A DNA stretch of 64,000 nt from an uncultured Gemmatimonadales bacterium. Lineage in GTDB: Bacteria; Gemmatimonadota; Gemmatimonadetes; JACCXV01; JAHWKZ01. Where the stretch lies: assembly GCA_947259315.1 (NCBI GenBank), contig CAMYLR010000031.1:25228-89227 (forward strand). The letters run 5' to 3'. The translations under genes and the position numbers were made by a program. Every line of letters begins with the position of its first letter. The first letter of the stretch is position 1. This document shows positions 1 through 64,000 of the stretch, one piece after another. The notes below the pieces were generated by a model. That model searched no databases and was not told the origin of the DNA. It was given only the letters and a program-made list of their open reading frames with translations.

Positions 1-144
1 CGCCGAGATCGGATTGAGTTCGAGGAACTCCTCGTCGTACTCCGCGAACATCGCGTTTAGACGCTCGGACGAGTTTTGGTCGGGGTGCTGACCCCCGGGC
101 ACGGCCACGAGTGCGGCGAGCAGCAAGATTCGGAGATCGATCAC
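1..144 (-). CDS. DUF885 family secreted protein, N-terminal fragment
   Basis: Only the first 48 codons lie in the window; the gene runs off its left edge. From a GTG at 144 the reverse strand encodes a short hydrophobic leader (IDLRILLLAALVAVPG) followed by a segment with the pattern ERLNAMFAEYDEEFLELNP. That pattern matches the start of DUF885 proteins, putative secreted or periplasmic zinc hydrolases. The leader looks like a signal peptide. The gene is divergent from the SGNH hydrolase at 243. No in-frame ATG lies just upstream; an in-frame TTG at 189 is the only other start I considered. The family call rests on this short stretch alone, and the metal-binding motif is outside the window. 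Confidence 0.6.
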   Translation of the reverse strand, partial: MIDLRILLLAALVAVPGGQHPDQNSSERLNAMFAEYDEEFLELNPISA

Positions 145-242
145 GACGCCCCCCCGGTGGCGTTGTAGGTTGTGCGGCTTCTCATGCAAACTAGCTGGGC
201 CGGGCACGTCGAGTCCACGGACCGAGGAGCGGGGCGAAATGG

Positions 243-953
243 ATGCGTAGCCTGATTTTCTGGTCGTTGTTCCCGTTCGTGATACCACAGGCGATCAGGG
301 TTCGAAAGAACGCGCCGAGATTCAACGATGCAGCGGGACCGAACGAGGGTGCGGTCGGTGAAGGACGCGACTACCGCCTCTTGGCGATCGGCGACTCGAT
401 CATATCTGGTGTCGGGGCGACCCGCCTTTCGAAGGCTCTCGTTGGTCAGACATCACTGGCATTGGCGGACGCGCTGGATTGCAGGATCGCCTGGACCGCA
501 CGCGGTCGTACAGGGGCTACTTCTCGAGCACTTCTCGATGAACTCGGTGCGAACGGTTTCCCGACCGAGGCCGATTTCATCGTTTTAAACGTCGGGGTCA
601 ACGACGTCACCTCGCTGGCCACACTCTCGAGCTGGAAGAGAAACCTGACGGAGCTCCTGCGGTTGACATCTGAACACTCCCCGGATGCGATCATCGCCGT
701 GGCCGGGATACCGCCACTCGGTGGTTTCCCGCTCTTGCCCCAACCGATGCGCGCCTTGTTCGGGATGCGCGGTCGGTCGTTCGACTCGGTCGCACGGCGG
801 GTCGTCGCCGAGTTCCCCCAGGCGGTGTTTCTCCCGATCGTGTTCGATACCCGACCCGAGAAGTTCGCGCCTGACGGGTACCACCCTTCCGAGGACGGCT
901 ATCGAGAGTTCGGTCAGGCGGCGGCTGACCGTATTCTCGAGAAGATGCGCTGA
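243..953 (+). CDS. SGNH/GDSL-family hydrolase
   Basis: The 236-residue protein carries the blocks of the SGNH hydrolase superfamily. Block I is LAIGDSIISG with the nucleophile Ser52. Block III is NVGVNDVTS with Gly118 and Asn120. Block V is DGYHPSEDG with the Asp211/His214 pair. Such enzymes cleave esters, often lipids, acyl-thioesters or acetylated sugars; the substrate cannot be told from sequence. The first 20 residues are hydrophobic and could be a membrane anchor or uncleaved signal. The length is typical of the compact bacterial family. It stands alone, divergent from the DUF885 gene and convergent with the satP-like gene only 13 bases downstream. Confidence 0.85.
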   Translation: MRSLIFWSLFPFVIPQAIRVRKNAPRFNDAAGPNEGAVGEGRDYRLLAIGDSIISGVGATRLSKALVGQTSLALADALDCRIAWTARGRTGATSRALLDELGANGFPTEADFIVLNVGVNDVTSLATLSSWKRNLTELLRLTSEHSPDAIIAVAGIPPLGGFPLLPQPMRALFGMRGRSFDSVARRVVAEFPQAVFLPIVFDTRPEKFAPDGYHPSEDGYREFGQAAADRILEKMR

Positions 954-966
954 TATCGAGCGACGG

Positions 967-1530
967 TTAGAGCGGGAGCACCGTCCTTCCGTAGAGCTCG
1001 TTCCAGATCTGGACGATAGAGCCATACATCGCCGACAACCCGACGAAAATCCCCTCCCAACCAGCGACGAGGCCGATCGTTGCATTACCGGTCCAGTCAC
1101 GCACGGCGAGCAAGAAGAACAGGATCGTTAGGCTCAGGAACACCGTTTGGAGATTGCGAGTGAGCTTTAGCGTACCGATAAACATCAAGCCGGTGAAAAC
1201 GCCCCAAGCGAACAGATACCAACCCATCGCCGTCTCGCTCGCAGCCGGGACACCGGTCCACTTTGGAAAGACGATGAGCGCGACGAGCGTAAGCCAAAAG
1301 AGACCGTAGGAGCTGAAGGCGGTCGCGCCGAACGTGTTGTTCTTCTTGAACTCCATGATGCCGGCGATGACTTGGGCGATACCGCCGTAGAACACACCCA
1401 TCGCGAGGATCATCGTGTTCATCTCGAAGAAACCGGCGTTGTGGATGTTGAGCAGTACGGTGGTCATGCCGAAGGCCATGAGGCCCAGCGGCGCGGGGTT
1501 GGCGATCGACTCGCCTGACGGCTCGGTCAT
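967..1530 (-). CDS. satP: Acetate/succinate transporter, GPR1/FUN34/SatP family
   Basis: The protein is 187 residues with six hydrophobic segments, the normal size for bacterial SatP/YaaH carriers. The family signature [14 protein letters not shown] sits at residues 12-25. The family moves acetate, and in Escherichia coli also succinate, across the inner membrane with protons. A ferredoxin-linked pyruvate and 2-oxoglutarate oxidation cluster begins 700 bases away on the other strand. An acetate carrier would fit such metabolism, but nothing shows co-regulation. The start ATG at 1530 is followed at once by the conserved N-terminal signature, so the start is well placed. Confidence 0.88.
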
Positions 1531-1635
1531 GTAAGGGGGATTCCTTCCTTATTTAGCAAGCTGGGGTAACCAACTGATACACGATCCTGTTGCACGACGC
1601 CAGGAAAAACGGTGATTACGTCGTATACTTGAAGT

Positions 1636-2085
1636 ATGCGACAGGTCCTCCGTCCGCCACGGTTGGCGATCCTCTACTTGGTTATCGCTTGGATCGTCGA
1701 CTACGTGCTATCGAGCCCGGCGGTGATATCGATCGGGTACCGCTTCTGGCTCAGCCTGGTGATCGTTGGTGGAGGGGTGTGGCTTTCCTACCGCACCGTG
1801 AAGTTGTTCGAGCGCGCCGGAACGACCCACAAGCTATCCGGCGAGAGCACCGCGCTCGTCATCGAGGGGCCGTTTCGGTGGAGCCGCAACCCGCTGTACC
1901 TGGGTCTCACGCTGATCGTGCTCGGGATCGCAATCTACGGTGGATCGGTGCCCTTTCTGCTGGTCCCGGTGGTGTTCTTCCTGACCCTCAATTTCGGATT
2001 CGTCCCGTGGGAGGAGGGACGGCTCGAGACGACGTTTGGCGACCCGTACCGGGCGTATCTGCAGGAGGTTCGGCGGTGGCTCTGA
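1636..2085 (+). CDS. Isoprenylcysteine carboxyl methyltransferase-like membrane protein
   Basis: This 149-residue integral membrane protein has about four hydrophobic segments. Its C-terminal half reads GPFRWSRNPLYLGLTL and later PWEEGRLETTFGDPYRAY. The R-x-x-R-NP-x-Y block and the E-x-x-L-x-x-x-F-G-x-x-Y block are the SAM-binding motifs of the ICMT/phospholipid methyltransferase family. Bacterial members methylate unknown lipids or small molecules, so no substrate is assigned. A second member of the same family lies at 30388-30873 on the other strand. The gene is followed by the promoter region of the KOR-Rnf cluster. Confidence 0.75.
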   Translation: MRQVLRPPRLAILYLVIAWIVDYVLSSPAVISIGYRFWLSLVIVGGGVWLSYRTVKLFERAGTTHKLSGESTALVIEGPFRWSRNPLYLGLTLIVLGIAIYGGSVPFLLVPVVFFLTLNFGFVPWEEGRLETTFGDPYRAYLQEVRRWL

Positions 2086-2143
2086 ATCGGTCCCGGATTG
2101 AAGGGAAATCCCCTACATGTTTTTGGTGCTCCTCCCTGCTTTC

Positions 2144-2173
2144 TTGAGGGCCGTCTAACCGGTACCATTAATA
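2144..2173 (+). promoter_or_regulatory. Possible promoter of the kor-PFOR-rnf operon
   Basis: A TTGAGG hexamer at 2144-2149 and a TTAATA hexamer at 2168-2173 are 18 bases apart, 37 bases before the GTG of korA. Both match the sigma-70 consensus only partly. This 124-base gap is the only intergenic space before a run of overlapping genes, so the operon promoter should lie here. Confidence 0.3.
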
Positions 2174-2209
2174 GATGAGAATACATCTTGCGTGTAGTCT
2201 GCGTGGACG

Positions 2210-4132
2210 GTGACGACCAAAGCGCAAACCGAGGCCGCGCGCGCCGTTCCTAGCGACAGCGGCGAGCCGCGTTACGAAGTCTTCGAGCTCCCCGAGCACA
2301 CGGTCGAGATCGTGTCCGATTCGGGAGAAGGCGCGCAGAAGTGCGGCCAGATCCTGGGTGCGGTAACGGCCAAGATGGGGAACGGCGTCTGGACGGTCGA
2401 GATCATCCCCGCCGAAATCGAGCCGCCACCTCGTAGCCCGGCCGGCGGCAGTGGCAACCGCGTGCGGATCGGTTCCGAGCCCGTGACAAACTGGGGTGAC
2501 GAGACACAGCTCATGGTAGCGTTCAACGAGCAAGTCCTGATGGGACGCCATCGTTTGAACGCGCTCGCCGACGATGCCACGATCCTGCTCGAAAACATCT
2601 GGGCCGACCATCCCGACGAAACGATTCGGGCCGCGTGGCAAGAAGCGCAGAGCGAGCTCGAAAAGACGAACTACCGGATCATCGAAGTTCCGATGCAGGA
2701 GCAGTGTCTGACCGTCGTCGAGGATCCGCGTCGCGGCAAGAACATGTTCGTGCTCGGTATGCTGGCCTGGATCTACGATCGTGATCTCGATCTGTGTCGC
2801 GATCAGATAGCGCACGCGTTTCGCAAGAAGTCGGAAGAGATCTACAAGCGCAACGTCGAGCTGCTCGAGCTCGGGTACGGCTGGGCCGAGGAGAACCTCG
2901 ATTTCCGGATTCATATTCCGGCGCAACCGACGACCGATCCGATGGTGGTCATGAACGGCAACGAAGCGGTTGCGCTGGGCGCGATCGCCGCTGGGATGGA
3001 GTTGGCGGCGATGTACCCGATTACGCCGGCGACGTCAGCGTCGCACGAGCTCGGCGACGTGTTCGAGAAGTTCGGTGGCGTGGTGCACCAGGCCGAGGAC
3101 GAGATCGCCGCCGCCGGCGTCGCGATCGGCGCGTCGTACGCGGGCAAGGTCGCGTACACGATCACGTCGGGCCCGGGGCTGGCGCTAAAGACGGAGTTCT
3201 TGGGGTTGGCGGTGATGATCGAGATGCCGCTGGTGGTGGTCGACGTACAGCGCGGCGGACCCGCTACAGGATTGCCGACCAAGGTTGAGCAGTCGGACCT
3301 GTTGGCGGCGATCTTTGGTCAGCCGGGCGACGCGCCGCACGTCGTCATGGCGCCGGCCACCATAGAAGAGTGTTTTCACGTCATGGTCACGGCGCGGCGC
3401 ATCGCGGAGACGTTTCGCACCGTGGTCATCGTGCTGTCGGATGCCAACCTGGCGACCGGGGTACAGCCGTTCCGACGCCCCGAGCTCGATCCCGCATGGG
3501 TGGCGGCGCCACCCGACCTGAGCCCGGTTCCGGAGGGATTGAAACCCTACGATTGGGATGCGAAAACGGGGTTGTCACGACGGTTTGTGCCCGGTCAGCC
3601 AGGTGGCATGTACACCGTTACGGGATTGGCGCACGATGAATCGAGCCGAGTCGCGTACAGCTCGGCGGTGCATCAGCGCTCTTCGACGATGCGCAGCCGC
3701 AAGATCGCGGTGCTCCAGAGCACGCTCAATCCGCCGGAGGTGTACGGGGACGACAGCGGTGAGTTGTTGGTCGTCGGGTGGGGCAGCACCAGGGGCGCGA
3801 TCGAAGAAGCGGTCGATCGTTTGCGAGCCGAGGGGATGAGCGTCTCGTCGCTTCACCTAAGCTTCCTCTCTCCGCTCGAGCCGGGTATCAAGGAGATCTT
3901 CAGTCGGTTCGAGAAGGTGATGACGGTCGAGATCAACTATAGCGATGACCCGGACGCGCCATACATCAACGAAGAGAACCGCCGCCGCGGACAGCTGGCG
4001 TGGTTGCTCCGAGCGCAGACGCTCTACGACGTCGATTGTTGGACGCGAGTGCTCGGCGAGCCGCTGCGACCGAGAGCGATCGCTAACGCGATCCGGCAGC
4101 GAATAGAAACCGTGGAAGGAGACATAGCGTGA
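2210..4132 (+). CDS. korA: 2-oxoglutarate:ferredoxin oxidoreductase, fused gamma-alpha subunit
   Basis: The 640-residue protein has the gamma (catalytic gamma) domain at about residues 15-200 and the alpha, pyrimidine-binding domain from about 245. The alpha domain begins MNGNEAVALGAIAAGME and continues with AMYPITPATSASHEL. Further family blocks are TSGPGLALKTE and DVQRGGPATGLPTKVEQSDL. With KorB it forms an enzyme that oxidatively decarboxylates 2-oxoglutarate with CoA and reduces ferredoxin. Gamma-alpha fusions of about 600 residues are common in aerobic and microaerobic bacteria. It starts with GTG at 2210 and opens a long overlapping operon. Its stop overlaps the GTG of korB (GTGA). Substrate preference (2-oxoglutarate over another 2-oxoacid) is inferred from family resemblance. 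Confidence 0.9.
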   Translation: MTTKAQTEAARAVPSDSGEPRYEVFELPEHTVEIVSDSGEGAQKCGQILGAVTAKMGNGVWTVEIIPAEIEPPPRSPAGGSGNRVRIGSEPVTNWGDETQLMVAFNEQVLMGRHRLNALADDATILLENIWADHPDETIRAAWQEAQSELEKTNYRIIEVPMQEQCLTVVEDPRRGKNMFVLGMLAWIYDRDLDLCRDQIAHAFRKKSEEIYKRNVELLELGYGWAEENLDFRIHIPAQPTTDPMVVMNGNEAVALGAIAAGMELAAMYPITPATSASHELGDVFEKFGGVVHQAEDEIAAAGVAIGASYAGKVAYTITSGPGLALKTEFLGLAVMIEMPLVVVDVQRGGPATGLPTKVEQSDLLAAIFGQPGDAPHVVMAPATIEECFHVMVTARRIAETFRTVVIVLSDANLATGVQPFRRPELDPAWVAAPPDLSPVPEGLKPYDWDAKTGLSRRFVPGQPGGMYTVTGLAHDESSRVAYSSAVHQRSSTMRSRKIAVLQSTLNPPEVYGDDSGELLVVGWGSTRGAIEEAVDRLRAEGMSVSSLHLSFLSPLEPGIKEIFSRFEKVMTVEINYSDDPDAPYINEENRRRGQLAWLLRAQTLYDVDCWTRVLGEPLRPRAIANAIRQRIETVEGDIA

Positions 4133-5082
4133 CGATCCCAGTCAATTCGCTGTTGCAGTGCGCGTTGGACGACGAGCGGGTATTCGAGCGCTCGGATTAC
4201 GAGGGACCGGTCCCGCGCTGGTGCGCGGGTTGCGGCGATCATTCGGTCTTGGCGGCCACGCAACGACTGTTGGCGGACGAGCAGTTCCAGCCCGAAACGA
4301 CGGTATTTGTCTCCGGGATCGGGTGCTCGAGCCGGTTCCCGCACTACCTGAAGACGTATGGTTTTCATGGCCTCCACGGCCGGGCGCTGCCGGTCGCTAC
4401 CGGGATCAAGCTCCATCGGCCCGACCTCGACGTGTTCGTCGTCATGGGCGACGGTGACTGCACGTCGATCGGGGCCGGCCACTGGGTTCACGCCACCCGC
4501 TACAACATGGACATGGTGGCGTTGATGCTCGACAACAACATCTATGGGCTGACCAAGAATCAGACTTCGCCCACGACGCCGCAGGGGTATCCGAGCAACA
4601 CACAGCCCCGAGGCAGCTGGTTGCCGGCGCTCAACCCGGTCGAGGCGACGCTAGGCATTACCAACGCATCGTTCGTGGCCCAGACCGCGGAGTGGATTCC
4701 GCCGCATCTGTTTGCCACCATTAAGGCGGCGTACCACCACGACGGCTTCGCGTTCGTGCGGATTCTGCAACGCTGCCCCAAGTACACCGCGCCGTTGTTC
4801 GAAGAGGGGCTCAAGAACCCCGACTCGATCGAGTTGTTGGTCCACGAAGACGGGGTCATGGTCGACGGTCTCGAAAACGTCTACAAGAACCAAGTGCGTC
4901 ACGATCCCGGCGATATCCACGCCGCTCGTAGATTGGCTGAGGAGGACGGGCGGACGCGGCTCGGTGTCTTTTTCCGTGACGAGTCACGTCCGCGGTACGA
5001 GGAGACTCGCCACCTGCAGGCGATCACCGCCGAGGAGAAGGTTACGCGTCTATCGGAGGAGTTGGATCTGCATGCCGTCTGA
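4129..5082 (+). CDS. korB: 2-oxoglutarate:ferredoxin oxidoreductase, beta (TPP-binding) subunit
   Basis: The 317-residue subunit contains WCAGCGDHSVL near residue 28, whose CxxC helps hold the single [4Fe-4S] cluster. It also has the cluster-linked SGIGCSSRFP and the thiamine-diphosphate motif GDGDCTSIGAGH with the distal asparagines of LDNNIYGLTKNQTSPT. These are standard KorB features. It pairs with the gamma-alpha subunit just upstream, with a 4-base overlap that implies coupled translation. No ferredoxin-like delta subunit lies beside it, as expected for the two-subunit enzyme, so an external ferredoxin is the likely acceptor. Rnf and a ferredoxin-fused PFOR follow in the same operon. Confidence 0.92.
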   Translation: MTIPVNSLLQCALDDERVFERSDYEGPVPRWCAGCGDHSVLAATQRLLADEQFQPETTVFVSGIGCSSRFPHYLKTYGFHGLHGRALPVATGIKLHRPDLDVFVVMGDGDCTSIGAGHWVHATRYNMDMVALMLDNNIYGLTKNQTSPTTPQGYPSNTQPRGSWLPALNPVEATLGITNASFVAQTAEWIPPHLFATIKAAYHHDGFAFVRILQRCPKYTAPLFEEGLKNPDSIELLVHEDGVMVDGLENVYKNQVRHDPGDIHAARRLAEEDGRTRLGVFFRDESRPRYEETRHLQAITAEEKVTRLSEELDLHAV

Positions 5083-5875
5083 CGAACGGATCGAGCAAGC
5101 ACTCTCGGCGTTTGAGCCGCCACGGGTCGCGTTTCAGTCTGCGATCGCGACGACGATCGGTGAGCTCGACGCGATGCTCGCGGCGGGGTCTGCGGGCGAG
5201 GGTGAAGCGTCTGAGCGGGCTGCGTCCGAGCTGGGCCGGTTTGCAGCTGGACATATCGACGCGGAGCGGTTCGCCGCGCTTGTGACAGAAGACTCGCGCC
5301 TCGATCCGGTCGCAGCCGAGGCGGTCGGTCGGGCGCGCAAAGTGCTAACCGAGATCGAGGCCCGGAAGCCTAGAGATTACTGCGTTCGGGTCGCGTCCGG
5401 AGAAGACCTAGTGACCAAGGTCGCGGCGGCGTGGGCCGATTTTGGACGCGTGTTTGGCACCGCGCGGCTGGTCGAAGCTGCGCGCAAAGGCCAGTACCGC
5501 TTGCCCAATCACGAGCCCCTGATGTCGTCGTGTCCGTTCCCACAATGGAGCCGCGCCGAGCGAGCCCTGACACCGCCATTGATTGTCGACGTCGACGGCG
5601 ACGCATTGCAGGTCGACGGCTTGGCCAAGTTCCTCGACGGTGCGGCCAAGATCGTGCTGCTGGTGCGCGGCGATTCGCCGCCAGCGCCGTTGGCGCGGCT
5701 GGTGAGCCCGAGCGTGTTTATCGCTCAGACCGATGACATCGATGCGCTCGATCGAGCGCGCGGTACGCCAGGGCCGGCGATCGTTGCGGTGGTAAAGAGG
5801 ATGGCCCGCGCGCCGCGCGCGGTCCGGTATCCGCTTTTCGACAGGCCGAGGACCTGGGTCATCTGCGGGTGTTGA
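5072..5875 (+). CDS. Unrecognised 267-residue protein in the kor-rnf operon
   Basis: I do not recognise this family. The ATG at 5072 overlaps the end of korB by 11 bases, so the gene is firmly inside the operon. The N-terminal half is Ala/Glu-rich and probably helical, with segments such as DAERFAALV and GRARKVLTEIEARKPRDY. The middle carries RLPNHEPLMSSCPFPQW. The C-terminal half reads like an alpha/beta domain (PPLIVDVDGDALQV, AAKIVLLVRGD, PAIVAVVKR) and ends in WVICGC. There is no signal peptide, membrane segment or Fe-S motif; only three or so Cys are present. Its place between KorB and RnfB suggests an assembly or coupling factor, which is inference only. Confidence 0.75.
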   Translation: MPSDERIEQALSAFEPPRVAFQSAIATTIGELDAMLAAGSAGEGEASERAASELGRFAAGHIDAERFAALVTEDSRLDPVAAEAVGRARKVLTEIEARKPRDYCVRVASGEDLVTKVAAAWADFGRVFGTARLVEAARKGQYRLPNHEPLMSSCPFPQWSRAERALTPPLIVDVDGDALQVDGLAKFLDGAAKIVLLVRGDSPPAPLARLVSPSVFIAQTDDIDALDRARGTPGPAIVAVVKRMARAPRAVRYPLFDRPRTWVICGC

Positions 5876-5880
5876 TCGCG

Positions 5881-6018
5881 ATGGCTGAGACCGGAGCGAT
5901 CGCGCCGGCCACCGCGGCCGGTGGCACCAACGGTGACGAAGCGCCGGCCGAGCCGGCTGATCGGCTCGCCGCATGGCTGCTTCAGCAGGCAGATATACCG
6001 ACCGAGGAGCCGTCGTGA
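5881..6018 (+). CDS. Small 45-residue Ala/Pro-rich protein overlapping rnfB
   Basis: An ATG at 5881, five bases after the previous stop, opens a 45-codon frame. It encodes an Ala/Pro/Gly/Glu-rich N-terminus and a short amphipathic end, DRLAAWLLQQADI. Its TGA at 6016-6018 overlaps the GTG of rnfB (GTGA), the same junction used between korA/korB, rnfC/rnfD and rnfD/rnfG. That spacing is the main reason to believe it is translated. Its own ribosome site is weak, and it resembles no family I know. It could be a small cytoplasmic partner of RnfB or simply a coupling leader. Confidence 0.45.
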   Translation: MAETGAIAPATAAGGTNGDEAPAEPADRLAAWLLQQADIPTEEPS

Positions 6019-6866
6019 GCCCGGAGACGATTCTCGGTTCGATGGCCATTCTGGGCGGTGTCGGCTTGACGTTTGGTGTCCTGATCGCGCTCGCACACCG
6101 GAAGTTGGCGGTGTGGGAAGACCCGCGCCTCGACGTCGTCGCGGACATGCTGCCGGGTACCAACTGTGGTGCGTGTGGCCTCGGCGGGTGCCGCGCGTTC
6201 GCCGAAGCGACGATCAAGGGTGATATCGAACCCGCGAAGTGCACGACGATGGGACAGGAAGAGCGACACGATGTAGCGCAGTTCCTGGGCATTGAAGCCG
6301 GCGAGGCGGTGGCGCTCGTGGCGCGGTTGCTTTGCGCCGGCGGCTCGGATGTAGCGCCAAGAAAGGCCGATTACTTTGGCGTTGAAAGCTGTGGCGCGGC
6401 GGTGGCGGTTGGTGGTGGTGGCAAAGCGTGTGCGTGGGGGTGTGTCGGGCTGGCCGATTGCGCCGTGGTGTGCGATTTCGATGCGATCTATATGAATGAC
6501 GTCGATCTGCCGGTGGTGGATCTCGACAATTGTACCGCGTGCGGAGATTGCGTGGATGCGTGTCCGCTGGACTTGTTTGTTATCATGCCAGTTGAACATC
6601 ACCTCCTCGTGCAGTGCCGTAACTTGCTCGAGGGGGACGCAGCGACCGACGTATGTTCAGTGGCGTGCAACGCTTGCGAGCGGTGCGTCATGGACGCGGC
6701 CCCCGGTTTGATCGAGATGCAATCCGGCCTGGCGGTCGTCGATTACGACAAGATCGATCTCGCCGAACCGGCGGTGATCGATCGCTGTCCGACCCGATCG
6801 ATCGTGTGGGTCGAAGGCGCACAGTTCCCACTGGAGCGTGAAACCCTAGAGAGTATGGTGGCATGA
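6015..6866 (+). CDS. rnfB: Electron transport complex subunit RnfB
   Basis: RnfB is the ferredoxin-accepting polyferredoxin of the Rnf complex. From GTG 6015 the protein (283 residues) begins with one membrane helix (SMAILGGVGLTFGVLIALA). The characteristic [4Fe-4S] domain follows, TNCGACGLGGC plus a Cys 17 residues later. After it come Cys-rich 2[4Fe-4S] regions including ACAWGCVGLADCAVVC, NCTACGDCVDACP and CSVACNACERC. An ATG at 5973 in the same frame is less likely: it would add 14 polar residues before the membrane helix and break the GTGA coupling with the 45-residue frame. The rnfB gene is separated from rnfCDGEA by the PFOR gene, an order unlike the usual rnfABCDGE or rnfCDGEAB. Its stop overlaps the PFOR start (ATGA). 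Confidence 0.9.
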   Translation: MSPETILGSMAILGGVGLTFGVLIALAHRKLAVWEDPRLDVVADMLPGTNCGACGLGGCRAFAEATIKGDIEPAKCTTMGQEERHDVAQFLGIEAGEAVALVARLLCAGGSDVAPRKADYFGVESCGAAVAVGGGGKACAWGCVGLADCAVVCDFDAIYMNDVDLPVVDLDNCTACGDCVDACPLDLFVIMPVEHHLLVQCRNLLEGDAATDVCSVACNACERCVMDAAPGLIEMQSGLAVVDYDKIDLAEPAVIDRCPTRSIVWVEGAQFPLERETLESMVA

Positions 6867-9800
6867 TCTTCAAGAAGAAAGCATCGCCGGAAGAAGCACC
6901 GCGGTACCCGGGTATCCGGGAAGCGCTGGACGGTGGCAGCGCGGTCGTCGAGATGGAGACCGCGGCCAGTGAGGGGGCCGGCGCCTATCCGATTACGCCT
7001 TCGACCCAGATGGGCGAGGGTTGGGCGCAAGCTGTGGCGTCGGGCAAGACGAATGTAAATGGCCGCCGGTTGTTGTTCTTCGAGCCGGAGGGTGAGCACG
7101 CCGCTGCTGCGGTGACCGCCGGCATGAGCATGACCGGGTTACGGGCAACCAACTTCTCGAGCGGGCAGGGGATCGCGTACATGCACGAGTCGCTCTACGC
7201 GGCTGCCGGCAAGCGACTCACCTACGTGCTCAACGTCGCCGCCCGGGCGATGACCAAGCACGCGCTCAACGTCCACGCCGGCCACGACGATTACCACGCC
7301 ATCGATGACACCGGCTTCTTCCAGTTCTTTGCCAAGGACGTTCAGTCGGCGGCTGACCTCAACTTGATTGCGCATCGGGTCGCCGAGCTGTCGCTCAACC
7401 CGGGTGTCGTTGCGCAGGACGGTTTCCTCACCAGTCACGTAATCGAGTCGATGTTGCTTCCCGAGCGCGAGCTGGTGAAGGAGTACCTCGGAGACCCGAG
7501 CGACATGATCGAGTCGCCGACCCCCGCGCAGCGGATGGTGTTCGGGAAAGAGCGGCGTCGGATTCCAGAGATGTTCGACCTCGACTACCCGGCGATGCTG
7601 GGCCCCGTGCAGAACCAGGATGCGTACGCTCAGGGCGTTGCCGCGCAACGTCCGTTCTATTTCGATCATGTTCGCGAGATCACCGACGACGCGATGGCCG
7701 AGTTCGCGGCCCTGACGGGTCGACATTACGCCCCGGCCAGCGGCTACCGCATCGAGGACGCCGAGTATGTGCTCGTAGGTCAGGGCTCAGTGGTCGCCAA
7801 CGCGGAGGCGGTGGCCGATCACTTGCGCGACACGCGCGGTATCAAGATCGGTGTTCTCGACCTCATCATGTTCCGCCCGTTCCCGGCTGATCTTGTCACG
7901 CGTCTGCTGCGTGGCAAAAAAGGCGTCACCGTTCTCGAGCGTGTCGACCAGCCATTGGCGGTCGATCCCCCGCTGTTGCGCGAGATCCGCGCTGCCATGT
8001 CTCAAGCGCTCGAGAACGGGCGGGCGGATGAGCCGTTGCCGTATCCGGGGGTGGCGTCGATCACGCTCGACGAGACGCCCGATTTTTACGCTGCCGGGTT
8101 CGGCTTTGGTAGCCGCGACCTGCAACCAGGAGACTTGATCGCGGCGGCTGAGAACATGCTGCCCAAAGGCAGCAAGCGGCGCCATTTCTATCTGGGGATC
8201 GATTTCGTGCGCGTGGACACGCAGCTCCCCAAGCTCCAGCTGTGGCAAGAAGAGTTGCTCGAGGATTACCCGAGGTTGGCCGATTTGACGCTGCCGTCGG
8301 CCGGCGATTTCGATCTCGCCCCGCCGGATTCGATCGCCATACGGATCCACTCGATCGGCGGTTGGGGCGCGATCACGACCGGCAAGAATATCGTCCTGAC
8401 GGCGTTCGAGTTGGCCGGGCTCCACGTGAAGGCGAACCCCAAGTATGGATCCGAGAAGAAGGGCCAGCCGACGACGTTCTACGCCACGCTAGCGCACGAG
8501 CCGATCCGGATAAACGCCGAGCTCAAGCACGTCGATGTGGTGCTCTCGCCGGATCCCAACGTGTTCCGTCACTCCAACCCGCTGGCCGGACTCTCCGAGG
8601 GCGGTGTGTTTGTGATCCAGAGCGACCGCCCGGTCGAGGAAGTGTGGCGGTCGCTACCGGTCCCCGCCCGGCGCGACGTTCGCGAGCGACAGCTCAAGGT
8701 CTTTGCGGTGGACGGGTTTACGATCGCAACCGAGGAGGCGAGCGATCCTGAGCTCAGGTATCGGATGCAGGGAGCGGCGTTCATGGGAGCGTTCTTCGCC
8801 GCGTCGCCGTTCCTCGAGCGTGAGAACCTGACAGAGGAGCGGTTGTTCGAGGGGATCCGGGCCCAGCTCGAGGAGAAGTTCGGCAAGCTGGGTGAGCGCG
8901 TCGTCGACGATAACTACCGGGTCATTCGGCGCGGCTTTGATGAGGTACACGAGGTACCGGCCCTCGACGAAGAGGAGCTGGTCGACCTGGTCAGCGAACC
9001 GTCAAAGGCGAGCCACGTCCCGATGCTGATGGATGTGCCGAACGCGGCCGACGGGATCGGCAACCCAGGTCGGTTCTTCGAGCAAGTTTGCGGCCTCTGT
9101 CTGGTAGGCGAAGACGTGATCGCCGATCCGTTCACGGCGATCAGCGCGATGCCGGCGGCGTCGAGCACGATCCGCGACATGACCGATATCCGGTTCGAGG
9201 TGCCCGACTTCGTGGCCGACCGTTGCACGGGGTGCAGCCAATGCTGGGTCCAGTGCCCCGACGCGGCGATACCGGGGCTCGTCAACACGGCCGAGGACGT
9301 GTGGAACGCGGCGATCGATACGGCCACCAACGGTCGTTCGCTGCCGCGGATTCGTCAGCTCGCAAAACCGCTCGCCAGCGAGTCGCAAAAGCTGCTCAAA
9401 GGGATGGAGTTTCATGGGTTTGGCGAAGTCGCCTCGGCGGCGTACCGAAACATCGTAGCCAAGCTCGGTTGGGATGCCGATCGCCGAGCGCAGCTGGATG
9501 AGGAGTTTGCCGCCGTCTACTCGATCCTGTCGGAGCTTCCGCTGGCCAAGACGGTGCCGTTCTTTGATGTCCCCGAATCGAAGGAGAAGGGCAGCGGCGG
9601 GTTGTTGTCGATCACCATCAACCCGGAGACGTGCAAAGGGTGCAACATCTGCGTCGACGTCTGTCCCGAAGAGGCGCTGGTCACCGTCAAGCAAGACACC
9701 GAGATCGTCGAGCGGTTGCGGCGCAACTGGGAGCTGTGGCAGCTCCTCCCGGACACCGATGATCGGTACATCAACATTCGCGATCTCGAGCAGGGGATCG

Positions 9801-11899
9801 GGGTGTTGTCGTCGCTGTTGCTCAAGAAGATCAACTATCGCTCGATGGTCGGTGGCGACGGTGCGTGTATGGGGTGTGGGGAGAAGACCGCTGTGCACCT
9901 CGTTACGTCAACGGTCGAGGCTTTGGTGCAACCTAGGGTCGAGCAGTTTGTGACCGAGATCGACGGGTTGATCGCCGAACTTGACGCCAAGGCGCGCGGT
10001 CTGCTCGCGGCGGACGCGGATCTAGATGTCTCGACCATGACTGATGATGAGACGGTCGATGTTCCGCTGACGGTGGAGAAGCGCGATGTGGTCAAGCAAC
10101 TGGCGGATTCGATCCGCGATCTCAAGGACCTCCGTTGGCGCTACACGGAGGGCCCCAGCGGTCAGGGCCGAGCGTCGCTGGGGATCACCAACGCCACCGG
10201 TTGCTCGTCGGTTTGGGGCAGCACGTATCCCTACAATCCGTACCCGTTCCCGTGGGTCAATCATCTGTTCCAGGACGCGCCCTCGATCGCCATCGGGATC
10301 TTCGATGGTCACATGCGCAAGATGGCGGATGCGTTCATCGCCGTGCGCCGCGCTCGTCTGCTGGTCGAAGATGCGTACGACCCGGAGGAACACGACGCGT
10401 TCTTCGAAGCGTTTGATTGGCACCAGTTCACCGACGATGAGTTCGCGCTGTGTCCGCCGATCCTGTCGATCGGCGGCGACGGGGCGATGCTCGACATCGG
10501 GTTCCAAAACCTGTCGCGGCTGATGGCATCGGGGAAGCCGATCCGGGTCATGGTTCTCGACACGCAGGTCTACTCGAATACCGGCGGACAGGCGTGTACG
10601 AGCGGGTACACCGGCCAGGTCGCTGACATGTCGGCCTACGGTGCGGCTCAGCACGGCAAGCAAGAGGTCCGTAAAGAGCTGTCGCTGATCGCGCTCGCGC
10701 ACCGCGGGGTGTTCGTGCATCAATCTTCGCAGGCGTCGCCATCGCACATGATCGCCGGGATCATCAAGGGGCTCAGGACGCGGCGGCCGGCGGTCTTCAG
10801 CATCTACACGCCGTGCCCGGTCGAGCACGGGCTGGCTGACGAGTGGGCGCCGCACGCGGCGAAGCTGGCGCTCGAGAGTCGCGCCTTCCCGCTCTTGACG
10901 TACGATCCCGATGGCGGCCAGGCGCTCTCCGATTGTCTCGACTTGATGGGCAACCCGGCGGTCGACGACCGCTGGCCGATGTACGAGCTGGAGCACGTGG
11001 ACGACGAAGGCGAGACCCAGCGTTTGGAGCTGCCGCTCACGATCGCCGACTGGGCAGCCACCGAGACGCGCTTCAAGAAGCACTTCAGCCCGATACACAA
11101 TGGCGACGAAGAGGCCGAGATCCTGTTCCACGAGTATCTCGATCTGCCGGCCGACGAGCGTGAGGACCGACAGCCGTTCGTCTACACGATCGATGATGAG
11201 CGCAAGCTGGCCAAGCTGGCGGTGTCGCCGGAGATCGCCGAGCTGGCCGAGGAGCGGCTCCTTTTCTGGTCCCAGCTGCGCGAGCTGGGTGGTCTCGCTG
11301 AGGCCGATGCGGAGGCTGATCTGGAGGCCGAGTTCAGCCAGCGCGAGGCCCAGTTGCGCGGTGAGTACGAAGCTCAATTGGCGAAGCTCCGAGCCGAGTA
11401 CCCACGCGTGGTTGCGCGCCGTCTGGCGGAGGGGTTGCTGCGTGGGGGTGGAGACCGGACGGTAGCCGATTTGCTGGCCTCGGCCGAGGCGACCCCGGGT
11501 TTGGAACCGATCAGCTTGGATGTGGCGGGTGTCGACGGGAAGGTCGCGGCTGCGCCGGCAGCGGTCGCCCAACCGGCAGCCCCGGCGGTTGTGGCCGAAC
11601 CGGCTCCAGCGGTCGCAGCCGAGCCGGAAGAGGAAGAAGAAGAGGGGCTCGTCATCGAGCCTTCGGTCGAGACGTTGCGCTGCACGTCATGCAACGAGTG
11701 CACCGACCTCAACGCCAAGATGTTCGCCTACGACGATAACAAGCAGGCATACATCAAGGATCCGCGCGCCGGGACGTTCGCCGAGCTGGTGATGGCCGCC
11801 GAGCGGTGTCCCGCCGACATCATTCATCCGGGCACCCCGCTGAACCCGAAGGAAAAGAATCTCGACAAGTGGATCGCCCGGGCCGCGCCGTACAACTGA
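6863..11899 (+). CDS. nifJ: Pyruvate:ferredoxin oxidoreductase, single chain, with C-terminal ferredoxin-like domain
   Basis: At 1678 residues this is about 500 longer than typical one-chain PFOR/NifJ. In order it has the pyrimidine domain (AYPITPSTQMGEGWAQ), domain II, the gamma domain (IRIHSIGGWGAITTGKN) and a 2[4Fe-4S] insert with Cys788/791/794/798 and Cys924/927/930/934. The TPP domain follows, with GGDGAMLDIGFQN and the proximal-cluster ligands Cys1002, 1005, 1114 and 1318. Beyond it lie a charged helical stretch, an Ala/Pro/Glu linker at about 1535-1600 and a final module with Cys1607, 1610, 1613 and 1649. The last module looks like a single-cluster ferredoxin. The enzyme converts pyruvate plus CoA to acetyl-CoA, CO2 and reduced ferredoxin. 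Sitting between rnfB and rnfC suggests direct electron delivery to Rnf. Confidence 0.9.
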   Translation: MIFKKKASPEEAPRYPGIREALDGGSAVVEMETAASEGAGAYPITPSTQMGEGWAQAVASGKTNVNGRRLLFFEPEGEHAAAAVTAGMSMTGLRATNFSSGQGIAYMHESLYAAAGKRLTYVLNVAARAMTKHALNVHAGHDDYHAIDDTGFFQFFAKDVQSAADLNLIAHRVAELSLNPGVVAQDGFLTSHVIESMLLPERELVKEYLGDPSDMIESPTPAQRMVFGKERRRIPEMFDLDYPAMLGPVQNQDAYAQGVAAQRPFYFDHVREITDDAMAEFAALTGRHYAPASGYRIEDAEYVLVGQGSVVANAEAVADHLRDTRGIKIGVLDLIMFRPFPADLVTRLLRGKKGVTVLERVDQPLAVDPPLLREIRAAMSQALENGRADEPLPYPGVASITLDETPDFYAAGFGFGSRDLQPGDLIAAAENMLPKGSKRRHFYLGIDFVRVDTQLPKLQLWQEELLEDYPRLADLTLPSAGDFDLAPPDSIAIRIHSIGGWGAITTGKNIVLTAFELAGLHVKANPKYGSEKKGQPTTFYATLAHEPIRINAELKHVDVVLSPDPNVFRHSNPLAGLSEGGVFVIQSDRPVEEVWRSLPVPARRDVRERQLKVFAVDGFTIATEEASDPELRYRMQGAAFMGAFFAASPFLERENLTEERLFEGIRAQLEEKFGKLGERVVDDNYRVIRRGFDEVHEVPALDEEELVDLVSEPSKASHVPMLMDVPNAADGIGNPGRFFEQVCGLCLVGEDVIADPFTAISAMPAASSTIRDMTDIRFEVPDFVADRCTGCSQCWVQCPDAAIPGLVNTAEDVWNAAIDTATNGRSLPRIRQLAKPLASESQKLLKGMEFHGFGEVASAAYRNIVAKLGWDADRRAQLDEEFAAVYSILSELPLAKTVPFFDVPESKEKGSGGLLSITINPETCKGCNICVDVCPEEALVTVKQDTEIVERLRRNWELWQLLPDTDDRYINIRDLEQGIGVLSSLLLKKINYRSMVGGDGACMGCGEKTAVHLVTSTVEALVQPRVEQFVTEIDGLIAELDAKARGLLAADADLDVSTMTDDETVDVPLTVEKRDVVKQLADSIRDLKDLRWRYTEGPSGQGRASLGITNATGCSSVWGSTYPYNPYPFPWVNHLFQDAPSIAIGIFDGHMRKMADAFIAVRRARLLVEDAYDPEEHDAFFEAFDWHQFTDDEFALCPPILSIGGDGAMLDIGFQNLSRLMASGKPIRVMVLDTQVYSNTGGQACTSGYTGQVADMSAYGAAQHGKQEVRKELSLIALAHRGVFVHQSSQASPSHMIAGIIKGLRTRRPAVFSIYTPCPVEHGLADEWAPHAAKLALESRAFPLLTYDPDGGQALSDCLDLMGNPAVDDRWPMYELEHVDDEGETQRLELPLTIADWAATETRFKKHFSPIHNGDEEAEILFHEYLDLPADEREDRQPFVYTIDDERKLAKLAVSPEIAELAEERLLFWSQLRELGGLAEADAEADLEAEFSQREAQLRGEYEAQLAKLRAEYPRVVARRLAEGLLRGGGDRTVADLLASAEATPGLEPISLDVAGVDGKVAAAPAAVAQPAAPAVVAEPAPAVAAEPEEEEEEGLVIEPSVETLRCTSCNECTDLNAKMFAYDDNKQAYIKDPRAGTFAELVMAAERCPADIIHPGTPLNPKEKNLDKWIARAAPYN

Positions 11900-11903
11900 G
11901 CTC

Positions 11904-13232
11904 ATGATACTGCGCTCGGGGTTCCGTCACGGCGTTCACCCAGCGGATTCAAAACACCTGACCGAAAACGTTCCGATCCGTCGGATGGGGTTTCCGACCG
12001 AGGTCGTCTTGCCGCTCAGGCAACACGCGGGCAAACCAGCCCGGGTGCTGGTCGCGCGGGGCGACAAGGTCGAGCGGGGCGATAAGATCGCCGCTGCCGA
12101 CGGCTTCATTTCGGCGCCCGTTCATGCGTCGGCTACCGGCACCGTCGCGGGCGTGGAGTTGTGGCCCCACCCGGACGGCAGCATGGCCGAGGTTGTGCGG
12201 GTCACCGTCGAGCGATACTCACCGCAGATCCCGCGACCGCGGTTGGTGCCGCGGTGGGAGGGGCTGTCGCCAGAAGAGGTCGTCAAGGCGGTGCAGGAGG
12301 CGGGCGTGGTCGGTCTCGGCGGCGCCGCGTTTCCGACGCACGTCAAACTGTCGCCGCCACCCGATGCCGACGTCGAACTGTTGATCGTCAACGGTGCCGA
12401 GTGCGAACCGTATTTGACGACCGATCACCGGACGATGGCCGAGTACCCCGAGCGAGTCCACTTCGGGACCCGCGTCATGATGCAGTGTTTGGGCGTCGAC
12501 CGAGCGGTGATCGGGGTCGAGAAAAACAAGCCCGACGCGATCGATGTGCTGACCGCTACGATCCCCGACGATCTCGACATCACGATCTTGCCGCTGACGG
12601 TCAAGTACCCTCAGGGCGCCGAGAAGATGTTGATAAAGGCGATCACCGGGCGCGAGGTACCATCGGGAAAGCTCCCGATGCACGTCGGCGTGATCGTCCA
12701 GAACGCGGGCTCGATCGCCACGATCGCCGAGGTTTTCGAGACCGGGTTACCGCTCGTCGAACGCATCGTCACCGTGACCGGCCCGGGTGTGAAGCGCCCT
12801 TCGAACCTGGTCGTGCCGGTCGGCTCGAAGTTGCGTGACGTGTTGGATTTTTGCGGTGGTCTCACCGATGACGTCACCGAGGTCCTGTTCGGCGGTCCGA
12901 TGATGGGTGCGCCGCAGACCGACCTCGATGTGCCGATCATCAAAGGGACGACCGGTGTGGTCGTCCTGACGCGCGCCGAAACCGAGCGCCATCCGGTGTA
13001 CCCGTGTATCCATTGTGGTCGTTGTCTCGACGCGTGCCCGGTGTTCCTGAACCCTCAACTGCTCGGCTCGCTGGCACAGGTCGGCCGGTACGAGGAGATG
13101 GAAGCGTCGCACCTAGCCGATTGCATGGTGTGCGGGGCGTGCTCGTACGTTTGTCCATCCAACATCCCGTTGTCGCAGATGTTCTCTTTGGGGAAGGCTG
13201 CGCTGCAAAAGATGGCCACAAAGGTCGCGTGA
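11904..13232 (+). CDS. rnfC: Electron transport complex subunit RnfC
   Basis: RnfC is the peripheral NADH-side subunit, with FMN, NAD and two [4Fe-4S] clusters. The 442-residue protein has the expected N-terminal lipoyl-like segment (FGHGVHP-type start, here FRHGVHPADSK). The flavin/NAD region includes GVVGLGGAAFPTHVKL and NGAECEPYLTTDHR. The ferredoxin region is CIHCGRCLDACP and CMVCGACSYVCPSNIPL near residues 370-425. The length is normal, and the C-terminal extension of gammaproteobacterial RnfC is absent. It starts four bases after the PFOR stop, and its own stop overlaps rnfD (GTGA). Confidence 0.95.
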   Translation: MILRSGFRHGVHPADSKHLTENVPIRRMGFPTEVVLPLRQHAGKPARVLVARGDKVERGDKIAAADGFISAPVHASATGTVAGVELWPHPDGSMAEVVRVTVERYSPQIPRPRLVPRWEGLSPEEVVKAVQEAGVVGLGGAAFPTHVKLSPPPDADVELLIVNGAECEPYLTTDHRTMAEYPERVHFGTRVMMQCLGVDRAVIGVEKNKPDAIDVLTATIPDDLDITILPLTVKYPQGAEKMLIKAITGREVPSGKLPMHVGVIVQNAGSIATIAEVFETGLPLVERIVTVTGPGVKRPSNLVVPVGSKLRDVLDFCGGLTDDVTEVLFGGPMMGAPQTDLDVPIIKGTTGVVVLTRAETERHPVYPCIHCGRCLDACPVFLNPQLLGSLAQVGRYEEMEASHLADCMVCGACSYVCPSNIPLSQMFSLGKAALQKMATKVA

Positions 13233-14230
13233 GCGACCCACGCTTCGAACTCACCGCGTCACCACACCTGAAAGGTGGCGCCACCACGCGCCGGATCATG
13301 TGGTCGGTGACCGGGAGTCTGGTGCCGATCGTCGCCGCGGCGGCGTACTTCTTTGGGCTCAGCGCGCTGCTGGTGATCGCGGCGGCAACGGCCGGTGCGG
13401 TCTTGACCGAGCGCGTGTTTGGTACGCCGGGCAGCCTGGGCGACGGCTCGGCGGCGATCACAGGCGTCTTGCTGGGGCTCTGCTTGCCGGCCGGTATGCC
13501 GATGTGGATGGCGTTTCTGGGGGGCGCGTTCGGGATCGGTTTTGGCAAGCTGATCTTCGGTGGCTTGGGCCAAAACGTCTTCAACCCGGCGCTGCTCGGT
13601 CGGGCGTTCTTGCAGGCCGCGTTTCCGACCGCGATCACCACGTGGCCGGCAGCGGGTGGGAGCTTTACCCAACTGCGGGGAGACAACTTCGCGCTGCCGC
13701 TCATGCGCGCGTCGAGCGACGCAGTGACGGAGGCGACACCGCTCGGGCTCATGAAGTTCGAGGCTACGTCGACGCCGGTGGGCGATCTGTTTATGGGCAG
13801 CACCGCGGGTTCGGTCGGCGAGACGGCGGCGCTGTTGATCCTCTTGGGCGGCGCCTACCTGGCGATCAAACGGTACCTCGATTGGCGGATCCCGGTGGCG
13901 ATCTTTGTCACCGTGGCCGCGCTGTCAGGGATCTTGACCGCCATCGACTCGACTTACCCGGGGCCGCTGTTCATGCTCTTCTCGGGTGGTTTGATGTTGG
14001 GCGCGGTGTACATGGCGACCGACCCCGTGACCTCGCCCGTCACGCGGCGCGGGGCGTGGATTTTTGGAGTCGGTGTCGGCGCGCTGGTGGTGGTGATTCG
14101 CGTGTGGGGCGGACTGCCTGAAGGAGTCATGTACGCGATCCTGCTGATGAACGCGATGGTGCCGTTTATCAATCAAGCGACTCAACCCCGAGTCTTCGGA
14201 AGAAGCGGTGACGGGATGGTGACGGCGTGA
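13229..14230 (+). CDS. rnfD: Electron transport complex subunit RnfD
   Basis: RnfD is a membrane subunit related to NqrB that carries covalent FMN. From the GTG at 13229, overlapping the rnfC stop, the protein has 333 residues and many hydrophobic helices. The open frame reaches further upstream inside rnfC, but that part is shadow sequence. SPHLKGGATTRRIM near the start is typical of RnfD. The flavinylation motif reads DAVTEATPLG, so Thr170 is the likely FMN-phosphodiester site. The apbE gene at the end of the operon encodes the enzyme that attaches this flavin. Confidence 0.92.
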   Translation: MSDPRFELTASPHLKGGATTRRIMWSVTGSLVPIVAAAAYFFGLSALLVIAAATAGAVLTERVFGTPGSLGDGSAAITGVLLGLCLPAGMPMWMAFLGGAFGIGFGKLIFGGLGQNVFNPALLGRAFLQAAFPTAITTWPAAGGSFTQLRGDNFALPLMRASSDAVTEATPLGLMKFEATSTPVGDLFMGSTAGSVGETAALLILLGGAYLAIKRYLDWRIPVAIFVTVAALSGILTAIDSTYPGPLFMLFSGGLMLGAVYMATDPVTSPVTRRGAWIFGVGVGALVVVIRVWGGLPEGVMYAILLMNAMVPFINQATQPRVFGRSGDGMVTA

Positions 14231-14862
14231 CGATCCGCGGCGCGCCAGCATGGCGGTTGGTGACGACGTTGGCGGCAGCCGGAGGGATGGCCGGTCTGCT
14301 GATCGTCGTCGTATTCGAGTGGGCTGAACCGCGAATCGAGGCCCACCGTGCGGCCGTGCTAGCCGCCGCGATCGACAACGTGCTGGCCTCCCCGGCTCAC
14401 TACGACACGTTGTACGTCGTCGACGGTGCGTTGCGCGAGACGCCACCTGAAGGCGTGCTCGAGCGCGATCTCGAACGCGTGTTCCTGGGATACGACGAAT
14501 CCGATGTGCCGGTGGGGTTCGCGGTTACCGGTGGTGAGCCAGGGTATCAGGACATCATCCAGTTGATCTTTGGCTACGATCCGGGCAGTGGCGAAGTCGT
14601 GGGAATGGAGGTGTTGGAGAGCAAGGAGACACCGGGCCTTGGTGACAAGATCGAGAAGGACGCCGAGTTCGTGGCCGAGTTCGACGGTGTCCAGACGCCG
14701 CTGGTCGGGGTCAAACAGGGCGCCGGACAGGGCGATCCTAGCGAAGTCGACATGATCACCGGCGCCACGATTTCGTCGCGCACCGTGATCGCGATCATCA
14801 ACAATCGGCTCGAAGAGCTCGGTCCGTTGCTCGACACGTACCCGGCGACGGTGAAGCGATGA
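14227..14862 (+). CDS. rnfG: Electron transport complex subunit RnfG
   Basis: RnfG has one N-terminal membrane helix (residues about 10-28) and an extracytoplasmic FMN-binding domain related to NqrC. The 211-residue protein has the usual PGLGDKIEKDAEFVAEF segment and the flavinylation motif MITGATISSRTV. Thr181 is the expected covalent FMN attachment site for ApbE. Its start GTG overlaps the rnfD stop, and its stop overlaps rnfE (ATGA). The length is normal for bacterial RnfG. Confidence 0.93.
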   Translation: MTIRGAPAWRLVTTLAAAGGMAGLLIVVVFEWAEPRIEAHRAAVLAAAIDNVLASPAHYDTLYVVDGALRETPPEGVLERDLERVFLGYDESDVPVGFAVTGGEPGYQDIIQLIFGYDPGSGEVVGMEVLESKETPGLGDKIEKDAEFVAEFDGVQTPLVGVKQGAGQGDPSEVDMITGATISSRTVIAIINNRLEELGPLLDTYPATVKR

Positions 14863-15521
14863 AGAGCGCGACGACCGCGCAGTACGACCTGATACGCGGC
14901 ATCTGGCGCGAGAACCCGGTCCTTATCCATCTGCTCGGGTTGTGTCCTGCGCTGGCGGTCACGAATACGGTCGCCAACAGCCTGGCGATGGGGTTGGCCA
15001 CGTTCTTCGTGCTGATGGGGTCGAGCCTGCTGGTGTCGACGTTCAAGCGGTTCATCCCGCACGAAGTGCGGATCTCGGCCTACATCCTGATCATCGCCAC
15101 GTTTGTGACGATCGCGGATCTGGTGCTGGCGGCGGTCGTACCCGAGATCCACAAAGCGCTGGGCGCGTTCATAGCGTTGATCGTCGTCAACTGCATGATC
15201 CTCGGGCGCCAGGAAGCGTTCGCGTCGAAGCGTCCGGTGTCCCGAGCCGCGCTCGACGCGACCGGCACCGGTATCGGGTTCTTGATCGCGATGCTCATGA
15301 TGGGCTCGGTGCGCGAGCTGCTCGGCAACGGCACGCTGCTCGGGTACAGTGTCTTTGGCGCCGGGTTCGAGCCATGGATCATCATGATTCTCCCGCCCGG
15401 AGGTTTCCTCACGCTGGGCGTGTTCTTGCTCGCGATGGGCTGGTGGCGGGGACGGACCGAGGGTGCACAGGCTCGGGTCAGGCGTTGGCCTCACGGTGTG
15501 GCGACGCGGAGGGCGGCATGA
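14859..15521 (+). CDS. rnfE: Electron transport complex subunit RnfE
   Basis: RnfE is an integral membrane subunit homologous to NqrD. The 220-residue protein has six hydrophobic segments. Typical motifs are ENPVLIHLLGLCPALAVTN at residues 14-32 and NCMILGRQEAFAS in the middle; the Cys residues in these two places are the paired ligands known from NqrD/RnfE. The start ATG overlaps the rnfG stop. The C-terminal tail is Arg-rich and cytoplasmic. It is adjacent to rnfA, with which it forms the pseudo-symmetric membrane core. Confidence 0.94.
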   Translation: MKSATTAQYDLIRGIWRENPVLIHLLGLCPALAVTNTVANSLAMGLATFFVLMGSSLLVSTFKRFIPHEVRISAYILIIATFVTIADLVLAAVVPEIHKALGAFIALIVVNCMILGRQEAFASKRPVSRAALDATGTGIGFLIAMLMMGSVRELLGNGTLLGYSVFGAGFEPWIIMILPPGGFLTLGVFLLAMGWWRGRTEGAQARVRRWPHGVATRRAA

Positions 15522-16093
15522 GCGATCTCTTCTGGATCCTGATCTCGGCGATGGTGGTCAACAACTTTACGCTCGCGCTGTTCCTCGGGTTGTGCCCGTT
15601 CATGGGCGTGTCGGCGCGCGTCGCGACCGCGCTGCGGATGGGTGCGGCGAACATTTTTGTGATGGTGATTACGTCGCTGACGGCCTGGGTTCTCAACACA
15701 TTCGTATTGACGTACGCGCCGTACTTGAGACTGATCTCGTTTATCGTCGTCATCGCATCGCTGGTCCAGATCGTCGAGATGACGATCAAGAAGCTGAGCC
15801 CGACGCTGTTTCGCGAGCTCGGCATCTTTCTACCATTGATAACGACCAACTGCGCCATTCTGGGGCTCGCGATCTTCCAGACGAATCGCGGCTACGGATT
15901 GCTGGAGGGGCTCGCGTTCGCGGTCGGAGCCGGGCTCGGGTTGGCGTTGGCGCTGGTCCTCATGGCATCGATCCGCCAGCAGACCGAGCTCTCCGACTTG
16001 CCGGGATTGGCGCGCAACATGGGACTCGTGTTGATCGTGGCCGCCAGTCTATCGATGGCGTTCATGGGCTTCGCCGGGTTGTTGAGCTCATGA
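15518..16093 (+). CDS. rnfA: Electron transport complex subunit RnfA
   Basis: RnfA is the partner of RnfE in the membrane core and is homologous to NqrE. From the ATG at 15518, which overlaps the rnfE stop, it has 191 residues and six helices. Motifs are NNFTLALFLGLCPFMGVS and TTNCAILGLAIFQTN. The two Cys in these motifs mirror those of RnfE and are known to bind an Fe-S cluster inside the membrane. The length matches the family closely. Its stop overlaps the small CxxC membrane peptide gene. Confidence 0.94.
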   Translation: MSDLFWILISAMVVNNFTLALFLGLCPFMGVSARVATALRMGAANIFVMVITSLTAWVLNTFVLTYAPYLRLISFIVVIASLVQIVEMTIKKLSPTLFRELGIFLPLITTNCAILGLAIFQTNRGYGLLEGLAFAVGAGLGLALALVLMASIRQQTELSDLPGLARNMGLVLIVAASLSMAFMGFAGLLSS

Positions 16094-16257
16094 CCGTCGT
16101 TGTTGCGATGCTCGCGGCGGCTACGCTGTTCGTCGTGTTCGCGTTGGTGATGCTCCAGTCGGGCAAAGACCCGGCGTGCGGCACCTGCGGAAGACGCGAC
16201 CGGACCGGATGCGAAACGTGTGCTGAAACAGCCGATGAGGAGTGGAACGATGATTGA
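16090..16257 (+). CDS. 55-residue single-helix membrane peptide with CxxC pairs
   Basis: The frame starts with ATG at 16090, overlapping the rnfA stop (ATGA), and its end overlaps apbE. An N-terminal hydrophobic helix (VVVAMLAAATLFVVFALVML) is followed by a short tail with CGTCGRRDRTGCETC and an acidic end. Two CxxC pairs could bind zinc or a redox cluster. It recalls the small Cys-rich membrane peptides found beside FeoB, but I cannot assign it to that family. Its place inside a coupled rnf-apbE run makes it a candidate accessory subunit or metal-handling factor for Rnf. Confidence 0.65.
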   Translation: MTVVVAMLAAATLFVVFALVMLQSGKDPACGTCGRRDRTGCETCAETADEEWNDD

Positions 16258-17251
16258 GCGCGACCCAGATCGACAATCGCTGCCGGATCGGCGGCTGTTT
16301 CTGACGCTCGGGATCGGGGCCTTCGTGGTTGCGTCGCTGCCACGGGCGATGCGGCCCGGACGGCACCTCATTCGGCGCACAGCGCCGGTCATGGGCACGA
16401 TCGCTGAGATCGCCGTCGCGCATCAGAACGCGCGCTACGCTCAAGGGGCGATCGACGCGGCGCTCGATGCGCTGCGGTGGGTCGATCGGACGATGTCCCG
16501 ATTCAACGCGGATTCGGACGTCGGGCGGGCCAACCGATTGGCGGTCGCACGACCAGTCATCGTGAGCCAGCCGACGGCGGATGTACTGACTGAAGCGTTG
16601 CGTTGGGCCGACGCGAGCGACGGCGCGTTCGACCCCTGTCTGGCCAATGCGGTGGCGCTCTGGGACGTGGAGCAACGCGTCGCGCCACCCCCGGAGGTCG
16701 CTGTGCGACGCTACGCCAACCGACAACTGTACCGGAAGCTCGAGGTCGGCCGCCGAGCGAACGGCGCGCCGGTGGTCGTGTTTCGCGACCGCGAGATGGC
16801 GATCGACCTAGGTGGGATCGCCAAGGGGTACGGCGTCGACCGCGCGGTCGGTGCGCTGCGCGAGTGGGGGATCCGCAACGCGTTGGTCAACGTCGGCGGA
16901 GACCTCTACGCGTTGGGTGTTTCCGAGAACGGTGATCCGTGGGAGATCGGGATCCGCTCATCCGACGATCGCGACCGAATCACTCACACGGTGCGAGTCC
17001 GGGATCGCGCGATCGCCACCTCGGGTGACTACGAGCAGTTCTTCGAGCACGGTGGTCGGCGTTATCACCATCTGCTGGACCCGGTTACCGGATCTCCCCG
17101 CCGCTCGCGGCTCCACAGCGTAACGGTTAGCGCCGATACGTGCATGACGGCCGACGCCGCCGGTACCGCGGTCTTTGGTCGCCCCGCGGATCGCGCTCGG
17201 CAGCTCGTGACCGCCACGGCGAAGGACGCGGAGATCGTCCACATCGGGTAG
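16250..17251 (+). CDS. apbE: FAD:protein FMN transferase ApbE
   Basis: ApbE transfers FMN from FAD onto Thr residues of RnfD and RnfG, outside the cytoplasmic membrane. The 333-residue protein starts at ATG 16250, preceded by GAGGAG. It has a twin-Arg-like leader (DRRLFLTLGIGAFVVAS). Family motifs are PVMGTIAEIAV, DRTMSRFNADSDVGRAN, DLGGIAKGYGVDRAV and NVGGDLYALG, and the end has TCMTADAAGTAVF with the metal-binding Asp. All catalytic landmarks are present. It is the last gene of the operon; a 55-base gap separates it from the cyclase gene. Confidence 0.93.
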   Translation: MIERDPDRQSLPDRRLFLTLGIGAFVVASLPRAMRPGRHLIRRTAPVMGTIAEIAVAHQNARYAQGAIDAALDALRWVDRTMSRFNADSDVGRANRLAVARPVIVSQPTADVLTEALRWADASDGAFDPCLANAVALWDVEQRVAPPPEVAVRRYANRQLYRKLEVGRRANGAPVVVFRDREMAIDLGGIAKGYGVDRAVGALREWGIRNALVNVGGDLYALGVSENGDPWEIGIRSSDDRDRITHTVRVRDRAIATSGDYEQFFEHGGRRYHHLLDPVTGSPRRSRLHSVTVSADTCMTADAAGTAVFGRPADRARQLVTATAKDAEIVHIG

Positions 17252-17306
17252 ACGAGAGCACCCTGTTTCGAAAGCCGAGCGGTTGGCCGCGACCTAGATT
17301 ACCGAT

Positions 17307-19610
17307 GTGAGCGTGACTGTAGAATCTGGCGACCGCCGCCTGGCGGCGGTGCTGTTCGTCGATGTAGCTGGGTACACGAGCCTAGCCGCCAAGCGCGAAG
17401 ACGAGGCGCTCCGACTCGTCGATCTATTCCAGTCGATAACCCGTGACGTCGTCGGCCGCTACAACGGTCGACTCGTGAAGTTCCTCGGTGACGGCGCGCT
17501 GGTCGTTTTCAGCAGCACCGACCGCGCGGCGCGTACGGCGCTCAAGATCGTGAGCGACTTCGAGGAACAATCGCAGAGGATAGACATCCCCGCTCGGGCC
17601 CACGCCGGTCTCCACTTGGGCGAAATCGTAACGACAGCCGACGGCGACGCATATGGCGACGGTGTCAATTTCGCGTCGCGTCTTCAGACGGTCGCCAACC
17701 CTGGGCAGGTAGTCGCGAGCGAGTACGTGTGGCTGCAGCTCCGGAGGCGCGACGACTTCGAACTAGAGTCGCTAGGGGATCGTGAGCTAAAAGATATCGG
17801 CGAAGCGATCGCGGTCTACGGGGTCACGCTGGCCGAGGGGGTCTCGTTGGAGGACGCGCAATCGACGGTGCAGACCGCTGCGACGATGCCTGCTGCGGAA
17901 GCCACCCGGCCCCGCGCACCACGCTGGCTCACCTGGCGTGGCGGGCTGGCGGCCGCGGCGGCGGTGCTCGGCTTGGTGCTCGTGACTTGGATCGTCGACC
18001 GACGGGGTGAAGAACCAGGTACGGGTGACACGCGTGTCGCAACCGCTAGCGTCGCGCAGATCGACCGCTCGATCGCCGTGCTCCCGTTCGCGAACATGAG
18101 CGCGGACCAAGAGAACGAGTACTTCAGCGACGGGATCACCGACGACATCCTGACCGCAATCTCGAAGATCGAAGATCTGCGCGTCATCTCACGCACGTCG
18201 ACGATGCAGTACAAGAACACCGAAAAAGACGTGATTCAGATCGGCGAGGAGCTGGACGTCGCCACGATCCTCGAGGGAAGCGTTCGCCGGCAGGGCGACC
18301 GCGTCCGGATCACCGCTCAGCTCGTCAACGCCGAGACCGACGAGCACATGTGGGCCGAGACGTATGACCGCAACCTGACCGACATCTTCGAGATCCAGAG
18401 CGAGATCGCCGGGGAGATTGCGACCGCGCTTCAGACCACGCTGACCCGAGCCGAAGCCGAGGCGATCGCGGCAGGCCGGACCGGCGACCTCACCGCCTAC
18501 GACCTGTACCTGAAGGGCCGTGACTACCTATGGAGCTCGCTTGAGACGATGACCGGGGCGACACAAGGCATCGATACCGCGGTCGATCTCTTCAATCAGG
18601 CGCTGGCGATCGATCCCGAGTACGCAGGAGCGTATGCCGGGCTCGGTCAGGCGTACGTCTTCCGATCGTTTTTTGCCGAGGCAGCGTGGGCTGACTCGGC
18701 GAGGGTGGCAAGCGAAAAGGCGATCGAGCTCGACCCGAACCTGGCCGACGGCCATTACGCGCTCGGGTTTGCGCTGTGGAAGGCCGGGGACTACGAGGGC
18801 GCCATCGTGCAGGCACACCGGGCGCTCGAGCTGAACCCGAACTACGCGCGCGCTACCGAGGGCTTGGCGCACTCCTTGTACCAGCTCGGTCGGTTGGACG
18901 AAGCGGTTGTGGCGGCTAAACGAGCGGTGGCGCTCGAGCCGACCAACGGCGAGTTCTATGAGTTCGTCGGGATGATCTACATCGACCTCGTTGACTACGA
19001 TGAAGCCGAGCGATGGTTTCGTCGGCGACTCACGATCGAGCCCGATAACGGGAGCAGCCATGCCTTCATCGGGTACCTCCACCTGCTGCGAGGGGATGAG
19101 GTCAAGGCTGCCGAGGAGATCGAGCTCGGACGGTCGCTGGAACCGCTATCGATGCACGTTATGGGCAATCAAATGCGCCTGGACCTCGAACGTGGCAACT
19201 ACGAGCAGGCGCGACCGTTGATCGAGACGTTCGTGGTCGGGTTGGCGCCCGAGTTTCAACCGCTCACGTATCTCGGCTTCGTACACTTGAAACTGGGTAA
19301 CGACGACGAGGCGCAGGAGCTTCTCCGAGAGGCTGAGCGGGTCGCACGGGCCCAAATCGAAGCCGTCGGTCAGACCCCGCAACACGTGTACATGTATCTC
19401 ATTCAGTCGCTGGCGATCCAGGGTCGAGTCGACGAAGCGGTTGACGTGCTCGAAGGCGCATATAGCGAAGGTTTTCGCATGTATCAGCCGCTGCGCACAG
19501 ATTTGACGTTCGAGCCCCTTTTCGGGAACGAGCGGTTCGAGGCGATCATGACGCGGATGGAAGCGGATATCGCTCGGATGCGGGAACGTCTCCAGCGCGA
19601 GAGTCCGTGA
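17307..19610 (+). CDS. Class III adenylate/guanylate cyclase with membrane helix, FlgO/TolB-like domain and TPR repeats
   Basis: The 767-residue protein starts with a class III cyclase domain (about 10-170). RRLAAVLFVDVAGYTSLAA has the metal Asp and GRLVKFLGDGALVVF has the second one, then DAYGDGVNFASRL. A Pro/Ala linker leads to one membrane helix at about 208-230. A domain beginning SIAVLPFANMSADQENEYFSDG is next, then LEGSVRRQGDRVRITAQL; this block is common in cyclase-TPR and kinase-TPR proteins. The C-terminal half is TPR repeats (DPEYAGAYAGLGQAYVFR, LNPNYARATEGLAHSLYQLG). It likely makes a cyclic nucleotide in response to an extracytoplasmic input. Its stop overlaps the next gene. Confidence 0.85.
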   Translation: MSVTVESGDRRLAAVLFVDVAGYTSLAAKREDEALRLVDLFQSITRDVVGRYNGRLVKFLGDGALVVFSSTDRAARTALKIVSDFEEQSQRIDIPARAHAGLHLGEIVTTADGDAYGDGVNFASRLQTVANPGQVVASEYVWLQLRRRDDFELESLGDRELKDIGEAIAVYGVTLAEGVSLEDAQSTVQTAATMPAAEATRPRAPRWLTWRGGLAAAAAVLGLVLVTWIVDRRGEEPGTGDTRVATASVAQIDRSIAVLPFANMSADQENEYFSDGITDDILTAISKIEDLRVISRTSTMQYKNTEKDVIQIGEELDVATILEGSVRRQGDRVRITAQLVNAETDEHMWAETYDRNLTDIFEIQSEIAGEIATALQTTLTRAEAEAIAAGRTGDLTAYDLYLKGRDYLWSSLETMTGATQGIDTAVDLFNQALAIDPEYAGAYAGLGQAYVFRSFFAEAAWADSARVASEKAIELDPNLADGHYALGFALWKAGDYEGAIVQAHRALELNPNYARATEGLAHSLYQLGRLDEAVVAAKRAVALEPTNGEFYEFVGMIYIDLVDYDEAERWFRRRLTIEPDNGSSHAFIGYLHLLRGDEVKAAEEIELGRSLEPLSMHVMGNQMRLDLERGNYEQARPLIETFVVGLAPEFQPLTYLGFVHLKLGNDDEAQELLREAERVARAQIEAVGQTPQHVYMYLIQSLAIQGRVDEAVDVLEGAYSEGFRMYQPLRTDLTFEPLFGNERFEAIMTRMEADIARMRERLQRESP

Positions 19611-20908
19611 CCACGATCCCGAAGCACCGGCGGACACTTTTCGCCGGCGTGATCGTGGCGATGCACGTCTTGGGATTAGCTGTGTTGATATCGCTGGGCG
19701 ACGGGTTCTCGCTCTTCGACCGCGGATCGCGCGTTGATAGCGAGATCAAGACGGAACCGGGAGCCGCGGCAGACGTCTTGGTCGAGAAGTGCAGCGATCT
19801 GGGAGGGCAAGACAAGGTCGGCTGCTATCAGGCCGAGTTGAGCGAGCGGCTAATTGCCCTGGGCGTCCGTCCGACGATGGACGCGCTCGATTCGCTCGTC
19901 GTCCGAGACAACGACGCCGCGCGCGATGCTCACGTCTACGCGCATCACATCGGTATCGAAGCCTACCAGCTCTCACCCGACGTGAGCGAGACGTTCTCGG
20001 GGTGCACCGAGAGCTTCTCGTCGGGGTGCTATCACGGGGTGATCCAGGCGTACTTCGAAGATCGTGGCGACACCGACGCGGAAGCGCTCGAGGAACTATG
20101 CCGCGCTTACAAGCGGCCCGATCAGAGCCGTTGGATCCTGTTCCAATGCGTGCACGGTATGGGTCACGGACTGACGATGTACTTCGATCATCATCTGCCC
20201 AGGGCGCTCGAAGCGTGCGATTTGTTGGATGACCTCTGGGATCGTGAGTCGTGCTACGGCGGGGCGTTCATGGAGAACGTCATGGGTGCGACTTCACCGC
20301 ACCACCCGGCCACCGTTTTGGTCTCTGAAACCGAACACGATTCCGATGCGCACGGACACGAGCAAATGGGTCACGATGCGCCGGACGTGGCTTGGAAAGC
20401 GATCGATCCCAACGACCCGCACTACCCCTGCTCGGTCATGGACCCGCGTTACCACCAGCAGTGCTACCTCATGCAGACTTCGGTCATGCTGCACCACAAC
20501 GGCGGCGACCTGCAAGATGCGTCGGTGTCGTGTGATGGAGCGCCGGAAAACATGCGGCCGACATGCCACCAGAGTTTGGGTCGCAGCGTCACCGCGTATA
20601 CGAAAGATCCCGAGACGGCTGCCAGCCATTGTGAAGCCGGCAGCGCCGAGTACCGCGGTTGGTGTTATGTGGGCGTCGTAAAAGCGTTTGTCGATTGGAC
20701 CGCGCGGGCCGAGAGCGGTCTCGATTTTTGTCGCGTCATCGAGTACGACCAGGACTATAAGTCTATGTGTTACAAAGGCTTAGGGGAGGAGATCGCAGCC
20801 CTGATCGCGGACCACGAGACGCGCGCGTCGCTGTGCGCACAAGCCGAAGACGAGTTCGTCACGACGTGTCGTCAGGGCGCGCAACTGCGCGCAAGAACGG
20901 GTTCCTGA
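19607..20908 (+). CDS. Exported protein with nine Cys-pair repeats, unknown family
   Basis: I do not recognise this 433-residue protein as a named family. It begins with a basic segment and a hydrophobic helix (residues about 10-32), so it should be anchored or exported. The rest holds about nine units in which a Cys is followed 8-16 residues later by a second Cys inside a C-[YVH]-x-G-like turn, for example CTESFSSGCYHG, CDLLDDLWDRESCYGG, CEAGSAEYRGWCYVG and CRVIEYDQDYKSMCYKG. His is frequent (HHIG, CVHGMGHG, HEQMGHD). The pattern suggests disulfide-linked helical hairpins, possibly metal binding. The GTG start overlaps the cyclase-TPR stop, implying coupled translation and a shared process. 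Confidence 0.8.
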   Translation: MTTIPKHRRTLFAGVIVAMHVLGLAVLISLGDGFSLFDRGSRVDSEIKTEPGAAADVLVEKCSDLGGQDKVGCYQAELSERLIALGVRPTMDALDSLVVRDNDAARDAHVYAHHIGIEAYQLSPDVSETFSGCTESFSSGCYHGVIQAYFEDRGDTDAEALEELCRAYKRPDQSRWILFQCVHGMGHGLTMYFDHHLPRALEACDLLDDLWDRESCYGGAFMENVMGATSPHHPATVLVSETEHDSDAHGHEQMGHDAPDVAWKAIDPNDPHYPCSVMDPRYHQQCYLMQTSVMLHHNGGDLQDASVSCDGAPENMRPTCHQSLGRSVTAYTKDPETAASHCEAGSAEYRGWCYVGVVKAFVDWTARAESGLDFCRVIEYDQDYKSMCYKGLGEEIAALIADHETRASLCAQAEDEFVTTCRQGAQLRARTGS

Positions 20909-20926
20909 TCCCGCCCCTCGAAGACG

Positions 20927-21802
20927 TTACAGCATCGGCGCAATTACCTCGCGCGCGAACTCGATCAACGTCGTCGGCGTTGTGGTGTCCGGTGACCGCT
21001 CCTGCGCCGCTCCGATGAGACCCGAGTCGAAACCACCGTACATCTCGATGAGCGTGTCCGCGACGTTCGCGCTCAACCCCATGCCGAGCAAAGCCTCTCG
21101 GGTTTGACCTTCATCGACCTGCACATGGGCGATGGGACGACCGACGCCTTCTGATATCGCGGCAGCCGCCTCGTCGAAAGAGAGATCGGCTGGACCGTGG
21201 AGCTCTTGGACAGACGTCCCGGTCCAGCTGTCGTCGAGGAGTCGAGCGGCAGCCGCCGGGCCGATGTCCCGGGTGGCGATCATCGGAAGTCGAGTCTCAC
21301 CAGAAACGGGCAGGAATATACTGCCCGCATCCCGCATCGGTTCGATGAACGCGAGGAAATTCTCGAAGAAGTAGGTCGGTCGCAGATGAGTCACGTGGGT
21401 CGCGACTTCGTCGAGCATCTGTTCGACGTCGCGAAGACCCGCGATCGGGCCGGTACCCGCCTCGAGGTGCGCACCCACGCTGGAGAGGTTTACGACGTGC
21501 GGAATCTTGTTCTCTCGGACCGCCGCGGCGCCATTCGCGCCGACGGCACATTGGAAACCGCGAAAATCTTCCGCGGTCAGTTCGGCCGGTGTGAGCCAAA
21601 ACAGCGCGTCCGCTCCACGAGTCGCGTCGATGACGTACGCTTCGTCCTCGAGCGATCCTTGGCGGGCTTCAGCACCGCGCTCTGCGAAGGCGCCGACTTT
21701 GGCTGGGTCACGTACCAACAAAACGACGTCGGCGCCAGCGTCCAACAGCGTTTTGGTGACGATGCGCCCGATATTCCCCGTCGGGGTTGTTACAGCGATC
21801 AT
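20927..21802 (-). CDS. NmrA-like NAD(P)-binding protein
   Basis: The 291-residue protein opens with a Rossmann motif typical of atypical SDR/NmrA proteins: MIAVTTPTGNIGRIVTKTLL. Later it has HVVNLSSVGAH, LRPTYFFENFL and GPADLSFDEAAAAIS, as in NmrA/HSCARG and NAD(P)H:quinone oxidoreductase-type members. The canonical YxxxK catalytic pair is not evident, so it may sense redox cofactors rather than catalyse. The ATG at 21802 is preceded by AGGAGG, which fixes the start; an in-frame upstream ATG at 21877 lies inside the neighbouring coding tail. It is downstream of, and in the same direction as, the Kelch gene. Confidence 0.8.
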   Translation of the reverse strand: MIAVTTPTGNIGRIVTKTLLDAGADVVLLVRDPAKVGAFAERGAEARQGSLEDEAYVIDATRGADALFWLTPAELTAEDFRGFQCAVGANGAAAVRENKIPHVVNLSSVGAHLEAGTGPIAGLRDVEQMLDEVATHVTHLRPTYFFENFLAFIEPMRDAGSIFLPVSGETRLPMIATRDIGPAAAARLLDDSWTGTSVQELHGPADLSFDEAAAAISEGVGRPIAHVQVDEGQTREALLGMGLSANVADTLIEMYGGFDSGLIGAAQERSPDTTTPTTLIEFAREVIAPML

Positions 21803-21818
21803 CGTATCAAACCTCCTG

Positions 21819-22820
21819 CTATGGCGTAAAACGTTCGTTTGCCCGACCAAACGTGAGACCGGCTTGTGGGCCGCCACCGACGACGTAGATCGAGTTGTCT
21901 ACTACGGCGGCACCAAGACCGTGGCGTGCGGTTGGCATCGGCTCGAGTTGCTCCCACCGGTTTGTCGCCGGGTCGAACCGCTCGTTTGTGCTAAAGGTGT
22001 TTGTCGATTGGAGATCTTCGCCACCAAACAAGTAAAACCTATTGTTGAGAGCTACCGCTGCGACCCCGCTCCTGGCGGTCGGCACGGGTGGGCCGGCCGA
22101 CCACCGATCGTTGACTACGTCATAGATCTCGAACGTGGTTCGGTTCTGGCCCCCGAAGCGACCCGCCGCGACGTAGATGTTGTTCCCGATGCCAGCCGCG
22201 GCGATATGCTCGCGAACGGTCGGCAGCGGAGCCAACGATTCCCACGAGTTGGTGACCGGATCGTAAACATCGTGTGTGCCGACTGTTTGTCCGGCCGCGT
22301 CGACGCCACCGATCGCGTGGACCTTGTTGTTCACGACCGCCACCGCCAGCGCGCCGCGGCTGGTGCCCATCGGAGCGCCGGCTGACCACGCGTCGGCGAC
22401 GGGATCGTAGATCTGCACCAAGTTGATCGGGTTGAAGCTGGTACCGAAGTAGCCGCCGACGACGTACAGGAGCCCGCCGACAGCCGCCATGCCCGCGTGG
22501 TTCACCGACGCCGGGAGCTCGGTCACGGTCGTCCATCGATCGGTGGACGGATCGTACCGCTCGACCGTCGATGACGCGGTTCGGCCGGGACCGAAGCCGC
22601 CGGCCACGTAGATCTGCCCGCCGAGGGCGGCGGCACTGTTCTCGGTCCGCGCGTTGGTCATCGACTGCAAGACCTCCCACGGCCCCGAACCGCCGGGGGG
22701 TGGCGTCGGCCCCGTGGTCGAGCGGTTGCTGCTGTCGCCGTTGCAGGCGATCTGGGTGGCCAGCACCAGGCCGAGTAGGGCGAGACGATACATCGTGTCG
22801 TAAAGGCCCTTCACTCCCAT
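21819..22820 (-). CDS. Kelch-repeat lipoprotein
   Basis: From ATG 22820 the protein has 333 residues. It starts with a signal peptide ending in a lipobox-like LVLATQIAC and a Ser/Thr/Pro/Gly linker. About six Kelch repeats follow, each with a GG doublet and a YDPxxxxW element, for example VAGGFGPGR with ERYDPSTDRWT and FGGEDL with ERFDPATNRWE. They should form a six-bladed beta-propeller on the cell surface. The open frame reaches further upstream, but the leader peptide supports the ATG chosen. Binding partner or enzymatic role is unknown. It is divergent from the small gene at 22972. Confidence 0.82.
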   Translation of the reverse strand: MGVKGLYDTMYRLALLGLVLATQIACNGDSSNRSTTGPTPPPGGSGPWEVLQSMTNARTENSAAALGGQIYVAGGFGPGRTASSTVERYDPSTDRWTTVTELPASVNHAGMAAVGGLLYVVGGYFGTSFNPINLVQIYDPVADAWSAGAPMGTSRGALAVAVVNNKVHAIGGVDAAGQTVGTHDVYDPVTNSWESLAPLPTVREHIAAAGIGNNIYVAAGRFGGQNRTTFEIYDVVNDRWSAGPPVPTARSGVAAVALNNRFYLFGGEDLQSTNTFSTNERFDPATNRWEQLEPMPTARHGLGAAVVDNSIYVVGGGPQAGLTFGRANERFTP

Positions 22821-22971
22821 AACGTTGCGTCGCTCCCCGGGGGCCTGCCAGCCGTCTCCCGACACCCACTTGGGGGATTCCCCGACAGAATTGCCACCAC
22901 CTGTCGGTCTAGAATCTCTAGTGAGCGATCCGATATCGAGGTGTTCATTATTGGCCAGGAAGGAGCTACCG

Positions 22972-23193
22972 GTGACGAGAGAGGAAATCCTCAAGGCGCT
23001 TCACGAGATGTCTCCCGAAGAGCAGGAGGCGATCCGGGAAGAGATCTTGATGCTTGGCTACGATACCCCGGAAGCCGGCTCCGCGATGGCGACCTGCATC
23101 GAGATCATGAAGGAGATCCGGGACGGTAAGGACCCGGAGCAGGTTTGCCGCGACATGATTGAGGACATGGCCGGCATCGCCTGTCCCGACTGA
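22972..23193 (+). CDS. Small acidic hypothetical protein, 73 residues
   Basis: No family is recognised. A GTG at 22972 follows AAGGAG at a good distance and opens an acidic, helix-rich peptide: TREEILKALHEMSPEEQEAI, then EEILMLGYDTPEAG and a Cys-containing tail (CIEIMKEIRDG, VCRDMIEDMAGIACPD). Three Cys and many Met are present. There is no signal peptide. A GTG at 22921 in the same frame is possible but lacks a ribosome site. The gene precedes the cytochrome c-TPR gene by 125 bases; a shared role is not evident. Confidence 0.55.
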   Translation: MTREEILKALHEMSPEEQEAIREEILMLGYDTPEAGSAMATCIEIMKEIRDGKDPEQVCRDMIEDMAGIACPD

Positions 23194-23317
23194 CGCTGCA
23201 CACCGTCTGAAGTCTGCGTCCCGTTTGAATACACGGCCGCGACGGATAGTCTAGAGTGTTGGCGCCGCGGGATCGCCCGCCGCCCGCTCTAGACGTCTTG
23301 TCCAATGGAGGTTCGTC

Positions 23318-24091
23318 GTGGTCAGCTTACTGCGTTTGTCACTCGCCCCGGTCGTGATGATCGTCGCACTCGCCGGTCCAGTCCTCGCGCAAGAAGCGGG
23401 GGACGCCACATCCGAAAGCGTCACACCCGAGATAATCCTAGCCGGAAGCAACTTGTACAACGGGGGGACATGCATCATTTGTCACGCCATCGCCGGTAAA
23501 GGAAGTGGAACACGAGCGCCGGATCTATCCGATGTCGAGTGGCTTCATAGTCAGGGCGACCTCGATGGAATCCTGCAGACGATCCTGGCCGGGGTTTCTC
23601 AGCAGAACATCAAGGCGGTCAAGCCCAGACAGTTTCCGATGAACCCGAAGGGCGGACTCAACGTACCCGACGAGCAGATCGCCAACGTGGCCGCCTACGT
23701 ATGGGCGTTGAGCCAGCCTGAGCCGCACGAGTTCATCGAGCAACAGTGGCGGTTCCTGGAGTTGGCGCGGTCCGGTCAGTTCGCAGATGCGCGCGCGGTG
23801 TTCGAAGCCGCTCAGCAGACGTACCCCGACAACTTGCTAGTTCCCGAGAACGGGATGAACGCGTTCGGCTACGAGTTTCTTGGAAGCGGTGACGTCGACG
23901 GCGCGATCGAAGTGTTCCAGCTCAACGTCGATCTGCATCCGGAAGCGTTCAATCCGTGGGACAGCCTGGCCGAGGCGTACATGACGAAGGGCGATAACGA
24001 GCGTGCGATCGAGTACTACCAGAAGTCGCTCGACCTAAACCCTCAAAACACGAACGCGGTCGATAAGCTGAAAGAGCTCGGCGCGGAGTAG
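23318..24091 (+). CDS. Periplasmic c-type cytochrome fused to TPR repeats
   Basis: The GTG at 23318 is preceded by GGAGG six bases away. A signal peptide ending at AGPVLAQ is followed by a single-haem cytochrome c domain with the haem motif CIICH (about residue 52). The probable distal Met lies in RQFPMNPKGG, and NVPDEQIANVAAYVWALSQ is the closing helix. From about residue 135 the protein changes to TPR-like repeats (FNPWDSLAEAYMTKGDNERA and EYYQKSLDLNPQNTNAV). Total length is 257. Cytochrome-TPR fusions are unusual; the repeats may dock it to a partner. The gene is convergent with the esterase gene. Confidence 0.85.
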   Translation: MVSLLRLSLAPVVMIVALAGPVLAQEAGDATSESVTPEIILAGSNLYNGGTCIICHAIAGKGSGTRAPDLSDVEWLHSQGDLDGILQTILAGVSQQNIKAVKPRQFPMNPKGGLNVPDEQIANVAAYVWALSQPEPHEFIEQQWRFLELARSGQFADARAVFEAAQQTYPDNLLVPENGMNAFGYEFLGSGDVDGAIEVFQLNVDLHPEAFNPWDSLAEAYMTKGDNERAIEYYQKSLDLNPQNTNAVDKLKELGAE

Positions 24092-24102
24092 ACGCCGCTC
24101 GC

Positions 24103-25194
24103 TCAGTCGTCTGGACGGGTCAGCCTCTCGGCGATAAACGGGAAGACGATGCGCTCCAGTCGCTCGTCGATCTCCTCGCGGTGATCGCCCTCGTAGACGT
24201 CGAGCACGTGGGGGACACGTAGCTGGGCCAGCCGCTCGGAGAAGCGACGGCTGCCGACGGGAATGTGTGAGAACTGGTCGCCAGTGCCGTAGTCGATGGC
24301 CAGCCCTTCAAGGGATGCCAGCGCCGGCCAGTGCTCATCGAGGCGATGGAGCGGGAACCGCGCGCGGTACTCGTGGAAAACCGACTCGATGACCACGCGC
24401 TCGCCGTCCAGAACGCCGAACGGCAACGCCACGAACATCGGGGGTGTTTCGGGTGCCGGCGAGAACGCGGTCAGGATCCCCATCGACCCGACGAGCCAAA
24501 AATCTCTGGCCTCAGCGGCGGCCCCGATCTCGTCCCAGCTCTCGACCTCAGCCGCTCGGCGCCAGACGTCGTTGCTCTGGCCGATATCCTCGATCGGCGC
24601 CAGGCAACATGGGCTCATCGCGTATGCGATCCCAAACACGTCGGGTCGCTCCATCGTCAAGTGTATGGCCCCGTAGCCACCCATCGAGTGGCCGGCGACG
24701 GCTCGAGTTTCGCGCCGCGCTTCGGTTCTGTATTGCTGGTCGATGTAGGCCGTCAGGTCGTCGGCGATGAAACCGGCCCAGCGGCCGCTAACCGGGGAGT
24801 CGCGGTAGAACCCGCCGCCCAAGTGGTTGCCACCGTCGGGCATGACGACGAGCACAGGTGGAAGGCGGCCGCCATCGATCATGCGGTCGAGGATCGTCGG
24901 AATCTCGTAGTACTCAATCCACATGTCGGGGTTGTCGAAGATGCCGTGCAGGAGGTACACGACCGGATAGCGCCGGTCCGTGTCTGCGTCGTACCCGGGA
25001 GGCACATAGACGAGCACACGCTTCTCGGGCGCGTCACCGATCAGATTGTCAGCCAGCGACGGCGCGTCGACGACGTGAGCGTCGACCCGCGACCCGACCG
25101 CCGTAGCGACCTGCGCTTGGGCTGTTACGGTCACACCCAGCGCGAGCGTCGCGGCTAGGGTCAGGGATGTCAGACGGCGGCAATGATGCGGCAT
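24103..25194 (-). CDS. Secreted esterase of the esterase D/antigen 85-like family
   Basis: The 363-residue alpha/beta hydrolase has a signal peptide (to about residue 27, VTVTAQAQ). The oxyanion region is YPVVYLLHGIFDNPDMW. The nucleophile elbow AGHSMGGYGA has Ser in GHSMGG, and a late GDHREEIDERL supplies the probable catalytic His. These are the features of the FrmB/antigen 85/putative esterase family. The substrate is unknown; secreted members cleave feruloyl, siderophore or other esters. It lies between convergent and codirectional neighbours without an obvious operon partner. Confidence 0.83.
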   Translation of the reverse strand: MPHHCRRLTSLTLAATLALGVTVTAQAQVATAVGSRVDAHVVDAPSLADNLIGDAPEKRVLVYVPPGYDADTDRRYPVVYLLHGIFDNPDMWIEYYEIPTILDRMIDGGRLPPVLVVMPDGGNHLGGGFYRDSPVSGRWAGFIADDLTAYIDQQYRTEARRETRAVAGHSMGGYGAIHLTMERPDVFGIAYAMSPCCLAPIEDIGQSNDVWRRAAEVESWDEIGAAAEARDFWLVGSMGILTAFSPAPETPPMFVALPFGVLDGERVVIESVFHEYRARFPLHRLDEHWPALASLEGLAIDYGTGDQFSHIPVGSRRFSERLAQLRVPHVLDVYEGDHREEIDERLERIVFPFIAERLTRPDD

Positions 25195-25228
25195 ATCGTC
25201 TCCCTACGCGGGTCTTGGCTGCTAGGTT

Positions 25229-26146
25229 TCAGAGTTCCGCCACCGTCTGCCGCGGGCGACCGGTCCGAGACAGGGTGACTCCGACCACGATCGCGGCCGC
25301 GCCTAGCAACTGAAGCGCATTCGGGACTTCGTTGAGGGTGAGCCAGGCGATCGCCAGAGCGACGATCGGAATCGTGTTCGAGTAAAGCGCGGTGCGAGTG
25401 CTCCCCATGTGGCGCACGCCGTAGTACCAGAGCAGGTAGGCGACGGCGATCGAAAGGGCTCCGCTGTACAGAAGTCCGGCCCAGGACGCCCACCGAATGG
25501 GCGCCCATGACTGACTCGATAGCGATGGCGCGCTGACGAGGAGTAACCCGAGCGTCCCGATCCACAGCGTCACCGAGGTCACCGGCAGCGCGCCGTAGCG
25601 GCGGACGAGCGGGCTCGAGCCCACCGTGTAGAGCGACCAGCCGATCGCGGCGGCCACCATCAACAGATCGCCACGGACCGTCGCCTGGCCGAACTCGACG
25701 CGAGCGCTCCCCCACACGATAAGCCCGACGCCCAGCAACGAGAGCGCGACTCCGAGCCATGTCTTGGTGCCGAGCCGCTCGTGCCCCAGCCAAGACGATA
25801 GGACCGCCACGTATGCCGGAACTGTGCCCAGGATGAGCGCCGAGTTCCCGGCCAGCGTGCCGTCGATCCCAAGGATGAACAGCACTTGGTACGCGGTGTT
25901 GCCGAGCAGCCCGAGGCCGACCAGCGCCAGCCACTCCGAGCGTCCGAACCGTGGCAGACCACCGGTACGACGCAGAAACAGCAGCATCAACGCCGAAGCC
26001 AAGACGAAGCGTGTGGCGTTGAACGCCAGCGGTTCGAAGTCGACCAACGCCGCCTTGACGACCGAAAAGTTCGCCGCCCAGATCAGGACCAGCGCCCACA
26101 TCGCGAGCTCGGCGCGGTCGTGCGGTGGGTGGTTTAGTCTGCTCAC
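25229..26146 (-). CDS. EamA/DMT-family transporter
   Basis: The 305-residue protein has ten hydrophobic helices arranged as two EamA repeats, the pattern of drug/metabolite transporters such as RhaT and YdcZ relatives. Recognisable stretches are WALVLIWAANFSVVKAAL at the start of repeat one and WASWAGLLYSGALSIAVAYL in repeat two. The start is GTG at 26146. Substrates of this family vary (amino acids, nucleobases, metabolites) and cannot be read from sequence. It sits 35 bases downstream of nothing else in its direction, divergent from the nucleotide-carrier-like gene. Confidence 0.85.
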   Translation of the reverse strand: MSRLNHPPHDRAELAMWALVLIWAANFSVVKAALVDFEPLAFNATRFVLASALMLLFLRRTGGLPRFGRSEWLALVGLGLLGNTAYQVLFILGIDGTLAGNSALILGTVPAYVAVLSSWLGHERLGTKTWLGVALSLLGVGLIVWGSARVEFGQATVRGDLLMVAAAIGWSLYTVGSSPLVRRYGALPVTSVTLWIGTLGLLLVSAPSLSSQSWAPIRWASWAGLLYSGALSIAVAYLLWYYGVRHMGSTRTALYSNTIPIVALAIAWLTLNEVPNALQLLGAAAIVVGVTLSRTGRPRQTVAEL

Positions 26147-26203
26147 GGCGGGTTAGGTTACAGAACCCTAGCTCAACTGACCGCCAGTACAGGAGGGATG
26201 TCG

Positions 26204-27682
26204 ATGACCGACGGCGCAGATCGAAAGAACCTGTTCGAGCGTTTTCTGAGCATCTTCACCGATGTACGGGCTGGCGAAGGGGCGCTGATCCTTCTCATGG
26301 CGCTCGACATCTTCCTGCTGCTGACCAGCTACTACTTGATCAAGCCGGTTCGCGAGGCGTTGATCTTGGCCGAGGGTGGGGCCGAGGCGAAGAGTTACCT
26401 GGTGGCGGCCATGGCTGTGCTGCTGTTCTTCCTGGTCGGTGCTTACGCGAAACTCGTCTCGCGCTACGAGCGGACGCGGCTGATCACCGTCGTCACGTCG
26501 TTCTTTATCGTCTGTCTGGTCGTCTTTTGGGCGCTCAGCCGGGCTGGGGTCCCGTACCTGGGGTACGCCTTCTTTATCTGGGTCGGGATCTTCAGCGTGA
26601 TGGTCGTCGCCCAGTTCTGGTCGTACGCCAACGACGTTTACAACAATGAAGCCGGGAAGCGGCTCTTCCCGCTGGTCGCATTCGGGGGCTCGTTCGGTGC
26701 GTTCGCCGGGGCGGGGATCGCCGAGCGGATGCTCGAGTACTTCAGCGTCTTCGAGATGCTGCTTTGGGCCGGGGCTGTGCTCGCGGTGTGCATCGGTCTG
26801 ACGATCGTGATCTCACGGCGGGTATGGGGCAAGGCCGCCCTCCAGGCCCGGCAACGGGAGATGACCGCCAAGCACAAGGCCGAGGCGGCAAAGGACGAAC
26901 CAGGGGAGAAGGAGAGTCTCGGGTTCGACCTGCTCCTCAAGCACAAGTATTTGGGCTACATAGCTCTATTGATCCTATTGCTGAACCTGGTCAACACGAC
27001 GGGTGAGTACATCCTCGGCAAGTTGGTCGAGAACTACGGCGCGGAACGCACAGAGCAAGTGGCGGCCGAGGCGACACAGGCCGGCGTCACCCTGTCGTTC
27101 GGGAACCGGGACTTCGGCGATCCCGCCGATGCCGACAATCAGCGCGAATACCAACGGTCCGTGATTGGCTCGTTCTACGCCAACTTCTTCCTGTGGGTCA
27201 ATCTGCTGGGGATGTTCATGCAGCTCTTCATCGTCAGCCGGTTGGTCAAGTATGGCGGAGTTCGAGCCGGCCTTATGTGGCTGCCGATCATCGCGCTGGG
27301 TACGTACGCGATCATCTTCTTCCTGCCGGCGATCCGGTTCGCCAGGCTCGGCAAGACGTTTGAGAACGCGTCTGACTACTCGGTCAACAAGACCACGATG
27401 CAGATGCTGTTCCTGCCGACTTCACGCGACATCAAGTACAAGGCGAAGCAGGTGATCGACAGCTTCTTCCACCGCATCGGCGACGTGTTCTCGGCGGTCA
27501 TCGTTTTCTTGGGAACGTCAGTCTTCGTGTTCGGACCGCGCGGGTTTGCGGTCTTCAATCTGCTCGTGATCGGGGTGTGGCTGTTTGTCGTGCTGCAGAT
27601 CGTGCGTGAGCACAAGGCGATCGAAGCCGGCCAGCGACCCGAGATCACGGGTGCGGAAGAAGAGGCACCGGTAGCGGCGTAG
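26204..27682 (+). CDS. NTT/Tlc-like (Npt1/Npt2) major facilitator transporter
   Basis: The protein has 492 residues and about twelve helices. The first helix region, LLLTSYYLIKPVREALILAE, and the later FWSYANDVYNNEAGKRLFPL are typical of the ADP/ATP carrier-like (NTT) branch of the major facilitator fold. Obligate intracellular bacteria use true NTTs to import ATP. Homologues in free-living bacteria, often called Npt1/Npt2 family, have unknown substrates. AGGAGG lies seven bases before the ATG at 26204, so that start is preferred over an ATG at 26198, which is too close. I would not infer ATP import or parasitism from this alone. Confidence 0.75.
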   Translation: MTDGADRKNLFERFLSIFTDVRAGEGALILLMALDIFLLLTSYYLIKPVREALILAEGGAEAKSYLVAAMAVLLFFLVGAYAKLVSRYERTRLITVVTSFFIVCLVVFWALSRAGVPYLGYAFFIWVGIFSVMVVAQFWSYANDVYNNEAGKRLFPLVAFGGSFGAFAGAGIAERMLEYFSVFEMLLWAGAVLAVCIGLTIVISRRVWGKAALQARQREMTAKHKAEAAKDEPGEKESLGFDLLLKHKYLGYIALLILLLNLVNTTGEYILGKLVENYGAERTEQVAAEATQAGVTLSFGNRDFGDPADADNQREYQRSVIGSFYANFFLWVNLLGMFMQLFIVSRLVKYGGVRAGLMWLPIIALGTYAIIFFLPAIRFARLGKTFENASDYSVNKTTMQMLFLPTSRDIKYKAKQVIDSFFHRIGDVFSAVIVFLGTSVFVFGPRGFAVFNLLVIGVWLFVVLQIVREHKAIEAGQRPEITGAEEEAPVAA

Positions 27683-27697
27683 GTACGAGAACAGCGC

Positions 27698-29923
27698 TTA
27701 CTGGAGCATGTCGCCGAACACGATTTCCTCGGCGGCCAGCACGAACGCCGTGGGCGGGAGCTCGCGTGTTTTGCCGATCATCTGCGTGTAGTACTCGAGG
27801 AAGTCGTCGCCGGGTTCTTGGAAGCCAAGCATCACCAGGTCGGCGTTCCGCGAGCTCTCGCGGAGGATCTCCTCGAACGGTCGGCCGTTGCCGACCAGCA
27901 CCTCCGGCGTCGCGCCGGTCCGAATCTGGCGCGTGATCTTCTCTAGGTTATTGCGAGCTCCCTGCGCAGCGGCGTCGTTCGGGACGATCATCTTCAGGCG
28001 CACCTCAGCCCCCCTCCACGCAAGACTCGTTTGCAGCAGGTAGGCCAGAATCACCATCAGCCCACCGTTTCTCTTGAGCCCGCCCCACCACACGTCGATT
28101 CGCCGGTGCATGCCGTAGCCGCGGTTCTCGGGATCACGAACGATCACCACGTTGCGCTTCGCTTCGTGGAAGTGAGCGATCATCTTGCAGTACCGATCGC
28201 GCTGGACCGGATCGGCGATGTCCCCGACCATGATCGTATTTGGCACCAGTGGTCCGAGCCCGTAGGCCTCGACCAACCGCTCGGCGCCGTCGAAATGGTT
28301 TGGCGCCGGAATGACGCGAACCAACGCTTGCACCCCTTGGCGAGTCAGGTATTCGTGGATGTTGACCGACATCGCTCGTCGACGATCAGCCGGGGTGGAG
28401 TCGGCCGGCACGACGGTCGCAACCGTCATGAGCGCTTTGTTGTGGGTGATCGAATTGGCCAGATCGATCAGGCGCCAGCGTCGCTTGGGAGCTCCCGAGA
28501 GGACGAGGATGTGCGGGCGCCAGTTCTTGGGGCTCGGTTGATCAGTGGGTGCGCCGATTCGCAAAAGGCCGGCGCGCGCAACCGCCATCCAGATACCGCG
28601 GCGGACGTCACCCCAGGTCGCCTTGATATCGCGACGCTCCAGCCAGACAAAGACCGCGATGACGAACACCGCTGCGATGCCCGTCGCCCAGGCATTGATC
28701 AACACCATGACCACGATGCACCCGATGGCGCCGTACAGTGACAGTGACCAGTGAGTCTTGAAAACCGGACGGAACGAGGGGTTTCCGATAAAGCGTTCGA
28801 TACCGGCCGCGACATTCAATACGCCGTAGGTCGTCAGGAAGAACATGGTGAGGATTGGCGCGATGATGTTCAGGTTGCCGAAGTAGACGGCGATGAGCGC
28901 TAGCGCCAGCGTGAGGGCGGTAGCCGCCCGCGGTTCGTCGTCGGGGCCGCTGCCGCGACCGAGATAGCGGAACGGGCGTGGCAGGATGCCGTCACGTGCG
29001 AGCGCCTGGAGCACCCGAGGCGCGCCGAGAATGCTGCCCACCGCGCTCGACAACGCAGCCCCCCAAAGACCGAGCAGTATAGCGTCGCCCCACAACGAGA
29101 CTCGACGCATAACGAGCGGGTCTTCGACCAGCGTGACCGGGTCCACCCGGCTGGCGAGGATGACCGGGATCGTCATGTAGATGAACCATCCGGCACCGAT
29201 GGCCGCCAAAGTGCCCTTGGGGATCGACCGGGCCGGGTCCTTTAGATCGCCCGACATGTTGACACCCGCCATGATGCCGGTCACGGCTGGGAAGAAGACC
29301 GCGAACACGACCCAGAAATCCTCGCGCGGCCGGTCGGGCGCATCCCACATCTCGGCTGGCGCGTCGGGCAGCGGGCTTCCGAACGCCAGCGAGAAGAGCG
29401 ACAAAGCGATCAGGATCATGACGACGTACTGGGCGCGGATCGCCGCCCGAGCCGAGGTCAGCGCCAGGACGGCGACGAATAGCGTTGCCACCACACCGAC
29501 CGAGCGCGGGTCCAAGATCGGGAAGATGCTCACCAGGCTCTCCGCGAACCCGACGGTGTAGAGCGCCACCGAGAGCGCCTGCGCGAGATACAGCGGGATC
29601 CCCACCGCGCCGCCGGCTTCGATGCCGAGCGAACGGCTGATCATGTAGTAAGCGCCGCCGGTCTTGACGGGCTGATCGGTGGCGATGGCGGCGATCGAGA
29701 GCGCGGTGAGATAGGTGATCAATGTCGCCAGGGTCACGATCCCGAGGGTCGCCGTAAGCCCGACGTTGCCGACCACCCAACCCGAACGCAGGTACATGAG
29801 AACGCCGAGAATCGTGAGCAGCGACGGGGTGAAGACCCCCGAGAACGTACCTAGCCCACGCTCCTCCGGAGCTTCGCTCCCGGTGGGCTTTAGGGTCGGA
29901 CGTCGGAGGGGAAGTGAGATCAT
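27698..29923 (-). CDS. SLC12 (cation-chloride cotransporter)-like APC superfamily transporter
   Basis: The 741-residue protein has an N-terminal twelve-helix amino acid-polyamine-organocation core. It begins GTFSGVFTPSLLTILGVLMY and includes SGWVVGNVGL, TGGAYYMISRSLG and GVNMSGDLKDPARSIPKGT, close to eukaryotic Na-K-Cl cotransporters. A soluble C-terminal domain of about 280 residues (ILVLSGAPKRRWRLIDLANS onward) also resembles the SLC12 C-terminus and universal-stress-like folds. Bacterial members probably move ions or amino acids; ion coupling is not known. The gene is convergent with the NTT-like gene, 15 bases apart. Confidence 0.82.
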   Translation of the reverse strand: MISLPLRRPTLKPTGSEAPEERGLGTFSGVFTPSLLTILGVLMYLRSGWVVGNVGLTATLGIVTLATLITYLTALSIAAIATDQPVKTGGAYYMISRSLGIEAGGAVGIPLYLAQALSVALYTVGFAESLVSIFPILDPRSVGVVATLFVAVLALTSARAAIRAQYVVMILIALSLFSLAFGSPLPDAPAEMWDAPDRPREDFWVVFAVFFPAVTGIMAGVNMSGDLKDPARSIPKGTLAAIGAGWFIYMTIPVILASRVDPVTLVEDPLVMRRVSLWGDAILLGLWGAALSSAVGSILGAPRVLQALARDGILPRPFRYLGRGSGPDDEPRAATALTLALALIAVYFGNLNIIAPILTMFFLTTYGVLNVAAGIERFIGNPSFRPVFKTHWSLSLYGAIGCIVVMVLINAWATGIAAVFVIAVFVWLERRDIKATWGDVRRGIWMAVARAGLLRIGAPTDQPSPKNWRPHILVLSGAPKRRWRLIDLANSITHNKALMTVATVVPADSTPADRRRAMSVNIHEYLTRQGVQALVRVIPAPNHFDGAERLVEAYGLGPLVPNTIMVGDIADPVQRDRYCKMIAHFHEAKRNVVIVRDPENRGYGMHRRIDVWWGGLKRNGGLMVILAYLLQTSLAWRGAEVRLKMIVPNDAAAQGARNNLEKITRQIRTGATPEVLVGNGRPFEEILRESSRNADLVMLGFQEPGDDFLEYYTQMIGKTRELPPTAFVLAAEEIVFGDMLQ

Positions 29924-29967
29924 GCCAGATCGCCAGGCATATCGGTCACTAGCTAGGTTTGGGTCTC

Positions 29968-30419
29968 ATGCCAGAGTCGGAACGAACGCAAGAAGCGATC
30001 CTCTTTCTGTGTGTCGCCAACTCAGCCCGCAGCCAGATGGCCGAGGGGCTGGCGCGATCGATGATCGATGGCCGCGTCGAGATCTATAGTGCCGGTTCCG
30101 AGCCAACTATGGTAAACCCGCTCGCGATCCGCGTCATGGCCGAGAGATCGGGATCGATCTGTCGACGCAGCGGTCGAAATCGGTCGATGACGTACCACTG
30201 GACCGCGTCGGCACCGTGGTGACTTTGTGCGCGGAAGAGGTTTGCCCGGTACTGCCAGGAGTCGAGACTCACCACTGGCCACTCCCGGACCCGGCCGCTG
30301 TGACGGGAGATGAAAACGATCGTCTGGCTGCTTTCCGGTTTGTGCGCGAAGAGATCCGCACCCGGTTGGAAGCATCGCTCTCAATGCTCACCGGAAACGC
30401 GGAATCCAGCGGGGCGTAG
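29968..30419 (+). pseudogene. ArsC/low-molecular-weight phosphatase family gene with a frameshift
   Basis: Frame 1 from ATG 29968 encodes the P-loop [20 protein letters not shown] and [18 protein letters not shown], the start of an arsenate reductase/LMW phosphotyrosine phosphatase. After GAGAGATCGGGATCGATCTG (around 30145) this frame loses the family pattern and stops at 30222. Reading two bases later restores it: [15 protein letters not shown], then [15 protein letters not shown] and HWPLPDPAAVTGDE. The simplest explanation is a duplicated GA in GAGAGATC, a two-base insertion. The intact product would be about 150 residues. It may be a true pseudogene or an assembly error. The last 32 bases overlap the convergent methyltransferase gene. 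Confidence 0.75.
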
Positions 30420-30873
30420 AGTCGAAGTACCGTTCGTAGCTCGATCCAAACCGGCGCTTGAGCCCGGGCTCCTCGTAAAGGGTAACGAATAGGTGGACAA
30501 AGAGTGAGAGCGCGGCCGTGAGCGCAATCATTCCTGGTGAGCGGTTGGCAAGACCGAACCCGAACAGAAGCGTCAGTCCGCCGATATACATCGGGTTTCG
30601 CGTCCAACGGTACGGGCCGGCGGCGACGAAGTCGCGCGGCGGATCGAATAACGCCGGTGTACCGTGGCCCCGAATGACGAACGTGCCGATACAAATTAGC
30701 CCCAGCGTCGCTCCGGCAACCATCAGCACGACACCCGGCAGCCAGGTCCACCCCGGGAGCGGCCCGCCGAGCTGCGGGTCGAGTGCTCGAGATTGCAGGG
30801 CGATCCAGCCGTACGCGAGCACGAACGCGGACGCGTAGACCAGGGACCTGAGTGCGATAAAGAGCGAGCCCAC
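30388..30873 (-). CDS. Isoprenylcysteine carboxyl methyltransferase-like membrane protein
   Basis: This 161-residue protein has four or five hydrophobic helices. The ICMT-type SAM-binding blocks are GPYRWTRNPMYIGGLTL and YEEPGLKRRFGSSYERYF. It differs from the protein at 1636-2085 in its longer N-terminal helical region. Substrate unknown; family members methylate carboxyl groups or lipid amines. Its 3' end overlaps the end of the broken ArsC-like gene on the opposite strand. Confidence 0.78.
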   Translation of the reverse strand: MGSLFIALRSLVYASAFVLAYGWIALQSRALDPQLGGPLPGWTWLPGVVLMVAGATLGLICIGTFVIRGHGTPALFDPPRDFVAAGPYRWTRNPMYIGGLTLLFGFGLANRSPGMIALTAALSLFVHLFVTLYEEPGLKRRFGSSYERYFDSTPRWIPRFR

Positions 30874-31059
30874 CGTTCACAGTCTTATTCGCCCGCTACA
30901 CAGTCGGCAACCGTGTGGACGGGCAGGGTGGTTGCCGCCGCCGCCGCCGTTGTCTAGGGTGTAAAGCGCGTTCGGCCCGGTTCCTGCTTGTTTGGCAACC
31001 GGCCCTCGACCCGCGAGGGTCCATTGTAGCCAATCGTACCAGAAAGGACTGCACGAAGC

Positions 31060-31893
31060 GTGTTTTGTCACCCGATTATCTCATTGCGCGGATCGCTCGC
31101 GCTGGTGTTCGCGCTGCTGCTGGGAGGACCGGCGGTGTTGTCGGCACAGCAGCTCAATCCTTTCGACGAGCCTGAACCAGTGGAAGACCCGCTCCCGCTG
31201 GCGATCGGCAACGCTTGGACCTACACCGGTGACGTCTGGTGGGCGCCACCCAACTCGCGAACGGTGTATCGCGAGAACGTCAAGTGGAAGATGGAGATCA
31301 CCGATATCGTCGAGCGTGACGGGCTCCGTGCGGCGGTGATCAAGGGTCATCCGCAAGACTTGATGTTGTACGAGGAGGGCCGGGAGCAAGGCGACTACCT
31401 CTTGATCGCGACCGACAGCGGCAAGTACTACCTGCTCGATGGGGAGCGCGCCACGGCGGCGCTCGATCAGGTTCGGGATCCAACCGACCCGCTGATCGAC
31501 TTGGTCGATGACCCCGATCTGGTCCTCGATCTACCGCTTTTCGTCGGCAAGCGTTTCTGCTCTGCCAAGGAGCTGCTGCGGCCCGACAGGCTGAACTGTT
31601 GGACGGTGTCCGACGAACAGATCACGACGCTGCCCGGCGTCGCGGGTGTGATCGCAAACGAGGAGACGACCTCGTTCTTGCTGACGCACCGTACCAAGGC
31701 CAATCACGCGATCTGGAACTTCGTTCCCGGGGTCGGGTTCACGTCGTTCTCGTTTGGAACGCGCGGCGAGCCATCGGCGGTCGAGCTCGTGCTGTTCAAG
31801 GTCGAGCTCCGGTCCGGCGATGACGATTCGATGGCTGCGGACGAGGCCACCGGGGAATCGGCCGCCGGGCCGACGTCCACCCCGCCTCAGTAG
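31060..31893 (+). CDS. Secreted hypothetical protein, 277 residues
   Basis: No family is recognised. A GTG at 31060 (upstream AGAAAGGA) starts a signal peptide ([20 protein letters not shown]). The mature protein looks beta-rich: [49 protein letters not shown] and [13 protein letters not shown]. The motif GNAWTY resembles that of other secreted proteins of unknown function with an early G-N-x-W-x-Y element. Two Cys ([16 protein letters not shown]) could form a disulfide. The C-terminus is a low-complexity Ala/Thr/Ser/Pro tail. The 186-base gap upstream holds no recognised feature. Confidence 0.7.
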
Positions 31894-31945
31894 GGGTAAT
31901 TCCCCACCCCCCACCAGGGGTAAAACCCCACTCCCAGGTACCTGG
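31893..31945. repeat. Three closely spaced hairpin-forming inverted repeats before the glutamate dehydrogenase gene
   Basis: GGGG-TAATT-CCCC lies at 31893-31905, GGGGT-AAA-ACCCC at 31917-31929 and the perfect palindrome CCAGGTACCTGG at 31934-31945. The first two share the GGGGTAA core. They begin at the stop codon of the upstream gene. They could be a terminator for it, an operator array, or both; no T-run follows. Function is not established. Confidence 0.45.
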
Positions 31946-32011
31946 CCAGGCGCTAGATTCGTAGCGCTCGGATATCCGTCCACATCTCATACGAGAGGAT
32001 CAGGAGCGGGG

Positions 32012-33305
32012 ATGAACATCGACGATTTCATGGAGTGGGTCGTTCGGCGCAGTGACGCCGAGCCGGAGTTCCACCAGGCGGTGCGGGAGTTCGCTGAGAA
32101 CGTGATCCCGTTTGTAGAAGACAATCCGGAATACAAGAAACCCCGCATCCTGGAGCGAATGACCGAGCCAGACCGGGTCATCATGTTCCGCGTCGCGTGG
32201 GAATCCGACGACGGCGTCTTTCATGTCAATCGCGGCTATCGAGTTCAGTTCAACAACGCCATCGGGCCCTACAAGGGTGGATTGCGGTTCGACCCGTCCG
32301 TCAATCTCAGCATTCTCAAGTTCCTGGGATTCGAGCAGTGTTTCAAGAATAGCCTGACGACGTTACCGATGGGTGGCGGCAAAGGCGGCGCTGATTTCGA
32401 TCCCAAGGGTCGGTCGGATGCGGAGATCATGCGGTTCTGCCAATCGTTCATGAGCGGTCTCTTCCGTTACATCGGAGAGGACGTCGACGTTCCGGCCGGT
32501 GATATCGGTGTGGGGGCGCGCGAGATCGGCTACTTGTTCGGCCAGTACAAGCGGCTTCGCAATGAGTTCACCGGAGCGATAACCGGTAAGGGCACGGCTT
32601 ACGGTGGGAGCCTGTTGCGTCCCGAGGCGACCGGGTACGGTTGCGTTTACTTCGCGAACGAAATGCTCAAAACCGAGAATGATGGGCTCGAGGGGAAGAC
32701 GTGTGTCGTCTCCGGCTCAGGGAACGTCGCGCAATGTTACGCTGTCCGATCGCGGAGGGTTCATCTACGAGCCGGACGGGTTCACCAAAGAGCGATTGGA
32801 TTGGGTGATGGATCTCAAGACAAAGCGCCACGGTACTCTTGAAGAGTACGTCAAAGAGTTTGGCAGCGAGTACCACCGGGAGGAGAAAGTCTGGGGTGTC
32901 TCGTGCGATCTCGCTTTTCCATGCGCCACACAGAATGAGATCCAGCTCGACGACGCCAAGGCCCTCGTGAAGAACGGCTGTAAGGTGGTCTCGGAAGGTG
33001 CGAATATGCCGGTCCACTTTGATGCCGCGGAGGTTATCGCGGCATCCGGGGTCGTGCTTGCGCCTGGGAAAGCGGCCAACGCCGGTGGCGTCGCGATCTC
33101 GGGACTCGAGATGACTCAGAACGCGATTCGGATGAGCTGGACGCGTGACGAGATCGACCAGCGTCTACAGAAGATCATGCGCAGCATCCACGAGCAGTGC
33201 GTAGAATACGGCCAGGACAACGGCCGCGTCGACTATGTGAAGGGCGCCAATGTGGCCGGTTTCATCAAGGTCGCCGACGCCATGCTCGCTTACGGCGTCG
33301 TGTAG
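32012..33305 (+). pseudogene. gdhA: Hexameric-type glutamate dehydrogenase gene with an internal out-of-frame deletion
   Basis: The first frame (ATG 32012, upstream GGAGCGGGG) encodes family I glutamate dehydrogenase through [15 protein letters not shown], the catalytic-Lys region [15 protein letters not shown] and the nucleotide-binding start [10 protein letters not shown]. It then breaks near 32735. The rest continues in another frame as [19 protein letters not shown] and reaches the normal end at 33305. Against typical GdhA, about 12 residues of the first Rossmann helix are missing. The frame change requires a loss of 3n+2 bases, so a 38-base deletion fits best. Unless this is an assembly error, the enzyme (2-oxoglutarate plus ammonia to glutamate) is inactive. 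The 3' end overlaps the antiporter gene on the other strand by 16 bases. Confidence 0.8.
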
Positions 33306-35272
33306 GCCTCGAGCAACTCCTGCGCAGCGCGCCGCTCCTCTAGCGTGCCGAGAACTGCGACCCGGTCACCGGGTCGCAGTTTCGTTTCGGCTCCTGGGTT
33401 GGCGTTGCCTCGACGACCTCGTGCGGTCGCGATCACGGTAGCTCCGGAGCGGGTTCGGATTTGGAGCTCGCCGATCGATCGTTCGCCAACCCGGGAGCTC
33501 GAGGGAACCCGGATCCACTGGATGGCAGTGTTGCTTTGGGACGTGCCGAGGTCCGAGAGGATTTCGGTGTACCGCTTCGAGAGCCCGCCCGCCCGAATGG
33601 GACCGTACATCTCTTCTCTGACCACATCGCTGAAAATCTGGATGTCAGCCGGTGACTTGTCGTACGCGACCAGCACTTGACGCGCCATCTCGAGACCGGC
33701 CTCGAGTTCGGGTTGCACGACTTCGTGAATGCCGAGGTCGGCGAGTTCGACGAGCTCGACCGGGTTGCGAGCTGTGGCGACGATGTGGGCCGCAGGGTTG
33801 ATCCTTCTCACGTGCTTGACGACCGCGCGTGTCGTCGTGATGTCGTGAACGGCGACCAACACGAGTCGGGCCTGATCCGCGTGCGCCGCTGCCAGTACCT
33901 CGGGCCGTGAAGCGTCACCCCAGACGACGTCAAACCCGAGCGTACGAGCGACTTCGGAGAGGGCATGGTTGAGCTCCACTATCGTGAACGGGACTTCGAT
34001 CTGTCGCATGACTTCTGCTGCGGGACGCCCCGTCCGACCGTACCCGACGATGACGGTGTGGTCGTGTGTGTCCTCCAACGCGGCGGCTACTGGAGCGGCC
34101 ACAGGTTCACGAGCGAAACGTGACGCCACACGGTGAAGCGGCGTGGCCGCCCGGAAGAGACCCGGCGAAAGGACCATCGTCGCCAGCGCGACGGTTAGCG
34201 CGAGCGCGTAGTGATCATCGGACAGCCCTCCAGTGCTGACCCCGGTGCGCGCCAGCAAGAACGAGAACTCCCCCATCTGGGCAAGGCCGAGGCCGACGAG
34301 CCATGGTTCAACTCCTCGGCGGCCGAACACCCTTGCCAACGAGCCGCACACCACGGCTTTCAGTACGACGACAAAGATGATCGTGGCGATGACCACCGGC
34401 AGGTTGGCGAGCAGGTAGCGGGGATCGAAGAGCATCCCAGCCGAGGCGAAGAAAAGCAGTCCAAACACGTCTCGCAGCGGAACGATGTCACCGACCGCCT
34501 GGTGAGCAAACTCCGACTCGCTGAGCACCATGCCGGCGACGAAGGACCCAAAAGCGAATGACAACCCGAACAAATGCGTTCCGTAACCGATGCCGACACC
34601 CAGCGCCATGACGGTTATCAGAAACAGCTCGCGGGATCCCCAGCGCGCGATCCGGCGCAGCAGGAAGGGCATCACACGGGTGCCGATCAGGATCATCGCC
34701 GCCAGGAAGACGGCTGCCCGCAAGAACGTCAGGGCGACCTCATCAAACGCGCCTCCCACGTCTGAAACGCGCGGCAAGATGATCAGCATCGGGGCGACCG
34801 CGAGATCTTGCACTACCAGCAGACCGACCATCGCGCGCCCGGCGACGGCGTCCGCCTTGCCCTCGTTCAGCAACAGTTTGAGCACGACCATCGTGCTCGA
34901 GAGCGAGATCATCGCCCCCATCCACAGCGCTGGGATGCGCTCCCAACCGAGAATCGACTCAGCGAAAACCACTCCAAGGATCCCCGTGACGAGGATCTGG
35001 ATCGGACCGCCGATGAGAGCCAGGCGACGCACGCGAACGAGGTCGCCAAAGCGAAGCTCAAGACCGAGCGCAAAAAGCAGCAGTGCTATGCCAATCTCGG
35101 CGAGAAGTTCAATGTCGCGGATCTCGACAACGGTGGGTCCGGCCGTATGCGGCCCGACCGCGACACCGGCGAGGATGTAGCCCACAAGGAGCGGCTGGCC
35201 GAGGCGGTGCGCGATCGCGCCACCGATCACGCCGGCTACAACGATCAGAACGAGGTCAGCAGCGATGCCCAT
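33290..35272 (-). CDS. CPA2-family monovalent cation:proton antiporter with RCK domains (KefB/YbaL type)
   Basis: At 660 residues the protein has an N-terminal membrane antiporter domain (about 1-390): HRLGQPLLVGYILAGVAVGP, LLLFALGLELRFGDL and SLSSTMVVLKLLLNEGKAD. A TrkA-N/RCK_N domain follows at about 405-525 with VIVGYGRTGRPAAEVM, then a TrkA-C-like domain near 570-655 (IGELQIRTRSGATVIA). Such proteins exchange K+ or Na+ for H+ under nucleotide or redox control by the RCK part. No glutathione-gating motif is clear. The gene is codirectional with the calcium/sodium antiporter gene upstream of it. Confidence 0.9.
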   Translation of the reverse strand: MGIAADLVLIVVAGVIGGAIAHRLGQPLLVGYILAGVAVGPHTAGPTVVEIRDIELLAEIGIALLLFALGLELRFGDLVRVRRLALIGGPIQILVTGILGVVFAESILGWERIPALWMGAMISLSSTMVVLKLLLNEGKADAVAGRAMVGLLVVQDLAVAPMLIILPRVSDVGGAFDEVALTFLRAAVFLAAMILIGTRVMPFLLRRIARWGSRELFLITVMALGVGIGYGTHLFGLSFAFGSFVAGMVLSESEFAHQAVGDIVPLRDVFGLLFFASAGMLFDPRYLLANLPVVIATIIFVVVLKAVVCGSLARVFGRRGVEPWLVGLGLAQMGEFSFLLARTGVSTGGLSDDHYALALTVALATMVLSPGLFRAATPLHRVASRFAREPVAAPVAAALEDTHDHTVIVGYGRTGRPAAEVMRQIEVPFTIVELNHALSEVARTLGFDVVWGDASRPEVLAAAHADQARLVLVAVHDITTTRAVVKHVRRINPAAHIVATARNPVELVELADLGIHEVVQPELEAGLEMARQVLVAYDKSPADIQIFSDVVREEMYGPIRAGGLSKRYTEILSDLGTSQSNTAIQWIRVPSSSRVGERSIGELQIRTRSGATVIATARGRRGNANPGAETKLRPGDRVAVLGTLEERRAAQELLEAYTTP

Positions 35273-35300
35273 TAATTCAACAGGTTGAGTCGATTATGAT

Positions 35301-36356
35301 TCAGCCAGTGTTTGTGCGATGCCGTCGCCCGCGTATTACGACAGCGATCGTCAACATCGCGAGCGGACCAACAAACGCGAGTATCGCAATACGATACAGC
35401 GCGAGGTCTACGTGGCCACTCTGGTCCAGCACGAGGTACGCTACGTAAATCGTATAGTACAAGAGAAAGACAGAGCCTTCCCAACGCTCGATCGCGTAGT
35501 TGGTGAAGAACACCGGAAGGCAAGCAAAGGCGACGACGCACAGGATCGGCAGGTCGAAGCTCGTGACCGCAACGGGGATCAACAACGACGTTTCGGAAGC
35601 GGTCGCCGTCAGGCCAAGCACGACCAGGAGGTTTACGACGTTGCTGCCGACGATGTTACCGACCACGAGATCGGTTTCCGCACGCCGCAATGAAGAGACG
35701 GTGGCCGCGAGCTCGGGTAGCGAAGTTCCTATCGCCAGGATCGTCAGCCCAACAACGACCTCGCTGGCACCCATGACTCGCGCCACATCGGTTGCGCCAC
35801 TGACCACGAAACGCGCACCCAGATAAAGGAGGAACGCTCCGGCGATTATCATCGCCACCGCCACGGCGGGACGGCTGGTCGGTCGAGGGGATTCCTCACG
35901 GTCGTCAAACGTCGAGACCGACCGGACTTGAAAGAGGGCCAAGAAATACAGGCCGGCCAGGATTAGCGACGCGATGCCTTCCGGCCTGTCGAGACGGCCG
36001 TCATACGCCATGCTGAACACGAGGACCGATGCCAGGATCATTACCGGGATGTCGAACCGAACGAGGCGGTCGGCGACCCGGAGCGGTGTGATCAGCGCCG
36101 CGATTCCCAAGATCAGGAGCACGTTGCAGATGTTGCTGCCGACGATGTTGCCGACGGCCATCGTCGGGTGATCGGTGGCGACCGCGTTCAGTGCTACGGC
36201 GATCTCGGAGGCGCTCGTTCCCAACGCTACGATGGTCAAGCCGATGACGACCGGAGGGATACTGAGTGCGCGCGCCAGCCTCGACGCGCCGGCCACAAAC
36301 GACTCTGCGCCAAGGGTCGTGATGCCCAAGCCCAGGGCGAGGATAAGCAACGGCAT
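35301..36356 (-). CDS. Calcium/sodium antiporter (CaCA family, YrbG type)
   Basis: The 351-residue protein has about ten helices in two inverted repeats. Each carries the alpha-repeat motif: GLTIVALGTSASEIAVALNA with VGNIVGSNICNVLLILG, and GLTILAIGTSLPELAATVSS with VGNIVGSNVVNLLVVLG. The Glu in each motif binds the transported ion. ATG 36356 (MPLLILALGLG) starts directly in the first helix, so the longer open frame upstream is not used. It is 14 bases downstream of the LVIVD-repeat gene in the same direction; co-transcription is possible. Confidence 0.92.
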   Translation of the reverse strand: MPLLILALGLGITTLGAESFVAGASRLARALSIPPVVIGLTIVALGTSASEIAVALNAVATDHPTMAVGNIVGSNICNVLLILGIAALITPLRVADRLVRFDIPVMILASVLVFSMAYDGRLDRPEGIASLILAGLYFLALFQVRSVSTFDDREESPRPTSRPAVAVAMIIAGAFLLYLGARFVVSGATDVARVMGASEVVVGLTILAIGTSLPELAATVSSLRRAETDLVVGNIVGSNVVNLLVVLGLTATASETSLLIPVAVTSFDLPILCVVAFACLPVFFTNYAIERWEGSVFLLYYTIYVAYLVLDQSGHVDLALYRIAILAFVGPLAMLTIAVVIRGRRHRTNTG

Positions 36357-36370
36357 GTGATGCTGCCGCT

Positions 36371-38386
36371 CTAGAACACGGGTGACGGATCGGGTGGCAC
36401 GAGCTTGACGACCCACAACCCGGAGTTCGGGTCCGACGCGAAGATGTTCCCCTTGTACGGTTGGGCGCCCCAGGTATCCGTCGTGTTGGGGATCGTTCCC
36501 TCGGCATCCTCGGTCATGTACCAGCCGATCTCACGACCCTGCCGGTAGAGGTCGCCGCGCAGCTCGCCCGAGATGTCGAGCACGCGCAGGCCGGCCTGGT
36601 AGTAACCGATGTACAGCTTGTCGTCCTCGGCCCACATGTTGTGAGCGCCGGCCTCGGGGACGCGATAGTAGCCGACCTCGACCGGGCGGCGTACGTCTGA
36701 CACGTCGATCACGTGGATGTACCCGCGTGGACCGTTTAGGCACTCTGCACAGCCAAAAATCTCGTCACCGGCGAAGACGTAGTCACCGTATCGAACCGCA
36801 TGGTGGGTGTTTCCGTACGTCTCGCCATCGTTCCCGAGTTGGTACTGGTACTTGTGTTGCGCGACGAATTGCGGGTCGGTCGGCGTGCCTCCTGCGACGC
36901 CATTGCCGACGTCCAGGATCACCACGCCATCGTCCCAATAGCTCAGATAAGCGAGCCCATCCTCGATATTCACGTCGTGCAGCCACTTGTTCTGTTTGTC
37001 GAGACCCCAGCGCCCGACTCGGCGCGGGTTCGCTGGGTCGGAGATGTCGATGATGTGCAGATCCGCGGTTCCGTAATGCACTGCGTAAACAAGGTCGCCC
37101 TCGATCCACGCGTTGTGGACGCCGCCGGTGAGGCCATCGGTGAAGTGCAAGATCCGCGTGGGGTGCGCGGGATCCGCGAGGTTGAGGAGCGTGATTCCGT
37201 TTCTACGATTGGCAGCGTTCTCGCTCGTAACTACTGCCACTGACGCATCACCGTTGATCTTGATGTCGTTGACCCGCCGGCCATCGAACGCCAGCGAGTC
37301 GGTGATCATTGGCCGGGTCGGATCGGTCACGTCCCAAGCGTACATGAGGTTCCCCGAGTACGTACCGGTGTACGCGTAATCGCGTCCGTCCTGCCCTTCG
37401 AACACCCACAGGTCAGTGGTCGCTTGACCCGCCGGGGCAACGCCATGGGCGATGAGCCGGACGGTGTGGCGCGGCGGGCGGGGGGTGGCAACGATCTCGG
37501 CTACTGCGCTATGGGAGCCGACGCTGGCCATCACTCGGTGAAGCCCCGCCTCGTAGGCGACAAAGGCACCGTCCGCATCGACGAACGCCCGGTCATGAGC
37601 GTGTCCGGGGCCGGGCAGCAGAGTCCATTCGGTTGACACGTTACCAAGGTCCCGGCCGCGCTCGTCGGTTGCGGTGGCCGACAAATGAGTGACGTTCCCG
37701 ACCTGTAAGGTTTGCGCGGGGGGTTCGATCTCGAGCCCCCGCACAGGATCTCGTTCAACCCGCATCGACATTGACCCGGTGACGTCACCCACCCGTGCGG
37801 TGACCCGTGTTTCGCCCGGGGAAATGCCGATCGCCAGGCCACCGGCCGTGACGCGCAGGACACTCGGATCGGACGACGTCCACTCGATCTCGGCATCGTG
37901 CCGCGGTTCACCTCCCGAGGATGCTCTAGCCGTCAGGGTGGTTCGAGTGCCGGCGAAGATCGTCGGTTGCGGTTCGATCTCGATCTCGTCAACGGGAGCC
38001 GGAGTGACGTAAACACGCACGAACCCGAATACGTCGTCAAAGCCCGGCCCGTCGCGTCGGGAGCGTCTGACCCTGGCGCTTATAAGCTCCTCGCCCGGTA
38101 CGATCCCCAACACTTCGGAGGTTTCCGAATCGTACCATGCGCCACTGCCCCGAGAACTGACACGCATCATGATGTCGTCGAGCGCGTTGCCATCCGCGTC
38201 GAGTGGGGTGATCTCGACAGGCACACGCTCACCGACTTGGACGGTGACTGCCTCGGGTGAGACCTGCAGCTTGGCTACCGCCTCCTCGGGGTACGTTTGT
38301 GCGTGTGCCCCGGTCGCGGCCATCAGTGACAGTCCAGCGGCAACGACACACACGCTCATGGTTCGCAAGATCGAATGGACGGACAA
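36371..38386 (-). CDS. Secreted Ig-like and LVIVD beta-propeller protein
   Basis: The start is a TTG at 38386, preceded by GGAGG. The 671-residue protein has a signal peptide (LSLMAATGAHAQ). Two or three bacterial Ig-like (Big2) repeats follow: KLQVSPEAVTVQVGERVPVE, TIFAGTRTTLTARAS and EPPAQTLQVGNVTHLSATAT. From about residue 300 there are LVIVD-type propeller repeats, each with an aspartate-proline step, for example YAWDVTDPTRPMI, LHIIDISDPANPRRVG and IHVIDVSDVRRPVEVG. LVIVD proteins are surface or periplasmic scaffolds of unknown activity. CAEC near 540 may be a small metal or disulfide site. Confidence 0.85.
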   Translation of the reverse strand: MSVHSILRTMSVCVVAAGLSLMAATGAHAQTYPEEAVAKLQVSPEAVTVQVGERVPVEITPLDADGNALDDIMMRVSSRGSGAWYDSETSEVLGIVPGEELISARVRRSRRDGPGFDDVFGFVRVYVTPAPVDEIEIEPQPTIFAGTRTTLTARASSGGEPRHDAEIEWTSSDPSVLRVTAGGLAIGISPGETRVTARVGDVTGSMSMRVERDPVRGLEIEPPAQTLQVGNVTHLSATATDERGRDLGNVSTEWTLLPGPGHAHDRAFVDADGAFVAYEAGLHRVMASVGSHSAVAEIVATPRPPRHTVRLIAHGVAPAGQATTDLWVFEGQDGRDYAYTGTYSGNLMYAWDVTDPTRPMITDSLAFDGRRVNDIKINGDASVAVVTSENAANRRNGITLLNLADPAHPTRILHFTDGLTGGVHNAWIEGDLVYAVHYGTADLHIIDISDPANPRRVGRWGLDKQNKWLHDVNIEDGLAYLSYWDDGVVILDVGNGVAGGTPTDPQFVAQHKYQYQLGNDGETYGNTHHAVRYGDYVFAGDEIFGCAECLNGPRGYIHVIDVSDVRRPVEVGYYRVPEAGAHNMWAEDDKLYIGYYQAGLRVLDISGELRGDLYRQGREIGWYMTEDAEGTIPNTTDTWGAQPYKGNIFASDPNSGLWVVKLVPPDPSPVF

Positions 38387-38417
38387 GGGAAACCTCCGGG
38401 TTGCGCTTTAGATGGGC

Positions 38418-39104
38418 TTACCTGATCGGCGCGCCGTGGCTCGGCGGGCAGGCGTCTTGACTGGCCGCCTCTGCGTCGGCGATGAGCTGTTTCAGGTTGG
38501 TCGGGATCGGATGAGCCTTCATGAGCTTGGCCATATACACCAAGTTGTTGGCCATGTAACGGGCCGTCTTGTTGGTGTACATGTGCTTGTCGCCACCGGC
38601 TTCGATGTAGCTCGGTCCTGGACCGGCGTCACCGACCCAGTAGCAATCCGAGTTTGGCGGCACGATGCATCCCATGTGCGAGAGGTTGAACAGGGTGTTT
38701 GCCGCCGCGTCGTGAGCCCCATCCTCGTTTCCGGTCACCACAACACCGGCGATCTTGTTGTACAGCGGGAACTGACCTGTCTCCGGGTCCCCCTCGTCGT
38801 AGGTGCCGTCGAGCCGTTCGATCACGAGCTGGGCGACCGCCGACCGAACGCCAAACCAGATCGGAGTGCCGATGATGACGATGTCGGCGGCTCGGAGCTT
38901 GGCCAAAATCGCCGGCCATTCGTCGCCGTCACCCTCGTCCGAGGAGACACCGAAGGGGATGTTGTAGTCGACGATTCGAATGACCTCGGACTCGACGCCC
39001 AGGGGCTTCATCAGGTCAATCACCTTGTCGATCAGTGCCCGAGTGTTCGATACGGCGGGTGACTTCTTGAGCGTGCAATTCAAGATGACAGCCTTGAGAT
39101 CCAT
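38418..39104 (-). CDS. Flavodoxin-like NAD(P)H-dependent oxidoreductase
   Basis: From ATG 39104 (in-frame ATG at 39116 also possible) the protein has 228 residues. It begins LKAVILNCTLKKSPAVSNTR, the phosphate-binding loop of the FMN reductase/flavodoxin-like fold. The flavin loop IIGTPIWFGVRSAVAQLVIE and VVVTGNEDGAHDAAANTLF are also present, as in the NADPH-dependent FMN reductase family. The physiological electron acceptor is unknown. It lies upstream of the LVIVD gene in the same direction and downstream of the small repeat protein. Confidence 0.82.
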   Translation of the reverse strand: MDLKAVILNCTLKKSPAVSNTRALIDKVIDLMKPLGVESEVIRIVDYNIPFGVSSDEGDGDEWPAILAKLRAADIVIIGTPIWFGVRSAVAQLVIERLDGTYDEGDPETGQFPLYNKIAGVVVTGNEDGAHDAAANTLFNLSHMGCIVPPNSDCYWVGDAGPGPSYIEAGGDKHMYTNKTARYMANNLVYMAKLMKAHPIPTNLKQLIADAEAASQDACPPSHGAPIR

Positions 39105-39134
39105 GTTCGTCCCCATCCGAGGTTTGTTGTTTTT

Positions 39135-39425
39135 CTAGTCGTCGGCAGGTGAGCCGAAACGGTTGATGAAGAACTGCGCGTAGGTCTGCGGCCATTCGGC
39201 GTCGCCCGACTCGCGATGATGGTGATCGGCCTCGATGAGCGCTTGCGCGATCGACGGTCGGCTCAGCCCGGATGACTCTAGAAGCTTTGGCAACCTGTGC
39301 TCCAGGTACTCCGCGTACCATTGTGGCCAATCAGGGTCTTCACCGTCGGTTTCGATAAACGCGAGGTGGTGGTCCTTGCCGGTCTGGATGAAGAGCTCCG
39401 CGAGTTCTGCTTCCAGCATGCTCAT
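39135..39425 (-). CDS. Small protein with two W-P-x-x-Y repeats, unknown function
   Basis: The 96-residue protein holds two copies of one motif: DPDWPQWYAEYLEHRL and, about 40 residues later, DAEWPQTYAQFFINRF. Each follows an acidic stretch (ETDGE, ESGD) and an H/A-rich segment (KDHHLAF, EADHHH). This suggests a small repeat fold. I recall the W-P-x-W-Y-A pattern from conserved hypothetical proteins but know no function. There is no signal peptide. It lies nine bases downstream of the DUF4336 gene, so it is probably co-transcribed with it. Confidence 0.6.
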   Translation of the reverse strand: MSMLEAELAELFIQTGKDHHLAFIETDGEDPDWPQWYAEYLEHRLPKLLESSGLSRPSIAQALIEADHHHRESGDAEWPQTYAQFFINRFGSPADD

Positions 39426-39434
39426 GCCCCGTTT

Positions 39435-40130
39435 TCATTCCATCCAAGCGAAGGCGCGTTCGAGCTTCTCGCGACCGCCGGTCTCGACGATGTCCCCGTG
39501 ACCGACGATTACACGATCAAAATCCCATTCGAAAATACGCTCCAACGATGCCCGCGCAGCGTCGTGATCAGACATTCCACGACGCATCGTCCGGCTGACG
39601 GCGAGACGATTGTAAACCCCGAGCGCTCGTGCGGCGAGTCGTGTGAAGAGTGGGCGGCTCGGTGGCAAGTTGAAACAAAGATCGGTGAGGATCAGAGTCC
39701 GGCTCGCGCGGTGCAAGAAGACGATCTCGGTCGAGATGCGGTTTCCGTGGAACGCGGTCTGATCGAGATCAGTCACCCACTGCGGGTCGGGTTCATCGCC
39801 GAGGATTCCGGAAAATGACAGGTCCTCCCGCCGCTCTGGCAGGCCGGGTGAGGCGAGCAGCTCGGCTTCCGGATACGCCGCCCGATAATATTCCATGTAC
39901 TTGTGGTGAAAGCGGTTAGGGGAAACAACGAAGCGTACCGGACCGATCGCATCGAGCTGCTCGCGAAGCTCCGAGGTCAGATGAGCGACCGAATGAAGCC
40001 AGAGCTCGCCGCTGCTCAACAGCACCGCCGTCATGCGTCGACCGAAGTCGATGCCGGCGATTTTCAACGAGTGTTCAGCGACCCATAGCCGTTCGTCCAA
40101 TTCTCGAAACGTTACGCCTACATTCTTCAT
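39435..40130 (-). CDS. DUF4336 metallo-beta-lactamase-like protein
   Basis: The 231-residue protein resembles DUF4336: WVAEHSLKIAGIDFGRRMTA at the start, SPNRFHHKYMEYYRAAYPEA in the middle, ILTDLCFNLP, and a closing DFDRVIVGHGDIVETGG. The His/Asp pattern (HHKY, GHGD) is a reduced form of the metallo-beta-lactamase metal site. No substrate is known. It precedes the small W-P repeat gene with a 9-base gap, suggesting an operon. It is divergent from the SWIB gene. Confidence 0.78.
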   Translation of the reverse strand: MKNVGVTFRELDERLWVAEHSLKIAGIDFGRRMTAVLLSSGELWLHSVAHLTSELREQLDAIGPVRFVVSPNRFHHKYMEYYRAAYPEAELLASPGLPERREDLSFSGILGDEPDPQWVTDLDQTAFHGNRISTEIVFLHRASRTLILTDLCFNLPPSRPLFTRLAARALGVYNRLAVSRTMRRGMSDHDAARASLERIFEWDFDRVIVGHGDIVETGGREKLERAFAWME

Positions 40131-40266
40131 GGTTGCTCCTGCTGCCTTGCGTTTTGAACCCGAATGTTGTACGAAAAAGTGACCGGAGCGGATATCGTCA
40201 GTTCGCTCGCCCCCGTTGAAGAACGCTGCAGGCTACTCAAGACGACCCTTTTCGGAGAACTACGAG

Positions 40267-40545
40267 ATGGCAAAAGCAAAGACCAAGCGTAAGCCGAACC
40301 CGGCGTTCATGAAACCGATGAAGCCTGATGCTGCCCTCGCGAAAGTCGTTGGTGCCGAGCCCAAGCCACGTACCGAGGTGACAAAGAAACTCTGGGAGTA
40401 CATCAAGAAAAACAACCTTCAGAACCCCCAGAACAAGAGGAACATCGTCGCTGACGCCAATCTGAAGGCGGTGTTCGACGGCAAGGCCGAGGTCAGCATG
40501 TTCGAGATGACGAAGCTCGTCAACGGGCATATGAGCGAGGCCTGA
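40267..40545 (+). CDS. Stand-alone SWIB/MDM2-domain protein
   Basis: From ATG 40267 (upstream GGAG) the 92-residue protein has a short Lys-rich tail (AKAKTKRKPNPAFMKPMKP) and a SWIB domain: TEVTKKLWEYIKKNNLQNP, NKRNIVADANLKAVFDGK and SMFEMTKLVNGHM. SWIB domains are best known from eukaryotic chromatin remodelers and from chlamydial proteins. Bacterial one-domain forms are thought to be nucleoid or DNA-associated, which the basic tail would suit. The gene is isolated and ends in a strong hairpin terminator. Confidence 0.9.
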   Translation: MAKAKTKRKPNPAFMKPMKPDAALAKVVGAEPKPRTEVTKKLWEYIKKNNLQNPQNKRNIVADANLKAVFDGKAEVSMFEMTKLVNGHMSEA

Positions 40546-40575
40546 ACCGGACAGACACACGAACTGTTCTTTGGC

Positions 40576-40603
40576 GAGACCCGCCGGTCCCCCGGCGGGT
40601 CTC
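40576..40603. terminator. Bidirectional hairpin terminator between SWIB and M1 peptidase genes
   Basis: A perfect 12-base stem GAGACCCGCCGG (40576-40587) pairs with CCGGCGGGTCTC (40592-40603) around a 4-base loop, followed by TCGCTTTATT. It lies between two convergent genes and can end transcription of both; the T-rich side serves the SWIB gene best. Confidence 0.85.
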
Positions 40604-40608
40604 TCGCT

Positions 40609-42618
40609 TTATTGTCCGGAGCTAGCCTCCGGCCACCCGTTGTCGGCCCGATCGACGTCGGGGAAATCGAGCTCCGGGTCCAGATCGATCCTCGCGATCG
40701 GAGCCCCGGACTGTGTCGCGACGAATGTGCGGACCGCCCCCCTGAGCCAAACGTCAACCGGCACCTCGTGGCGCTCGGTCGAACCGTCCTCACGCGTGAC
40801 GACGACGTCGACCGGCATCGGCACTAGACCCTCGTCGATGATCTCGATCTCGGCTCGACCCCCCTCGAGGAGCCGTACTTCGCCAATCGCTTGATCGAGC
40901 GTCCACGTTTCTTGGTACCATGCCGACCAGAACCAATCGAGATCGCGCCCAGAGACGTCCTCGAAGGTGTTAAAGAAATCCCACGGGTAAGGATGCTTGA
41001 ACGCCCATCGATCCCAGAACTCATGGTACGCTTTGATGAACGTTTCCTCGCCGAGCACACCCCGCAGCGCGAGAAGGACCGTCGACGGTTTCTCGTATGA
41101 CGCCACGCCGTAAGCCCCGGGATAGTGGTAATCCGACCAACGCAAGATTTCCCCTTCACGATCCCGCAGAGCGAGTTCGACGTACTCGTCGCGGTCTTGA
41201 CTATCGTGATCGCGACCCGGAAAGAAATCCTCACGCGCCCGGTTCTCGTTGAACGTGGTCGTTCCCTCGTCGAGCCACGCGTATCGACGCTCGTTGTTTG
41301 ACGCGATCATCGGAATCCACATATGGGCGAGCTCGTGCGCGACCACCATGTACAATCGTTCCTGGCCGCGCTCGTTGTAGTCGCCAATCAGGGTCATCAT
41401 CGGAAACTCCATCCCACCGCCGATGATTCCGCCGCCTTCGACGGCGGTCATGTGGGGCCATGGGTACGAGTATCCGGTGTACTCCGACAGGAACGCGATC
41501 GAGTGTTGCGAATATCGAGCGGCCTCTTTCCAAAACGGGGCGCTGTTCCGATAGAGGGAATTGATGAGCGCGTAGTCGATCGACCCGTCGCCGTCGCGAT
41601 CCCCGACAGGGGTACGAGTCGCGTCCCAGTTTGAAGCGCGGGTGACGCTGGCCGAAACGTCGTGAACGGAGTCGGCCACGAAATGCCACCGGATCGACGC
41701 GCCGGCCTCGGCCCACGTTGAACCCCGCCCGAACTCGGCGGGCGTAACGATCGGCACGATTTCATCGCTGTTCGCTGCGGTCGCCAGCCGTTCGCGCACC
41801 GTGGCGGAAAGCGTTCGCTCTGGGTTCTGGAGCTCACCCGTGGCGACGATCAACCAGTCCGAGGGCGCCTCGATCTCGATGTCGTAGCGTGCGAACCCAG
41901 CGTAGAACTCGGCGTTTCCGGTGAATAGGTCGAAGTGCCAACCCTCCAGATCGTCGTATACCGCCATTTGCGGGTACCAGTACGCGAGGAAGTAGAAGTC
42001 GTCACCGCTGTACCCCATGCGGTTCCCGGCGCCAGCTTGCGGAACGATGAAGCTGTAGTCGAAGGCGATCTCGACGGTGGTTCCTGGGGCGACCGGCGCC
42101 GGCGGAGAGATAAGCATCCGTGTCCCGAATACGTGATATCCGATCGAGTCCGGGTCGGCGTGCGTGAGCTCGACACCGTCGACTGAGACACGGCTGAGCA
42201 TCATCCCGCCAGTGACCTCAACCTCTTCTCCTCGGGCTGCTCCTTCGGCGTGCAGGTTCTGATGGAGGTGGACCCAGAGCACGGCCAGCGTGTCGGGCGA
42301 GTTGTTGTAATAGACGATGTTCGCGGTGCCGTCGAGACGACGGGCGGCGGGATCGAGTTTCGCGTCGATGTCGTACTCGGCCCACTGCTGCCAGTACTGC
42401 GGCCCCGGCATGCCGCTCTCCGATCGCGTTCCATTCGCTATCCCACGCTGATAAGTAGTCGGGATGTGTAGCGGGTGTGGCAGCGGCCGCTGCACTTCGT
42501 AATGAGCGGTTTGGTCGTCTGGCTCCTGGCTGGCGACCGGACGAGCGACCGTCAAGCTGGCCACTACCGATCCCAGGACGGCGATGGCGATCAAAGGACG
42601 CGATTCGTTGAAGCTCAT
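40609..42618 (-). CDS. Secreted M1-family metallopeptidase
   Basis: ATG 42618 has AGGAG in front and starts a signal peptide (LIAIAVLGSVVASLTVARP). The 669-residue protein carries the gluzincin site VVAHELAHMWIPMIASNN with HELAH and the downstream Glu in WLDEGTTTFNENRA. The exopeptidase-type motif is YPWPHMTAVEGGGIIGGGME, a variant of GGMEN. This fits an M1 aminopeptidase-like enzyme acting on external peptides. The C-terminal part (DLDWFWSAWYQETWTLDQAI) is the usual helical and beta region. It is followed by the shared hairpin terminator. Confidence 0.9.
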   Translation of the reverse strand: MSFNESRPLIAIAVLGSVVASLTVARPVASQEPDDQTAHYEVQRPLPHPLHIPTTYQRGIANGTRSESGMPGPQYWQQWAEYDIDAKLDPAARRLDGTANIVYYNNSPDTLAVLWVHLHQNLHAEGAARGEEVEVTGGMMLSRVSVDGVELTHADPDSIGYHVFGTRMLISPPAPVAPGTTVEIAFDYSFIVPQAGAGNRMGYSGDDFYFLAYWYPQMAVYDDLEGWHFDLFTGNAEFYAGFARYDIEIEAPSDWLIVATGELQNPERTLSATVRERLATAANSDEIVPIVTPAEFGRGSTWAEAGASIRWHFVADSVHDVSASVTRASNWDATRTPVGDRDGDGSIDYALINSLYRNSAPFWKEAARYSQHSIAFLSEYTGYSYPWPHMTAVEGGGIIGGGMEFPMMTLIGDYNERGQERLYMVVAHELAHMWIPMIASNNERRYAWLDEGTTTFNENRAREDFFPGRDHDSQDRDEYVELALRDREGEILRWSDYHYPGAYGVASYEKPSTVLLALRGVLGEETFIKAYHEFWDRWAFKHPYPWDFFNTFEDVSGRDLDWFWSAWYQETWTLDQAIGEVRLLEGGRAEIEIIDEGLVPMPVDVVVTREDGSTERHEVPVDVWLRGAVRTFVATQSGAPIARIDLDPELDFPDVDRADNGWPEASSGQ

Positions 42619-42666
42619 CGTTAGGACTCCTCCCCAGATACGATTATCGGTTTCCACAGCATCACG

Positions 42667-43326
42667 TCACACGTCGGATTCGTCGAGCAACGCCAGCAAG
42701 TCGAGCGGTTCCGCAATTAGCGTTTTGGCCCCGTGAGCTGACAGCTCGTCGCGATCACGAAAGCCCCACAACACGCCCACCGGGTACATCCCGGCAGCGA
42801 CGGCGGTTTGCATGTCGGTCATCGTATCGCCCAAGTAGACACACGCCGAGGGGTCAACACCTAGCGTGTTGGCGATCTTCAGGACGACGGTCGGGTCGGG
42901 CTTGAGCGGGACCCCGTCGGTGCCGCCGACAACCGCCGCGAAACGCCACCGGTCGAACATCTGTTCGACCATCGCGCGGGTGGCGGGCTCGGGCTTGTTG
43001 CTCACCACCGCCATCGGCAACCCACGTTCGGTCAACTGATCGAGCAGCTCGGGGATCCCTGGATAGGCGGTCGTCTGGTCGAGCATGTGCGCGGTGTAGT
43101 AGCGCTTGAGATCCTCGAGCACCGGACCGACCAGATCGGATCGATCCGTCGGTACGGAACGCTCGACCAGTCGCTCGACGCCTTCGCCAACGAGCGAACG
43201 ATACGCATCGGGTTGGAGCGTCGGGAGATCGTGCGCTGCCAACGCGCGGTTCATCGCTTCGGCGATGTCGCTCAGCGTGTCGGCCAGCGTGCCATCGAGA
43301 TCGAAGATCACGGCTCGAAAACGCAC
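42667..43326 (-). CDS. gph: HAD-superfamily phosphatase, phosphoglycolate phosphatase-like
   Basis: The 219-residue protein has the four HAD motifs: FDLDGTLADT with the nucleophile Asp, VVSNKPEPATRAMVEQMF, the Lys in PLKPDPTVVLKIAN, and YLGDTMTDMQTAVAAGM. The alpha-helical cap after motif I is of the Gph/PGP type. Phosphoglycolate is the likely but unproven substrate. It follows the DUF456 gene directly (one base apart), so the two are probably co-transcribed. Confidence 0.83.
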   Translation of the reverse strand: MRFRAVIFDLDGTLADTLSDIAEAMNRALAAHDLPTLQPDAYRSLVGEGVERLVERSVPTDRSDLVGPVLEDLKRYYTAHMLDQTTAYPGIPELLDQLTERGLPMAVVSNKPEPATRAMVEQMFDRWRFAAVVGGTDGVPLKPDPTVVLKIANTLGVDPSACVYLGDTMTDMQTAVAAGMYPVGVLWGFRDRDELSAHGAKTLIAEPLDLLALLDESDV

Positions 43327-43327
43327 A

Positions 43328-43831
43328 TCACCTCAGCAGTAGTGACGCCGCGCCAATGATGAGCACGGCGAACCCGACGGCGGTCTTGGCGGCGGCCGCG
43401 AACGCTCGCCCCACGAGTGCGCCGAACGCCGCTCGGCCCGCCGTTTTCATGTGTTTGGTTTCCCACCATGTGACGACCGCTGCGCCCCCGAATGTACCCA
43501 AGAGCCCTCCGATCAGTGGCCCCGCCAACGGTAGTGGTATCGGCAGACCGATCAACACGCCTACGATCCCCCCGAGGATCGCGCCCCAGAAAGCTTTCCT
43601 CGACGCGCCGAACTGTTGGCTGGCGCGGCGCACGATCAGGAACTCAGCCACCTCGGCGAGTCCAGCCAACCCGATGAGCACACCCCACACCCACCACGCC
43701 ACCTCTCCTAGCCAGGCCCCAATGCCGAGCACGGCCAGCATAACCCAGGTGCCCGGGAAGCCGAGCGGGATCAAGAACAGACATGCGACCATGACGAAGA
43801 TCGCGCCGGTGGCGAGGATCGGGTGGACCAT
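43328..43831 (-). CDS. DUF456 membrane protein
   Basis: This 167-residue protein is mostly hydrophobic, with Gly-rich helices: LIPLGFPGTWVMLAVLGIG, a central hydrophilic loop with RRASQQFGASRKAFWGAI and IGLPIPLPLAGPLIGGLLG. That arrangement matches DUF456, a bacterial membrane family without known function. It is directly upstream of gph. No signal peptide is distinct from the first helix. Confidence 0.82.
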   Translation of the reverse strand: MVHPILATGAIFVMVACLFLIPLGFPGTWVMLAVLGIGAWLGEVAWWVWGVLIGLAGLAEVAEFLIVRRASQQFGASRKAFWGAILGGIVGVLIGLPIPLPLAGPLIGGLLGTFGGAAVVTWWETKHMKTAGRAAFGALVGRAFAAAAKTAVGFAVLIIGAASLLLR

Positions 43832-43932
43832 CTAGCGAAGTCTACTACCGCCGCGCTAACGCTTCATGTGGTAGATTCCGGGGCACGGCCATTGGAGGCA
43901 GGTTTGCGCGACCCGAGACGGAGGTCGGTCTG

Positions 43933-44574
43933 ATGAGTAGAAAACTACTAACCGAGACGATCGGCACGTTCTTCCTCGTCCTCACCATCGGTTTGACGGT
44001 GATCGGGGGAACGCCGTTTGCGCCGCTGGCGATCGGGTCGGTTCTCATGGTGATGGTGTACATGGGTGGGCACGTATCCGGAGGTCACTACAACCCGGCG
44101 GTATCGCTGGCGGTATGGATGCGAGGCCGGCTGGACGGGCGGGAGCTCGTCCCGTATTGGATCGCGCAGTTCCTGGGAGCGTTTCTGGCCGCGGGCAGTG
44201 TGTACGCGATAACACGGCAGTCTTTCGCGCTGCAGTCTTCGCCCGACCACTCCGTGGGTGCCGTACTGATGGTCGAGTTCTTGTTTACGTTTGCGCTGGC
44301 GCTGGTGTTTCTCCAGACGGCGACCGCGATCGATACCGAGGGCAATTCGTTCTACGGTCTTGCGATCGGGTTTACGCTTGGTGTGGCGGTGTTCGCCGGA
44401 GGACCGATCTCGGGTGGGGCGTTCAATCCGGCGGTTGGCTTGGGACCCGCACTATTCGACTTGCTCGCTGGCGGTAACTCGCTCGCGTACATCTGGTTCT
44501 ACTTGATCGGACCGTTGGCGGGCGGTGCGTTGGCGGCGCTCGTCTTTAGGATTCAAAGCCCGGGCGACATCTAG
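43933..44574 (+). CDS. MIP-family channel (aquaporin/glycerol facilitator-like)
   Basis: The 213-residue protein has six helices and the two half-helix NPA motifs of the MIP family: GGHVSGGHYNPAVSLAVWM and GGPISGGAFNPAVGLGPAL. The Arg that normally follows the second NPA as part of the selectivity filter is replaced (NPAVGLGP), so the filter departs from classical aquaporins. Transport of water or small neutral solutes is inferred. The gene is isolated between the DUF456 gene (divergent) and tRNA-Asn (convergent). Confidence 0.83.
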   Translation: MSRKLLTETIGTFFLVLTIGLTVIGGTPFAPLAIGSVLMVMVYMGGHVSGGHYNPAVSLAVWMRGRLDGRELVPYWIAQFLGAFLAAGSVYAITRQSFALQSSPDHSVGAVLMVEFLFTFALALVFLQTATAIDTEGNSFYGLAIGFTLGVAVFAGGPISGGAFNPAVGLGPALFDLLAGGNSLAYIWFYLIGPLAGGALAALVFRIQSPGDI

Positions 44575-44595
44575 CCGTATACGGTGGTAAGAGAA

Positions 44596-44619
44596 CGGCC
44601 GCCGGGTGCCCGGCGGCCG
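44596..44619 (-). terminator. Hairpin terminator downstream of tRNA-Asn
   Basis: An 11-base inverted repeat, CGGCCGCCGGG (44596-44606) with CCCGGCGGCCG (44609-44619) around a 2-base gap, lies eight bases past the tRNA 3' end. On the minus strand it is followed by TTCTCTTAC, a weak T-rich run. It may also end aquaporin transcription from the other side. Confidence 0.7.
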
Positions 44620-44627
44620 CTGAAAAC

Positions 44628-44703
44628 TGGCTCCCCGGGCCGGACTCGAACCAGCGACACGGTGGTTAACAGCCACCTGCTCTACCAACTGAGCTACCGG
44701 GGA
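44628..44703 (-). tRNA. tRNA-Asn (anticodon GTT)
   Basis: The minus strand starts TCCCCGGTAGCTCAG and ends GGCCCGGGGAGCCA. It has a 7-base acceptor stem, D-arm AGCTCAGTTGGTAGAGC, anticodon stem GGTGG/CCACC around CTGTTAA (anticodon GTT), and T-arm CTGGTTCGAGTCCGG. The CCA is encoded. Length 76 with CCA. It lies downstream of the PHP-like gene in the same direction. Confidence 0.96.
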
Positions 44704-44706
44704 GGG

Positions 44707-44731
44707 CGACCGGCTAAGAGCTCGCCGGTCG
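44707..44731. terminator. Hairpin between the PHP-like gene and tRNA-Asn
   Basis: CGACCGGC (44707-44714) and GCCGGTCG (44724-44731) form an 8-base stem with a 9-base loop. It sits 10 bases after the stop of the PHP-like gene and 3 bases before the tRNA 5' end. No T-run follows, so it may be a terminator or a processing signal in a common transcript. Confidence 0.45.
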
Positions 44732-44741
44732 AAAGCTCAAG

Positions 44742-46184
44742 TTATTTCCCTCTATCAGCTTGGGCAACCGGATGCGGTGCGGCGACGACGCGAATCGGGT
44801 TCGAGTAAATCCAGTCGATCTCGCGAATCAGCTCCCGCGCGTGGACCCCCAAATATGGTGCCAGGTGTCGCGGCTCGATGGTGACTTCAACGCGATAGGT
44901 ACCTGGTTTTACGACGGGCGCGTCGATGCGATCGGTCGATTCGCCCACCAGCTCTCGCGCGCCCGTTGGGTCGATCCGGTAGAGCTGTATCGCGATTCTA
45001 CCGGTGGGGTGGTTCTCGCCAAGTCCGGCCACTGTGGGTGCGACTGCGACGAGGCGCAGGCTGTCTCTGAACGCGATCGTCGACCCCGTTTCCGCTATTC
45101 CATGCGGGCCTTCGAGGTGGAAGTCGAATCCGCTCGGCGTCCCCCACGCCTCGACCACAGCGAAGAAGTGACCCGCTCGAAGGGCGTCCTCGATCGCCGC
45201 CGTGCGTTCAGCGATGGTGGTCGATGCATCAGCGGGGACAAAGACGACGTTGGTGACCCACGGGATCATGCGCTCGTACGAGTCGCCTCGGTCGCCATCG
45301 GAAAAGCTCCACGGAACCGAGTTTTCGTGGGCATCAGAGGCGCCGAAGCCAAAGACCATACGGTCGGCCAGCAACTGATCCCACTTTTCGAGCGCAACAT
45401 CATTGGACCGAAAAATCGCGAGGTAAGCCAGGTCCGGGTGGGCCGGCGTTTGGCGCAAGAGAAACGGCACCAACTGGAGAAACGCGCCCAATCTTGACAG
45501 ACCCTGAGCACGGCGATGTTTGGGGGCGAAGATGGCGTGTGGATTGACGATCTCGATCGCATCGGGCCCGGAAGCCTCGATCTGCGAGACGAGATGGTCC
45601 TCGGTGTGCGACAAGAGGACGACCGCGCCGTAGTTGCGAAAGTCGTCGGCAGCCGCGAAACCTTTGGCATCGTAAAAGGAACGACGCTCCTCGCGGGTAC
45701 CGGCAGGAAGCGAGTCGAATCCGATCGGCATGAGCGCGTTCTCAGCACCTGGGTACAACAGCGTCCCGCACGCCAGCTGCGTTGCCACGACGCGCCCGTT
45801 GACGCGTACCGGCTGGTCCTCGGCGCGCAGCGACAACGCTTCGGCCACTGAATCGGCTCGCACGAGATACCGGTCGTGCTCGGTCAAGAAAGCCGCGTCG
45901 ACGTTTGACTGACAGAGCGCGGCCCGGAAGCGCTTCAGACACGGCTCGTTGGGCTGCTCGGCGGTGTCCTGCGGATTGTTGTCACACGCGTCATGTGAAA
46001 ACACCGAGTGCACGTGGAGTATCGCTCGAACCGGCGACCAGTCGCGTCGTGCGCCAAACTCGGCCGCAACGGGCAACGAGTCGGGCCAGATAGGGGCGCC
46101 GTCGCGACCGCCGGTGGCCGGCCTGCAGGCGCCGATCACCAACAGGGCGACGAGAAAACGATAGCTTTGAGTGGGCAGCGACAT
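44742..46184 (-). CDS. PHP-domain-like metallohydrolase lipoprotein
   Basis: ATG 46184 gives a 480-residue protein with a lipoprotein signal (RFLVALLVIGAC). The PHP-type metal motifs are clear: LHVHSVFSHDAC (H-x-H), AFLTEHDRY, VVLLSHTEDH and FGFGASDAHENS. PHP enzymes are metal-dependent phosphoesterases; here a periplasmic location is predicted. A C-terminal region of about 150 residues looks beta-rich and may be a binding domain. Earlier in-frame starts exist but would precede the signal peptide by 45 unrelated residues. A hairpin and tRNA-Asn follow in the same direction. Confidence 0.78.
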   Translation of the reverse strand: MSLPTQSYRFLVALLVIGACRPATGGRDGAPIWPDSLPVAAEFGARRDWSPVRAILHVHSVFSHDACDNNPQDTAEQPNEPCLKRFRAALCQSNVDAAFLTEHDRYLVRADSVAEALSLRAEDQPVRVNGRVVATQLACGTLLYPGAENALMPIGFDSLPAGTREERRSFYDAKGFAAADDFRNYGAVVLLSHTEDHLVSQIEASGPDAIEIVNPHAIFAPKHRRAQGLSRLGAFLQLVPFLLRQTPAHPDLAYLAIFRSNDVALEKWDQLLADRMVFGFGASDAHENSVPWSFSDGDRGDSYERMIPWVTNVVFVPADASTTIAERTAAIEDALRAGHFFAVVEAWGTPSGFDFHLEGPHGIAETGSTIAFRDSLRLVAVAPTVAGLGENHPTGRIAIQLYRIDPTGARELVGESTDRIDAPVVKPGTYRVEVTIEPRHLAPYLGVHARELIREIDWIYSNPIRVVAAPHPVAQADRGK

Positions 46185-46248
46185 ATCCCTAAAGTAGATA
46201 GGTTGTCGACTCGCAACACGGACGATTATCGAGCCGACGGAGGTGCGC

Positions 46249-47034
46249 GTGGCGGACTGGGCGTTGATCCTGGGATCATCGAGTGGTTTTGGCGAGGCGG
46301 CGGCACGTGCTTTTGCCACCGCGGGCTACAATATCTTCGGCGTCCATCTAGACCGAAAGTCGACGTTACCGCATGTCGAAGAGGTCCTCGCAGATCTTCA
46401 GGCGACCGGTCGAGATGTCGAGTTCTTCAATGTCAATGCCGCACAGCCCGCCAAACGCGACGATGTCGTCGAGCACATCAATCAGCGGCTCGACTCGTCG
46501 GGTGAAAAGGTGCGCGTCCTGCTTCACTCGCTCGCCTTCGGTACGCTCAAGCCGTTTATCGGACCCAACGGCAAAGGGGGTTTGAGTCAGAAGGAGCTCG
46601 AGATGACACTCGATGTGATGGCGAACTCGTTGCTGTATTGGGTTCAGGCGCTCGTTGATCGAGGTTTGATGGTCGAGGGCGCGCGGGTGTTCTCGATGAC
46701 GTCCACTGGCGATACCCATGCCTGGCACTCGTATGGCGCGGTATCGGCGGCCAAAGCTGCGCTCGAGGCTCATACCCGGCAGCTGGCGCTCGAGCTGGCT
46801 CCCACCGGCATCACGGTCAACTCGATCCGCGCCGGAGTCACAGATACACCGGCCTTGAGGAAGATTCCGGGCAGCGATGAGATGGTGGCTGCCGCCGCCG
46901 AGCGGAACCCTCACAAGCGCTTGACGACCCCCGAGGATGTGGCCCAAGCGCTTGTCGCGCTAGCGCAACCGGAGACGTACTGGATCACCGGAAACGTGAT
47001 CGGCGTGGACGGCGGCGAAGAGATTGCGGGGTAG
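46249..47034 (+). CDS. Short-chain dehydrogenase, enoyl-ACP-reductase-like
   Basis: GGAGG lies five bases before the GTG at 46249, giving 261 residues. The NAD(P) loop reads ALILGSSSGFGEAAARAF, a variant of the SDR glycine motif. The catalytic pair is in SYGAVSAAKAALEAHTRQ (YxxxK), and GITVNSIRAGVTDTPAL and WITGNVIGVDGGEEI complete the fold. HSLAFGTLKPFIGP and the spacing recall FabI/FabL-type enoyl-ACP reductases, but classical SDR members are close, so the substrate is uncertain. trmB follows 12 bases downstream, suggesting one transcript. Confidence 0.78.
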   Translation: MADWALILGSSSGFGEAAARAFATAGYNIFGVHLDRKSTLPHVEEVLADLQATGRDVEFFNVNAAQPAKRDDVVEHINQRLDSSGEKVRVLLHSLAFGTLKPFIGPNGKGGLSQKELEMTLDVMANSLLYWVQALVDRGLMVEGARVFSMTSTGDTHAWHSYGAVSAAKAALEAHTRQLALELAPTGITVNSIRAGVTDTPALRKIPGSDEMVAAAAERNPHKRLTTPEDVAQALVALAQPETYWITGNVIGVDGGEEIAG

Positions 47035-47046
47035 GACCCGAGTGAC

Positions 47047-48033
47047 GTGCCACACGTTGTCCTTCACACGAGCTCGCCGCTCCGCGAGCTAATCGATGAG
47101 CTCGAGCCGTTCGTCGTGCGCGAGGCGGATACGGTTTGGCGGCTCCGCGATACTTATCTGAGTAAGGGCGGCCAACACGCGTTGGCCGAATGTCTGGTGG
47201 TCATCGCAGGGCGGCCGCAGAGGTTCTTTGTTCACCTCGCACAACGCGCGCATGACGCCGCGGTCGTCGTGAGGCTGTACGCGTCCCCACCGGTCGAGCC
47301 GTTGCCGTCCGTCAAGCGTATGATCGCTCTGCTGGCAGAGGCCGTGGAGCGCGCCCACCCCGACGTGGAGATCGCCCACTCGACAATTCGCGAGGCGTTC
47401 ACGGATCGATATCGCTACGAGCCGGATCCGCGGCGGACCGGCTGGGATCCACTGCTGTCGCTCGAGACTCTGGGCGGCAGGATCGAGTGGGAGGCGATTT
47501 ATGGCCGTCTGGGTGAGGTCGAGATCGAGATCGGTTCGGGGAAGGGGAGCTTTCTCGTCGCGGCGGCCGCCGACCGTTCGGATGTCAACTTTTTGTCGAT
47601 CGAGCGGGCGCGGCCCTACGCCGAGCACTTGCGCGACCGCGTTAATCGCCATGATCTCAGAAACGTTCGTATCGTGCGCACTGATGCCGGGCGCTTCCTC
47701 GCCGAGCGCGTCGTGCCGGGCTCGGTGCGGGCTCTTCATATCTACTTTCCAGATCCCTGGCCCAAGAAGAGACACCGCAAACGGCGATTGATTACCCCGG
47801 ATTTCGTGGCTGCGGCAGCTCAAGCACTCGAGCCCGGTGGAGAGATTCGCTTCGTTACCGATCACGCGAAATACTTCGCGAGGGCAACGGCCGCGTTCGA
47901 GGCGCACTCTGACCTGAGAGCCGCGCCCGTTCTTGAAGCTGAGATGACCGATCTCACCAACTACGAACGGAAATATCGGGCCGAGGGAAGGCCTATCCAC
48001 CGCGCGCGATATCAACGGGTTCCCCCGCCATGA
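47047..48033 (+). CDS. trmB: tRNA (guanine-N7)-methyltransferase TrmB with N-terminal extension
   Basis: The C-terminal ~190 residues are TrmB: the SAM motif EVEIEIGSGKGSFLVAAAA near residue 160, NVRIVRTDAGRFLAE, and the signature HIYFPDPWPKKRHRKRRLI. It makes m7G46 in tRNA. The protein is 328 residues, about 100-130 longer than standard TrmB (about 210-240). The extra N-terminal domain (PHVVLHTSSPLRELIDELEP, GGQHALAECLVVIAGRPQRF) matches nothing I recognise. GTG 47047 starts this domain. The stop overlaps the NDUFA9-like gene (ATGA). Confidence 0.88.
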   Translation: MPHVVLHTSSPLRELIDELEPFVVREADTVWRLRDTYLSKGGQHALAECLVVIAGRPQRFFVHLAQRAHDAAVVVRLYASPPVEPLPSVKRMIALLAEAVERAHPDVEIAHSTIREAFTDRYRYEPDPRRTGWDPLLSLETLGGRIEWEAIYGRLGEVEIEIGSGKGSFLVAAAADRSDVNFLSIERARPYAEHLRDRVNRHDLRNVRIVRTDAGRFLAERVVPGSVRALHIYFPDPWPKKRHRKRRLITPDFVAAAAQALEPGGEIRFVTDHAKYFARATAAFEAHSDLRAAPVLEAEMTDLTNYERKYRAEGRPIHRARYQRVPPP

Positions 48034-48929
48034 TCCTGGTCACCGGTGCCACTGGTTTTGTCGGTGCCGAGATCTTGCGGCGGGCGAGCGCCCGCGGATG
48101 GCGGGTGAGGGGTCTTTCTCGGCGGCCCGAGCGTGCCGAGGAGTTGGGGCAGTTGCCGCACGTCGAGTTGTTTCGTGCTGACGTTGCCGACCGGAACGAC
48201 CTCGACGAAGCGCTAGAAGGTGTCAAGACGGTGATCCATTTGGTCGGCATCATCGTTGCCACGCGCGAGCAATCTTTCGAGAGCGCTCACGTCGCGGGTA
48301 CCAAGTCGGTGCTGGAAGCGACCGAGCGCGCCGGGGTGCACCGGTACGTTCACATGAGCGCGTTGGGTGTGGAAATGGGGCGCGGACTGTCCGAGTACTA
48401 CCGGACGAAGTGGGTGGCGGAGGAAGCGGTGCGCGCGAGCGACGTCGAGGCAACGGTGCTCCGACCATCGATCATCTTCGGACCTGGCGATGACTTCGTG
48501 AACCAGTTGGCGAAAGCGGTCCGTTTGAGTCCGGTGGTGCCGCTGCCCGGTGGTGGCACGACTCGTTTCCAGCCGGTCTGGGTCGGTGACGTGGCGGAGT
48601 GTTTTCTGCAAGCGGCCCGGATGGACAGCACACCGCGACCGGTTTATGACGTCGTGGGTCCCGAGATCATGTCGCTGCGCGAGATCGTGAGTGTGCTGGC
48701 GAATGCGATGGGCCGACGGCGGAAGACAGTAGCCGTTCCGATCGGGCCCCTCCGGGTGGGTGCGGCGATCGCCGAGCGGATCCTCCCTAGGCCGCCCCTG
48801 ACGCGAGACCAGTTGGCGATGTTGGCCCGCGATAACACCACCGATCCACAGTCTGTGGCAAGACTCTTGCAAGATTTCGAGCTAGAACACGCCGGACTAA
48901 AGGAGAAGATGCCCGGCTGGCTCATATAG
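48030..48929 (+). CDS. NDUFA9-like NAD(P)-binding epimerase-family protein
   Basis: The 299-residue protein begins with the extended-SDR loop MILVTGATGFVGAEILRRA. It contains YVHMSALGVEMGRGLSEYYRTKW with the YxxxK pair, VLRPSIIFGPGDDFVNQL and FQPVWVGDVAECFLQA. These match the complex I NDUFA9-like/YfcH-type atypical SDR group, whose bacterial members lack a known reaction and may bind NADPH structurally. Its ATG overlaps the trmB stop. A small CCPF-motif protein follows 14 bases later. Confidence 0.82.
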   Translation: MILVTGATGFVGAEILRRASARGWRVRGLSRRPERAEELGQLPHVELFRADVADRNDLDEALEGVKTVIHLVGIIVATREQSFESAHVAGTKSVLEATERAGVHRYVHMSALGVEMGRGLSEYYRTKWVAEEAVRASDVEATVLRPSIIFGPGDDFVNQLAKAVRLSPVVPLPGGGTTRFQPVWVGDVAECFLQAARMDSTPRPVYDVVGPEIMSLREIVSVLANAMGRRRKTVAVPIGPLRVGAAIAERILPRPPLTRDQLAMLARDNTTDPQSVARLLQDFELEHAGLKEKMPGWLI

Positions 48930-48942
48930 CTCGGAGTGCGAG

Positions 48943-49251
48943 ATGGATCGCCAAATGATCTGCAATTTTGCCATCCTATCACCCGATCAACGCGGTCGGT
49001 ATCACGCGTTGCGTGAGAAGCTCCGTCGGTCGCATCACACAACGGCCGAGCTCCAGAACGGCTACAGCTTCGCGTTTCCGAGAAACCTGCTGGTCGACCT
49101 CGCGGAGTTCACCTCGCTCGAGGGGTTGTGTTGCCCGTTCGTCTCGTTCGCGATCGATGTCCCGGCCCGAGAAGACTGCATCTGGCTGCACCTCGTAGGT
49201 CCCGATGGTGCCAAGACCGTGATCGAGGCCGAGCTCTTCGCCACCGGGTAG
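48943..49251 (+). CDS. Conserved small protein with CNF and CCPF motifs
   Basis: The 102-residue protein starts MDRQMICNFAILSPDQRGRY and has YSFAFPRNLLVDLAEF and LEGLCCPFVSFAI. A Cys near the start and the CCPF pair recur in a family of small hypothetical proteins sometimes found near metal-resistance genes, from memory. The Cys set could bind a metal ion. No function is assigned. It is likely the last gene of the SDR-trmB-NDUFA9 run. Confidence 0.6.
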   Translation: MDRQMICNFAILSPDQRGRYHALREKLRRSHHTTAELQNGYSFAFPRNLLVDLAEFTSLEGLCCPFVSFAIDVPAREDCIWLHLVGPDGAKTVIEAELFATG

Positions 49252-49298
49252 AGCCGTTCATTCGCCAACCTCGGTTGGCCCTCTCATATTTACACATC

Positions 49299-51164
49299 AT
49301 GGTGCTCGATCACCGTCTCAGAACTGCTGCGCTCACGATCGTGATCGGTGTCGTCACACCGGTGGGCGCGCTGGGCCAGGTCGCCGGTGCGGCGACAGGG
49401 GCGGGCGCGATCGATGCTACCGGGTCGCCGCTCCTCACAGCCGTGGAGATCGAGCAGCACGTAAATCACCTGGCTGGTGATGCACTGGCCGGTCGCCGGG
49501 CTGGCACTGCCGGCGCCGAGCGAGCTGCGCGCTACGTGGTAGCGGCCTTCCAGGCGGCGGGCCTCGAGCCGCCATCGAGCTACCCGACCTACCTGCAGGT
49601 GTTCGAGTTCCCGGTTGGCGTCGAGCTCGGTTCTGACAACCGACTCGTTCTCCAACACGGTGATCTGAGAGCGATGGTGTTCGAACCGGGGATCGATTTC
49701 CTGCCCTTGGCTGGTTCGGTTGCCGATCGTGTCGTCCAACCAGTGGTGTTCGCCGGATACGGCATCAGCGCACCCGACCTTGGGTACGACGACTATGCGG
49801 GTTTGGACGTCAGCGGCAAGATCGTCTTGGTGCTGCGGTTGAGTCCCGAGGGCGATGACCCTGGTGGCCGGTTCGGGCGTTTTCTCTCCGAGCGATACAA
49901 AGCGCTGACCGCGCTTGAGCGTGGCGCGCGTGCGATCCTCTTTGTGAGTGGGCCGGTGACCGAAGAGATAGACCGCCTCCTACCATTTAGGGTCGACGAG
50001 AAACCTCAGGGCATGGGTATCGTGGCGATGACGGTTACGCAGGCGGTCGGTCGCAGGATCGTCAGCACGGGCGGCGGCGACTTGGGCGAATGGCAACGCG
50101 CGATCGACGAATCTCGGCGTCCACACAGCCAGTTGATCCCGAATGCGGTGCTCAACCTGCGGGCTGACCTAAAGCCGCGGACACGAAGAACTCACAACGT
50201 GATCGGCGTTGTCCCGGGACGCGATCTCAAACTGGCGCACGAGGTGGTGGTGATCGGGGCTCACTACGATGGGCTCGGGATCGGTGGGGCTGGATCGTTG
50301 GATCCTGTTCCCGGGGAAATCCACAACGGGGCAGACGACAACGCGAGCGGCGTAGCGGCGTTGCTTGAGCTGGCCCAGTTCTTCGCCTATCCGACCAATC
50401 GGCCACCTCGATCGCTGGTGTTTGTCGCGTTTGGCGCCGAGGAAGAAGGGATGTTGGGCTCCGCGCAGTACGTCGCGCAACCCGCAGTCCCGCTGGAAAA
50501 CTCAGTGGCTATGATCAACTTCGATATGATCGGCCGGCTGGAAGACGAGCTCATCGTTTACGGCGTCGGGTCTTCGGCCGCGTGGCGCGAGTTGATCGAG
50601 CGGGCCAATGCGAACGTCGGACTCAATCTCAGGCTCATGTCCGAAGGGTATGGCCCCTCGGACCACGCCGCCTTCTATCTGCGCCAGATCCCCGTCTTGG
50701 CTCTGTTCACCGGGGTTCACGACGACTACCACCGAGCCAGCGATGACGTCGAGCAGTTGAACATCGACGGCATCCGGTGGATCTCGGCGTTTGGTCTGCA
50801 GCTGGTTCGAGGCCTCGCCGAGGGTTCGACGCGGCCAGTCTTCGACCCGCGCGAGTTCGAGCCGCAGCAGATCACTCCGCCGGTCGATTTGCCGATTACA
50901 GTTCGGTTGGGCGCGGTCCCGGCGCCGGCCGGCCCCGGCGAGCCGGTTATCGTCGACCACGTCCTCGAGGGATCGGCGGCGGAGCTGGCGGGCGTGCAGC
51001 CGGGTGATCGAATCGTGCGGCTCGGGCAGCGGTCGGTCGCTTCGGTGTATGATTACGTCGTGGCTCTGCGCGAACTGTCATCGACAGGCGAACACAGCAT
51101 TATCGTCGAGCGCGACGGCGAACGGATACGGATTATCGTCGATCCCTTGGCGGGTCGACCATGA
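49299..51164 (+). CDS. Secreted M28-family peptidase with PA and PDZ domains
   Basis: From ATG 49299 the protein has 621 residues and a signal peptide (LTIVIGVVTPVGALGQ). A protease-associated insert lies around residues 120-250 (FAGYGISAPDLGYDDYAGLD). The M28 zinc ligands are in VVVIGAHYDGLG, GADDNASGVAALLEL, FVAFGAEEEGMLGSAQ, INFDMIGRL and VHDDYHRASDDVE. The last ~100 residues form a PDZ domain (DHVLEGSAAELAGVQPGDRI). It should be an exported aminopeptidase-like enzyme. Its stop overlaps the DUF4440 lipoprotein start (ATGA). The longer frame into the previous gene is not used. Confidence 0.9.
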   Translation: MVLDHRLRTAALTIVIGVVTPVGALGQVAGAATGAGAIDATGSPLLTAVEIEQHVNHLAGDALAGRRAGTAGAERAARYVVAAFQAAGLEPPSSYPTYLQVFEFPVGVELGSDNRLVLQHGDLRAMVFEPGIDFLPLAGSVADRVVQPVVFAGYGISAPDLGYDDYAGLDVSGKIVLVLRLSPEGDDPGGRFGRFLSERYKALTALERGARAILFVSGPVTEEIDRLLPFRVDEKPQGMGIVAMTVTQAVGRRIVSTGGGDLGEWQRAIDESRRPHSQLIPNAVLNLRADLKPRTRRTHNVIGVVPGRDLKLAHEVVVIGAHYDGLGIGGAGSLDPVPGEIHNGADDNASGVAALLELAQFFAYPTNRPPRSLVFVAFGAEEEGMLGSAQYVAQPAVPLENSVAMINFDMIGRLEDELIVYGVGSSAAWRELIERANANVGLNLRLMSEGYGPSDHAAFYLRQIPVLALFTGVHDDYHRASDDVEQLNIDGIRWISAFGLQLVRGLAEGSTRPVFDPREFEPQQITPPVDLPITVRLGAVPAPAGPGEPVIVDHVLEGSAAELAGVQPGDRIVRLGQRSVASVYDYVVALRELSSTGEHSIIVERDGERIRIIVDPLAGRP

Positions 51165-51640
51165 TCGCCCGCCTACTGGTCGCGGTCACCGTAATCAGCG
51201 CGCTGACTGCATGTGCGATCACCCGAAACCCGGACATCTCGGGTGAGGCTCGCGGGTCGACCAAGGCCGCCATCGCGGACGTCCTCGATACGCAGGTTGA
51301 AGCGTGGAACCGCGGCGATCTAGAGACCTTTATGGAGGGCTACTGGAACAGTCCAGATCTCGTGTTCACTTCCGGCGGACGCGTGCAGCGCGGATGGCAG
51401 ACGACCCTCGACCGGTACCGCGCGGCGTACGGCGAGCGAACCGAGACGATGGGACGCTTGATGTTCACCGATCTCGAAGTCCATGAGCTGGAGCGTGAGA
51501 GCGCATGGGCTCTCGGGCGATGGCGGCTGGAAACCGACGCTGAACCGCGGGGCGGCGTCTTCTCGCTCGTGTTCCGGCGTATCGATGGCCGCTGGCTGAT
51601 CGTGCACGATCACACCACAGAGTCAACGCCGGCCCCCTAG
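51161..51640 (+). CDS. DUF4440/SnoaL-like lipoprotein
   Basis: The 159-residue protein has a lipoprotein signal (LLVAVTVISALTAC). The mature part is of the SnoaL/DUF4440 type: VLDTQVEAWNRGDLETFMEG, WNSPDLVFTSGGRVQRGWQ and FSLVFRRIDGRWLIVHDH. These small alpha+beta-barrel proteins bind or modify small molecules; no reaction is known for this clade. The ATG overlaps the stop of the M28 peptidase, so the two are translated together and act in the same compartment. Confidence 0.83.
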   Translation: MIARLLVAVTVISALTACAITRNPDISGEARGSTKAAIADVLDTQVEAWNRGDLETFMEGYWNSPDLVFTSGGRVQRGWQTTLDRYRAAYGERTETMGRLMFTDLEVHELERESAWALGRWRLETDAEPRGGVFSLVFRRIDGRWLIVHDHTTESTPAP

Positions 51641-51719
51641 CAAGGCTCCTCCCACTTCTCTCGACCGTCAATGGGGCACGATTCGTGCGCTTTGGCGCCA
51701 TCTGCGGTAGGAGCACCCC

Positions 51720-52130
51720 GTGGAGACCCCTAAGGGGAGCGTTTTGCGGAGAAAAGGCTTCACTCTGATAGAGTTAATGGTCGTAGTGGTGGTGATCGGG
51801 ATCCTGGCCACGATCGCGATCGGGGGGAGCCGAAAAGCGGTCGAGCAGACCTACATCGCGGTCCTCAAGTCAGATCTTCGAAGCCTGGCCGTTGCCCAGG
51901 AGACCTACTTCATCGAGAACGACCGCTACACGCGGCGGCGGGGGGACCTCGAGTTCCAGGTCAGCCCGGACGTGATCCTCCGGCTGCGCGGGAACCAGCG
52001 CGGATGGTCGGCCCGCGTGGAGCACCGCAAACGTCGTCCGACGCGCTACTTCTGCGCGCTTTTCCGGGGTCAGATTCGACCCCACGCTCCAGCCACCGAC
52101 GAAGGTGTGATCGCCTGCTCCGAGCGCTGA
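51720..52130 (+). CDS. Type IV pilin/pseudopilin-like protein
   Basis: The GTG at 51720 follows GGTAGGAG. The leader is basic and the cleavage/methylation motif is clear: KGFTLIELMVVVVVIGI, where a prepilin peptidase would cut after Gly. The hydrophobic helix and AVEQTYIAVLKSDLRSLAVA are typical, and the Tyr-rich ETYFIENDRYT is common in such proteins. At 136 residues the globular domain is short, with an Arg-rich end. No secretion or pilus machinery is beside it, so its partner system lies elsewhere. Confidence 0.8.
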   Translation: METPKGSVLRRKGFTLIELMVVVVVIGILATIAIGGSRKAVEQTYIAVLKSDLRSLAVAQETYFIENDRYTRRRGDLEFQVSPDVILRLRGNQRGWSARVEHRKRRPTRYFCALFRGQIRPHAPATDEGVIACSER

Positions 52131-52165
52131 CGGCGGGCTTTCTGAGATCGGGTCTCATCGCTGAA

Positions 52166-52180
52166 TGAGAACCATTCTCA
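52166..52180. promoter_or_regulatory. Fur-box-like palindrome upstream of the suf operon
   Basis: TGAGAACCATTCTCA is a near-perfect palindrome. It matches 11 of 14 informative positions of the 7-1-7 Fur motif TGATAATnATTATCA. It ends four bases before the putative -35 box of the rrf2-suf operon. Iron control of suf is well known in other bacteria, so a Fur-family site here is plausible. Confidence 0.5.
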
Positions 52181-52182
52181 AA

Positions 52183-52213
52183 ACTTGACTAAAATACTCC
52201 GGAATGCTACTCT
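52183..52213 (+). promoter_or_regulatory. Promoter of rrf2-suf with overlapping IscR-like site
   Basis: TTGACT at 52185-52190 and TACTCT at 52208-52213 are 17 bases apart and could form a promoter. The stretch CTTGACTAAAATACTCCGG between them resembles type-1 IscR sites as I remember them (TTGACT, A/T-rich centre, ACTCGGG-like half). Transcription would start at about 52220, the ATG itself, so the mRNA may be leaderless; no ribosome site precedes the ATG. Confidence 0.5.
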
Positions 52214-52219
52214 GGCCCT

Positions 52220-52705
52220 ATGAGGTTTACGACCCAGGCGGAGTATGGCCTGATCTGTAGCCTCCATCTGGCCCGGTTCGGAACCGAGGGGCCGGTGGCG
52301 GCGCGGGAGTTGGCCGAGCTCGAGAACCTGCCAGCAGACTACACGGAGAAGATCCTACGTCGGCTCAGGCAGGCCGGACTGGTGACTGCGGTGCGCGGCG
52401 TTACTGGCGGCTTTCAGTTGGCGCACGATCCGAACGAGATCACCGTGAAGAACGTGATCGACGCCACCGAGGGACAGACATTCGAGGTCAATTGCAAGTT
52501 GCACCCGGTCGGACCCGACCGGTGTGGCGAGACCCATGTCTGCTCGATTCGCCCAGTCTGGTACGCGCTCAGAGAGCGCATCGATGAGCTGCTCTCCGAC
52601 ATCCGGTTGAGCGATCTAATCGAGGAAAACGAGGCTGGGGTCCAAGCACTAATCGACATTACTTGGGGATCCGACGAGCCAGAAGAGGCGACGGCGGGCA
52701 GATAG
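52220..52705 (+). CDS. Rrf2-family Fe-S-sensing regulator of the suf operon
   Basis: The 161-residue protein has an N-terminal winged helix (MRFTTQAEYGLICSLHLA, KILRRLRQAGLVTAVRGVTG) typical of Rrf2/IscR/SufR regulators. Three Cys in NCKLHPVGPDRCGETHVCSI occupy the cluster-binding loop, as expected for an Fe-S sensor. It directly precedes sufCBD-Rieske-SU by 40 bases. An IscR-like site overlaps its own promoter, so it probably represses its own operon when its cluster is loaded. Whether it acts like IscR or SufR cannot be settled here. Confidence 0.88.
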   Translation: MRFTTQAEYGLICSLHLARFGTEGPVAARELAELENLPADYTEKILRRLRQAGLVTAVRGVTGGFQLAHDPNEITVKNVIDATEGQTFEVNCKLHPVGPDRCGETHVCSIRPVWYALRERIDELLSDIRLSDLIEENEAGVQALIDITWGSDEPEEATAGR

Positions 52706-52745
52706 ACACGATTCCAACCATCAGAATTCTAGTCGAGGGATAGTA

Positions 52746-53519
52746 ATGACGGGAAAGAAGGAACTACTGGTAATCGAGGATCTCCACGCCGCGGTTGAGG
52801 GGAACGAGATCCTCCGCGGTGTCGATCTGACCATTCACGAAGGCGAGCTCCATGCGTTGATGGGCCCCAATGGGTCCGGCAAGTCGACTCTGGCCAAGAT
52901 CGTCGCCGGCCATCCGGCGTACGCGGTCACTAAGGGCTCGATTCGCTACCGAGGCGAGGACTTGCTCGGGCTCGAGGTCGATGAGCGGGCGCGAAAGGGG
53001 TTATTCCTGGCGTTTCAATACCCGAGCGAGATCCCGGGTGTCACGATCGCCCAGTTTCTACGCCACGCGAAGTCGGCTCGCACCGGCGAGGACATCTCGG
53101 TGCTCGATTTCTACGATGATCTCAAGGTGGCCATGCAGAAGCTCGACGTCGACGAGAAGTTCGCCGAGCGGTTCGTCAACGATGGCTTTTCGGGAGGCGA
53201 GAAAAAGCGCAACGAGATCCTCCAGATGGCGATGCTGAAGCCGAACCTGGCGCTACTCGACGAGACCGATTCTGGGCTCGACATCGACGCGCTCAAGATC
53301 GTCTCCGATGGCGTTAACACGCTACACCGCGAGCGTGAACATCTCGGCGTGTTGATCATCACCCACTACCAGCGGATCCTCAATTACATCCAGCCCGACT
53401 TCGTTCACGTTATGGTCGACGGCAAGATCGTTCGTTCCGGCGATCGAGAGCTCGCCACGCACCTCGAGACAGAGGGCTATGAGTCAATGCGCGGTCAACT
53501 GACCGCTGCCGGTAGTTAA
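52746..53519 (+). CDS. sufC: Fe-S cluster assembly ATPase SufC
   Basis: SufC is the soluble ABC-type ATPase of the SufBCD scaffold. The 257-residue protein has Walker [17 protein letters not shown], signature [17 protein letters not shown], Walker [18 protein letters not shown] and the switch His in [24 protein letters not shown] is the SufC-type Q-loop region. The length is standard. GAGGG lies just before the ATG at 52746. sufB follows 11 bases downstream. Confidence 0.96.
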
Positions 53520-53530
53520 GGGGGTACTCG

Positions 53531-54940
53531 ATGCCGAAAGATCAGAACGTCGCCGCGCTCAACCTCGACGATTACAAGTACGGTTTCAAAGACCCCGACT
53601 CCTACGTTTTCAAGAGCGAGAAGGGGCTGTCGAGGCAGATCGTCGAGCAGATCTCGGAGATGAAGGAAGAGCCGGATTGGATGCGGAAGTTCCGCCTCAA
53701 GGGGCTCGAGATCTACGAATCCAAGCCCGTGCCAAAGTGGGGCGCCGATCTGTCGGGACTCAACATGGACGAAATCTACTTCTACGTGAAGCCGTCCGAA
53801 GGTGAAGGGCGGACGTGGGACGAGGTACCAGAAGACATCAAGCGCACGTTCGATCGACTCGGAATTCCCGAAGCCGAGCAGAAGTCGTTGTCCGGCGTCG
53901 GGGCGCAGTACGAGAGCGAGATGGTGTACCACCGGATCAAGGACGACCTGGCAGCGCAGGGAGTCATCTTCGATTCGATCGAGGACGGTCTCAAGAAGCA
54001 CCCGGACCTCTTCAAGCGCTACTTCGCGACGGTCATCCCGCCACACGACAACAAGTATGCCGCGCTCAACTCAGCGGTGTGGTCAGGTGGCTCGTTTATT
54101 TATGTGCCACCAGGTGTCGAAGTCGACATCCCGTTGCAGGCGTACTTCCGGGTCAACTCGGAGAACCTGGGTCAGTTCGAGCGGACGCTGATTATCGCCG
54201 ATGAAGGCTCCAAACTGCACTACATCGAGGGGTGCACCGCGCCGACGTACTCAACCGACTCTTTCCACAGCGGTGTGATCGAGATCATCGTGAATCGGGG
54301 CGCCAACGTTCGGTACACGACGATCCAGAACTGGTCGAACAACATGTACAACTTGGTCACTCAGCGGGCGCGGGTGGAGGAAGACGCACGCATGGCGTGG
54401 CTGGACGGCAACCTCGGCTCCAAGATCACGATGAAGTATCCGTCGTGTTATCTGATGGGACGGGGTGCTTCGGGCGAGATCATGTCGATCGCCTACGCTG
54501 GCCCCGGCCAGCACCAGGACGCCGGGGGCAAGATGGTCCACGCCGCCCCCCATACCACCAGCGAGATCATCTCGAAGTCGATCTCCAAGGGAGCGGGCCG
54601 GTCCACTTACCGCGGTCTGGTCCAGGTCCAGAAAGGCGCTCACAACGCGTCGAGCAACGTCGAGTGTGACGCATTGCTGCTGGATGAAAACGCCCGGACC
54701 GATACGTATCCGTACATCGAGATTGACGAGAACGATGCGTCGATCGGTCACGAGGCGACGGTCTCGAAGATCGGTGACGAGCAATTGTTCTACCTGATGC
54801 AGAGGGGACTCGCCGATGACGAGGCGCGGACGATGGTCGTGCGTGGCTTCATCGAGCCGATTTCAAAACATCTGCCACTCGAGTACGCGGTCGAGTTGAA
54901 CCGTCTAGTCGAGCTCGAGATGGAGGGGTCGGTCGGGTAA
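53531..54940 (+). CDS. sufB: Fe-S cluster assembly scaffold SufB
   Basis: SufB with SufC and SufD builds [4Fe-4S] or [2Fe-2S] clusters. The 469-residue protein shows family blocks: [77 protein letters not shown] and [18 protein letters not shown]. The conserved Cys in the SNVECDAL segment is the usual cluster/sulfur site. An AGGGGG sequence precedes the start. The length is normal. Confidence 0.96.
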
Positions 54941-55028
54941 CGGTCCGAGCGGCGCAAGGCATCAAAAACTAAAACGGATAGCGACGAACCATACCGAAGT
55001 ACGTAATCGAATGGGAGATAGCCTGGAC

Positions 55029-56396
55029 ATGAGCGAAACAGCGACTACCACGGACATCGGGACCGCGCCTACCGTGCGCGGAGAGATCAGCCCCGAAACC
55101 GTGAGTGCGATCGTGACCGCCCGAAACGAGCCTGATTGGATGGCTGCGCGCCGCCAACACGCGTGGGACGTCTATCGTGAGACCCCGATGCCGACCACCA
55201 AGGACGAAGAGTGGCGGTATACGGATTTGTCAAAGATCGACTGGCAGGAGTTGGCGATGATGGACCCGTCGCCGCCCGTGGGGGTTGATGACCGGGGTCA
55301 CATTCCGGCCGAGATTCAGGTCGCGCTGCACTTGGACGATCCTTCATCGGCGTGGTCTGTCGATCACAACTCGACAGCTATTTACCAACAAATCGACGAG
55401 GAACTGACCCGCCAGGGAGTGGTGTTTGTCGATCTCGCTGAAGCGATCGCGAATCACCCCGAGCTCCTTCAGAAGTACTTCATGACAAGCGCGGTAACGC
55501 CCGAATTTGGCAAGCTCGCGGCGCTCCATGGGGCTCTTGTTTCGGGCGGTAGAGTGCTCTACGTCCCCGCCGGTGTCGAGATCGAGCTGCCGGTCAACGC
55601 TTTCCACTGGCTCGATATCGAGCGAACGGCGCTGTTTCCACATACTCTGGTGATCGCCGGTCCGCAGAGTAAGGTCACATACGTTGAAGAGTGCGCCTCC
55701 CCGGCCCACGCCCAGGAAGGCTTGACGATGAACTGCGGCGTGACTGAGATCATCGCCGAGGAGGGCGCCAACGTGCGCTACGCGATAGTCCAGCAATGGG
55801 GGCGGCACGTCTTTCACTACCAGGCGGTGAGGGTTTTTGCTCACAAGGACGCTCAGATACAGACGCTGTTGGTGACGTTGGGAGCCGGGGTTGCCCGCTC
55901 CGACGTCGAGACCGATCTGCAAGCCGAGGGCGCCCACTCGGAGATGCTGGGGATCTACCTTGGCGACTCCGAACAGCACTTCGATCACTACACGTACCAG
56001 CTGCACCAGGCACCGCACGCGGGCTCGGACCTGCTCTACAAGGGGGCGCTCAAGGACCGCTCGCGGTCGGTGTTTCGGGGCATGATCCGGGTCATGCCTG
56101 GAGCCCAGGGAACGGATGCGTATCAGACCAACCGCAACTTGATCCTATCGGAAGACGCGCACGCCGACTCGCTGCCCAATCTGGAGATCGAGGCCGACGA
56201 CGTACGCTGTTCTCACGGTGCGACGATCGGTCAACAAGACGAGCAACAGATCTTCTACTTGATGAGCCGCGGTCTCAGTCGAGATGATGCGGAGAAGCTC
56301 ATCGTGTACGGTTTCTTCGAGGAAGTGCTGGCCCGCGTCCCGGTCGATTGGCTCCACAAGCGGCTGACGCGTGTCATCGAACGCAAGCTCGGTTAG
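55029..56396 (+). CDS. sufD: Fe-S cluster assembly protein SufD
   Basis: SufD is the SufB paralogue in the SufBCD complex. From ATG 55029 (GGGAGA nine bases upstream; an in-frame ATG at 55011 lacks one) it has 455 residues. Family blocks are KDEEWRYTDLSKIDW, VLYVPAGVEIELPVNAFHW, RSVFRGMIRVMPGAQGTDAY, NLILSEDAHADSLPNLEIEA and CSHGATIGQQDEQQIFYL. The conserved HGATIG segment is present. It is followed 10 bases later by the Rieske gene. Confidence 0.94.
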   Translation: MSETATTTDIGTAPTVRGEISPETVSAIVTARNEPDWMAARRQHAWDVYRETPMPTTKDEEWRYTDLSKIDWQELAMMDPSPPVGVDDRGHIPAEIQVALHLDDPSSAWSVDHNSTAIYQQIDEELTRQGVVFVDLAEAIANHPELLQKYFMTSAVTPEFGKLAALHGALVSGGRVLYVPAGVEIELPVNAFHWLDIERTALFPHTLVIAGPQSKVTYVEECASPAHAQEGLTMNCGVTEIIAEEGANVRYAIVQQWGRHVFHYQAVRVFAHKDAQIQTLLVTLGAGVARSDVETDLQAEGAHSEMLGIYLGDSEQHFDHYTYQLHQAPHAGSDLLYKGALKDRSRSVFRGMIRVMPGAQGTDAYQTNRNLILSEDAHADSLPNLEIEADDVRCSHGATIGQQDEQQIFYLMSRGLSRDDAEKLIVYGFFEEVLARVPVDWLHKRLTRVIERKLG

Positions 56397-56406
56397 GAGG
56401 TCGAGA

Positions 56407-56748
56407 ATGGCCGAGTTCGTGAAGATCGCCGTGGCAGATGAGATTCCTGCCGGCGAGATGTGCGGCTACGAGATGAACGGAGTCAAGGTGGGGGTGGCCA
56501 ACGTCGACGGTGAGTTTCACGCGTTTCACGATTGCTGCACGCATCAGCAGTACACGTTGACGGACAGTTTCTTGATGGGTGAGCGGCTTACGTGCGACTG
56601 GCACGGGGCATCATTCGACATCAAGACCGGTGAGGTGCTCGCGCTGCCGGCAACCAAGCGGTTGCCGAAATTCGAGGTCGAGGTGAGAGAGGGCGAGATC
56701 TGGGTGGCCGTCCCAGCTGCCGACGAGATCGATCTACCGCCCGAATAA
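56407..56748 (+). CDS. Rieske-type [2Fe-2S] ferredoxin in the suf operon
   Basis: The 113-residue protein has GGAGG seven bases before its ATG. The Rieske ligands are CTH in DCCTHQQYTLTDS and CDWH in LTCDWHGASFDIKTGEVL, that is C-x-H and C-x2-H. It resembles the small ferredoxins annotated as ferredoxin subunits of non-haem oxygenases. Similar genes sit in suf operons of other phyla (for example Actinobacteria). It may supply electrons for cluster assembly or be a cluster acceptor. No oxygenase subunit is nearby. Confidence 0.92.
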   Translation: MAEFVKIAVADEIPAGEMCGYEMNGVKVGVANVDGEFHAFHDCCTHQQYTLTDSFLMGERLTCDWHGASFDIKTGEVLALPATKRLPKFEVEVREGEIWVAVPAADEIDLPPE

Positions 56749-56749
56749 C

Positions 56750-58042
56750 GTGAGTGCTCCGAAGACCGCCAGCCAAGCTGATTCGTTGCCCGCCGAGCTA
56801 ACCGAGTCGCCGCTGGACATCGATGCAATACGGGCCGAGTTCCCGATCCTCGATCAGCAGGTTCACGGGCACCGTCTCGTGTACCTCGACAGTGCCGCGT
56901 CGGCGCAGCGTCCAGCGGTAGTCATCCGCACGATCGCCGACTACTACACCAAAGACCACGCCAACGTCCATCGAGGCGCTCACGAGCTCTCGGTGCGCGC
57001 CACCCGACGATACGAGGATGCACGCGGCAAGGTGGCTCGTTTCCTGGGCGCCGGGCGCGCCGACGAGGTCGTGTTCACGCGATCGACAACCGAGTCGATC
57101 AACCTCGTCAGCATGACGTGGGGCATAGCCAATCTGGGCCCCGGCGACGTGGTCGTGGTGAGCGAGATGGAGCACCACTCCAACCTGGTGCCGTGGCAGA
57201 TCGTTTGCGAGCGCACAGGGGCCGAGATCCAGGCGATCCGGGTCACCGACGATCAGCGGTTGGATCTCGACCACTTGGACGCGCTGCTTGGCTCGGGCGA
57301 TGTGCGGCTCGTTGCGACTGGCCACGTATCCAATGCTATTGGCACGATCCACCCGGTGGACGAGATCGCTCGTCGGGCCCACGAAGCGGGCGCGCTGTAC
57401 CTGATCGATGGTGCTCAGGCGGCTCCCCAGCTGCCGATCGATGTCCGCGCGATCGACTGTGACTTCTACACTTTCAGCGGCCACAAGGCGTGCGGTCCGA
57501 CGGGGATCGGGGCGTTGTGGGCGCGGCGCGAGTTGCTCGACGCGATGCCTCCCTATCAAGGCGGTGGCGAGATGATCGAAGAGGTCAGAATCGAGCGCTC
57601 GACGTACGCTGCGGTGCCACACAAGTTTGAAGCCGGCACACCGAACATCGCCGGTGCGATCGGTTTTGGGGCGGCGGTCGATTTCCTGCAAGCGCTGGAC
57701 CCCGAGACGATCCACGCGCACGAGAAGCGGATCGCGCGGCTCGTACTCGAAAGATTGGCTGACGAGTTCAAGGCGATCACCCTGTATGGCCCTGCGCCCG
57801 ACGTCGCACGGGCCGGCGTCGTGTCGTTCACGTTGGCCGACATCCACCCCCACGACTTGGCGACGATCCTCGATCACGAGGGGGTCGCTATCCGGGCCGG
57901 TCATCACTGTTGCCAACCGCTCATGCGTAGGCTCGGTGTGGCGGCGACCGCGCGGGCGTCGTTCTATCTGTACAATGCGGAGGATGATCTGGAAGCGTTG
58001 GTGCGTGGTTTACACCGGGCGCAGGAACTCTTCCGGGTATGA
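56750..58042 (+). CDS. sufS: Cysteine desulfurase SufS
   Basis: SufS takes sulfur from cysteine for cluster assembly. The 430-residue PLP enzyme has VYLDSAASAQRPAVVIRTI, ANVHRGAHELSVRAT, the PLP Lys in FYTFSGHKACGPTGIGALW and the catalytic Cys in AIRAGHHCCQPLMRRLG. EMEHHSNLVPWQ is also diagnostic of group II desulfurases. It starts with GTG just after the Rieske stop, and sufU follows, the usual partner that accepts the persulfide. Confidence 0.95.
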   Translation: MSAPKTASQADSLPAELTESPLDIDAIRAEFPILDQQVHGHRLVYLDSAASAQRPAVVIRTIADYYTKDHANVHRGAHELSVRATRRYEDARGKVARFLGAGRADEVVFTRSTTESINLVSMTWGIANLGPGDVVVVSEMEHHSNLVPWQIVCERTGAEIQAIRVTDDQRLDLDHLDALLGSGDVRLVATGHVSNAIGTIHPVDEIARRAHEAGALYLIDGAQAAPQLPIDVRAIDCDFYTFSGHKACGPTGIGALWARRELLDAMPPYQGGGEMIEEVRIERSTYAAVPHKFEAGTPNIAGAIGFGAAVDFLQALDPETIHAHEKRIARLVLERLADEFKAITLYGPAPDVARAGVVSFTLADIHPHDLATILDHEGVAIRAGHHCCQPLMRRLGVAATARASFYLYNAEDDLEALVRGLHRAQELFRV

Positions 58043-58073
58043 CGCACGCCTCACTGCGGGATCACGTAGCGTG

Positions 58074-58598
58074 ATGCTGGAATCGATCTTCCGCGAGCTC
58101 ATCCTCGAGCACTACCGCAAGCCTCGCAACAAGGGCGCGCTAGAGAATCCGACAGTCACGGTTTCGATGCGCAACCCGATGTGCGGCGACGAGATCGATC
58201 TCATGTTGACGATCGATGGTGACCGCATCGAAGCGGTTGGCTTCACCGGCCAGGGGTGCTCGATCAGCCAAGCCTCGGTGTCGATGATGACACAGGGTGT
58301 CATCGGTCGCTCGATCGACGCGGCGCTCGATCTAGAGAAGCGGTTCGTGGCTTTGATGCGTGATGATGAAGGGGCTAGCGAGGACCGGAAGTTGGGAGAT
58401 CTGCGCGCGCTTCAGGGGGTGGCCAAGCTTCCAGTTCGAATCAAGTGCGCGCTGCTGGGGTGGAATGCTCTCGATGAGGCGATCAAAGCGCACCAGAAGT
58501 CACCGACCGGTGCGATGGGTGAGAAGCTCGAGTTCGAGGATCTGACTGAACTGCCCGCGGGGTTCGACCCGGCAACGCACAAAGACGACCTGCCTTAG
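58074..58598 (+). CDS. sufU: SufU sulfur-transfer/scaffold protein
   Basis: SufU is a zinc-dependent sulfurtransferase that receives persulfide from SufS. From ATG 58074 (GTG at 58071 also possible) the 174-residue protein has FRELILEHYRKPRNKGAL, NPMCGDEIDLML, GFTGQGCSISQASVSMM and PVRIKCALLGWNAL. The three Cys and the Asp of CGDE are the zinc ligands. The C-terminus has an extra tail of about 25 residues. A 32-base gap separates it from sufS. It ends the suf operon; the 154 bases after it hold no recognised feature. Confidence 0.93.
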   Translation: MLESIFRELILEHYRKPRNKGALENPTVTVSMRNPMCGDEIDLMLTIDGDRIEAVGFTGQGCSISQASVSMMTQGVIGRSIDAALDLEKRFVALMRDDEGASEDRKLGDLRALQGVAKLPVRIKCALLGWNALDEAIKAHQKSPTGAMGEKLEFEDLTELPAGFDPATHKDDLP

Positions 58599-58752
58599 TT
58601 TTTTCGGCTCTTTAGTCGGCCCGGTGATGAACCGGACGGTGAGATTTGATCCAACGCATCGCTTCGCACTCCCGACACGAGCTTCGGTTCTTGGTTAGCG
58701 ATGGAACTCTAATCTGCGGCAGCGACGAGAGCGACGGTGCGCCGTCGATGAC

Positions 58753-59811
58753 CTAGCAGCCGTAACTGGAGCCGGAGAACCACTCGTGCAGGGTGTCGTC
58801 GCGAAACGCGTAAATCGCGAACGCGTGGTGCTCCCAGCCTTCTACTTGGTAGAACAGCTCGGCTACGCCGTCGCCGTCGATGTCGACGACTTCCGCCAGA
58901 TGGTACCCGAAGCCGGCTTTGCTGCTGGGGGTGGCCTGCTTGAGCGTCAGCAGCACTCGCGGAACTGTTCCCGGACCCTGGTCCTCGACCCACATCAGGA
59001 TGCTGGCGTAGAACGGCTCGTTTTCCGGCGCTGACTCGGGTGCGTCATTATCCGGCGGAATCACGACCGCCTCGACAACACCCATCGCCTCGGCCCACCC
59101 GTCCCGGTCCAAGTCGAAGGTGCGAAACCCCTCGGCCCAACTCCATCGGGGTTCCCCCCACCGCGCGTCAGGGCGATCAAGTGCGGCTTCGTAGTGAGCG
59201 AGCGAATCGCTGGCCATCCGCATGATCGCCTCTCTGAGTCGTTCGGTCGCCGCCGGATTGAACAACGAGTCCCACCCGAACTCGACCTGAGACACCGGTT
59301 GGCTGAGTGCCAAGTAGTAGTTGAGCGTGTACTCGTACTCGAAACCGCGTCCGGAGACGGCCAACGAAGTGACGCGCGGATCGAATCGGCCAAACCGGAT
59401 GTACTCGTCGGGCAAGCTCAGGTTGCCGGTGCCGACCCGAACCGGACTGCAGCTGTATATGGCGGTCTCTATCTCCGTTACGCTGAACTCGCCGATGGCG
59501 TCGCCGTGATGATAGATCGTGAAGTCGCGGATCGTGGCGAGCGGTGTCTCGCGGTCGGTCTGGAACTCGTCGTCACCGGTAAGTGGGTGGACCCCGAACG
59601 TCACGGCCTCGGCCAACGAACCGTTCTCCAGCAGAGCTATCGGATAGATCTCACCGCGTACGGAGTGGGGCAGATTCTCGCGTCTGAGTTGAAGCAATGC
59701 GACCAATTGTCGCGCCGAATCCGTAGTGTCGGCGACCGCCGCCATGTTGGCTGGCGTCGAGGCATCCTGGCCAGCCAGGAGTGCGATGAGGAGGAGCGGC
59801 GCGATTCCCAT
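58753..59811 (-). CDS. Secreted hypothetical protein with Asp-rich repeat motifs
   Basis: I do not recognise this 352-residue protein. It has a signal peptide (APLLLIALLAGQDAS). Two loop motifs with the D-x-D-x-D-G pattern of calcium-binding FG-GAP/VCBS-like repeats are visible: FDLDRDGWAEAMGVV and VVDIDGDGVAELFYQVEG. These suggest a beta-propeller or dockerin-like fold. Few Cys are present (YSCSPVR and a terminal YGC). It lies between suf and the minus-strand peroxidase operon; the 149-base gap upstream holds nothing I can name. Confidence 0.65.
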   Translation of the reverse strand: MGIAPLLLIALLAGQDASTPANMAAVADTTDSARQLVALLQLRRENLPHSVRGEIYPIALLENGSLAEAVTFGVHPLTGDDEFQTDRETPLATIRDFTIYHHGDAIGEFSVTEIETAIYSCSPVRVGTGNLSLPDEYIRFGRFDPRVTSLAVSGRGFEYEYTLNYYLALSQPVSQVEFGWDSLFNPAATERLREAIMRMASDSLAHYEAALDRPDARWGEPRWSWAEGFRTFDLDRDGWAEAMGVVEAVVIPPDNDAPESAPENEPFYASILMWVEDQGPGTVPRVLLTLKQATPSSKAGFGYHLAEVVDIDGDGVAELFYQVEGWEHHAFAIYAFRDDTLHEWFSGSSYGC

Positions 59812-59960
59812 CGGAGACGCAAAAACCTGTGCACCAACCGTGCCATATGGGTCACAAGGTGGTCGTTTCTATCAAAACGCGCGGTGGGTGTGAGAGGCGG
59901 TGGAACGGGGGCCGGTTTTTTTGCGAACGCCGGAGGCATCGTGCGCCTGAAGGCGCACCA

Positions 59961-60515
59961 TCATGGCTCGTCTTCGCCCCAGTACGGTTCTAGCTCCACC
60001 CCGAGCCCGTCGGCCAACCGGTTTACGAACGCGAAGTAGGCCGTGACCTGGGCGATGTCGAGGATGGCGGTGTCGTCAAAACCAGCCGAACGTAGCGTTT
60101 CCACATCAGATGGGGACATCGCCTGCGGCTCACGGGTCAGCTTGACCGCGTAGTCGAGCATGGCGCGATCGGTGGGGCTCAGCTTGGCGGTCCGGTAGTC
60201 GTGTGAGAGCTGAGACACCAGTTCGTCGTCGCGCGTCAGCCTACGGAGACCCGCTCCGTGATGCAGCAGTCAATAGTGGCAGTCGTTGGTCGCTGATACG
60301 ACGACCGCGATCATCTCGCGCTGAGCGCGACTCAAGGGCGAGCGACCACGCATGATCGTCTTGTAGAACTCGTAATGCCCAGTCAACGACTCGGGATTGA
60401 GCCCGTGGATCTTCAAGATGTGGTCGACCCGGCCATCGCGCCCCGATAACCGGCGATAAACGTCAGACAGTTGGCCCTCGGCATCGTCTTCATCGATCAT
60501 ATCGATCCACGCCAC
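59961..60515 (-). CDS. AhpD-like peroxidase-related enzyme, probable selenoprotein (Cys79-His-Tyr-Sec82)
   Basis: Two apparent short frames are one gene: they share a frame and are separated only by a TGA at 60272-60270. Reading through it gives 184 residues that fit the peroxidase-related AhpD family from end to end. The parts are AWIDMIDEDDAEGQLSDVYR, MIAVVVSATNDCHY, then Sec, LLHHGAGLRRL, LSPTDRAMLDYAVKLT and TAYFAFVNRLADGLGVELE. Family members have C-x-Y-C followed by H-H; the TGA sits exactly at the second Cys. A hairpin lies just downstream of it (separate entry). AhpD-like selenoproteins with CxxU are known from marine metagenomes. The product would reduce peroxides with its redox pair. 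The alternative is a simple nonsense mutation. The start is GTG 60515. Confidence 0.7.
60243..60259 (-). promoter_or_regulatory. Candidate bacterial SECIS hairpin
   Basis: On the minus strand, ACGGAG (60259-60254), loop CGGGT (60253-60249) and CTCCGT (60248-60243) form a perfect 6-base stem with a 5-base loop. The loop begins 16 bases after the in-frame TGA and has G at its second position. This agrees with the known bacterial SECIS rules for loop distance, size and an early G in the loop. It lies inside the coding region, as bacterial SECIS elements must. Confidence 0.55.
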
Positions 60516-60521
60516 GGTGGT

Positions 60522-60893
60522 TCAGCCTTTCGGGAGCAGTTGAGCGATGAGCGCCAGGATTAGCATGAGTTGGCCAAAACCGCCGAGCAGGCCGCTGGAC
60601 AACCGACGAAACGGCGTGCTCTGGTACCGTGTCAGGGCCTGAGCTAAGCCGTCCGCGATCAGCGGAAGCAGACACGCGATCGCAATCAGCACGGTTGGCG
60701 AGCCGAGCGCGATGAACGCCAGTGCGCCGCCGGCGTTACCCGCAATGAGTCCGGTACAGCGAGCGCAGATCGGCATCTGCCAGCCCATCACCGTCAAACA
60801 TCGGTCGGGGTTCCCATGGCAGCCGATGGCGAGCGCCGCGCGCGGTCTCAACGGCCGCGGCAAGTAGACGATTGGCGGGCGCTCGGGCGCCAT
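60522..60893 (-). CDS. DUF2085 membrane protein
   Basis: The 123-residue protein has the DUF2085 signature: a Cys/His pair (IGCHGNPDRCLTVMGWQMP) and CARCTGLIAGNAGG, then three hydrophobic helices. The Cys set CH...C...CxxC may bind a metal at the membrane face. Function is unknown. Its start overlaps the stop of the zinc-ribbon gene by one base. The selenoprotein gene begins six bases after its stop, so the three form an operon. Confidence 0.85.
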   Translation of the reverse strand: MAPERPPIVYLPRPLRPRAALAIGCHGNPDRCLTVMGWQMPICARCTGLIAGNAGGALAFIALGSPTVLIAIACLLPLIADGLAQALTRYQSTPFRRLSSGLLGGFGQLMLILALIAQLLPKG

Positions 60894-61279
60894 CAGAATC
60901 CTCCCGCCTCACCGAGCATGCTGATACCGAGCACAAACACGACGTACAGCCCGGACAGCAGAATAAAGATCACAAACGGAATCCAGGTGTACTTGCAGAC
61001 ATCATCGGCCGTTCGGGGTTTGGTGTCGCGGATGAGAAACCAGGCGATGAGCGAAATGATCGGCATCGGCCACGCGCACATGTTGCCAAAGAAGAGCAGC
61101 GCCTTGACGAAGCCGGGTAGGCCTGGATCGGACGCAACGATCGGCGGCAGCCCGCCCGTGGCAGCCATCTCCGTCGCTCCGACCTCGAGCGTGTGGCCAC
61201 ATTGGCAGGAGAACGTGTGACCGGCAGAATACTGTGAAACGTCGTAAACCGTTCCGCACTGGGGACACGTCAGCTCCAT
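60893..61279 (-). CDS. Zinc-ribbon protein with two membrane helices
   Basis: From ATG 61279 (upstream GAGG) the 128-residue protein has an N-terminal zinc ribbon (MELTCPQCGTVYDVSQYSA and FSCQCGHTLEV: CxxC ... CxC) and two hydrophobic helices (LLFFGNMCAWPMPIISLIAW and WIPFVIFILLSGLYVVFVLG). No specific family is recognised. The earlier frame extension is antisense to the Nudix gene and is not used. It is the first gene of the minus-strand operon that ends in the selenoprotein. Confidence 0.75.
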   Translation of the reverse strand: MELTCPQCGTVYDVSQYSAGHTFSCQCGHTLEVGATEMAATGGLPPIVASDPGLPGFVKALLFFGNMCAWPMPIISLIAWFLIRDTKPRTADDVCKYTWIPFVIFILLSGLYVVFVLGISMLGEAGGF

Positions 61280-61343
61280 CGGACCTCGCAGGTATGGGGA
61301 GGGTGGCAGGAAATCGAGCCGCGCCCGATGTATAGTCGGCGAC

Positions 61344-61781
61344 GTGGAACGGGTCAACAAAAGCGACAGTGTCGTGATTGGGGTCGTGCTGTGGGGCGGC
61401 CGGATCTTGATCCAGCAGCGAGTCGGGGACCCGGGCATGGACGGGTTGTGGGAGCTGCCGGGTGGTCGGGTCGGGCTGGGTGAGAAACACACCACGGCGT
61501 TGATCCGGGAGATCGCTGAGGAGACCGGGCTGCAGGTCGAGGTCAGCGGCTTGTTGGTTGCGATGAGCCACGCTTATCCGGATCGACGGGTCACCCTGTA
61601 CGCTTACGGCTGCACGCTGGCCGGTGACGGACAGGCGGCGAAGCCGACCGCGTCTGACTCCGATCCTCGCTGGGTGACGCCGGGCGAATATCGAGAGCTT
61701 CCGATGCCGGCGGCGAACCCGGCGATCCTCGCGGCACTCGACTGGTGGGTAGCGCATGCGCTTCGGGTTGACAGCCAATAG
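61344..61781 (+). CDS. Nudix hydrolase
   Basis: The 145-residue protein has the Nudix box GGRVGLGEKHTTALIREIAE followed by ETGL, matching G-x5-E-x7-R-E-U-x-E-E-x-G-U. VVLWGGRILIQQRVGDPGMD and GLWELPGG precede it, as in MutT-type members. The substrate is a nucleoside diphosphate linked to another group, not specified here. It starts with GTG at 61344 and is followed by the MarR gene after one base. Confidence 0.9.
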   Translation: MERVNKSDSVVIGVVLWGGRILIQQRVGDPGMDGLWELPGGRVGLGEKHTTALIREIAEETGLQVEVSGLLVAMSHAYPDRRVTLYAYGCTLAGDGQAAKPTASDSDPRWVTPGEYRELPMPAANPAILAALDWWVAHALRVDSQ

Positions 61782-61782
61782 G

Positions 61783-62232
61783 ATGCGGGCGTACACGTTT
61801 GGCGTGAACACCGAACCGACCAATCTGGGTGAGCTCTTGACCCGCGGTGCATCGAGGTGGCAAGAGTTGCTCGTTGAGGGGTGCGGCGCGGCCGGCTTTG
61901 AGGAGGTCTCTCCCACCACGTACCAGGTGCTCTTGCCGCTGTTTGAGCAGGATGGCCTACCGATCAGTGAAGTCGGCCAGCGAGCTGGGCTCGCCAAATC
62001 GTCGATGACGACGATCGTCCGCGGACTGGTGAAAGACGGCCTGGTTCGGCTCGAAGAAGACGCTTCGGATCACCGCGTTCGGCGGCTATATTTGACCCGC
62101 CGAGCGAGAGATCTCGAGCAGGTTCTGAGTGACGGCGCGACTCGACTGCGCCATCGGGTCACGGCGACGCTCGGGATCCAGGGGCAGCAACAGCTCCACC
62201 GCACGCTCCAACGGCTGCTGGATACGCTGTAA
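61783..62232 (+). CDS. MarR-family transcriptional regulator
   Basis: The 149-residue protein carries a winged helix-turn-helix: LPISEVGQRAGLAKSSMTTI and LVRLEEDASDHRVRRLYLT, the latter being the wing with the conserved D-x-R motif of MarR. It probably acts as a dimer that releases DNA when it binds a small ligand or is oxidised. ATG 61783 starts one base after the Nudix stop; a GTG at 61801 is an alternative. The target could be the downstream ferredoxin-NADP+ reductase, which is inference. Confidence 0.86.
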   Translation: MRAYTFGVNTEPTNLGELLTRGASRWQELLVEGCGAAGFEEVSPTTYQVLLPLFEQDGLPISEVGQRAGLAKSSMTTIVRGLVKDGLVRLEEDASDHRVRRLYLTRRARDLEQVLSDGATRLRHRVTATLGIQGQQQLHRTLQRLLDTL

Positions 62233-62262
62233 CGAGTCCCTTTTTTCAAGGCCATACAATCA

Positions 62263-63261
62263 ATGAACAACGATGTATACGATGTAGCGATCCTTGGCGG
62301 CGGCCCAACTGGGCTGTTCGGTGTTTTCTACGCTGGCATGCGGCACATGAAAACGGTCGTGATCGATTCACTGCCCGAGCTGGGCGGCCAGTTGATGGCC
62401 CTATACCCGGAGAAGTATGTCTACGACGTTGGCGGTTTTCCCAAGATCCTGGCCAAGGATCTGGCGGCTGGGCTGGTCGAGCAAGCGATGCGGTTCGACC
62501 CGACAGTGGCGCTGCAAGAGACCGTGCATGGGCTCGATCGAGTCGACGACGAGTTGTGGAAGCTCACCACGGACGAGAACGAGTATTTGACACGCACGGT
62601 GGTGATTTCTGCTGGGATCGGTGCTTTTGAACCGCGCCGGTTGAAGGTCGAGGGGCTGGAGCGGTTCGAGGGGAACGGGGTCCAGTATCTGGTGCGCGAC
62701 AAGTCGGCTCTGGCCGGCCAGCGGATCATGATCGTCGGCGGCGGCGACAGTGCGCTCGACTGGGCGCTCAATCTTCAGGAGATCGCCAAGTCGCTCATGC
62801 TGATCCATCGGCGGGAAGGTTTCCGCGCCCATGAAGCGACGATCAAAGCGGTTCAGGAAAGCGGCAAGTGCCCGATCCTGACGCATTACGAAATCCGATC
62901 CGTAACCGGAAACAGCCGAATCGAGTCGGTTACGATCTTTGACAATCGGACCGATGAAGAGCAGACCCACGAGATCGATGCGCTGCTCATCAACGTCGGG
63001 TTCAAGGCTGATCTTGGACCGATCAAGAGTTGGGGATTGGAAATGGAGAAGAACGGCATCGTCGTGAACGACAAGATGGAGACCGCGCTGCCTGGTGTTT
63101 ACGCCGCCGGTGATGTCACTCAGCACGCCGGCAAGCTCGACTTGATCGCGACTGGGTTTGGCGAGGTGGCGGTCGCGGTGAACTTCGCCAAGCATTACAT
63201 CGATCCGACCGCCAGGGCCTTCCCCGGTCACTCGACCGACGAGAAGTGGAAAGAGAACTAA
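62263..63261 (+). CDS. Ferredoxin-NADP+ reductase, thioredoxin-reductase-like
   Basis: The 332-residue flavoprotein has an FAD loop YDVAILGGGPTGLFGVFYAG, ELGGQLMALYPEKYVYDVGG, an NAD(P) loop IMIVGGGDSALDWALNL and the FAD-binding end GVYAAGDVTQHAGKLDLIAT. It lacks the CxxC of thioredoxin reductase and has the G-x-L-x-A-L-Y-P-E motif of the YumC/TrxR-like ferredoxin-NADP+ reductase group. It would move electrons between ferredoxin and NADP(H), which fits with the KOR/PFOR/Rnf genes far upstream. Its 3' end overlaps the CinA-like start by 16 bases. Confidence 0.9.
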   Translation: MNNDVYDVAILGGGPTGLFGVFYAGMRHMKTVVIDSLPELGGQLMALYPEKYVYDVGGFPKILAKDLAAGLVEQAMRFDPTVALQETVHGLDRVDDELWKLTTDENEYLTRTVVISAGIGAFEPRRLKVEGLERFEGNGVQYLVRDKSALAGQRIMIVGGGDSALDWALNLQEIAKSLMLIHRREGFRAHEATIKAVQESGKCPILTHYEIRSVTGNSRIESVTIFDNRTDEEQTHEIDALLINVGFKADLGPIKSWGLEMEKNGIVVNDKMETALPGVYAAGDVTQHAGKLDLIATGFGEVAVAVNFAKHYIDPTARAFPGHSTDEKWKEN

Positions 63262-64000
63262 CGCCTCCAGGGAGCCCGCGCTCCGCGGCGCTCCTCATCG
63301 TCGGTGACGAGATCCTGTCGGGAGACGTTCAGGATCAGAACACGCCTTTTCTCACCCGCAGAATGTGGGAGCTGGGGATTCTGGTCGACCGCGTCGTGGT
63401 GCTCGGCGACCAGCTCGAATCGCTGGCTCGAGAAATCAACGAACTGTCCAAGGCCCACGATTACGTCCTCATCACCGGTGGAATGGGCCCGACCCACGAC
63501 GACGTTACGCGACAAGCGGTGGCGCGCGCGTTGGACCTCGAGCTCGAGCCCCACTCCGATGCTAGAGAGTTGCTGGCAGCCGATTACGGCGACCGTCTGA
63601 CATCGGCCGAAGCGGCCATGGCCGACCTCCCGCACGGGGCTAAGATTCTGCGCGGCCGGCAGCGATTGGCCTACGCGTTCCGAGTCGGGAACGTGTTCGC
63701 ATTCCCGGGTGTCCCGGTTCTCTTGCAGGACATTTTCGAGATCGCGGCGGACGAGCTGCTATCGTCGCGGTTCTACAAGGAGACGCTCTGGGTGCGTGGC
63801 AAAGAGGGTGATTTCTCGGAAGCGCTGGCGACGATACAGAGCGCACACCCCAGTGTCGGGATCGGCTCCTATCCGGTGTTTGTCGACGGGCGCTACCGCT
63901 GCAAGCTGGTTTTGAGGGCGCGCGAGCTGGACGCGCTGGCGGCTACCGCCAAGGCGATCGAGGACGAGCTGGATCTCGATTCACCGCCGCGATCGGACCG
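63246..64000 (+). CDS. cinA: CinA-like molybdopterin-binding-domain protein, 3' end cut off
   Basis: A GTG at 63246, inside the end of the ferredoxin-NADP+ reductase gene, opens a frame (MERELTPPGSPRSAALLIVG) that runs to the window edge without a stop. It has ALLIVGDEILSGDVQDQNTP, LITGGMGPTHDDVTRQAVA, GVPVLLQDIF and IQSAHPSVGIGSYPVF. These are the MoaB/CinA-N domain motifs of competence/damage-inducible CinA. At least 251 codons are visible. Whether a C-terminal nicotinamide-mononucleotide deamidase domain follows cannot be seen. The start was chosen because the reading frame has no other start before the GDE motif. Confidence 0.85.
   Translation, partial: MERELTPPGSPRSAALLIVGDEILSGDVQDQNTPFLTRRMWELGILVDRVVVLGDQLESLAREINELSKAHDYVLITGGMGPTHDDVTRQAVARALDLELEPHSDARELLAADYGDRLTSAEAAMADLPHGAKILRGRQRLAYAFRVGNVFAFPGVPVLLQDIFEIAADELLSSRFYKETLWVRGKEGDFSEALATIQSAHPSVGIGSYPVFVDGRYRCKLVLRARELDALAATAKAIEDELDLDSPPRSD

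Follow-up and report, generated by a model that had tools for sequence, protein, structure and literature searches.

On the minus strand of the window, the 64-kb stretch of DNA analysed here, two open reading frames in the same phase are separated by a single TGA codon, raising the question of whether they are the remains of one broken gene or a single gene in which UGA is read as selenocysteine (Sec). The original prediction had described this pair of frames with one TGA (60272-60270) between them, and the minus-strand reading of 60515-59961 bore this out: it is 184 residues long, residue 82 being the one internal TGA, and the mechanical ORF listing gives an 81-residue and an 85-residue ORF on either side of it. 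Such a pair is unremarkable on its own in this window, across which a mechanical scan found about 50 TGA splits flanked on each side by an open stretch of over 75 codons. What does go beyond chance, as judged from sequence comparison, is homology to one family (TIGR01926) from end to end and on both sides of the TGA. The read-through protein scored 160.6 bits against TIGR01926 over residues 2-175 (curated cut-off 81.8), which places it in this family and agrees with the expectation that read-through would give a full-length peroxidase-related protein; it also matched the Pfam CMD profile with 45.6 bits and showed 51-72% identity over its full length to 11 loci from several phyla. The features of the locus are as follows.

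59961..60515, minus strand: putative AhpD-like (peroxidase-related, TIGR01926) selenoprotein gene, whose family match runs over the full length and through the in-frame TGA
60515-60513, minus strand: start codon GTG, in line with relatives, which begin with MAWI
60270..60272, minus strand: in-frame TGA at residue 82, the second position of C-x-x-U and probably a selenocysteine codon; TGA in 41 of 41 first-survey loci
60243..60259, minus strand: putative bacterial SECIS element, a hairpin with stem ACGGAG/CTCCGT and loop CGGGT (60253-60249), supported by position conservation, compensation and codon bias
59963-59961, minus strand: terminal TGA

The neighbouring genes in the window encode a DUF2085 membrane protein and a protein that matches FG-GAP weakly. 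Among the 11 named loci, nothing was common to the gene neighbours except between close relatives (L052/L053; the KSB1 loci), and because the neighbours are not conserved across these loci they offer no operon clue to the substrate. Directly behind the terminal TGA, a perfect 7-bp hairpin (GTGCGCC-TTCA-GGCGCAC; 59940-59960, minus strand) was also observed. It is too near to be a SECIS element, lacks the loop G of one, and has no T-run like that of a standard terminator.

Conservation of the in-frame TGA

The first survey consisted of 61 genomes and a scan of named contig records that left out near records. In all 41 loci that were fetched and aligned, the codon corresponding to residue 82 was TGA, the named records with TGA loci coming from Blastocatellia, Thermoanaerobaculia, Pyrinomonadaceae, KSB1, Chloroflexi and Gemmatimonadota. 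Acidobacteria were also among the groups with TGA relatives above 45% identity, and the cultured firmicute Scopulibacillus darangshiensis DSM 19377 carries the same TGA. In a larger set of 102 aligned loci, TGA was present in every locus above 45% identity and TGC or TGT in nine more distant ones; the solved structures of the family likewise have Cys at the aligned position. The homologues thus carry either Cys or TGA here, as expected if TGA stands in place of the second Cys of C-x-x-C. The motif around the TGA is C79-H-Y-U82-x-x-x-H86, and in an alignment of 12 sequences Glu67, Cys79, Tyr81, position 82, His85 and His86 were invariant and the C-terminal part NRLADGLGVELEPYW was conserved. 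These invariant residues and the conserved C-terminal part indicate that selection acts on the protein sequence of the region behind the TGA.

These comparisons bear on other readings of the TGA. A Cys codon (TGC or TGT) is one base from TGA, and this GC-rich window has many frames split by TGA, as a dead gene with a Cys codon mutated to a stop would have it; yet the protein stays conserved behind the TGA (GVELEPYW at the end; 51-72% identity to loci from several phyla), and dozens of genomes carry TGA at the same place. With the TGA and the conserved downstream part common to other phyla, we regard a pseudogene as refuted and leave it a very slight probability. That this TGA is an artefact of sequencing or assembly, to which a draft genome of 33 contigs might be prone, is just as improbable, because the same TGA was found independently in dozens of genomes, including that of a cultured isolate, and this makes an error untenable. 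Codes that read TGA as an amino acid exist elsewhere, and a genome-wide change of this kind, with TGA standing for another residue such as Trp, would also open the frame. No point in its favour was found here: among the long ORFs of the window TGA is the most frequent stop (17 of 33), the gene has TGA as its own last codon, and homologues have Cys, not Trp, at the aligned position. A changed code is thus contradicted by stop usage, and is the least probable of these readings.

The hairpin behind the TGA

For a UGA read as selenocysteine in bacteria, the bSECIS rules ask for a loop of 3-9 nt on a stem of 4-16 bp, placed so that the loop lies 16-37 nt after the UGA, with G within the first two loop positions and an energy at the cut-off of -7.5 kcal/mol or lower (PMC13188914). 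The hairpin of this locus, ACGGAG-CGGGT-CTCCGT, is exactly as had been claimed: a 6-bp stem with a 5-nt loop that begins after 10 nt, with the loop 16 nt past the TGA and G at loop position 2. Its loop, stem, G and spacing agree with the rules; as to the energy, the 17-nt stem-loop alone has -6.7 kcal/mol, above the cut-off. A 30-nt stretch reached -7.5 kcal/mol, but its minimum was a different fold and only the centroid was this hairpin, and in a 41-nt stretch an alternative fold was better. Folding of the 30-41 nt stretch from the single sequence was no better than that of shuffles, and 16% of synonymous recodings gave an equally good SECIS-like hairpin (p = 0.16, non-significant for the single sequence). 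In Rfam, the region 59850-60650 matched nothing up to E = 5, so the hairpin has no support from any Rfam family. Judged by folding, the hairpin is modest in the window sequence and unexceptional alone, and the case for it rests on the comparison across the family.

In 62 distinct sequences sharing the hairpin register, 356 of 372 cells were paired (95.7%), compared with at most 50% when one arm was slid; when one arm was shuffled among the sequences, none of 2000 trials reached 356 paired cells (mean 347.6). Compensatory changes were found in L060 (ATGGAG/CTCCAT), in L120-L122 (ACGCAG/CTGCGT) and in the paralogue L094, whose stem is wholly different, CGCTGC/GCAGCG, with the loop CGGGA. The codons that form the stem are also biased: the second His is encoded by CAC in 54 of 54 sequences, as against 18 of 54 for the unpaired first His, Leu90 by CTC in 52 of 54 (background 34%) and Arg91 by CGT in 45 of 54 (background 10%). 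The nine Cys homologues showed no significant hairpin excess (smallest recoding p = 0.087) and used CTC for the Leu in two of nine. The compensation, the codon bias in the stem and the lack of a significant hairpin in the Cys homologues show, at the level of sequence variation, that the hairpin is under selection in the TGA family.

Selenocysteine machinery in the genome and in the class

A family search of the genome (2.4 Mb, 33 contigs, 95.8% complete) found selB on contig C4 (372 bits) and both selA (472 bits) and selD (366 bits) on C6. The tRNA-Sec on C24 was matched by Rfam RF01852 with 75.3 bits and called tRNA-SeC with anticodon UCA by ARAGORN, and its fold shows a long variable arm. 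The Sec machinery that the original prediction had supposed this genome to encode was therefore found, none of these components being absent. Sec-like TGA codons occur in three further genes of the genome, selD and two AhpD-type paralogues. The selD gene (G000:C6:214406-215329, L016, minus strand) carries TGA in frame at the Sec position near its N-terminus (VRCAGUASKL) and is predicted to be the Sec form of selenophosphate synthetase.

A sample of 198 genomes of the class was compared, 96 of which had a good match to the protein: 89 with the TGA version and seven with the Cys version only. Of the 89 TGA-version genomes 84 had selB, as against none of the seven with Cys only (Fisher p = 7e-8, uncorrected for relatedness and thus too optimistic because the sequences are related). 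Five TGA-version genomes had no selB match at E 1e-60 (G008, G042, G072, G106 and G172); selA was found in four of these five, compared with none of the seven Cys-only genomes, and the one without selA, G172, is 88% complete and in 830 contigs. G008 is listed as 99% complete, and its selB may be divergent or absent from the assembly. In the whole sample, selB exceeded the cut-off in 155 of 198 genomes, indicating that selenium use is common in the class.

With a UGA at a CxxC position, a conserved and compensated hairpin and a full set of Sec genes, the window gene almost certainly encodes a selenoprotein, in which UGA would be read as selenocysteine in an AhpD-like peroxidase-related enzyme. 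By the known pathway, SelD would make selenophosphate, SelA would convert Ser-tRNA-Sec to Sec-tRNA-Sec, and SelB would bind the hairpin and bring Sec-tRNA-Sec to the UGA; the ribosome would then yield the 184-residue protein, not an 81-residue fragment.

The two paralogues are AhpD-type selenoprotein candidates, each with a SECIS-like hairpin behind its motif: L093 (G000:C19:122843-123412; DCHYUTQAHANDLR) and L094 (G000:C3:48002-48457; GCPFUIDINAAGS). In an AHAHDLR group of Sec paralogues (L107, L108, L110-L119 and others), the hairpin loop lies 24 nt behind the UGA rather than 16, with a CGGGAA-type loop and compensatory changes from GAC/GTC to GAT/ATC. Tentatively, three AhpD-type selenoproteins of one genome may have diverged in both protein and SECIS, with the loop distance shifted (16 vs 24 nt) and the coding and RNA constraints repeatedly re-solved. 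If this is true and their substrates differ, the genome would possess its own small system for peroxides or disulfides based on Sec.

Active site, proposed reaction and known relatives

The enzymatic role of the selenoprotein is less certain. An AlphaFold2 model of the protein (pLDDT 87.8, pTM 0.83) superposed on the AhpD-like peroxidase-related structures 6k40, 3c1l, 2pfx, 2oyo and 2prr with TM scores of 0.80-0.86; these Cys-containing proteins share its fold and have CxxC in the same place, with Cys where the window protein has Sec. The codons of the active-site residues in the window are listed below.

60315..60317, minus strand: codon of Glu67, invariant; its C minus 12 spacing equals that of Glu118 in the M. 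tuberculosis AhpD relay (PMC3141380)
60279..60281, minus strand: codon of Cys79, the likely resolving partner of Sec82 in CHYU; invariant column
60258..60260, minus strand: codon of His86, invariant; its U plus 4 spacing equals that of His137 in the M. tuberculosis AhpD relay (PMC3141380)

The proton relay consists of Glu118, Cys130, His132, Cys133 and His137 in M. tuberculosis AhpD and of Glu36, Cys48, Tyr50, Cys51 and His55 in PA0269 (PMC3141380). In the window protein the set Glu67, Cys79, Tyr81, Sec82 and His86 is complete with the same spacings, as in an AhpD-like active site, and the M. tuberculosis residue that takes the place of Sec82, Cys133, is the one through which AhpD cross-links to AhpC (PMC6626918). 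Because of these relay spacings and the equivalence to Cys133, it is likely that Sec82 reduces a peroxide or an oxidised partner and that Cys79 resolves it. On the model of AhpD, Sec82 would attack a peroxide or a partner disulfide, for example that of an oxidised peroxiredoxin, after which Cys79 would resolve Sec82, with Glu67, Tyr81 and His86 serving as the proton relay. That the second residue would be the reactive one follows M. tuberculosis AhpD. A report on B. thailandensis, in which the first Cys matters more, counts against it.

A selenoprotein of this fold might also serve another use, such as reductive halogen removal or a carboxymuconolactone-type reaction, since the fold is common to the Bmp8 debrominase (TM 0.78, 20% identity) and other CMD-fold proteins. 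We consider such a use unlikely: among solved structures, the closest relatives are AhpD-like proteins of the peroxidase-related kind (28-39% identity), and the relay set of Glu, Cys, Tyr, Cys/Sec and His is complete. In the literature on these nearest solved relatives, no proven natural substrate was found.

As the original prediction had stated, CxxU members of the AhpD-like family are already known: 'AhpD-like protein, TIGR01926, CxxU' is listed as a bacterial selenoprotein family in a 2026 review (PMC13188914), the Sargasso Sea work of 2005, in which the family first came to light, reported 27 AhpD-like sequences with CXXU (PMC1088965), and the GOS data contain 299 AhpD-like 1 sequences (PMC2398784). 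The window gene shares with this family (TIGR01926 / COG2128; PMC1088965, PMC13188914, PMC9312934) the same model, the CxxU motif and a bSECIS-like hairpin behind the UGA, and no difference in kind was found. Other related profiles are more distant. NF041238 (AhpD_rel_CFYUT, alkylhydroperoxidase-related (seleno)protein) covers a related domain and is named for a CFYUT motif, but the window protein scored 59 bits against a cut-off of 175 and is not a member. For NF053654 (YciW-related (seleno)protein), a related AhpD-type selenoprotein, it scored 20 bits against a cut-off of 310, the paralogue on G000:C3 being nearer with 131.7 bits. M. tuberculosis AhpD (TIGR00777) has the same five-residue relay by spacing, but a score of 20.2 bits against a cut-off of 191.95 puts the window protein outside the true AhpD subfamily.

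Overall, the window gene is a well-supported further member of a described selenoprotein family, of which the motif and the SECIS type are known; it confirms the description of the family and does not extend it in kind. Its annotation matters for the redox physiology of the lineage, because gene callers that treat TGA solely as a stop would split the gene into pieces of 81 and 85 residues.
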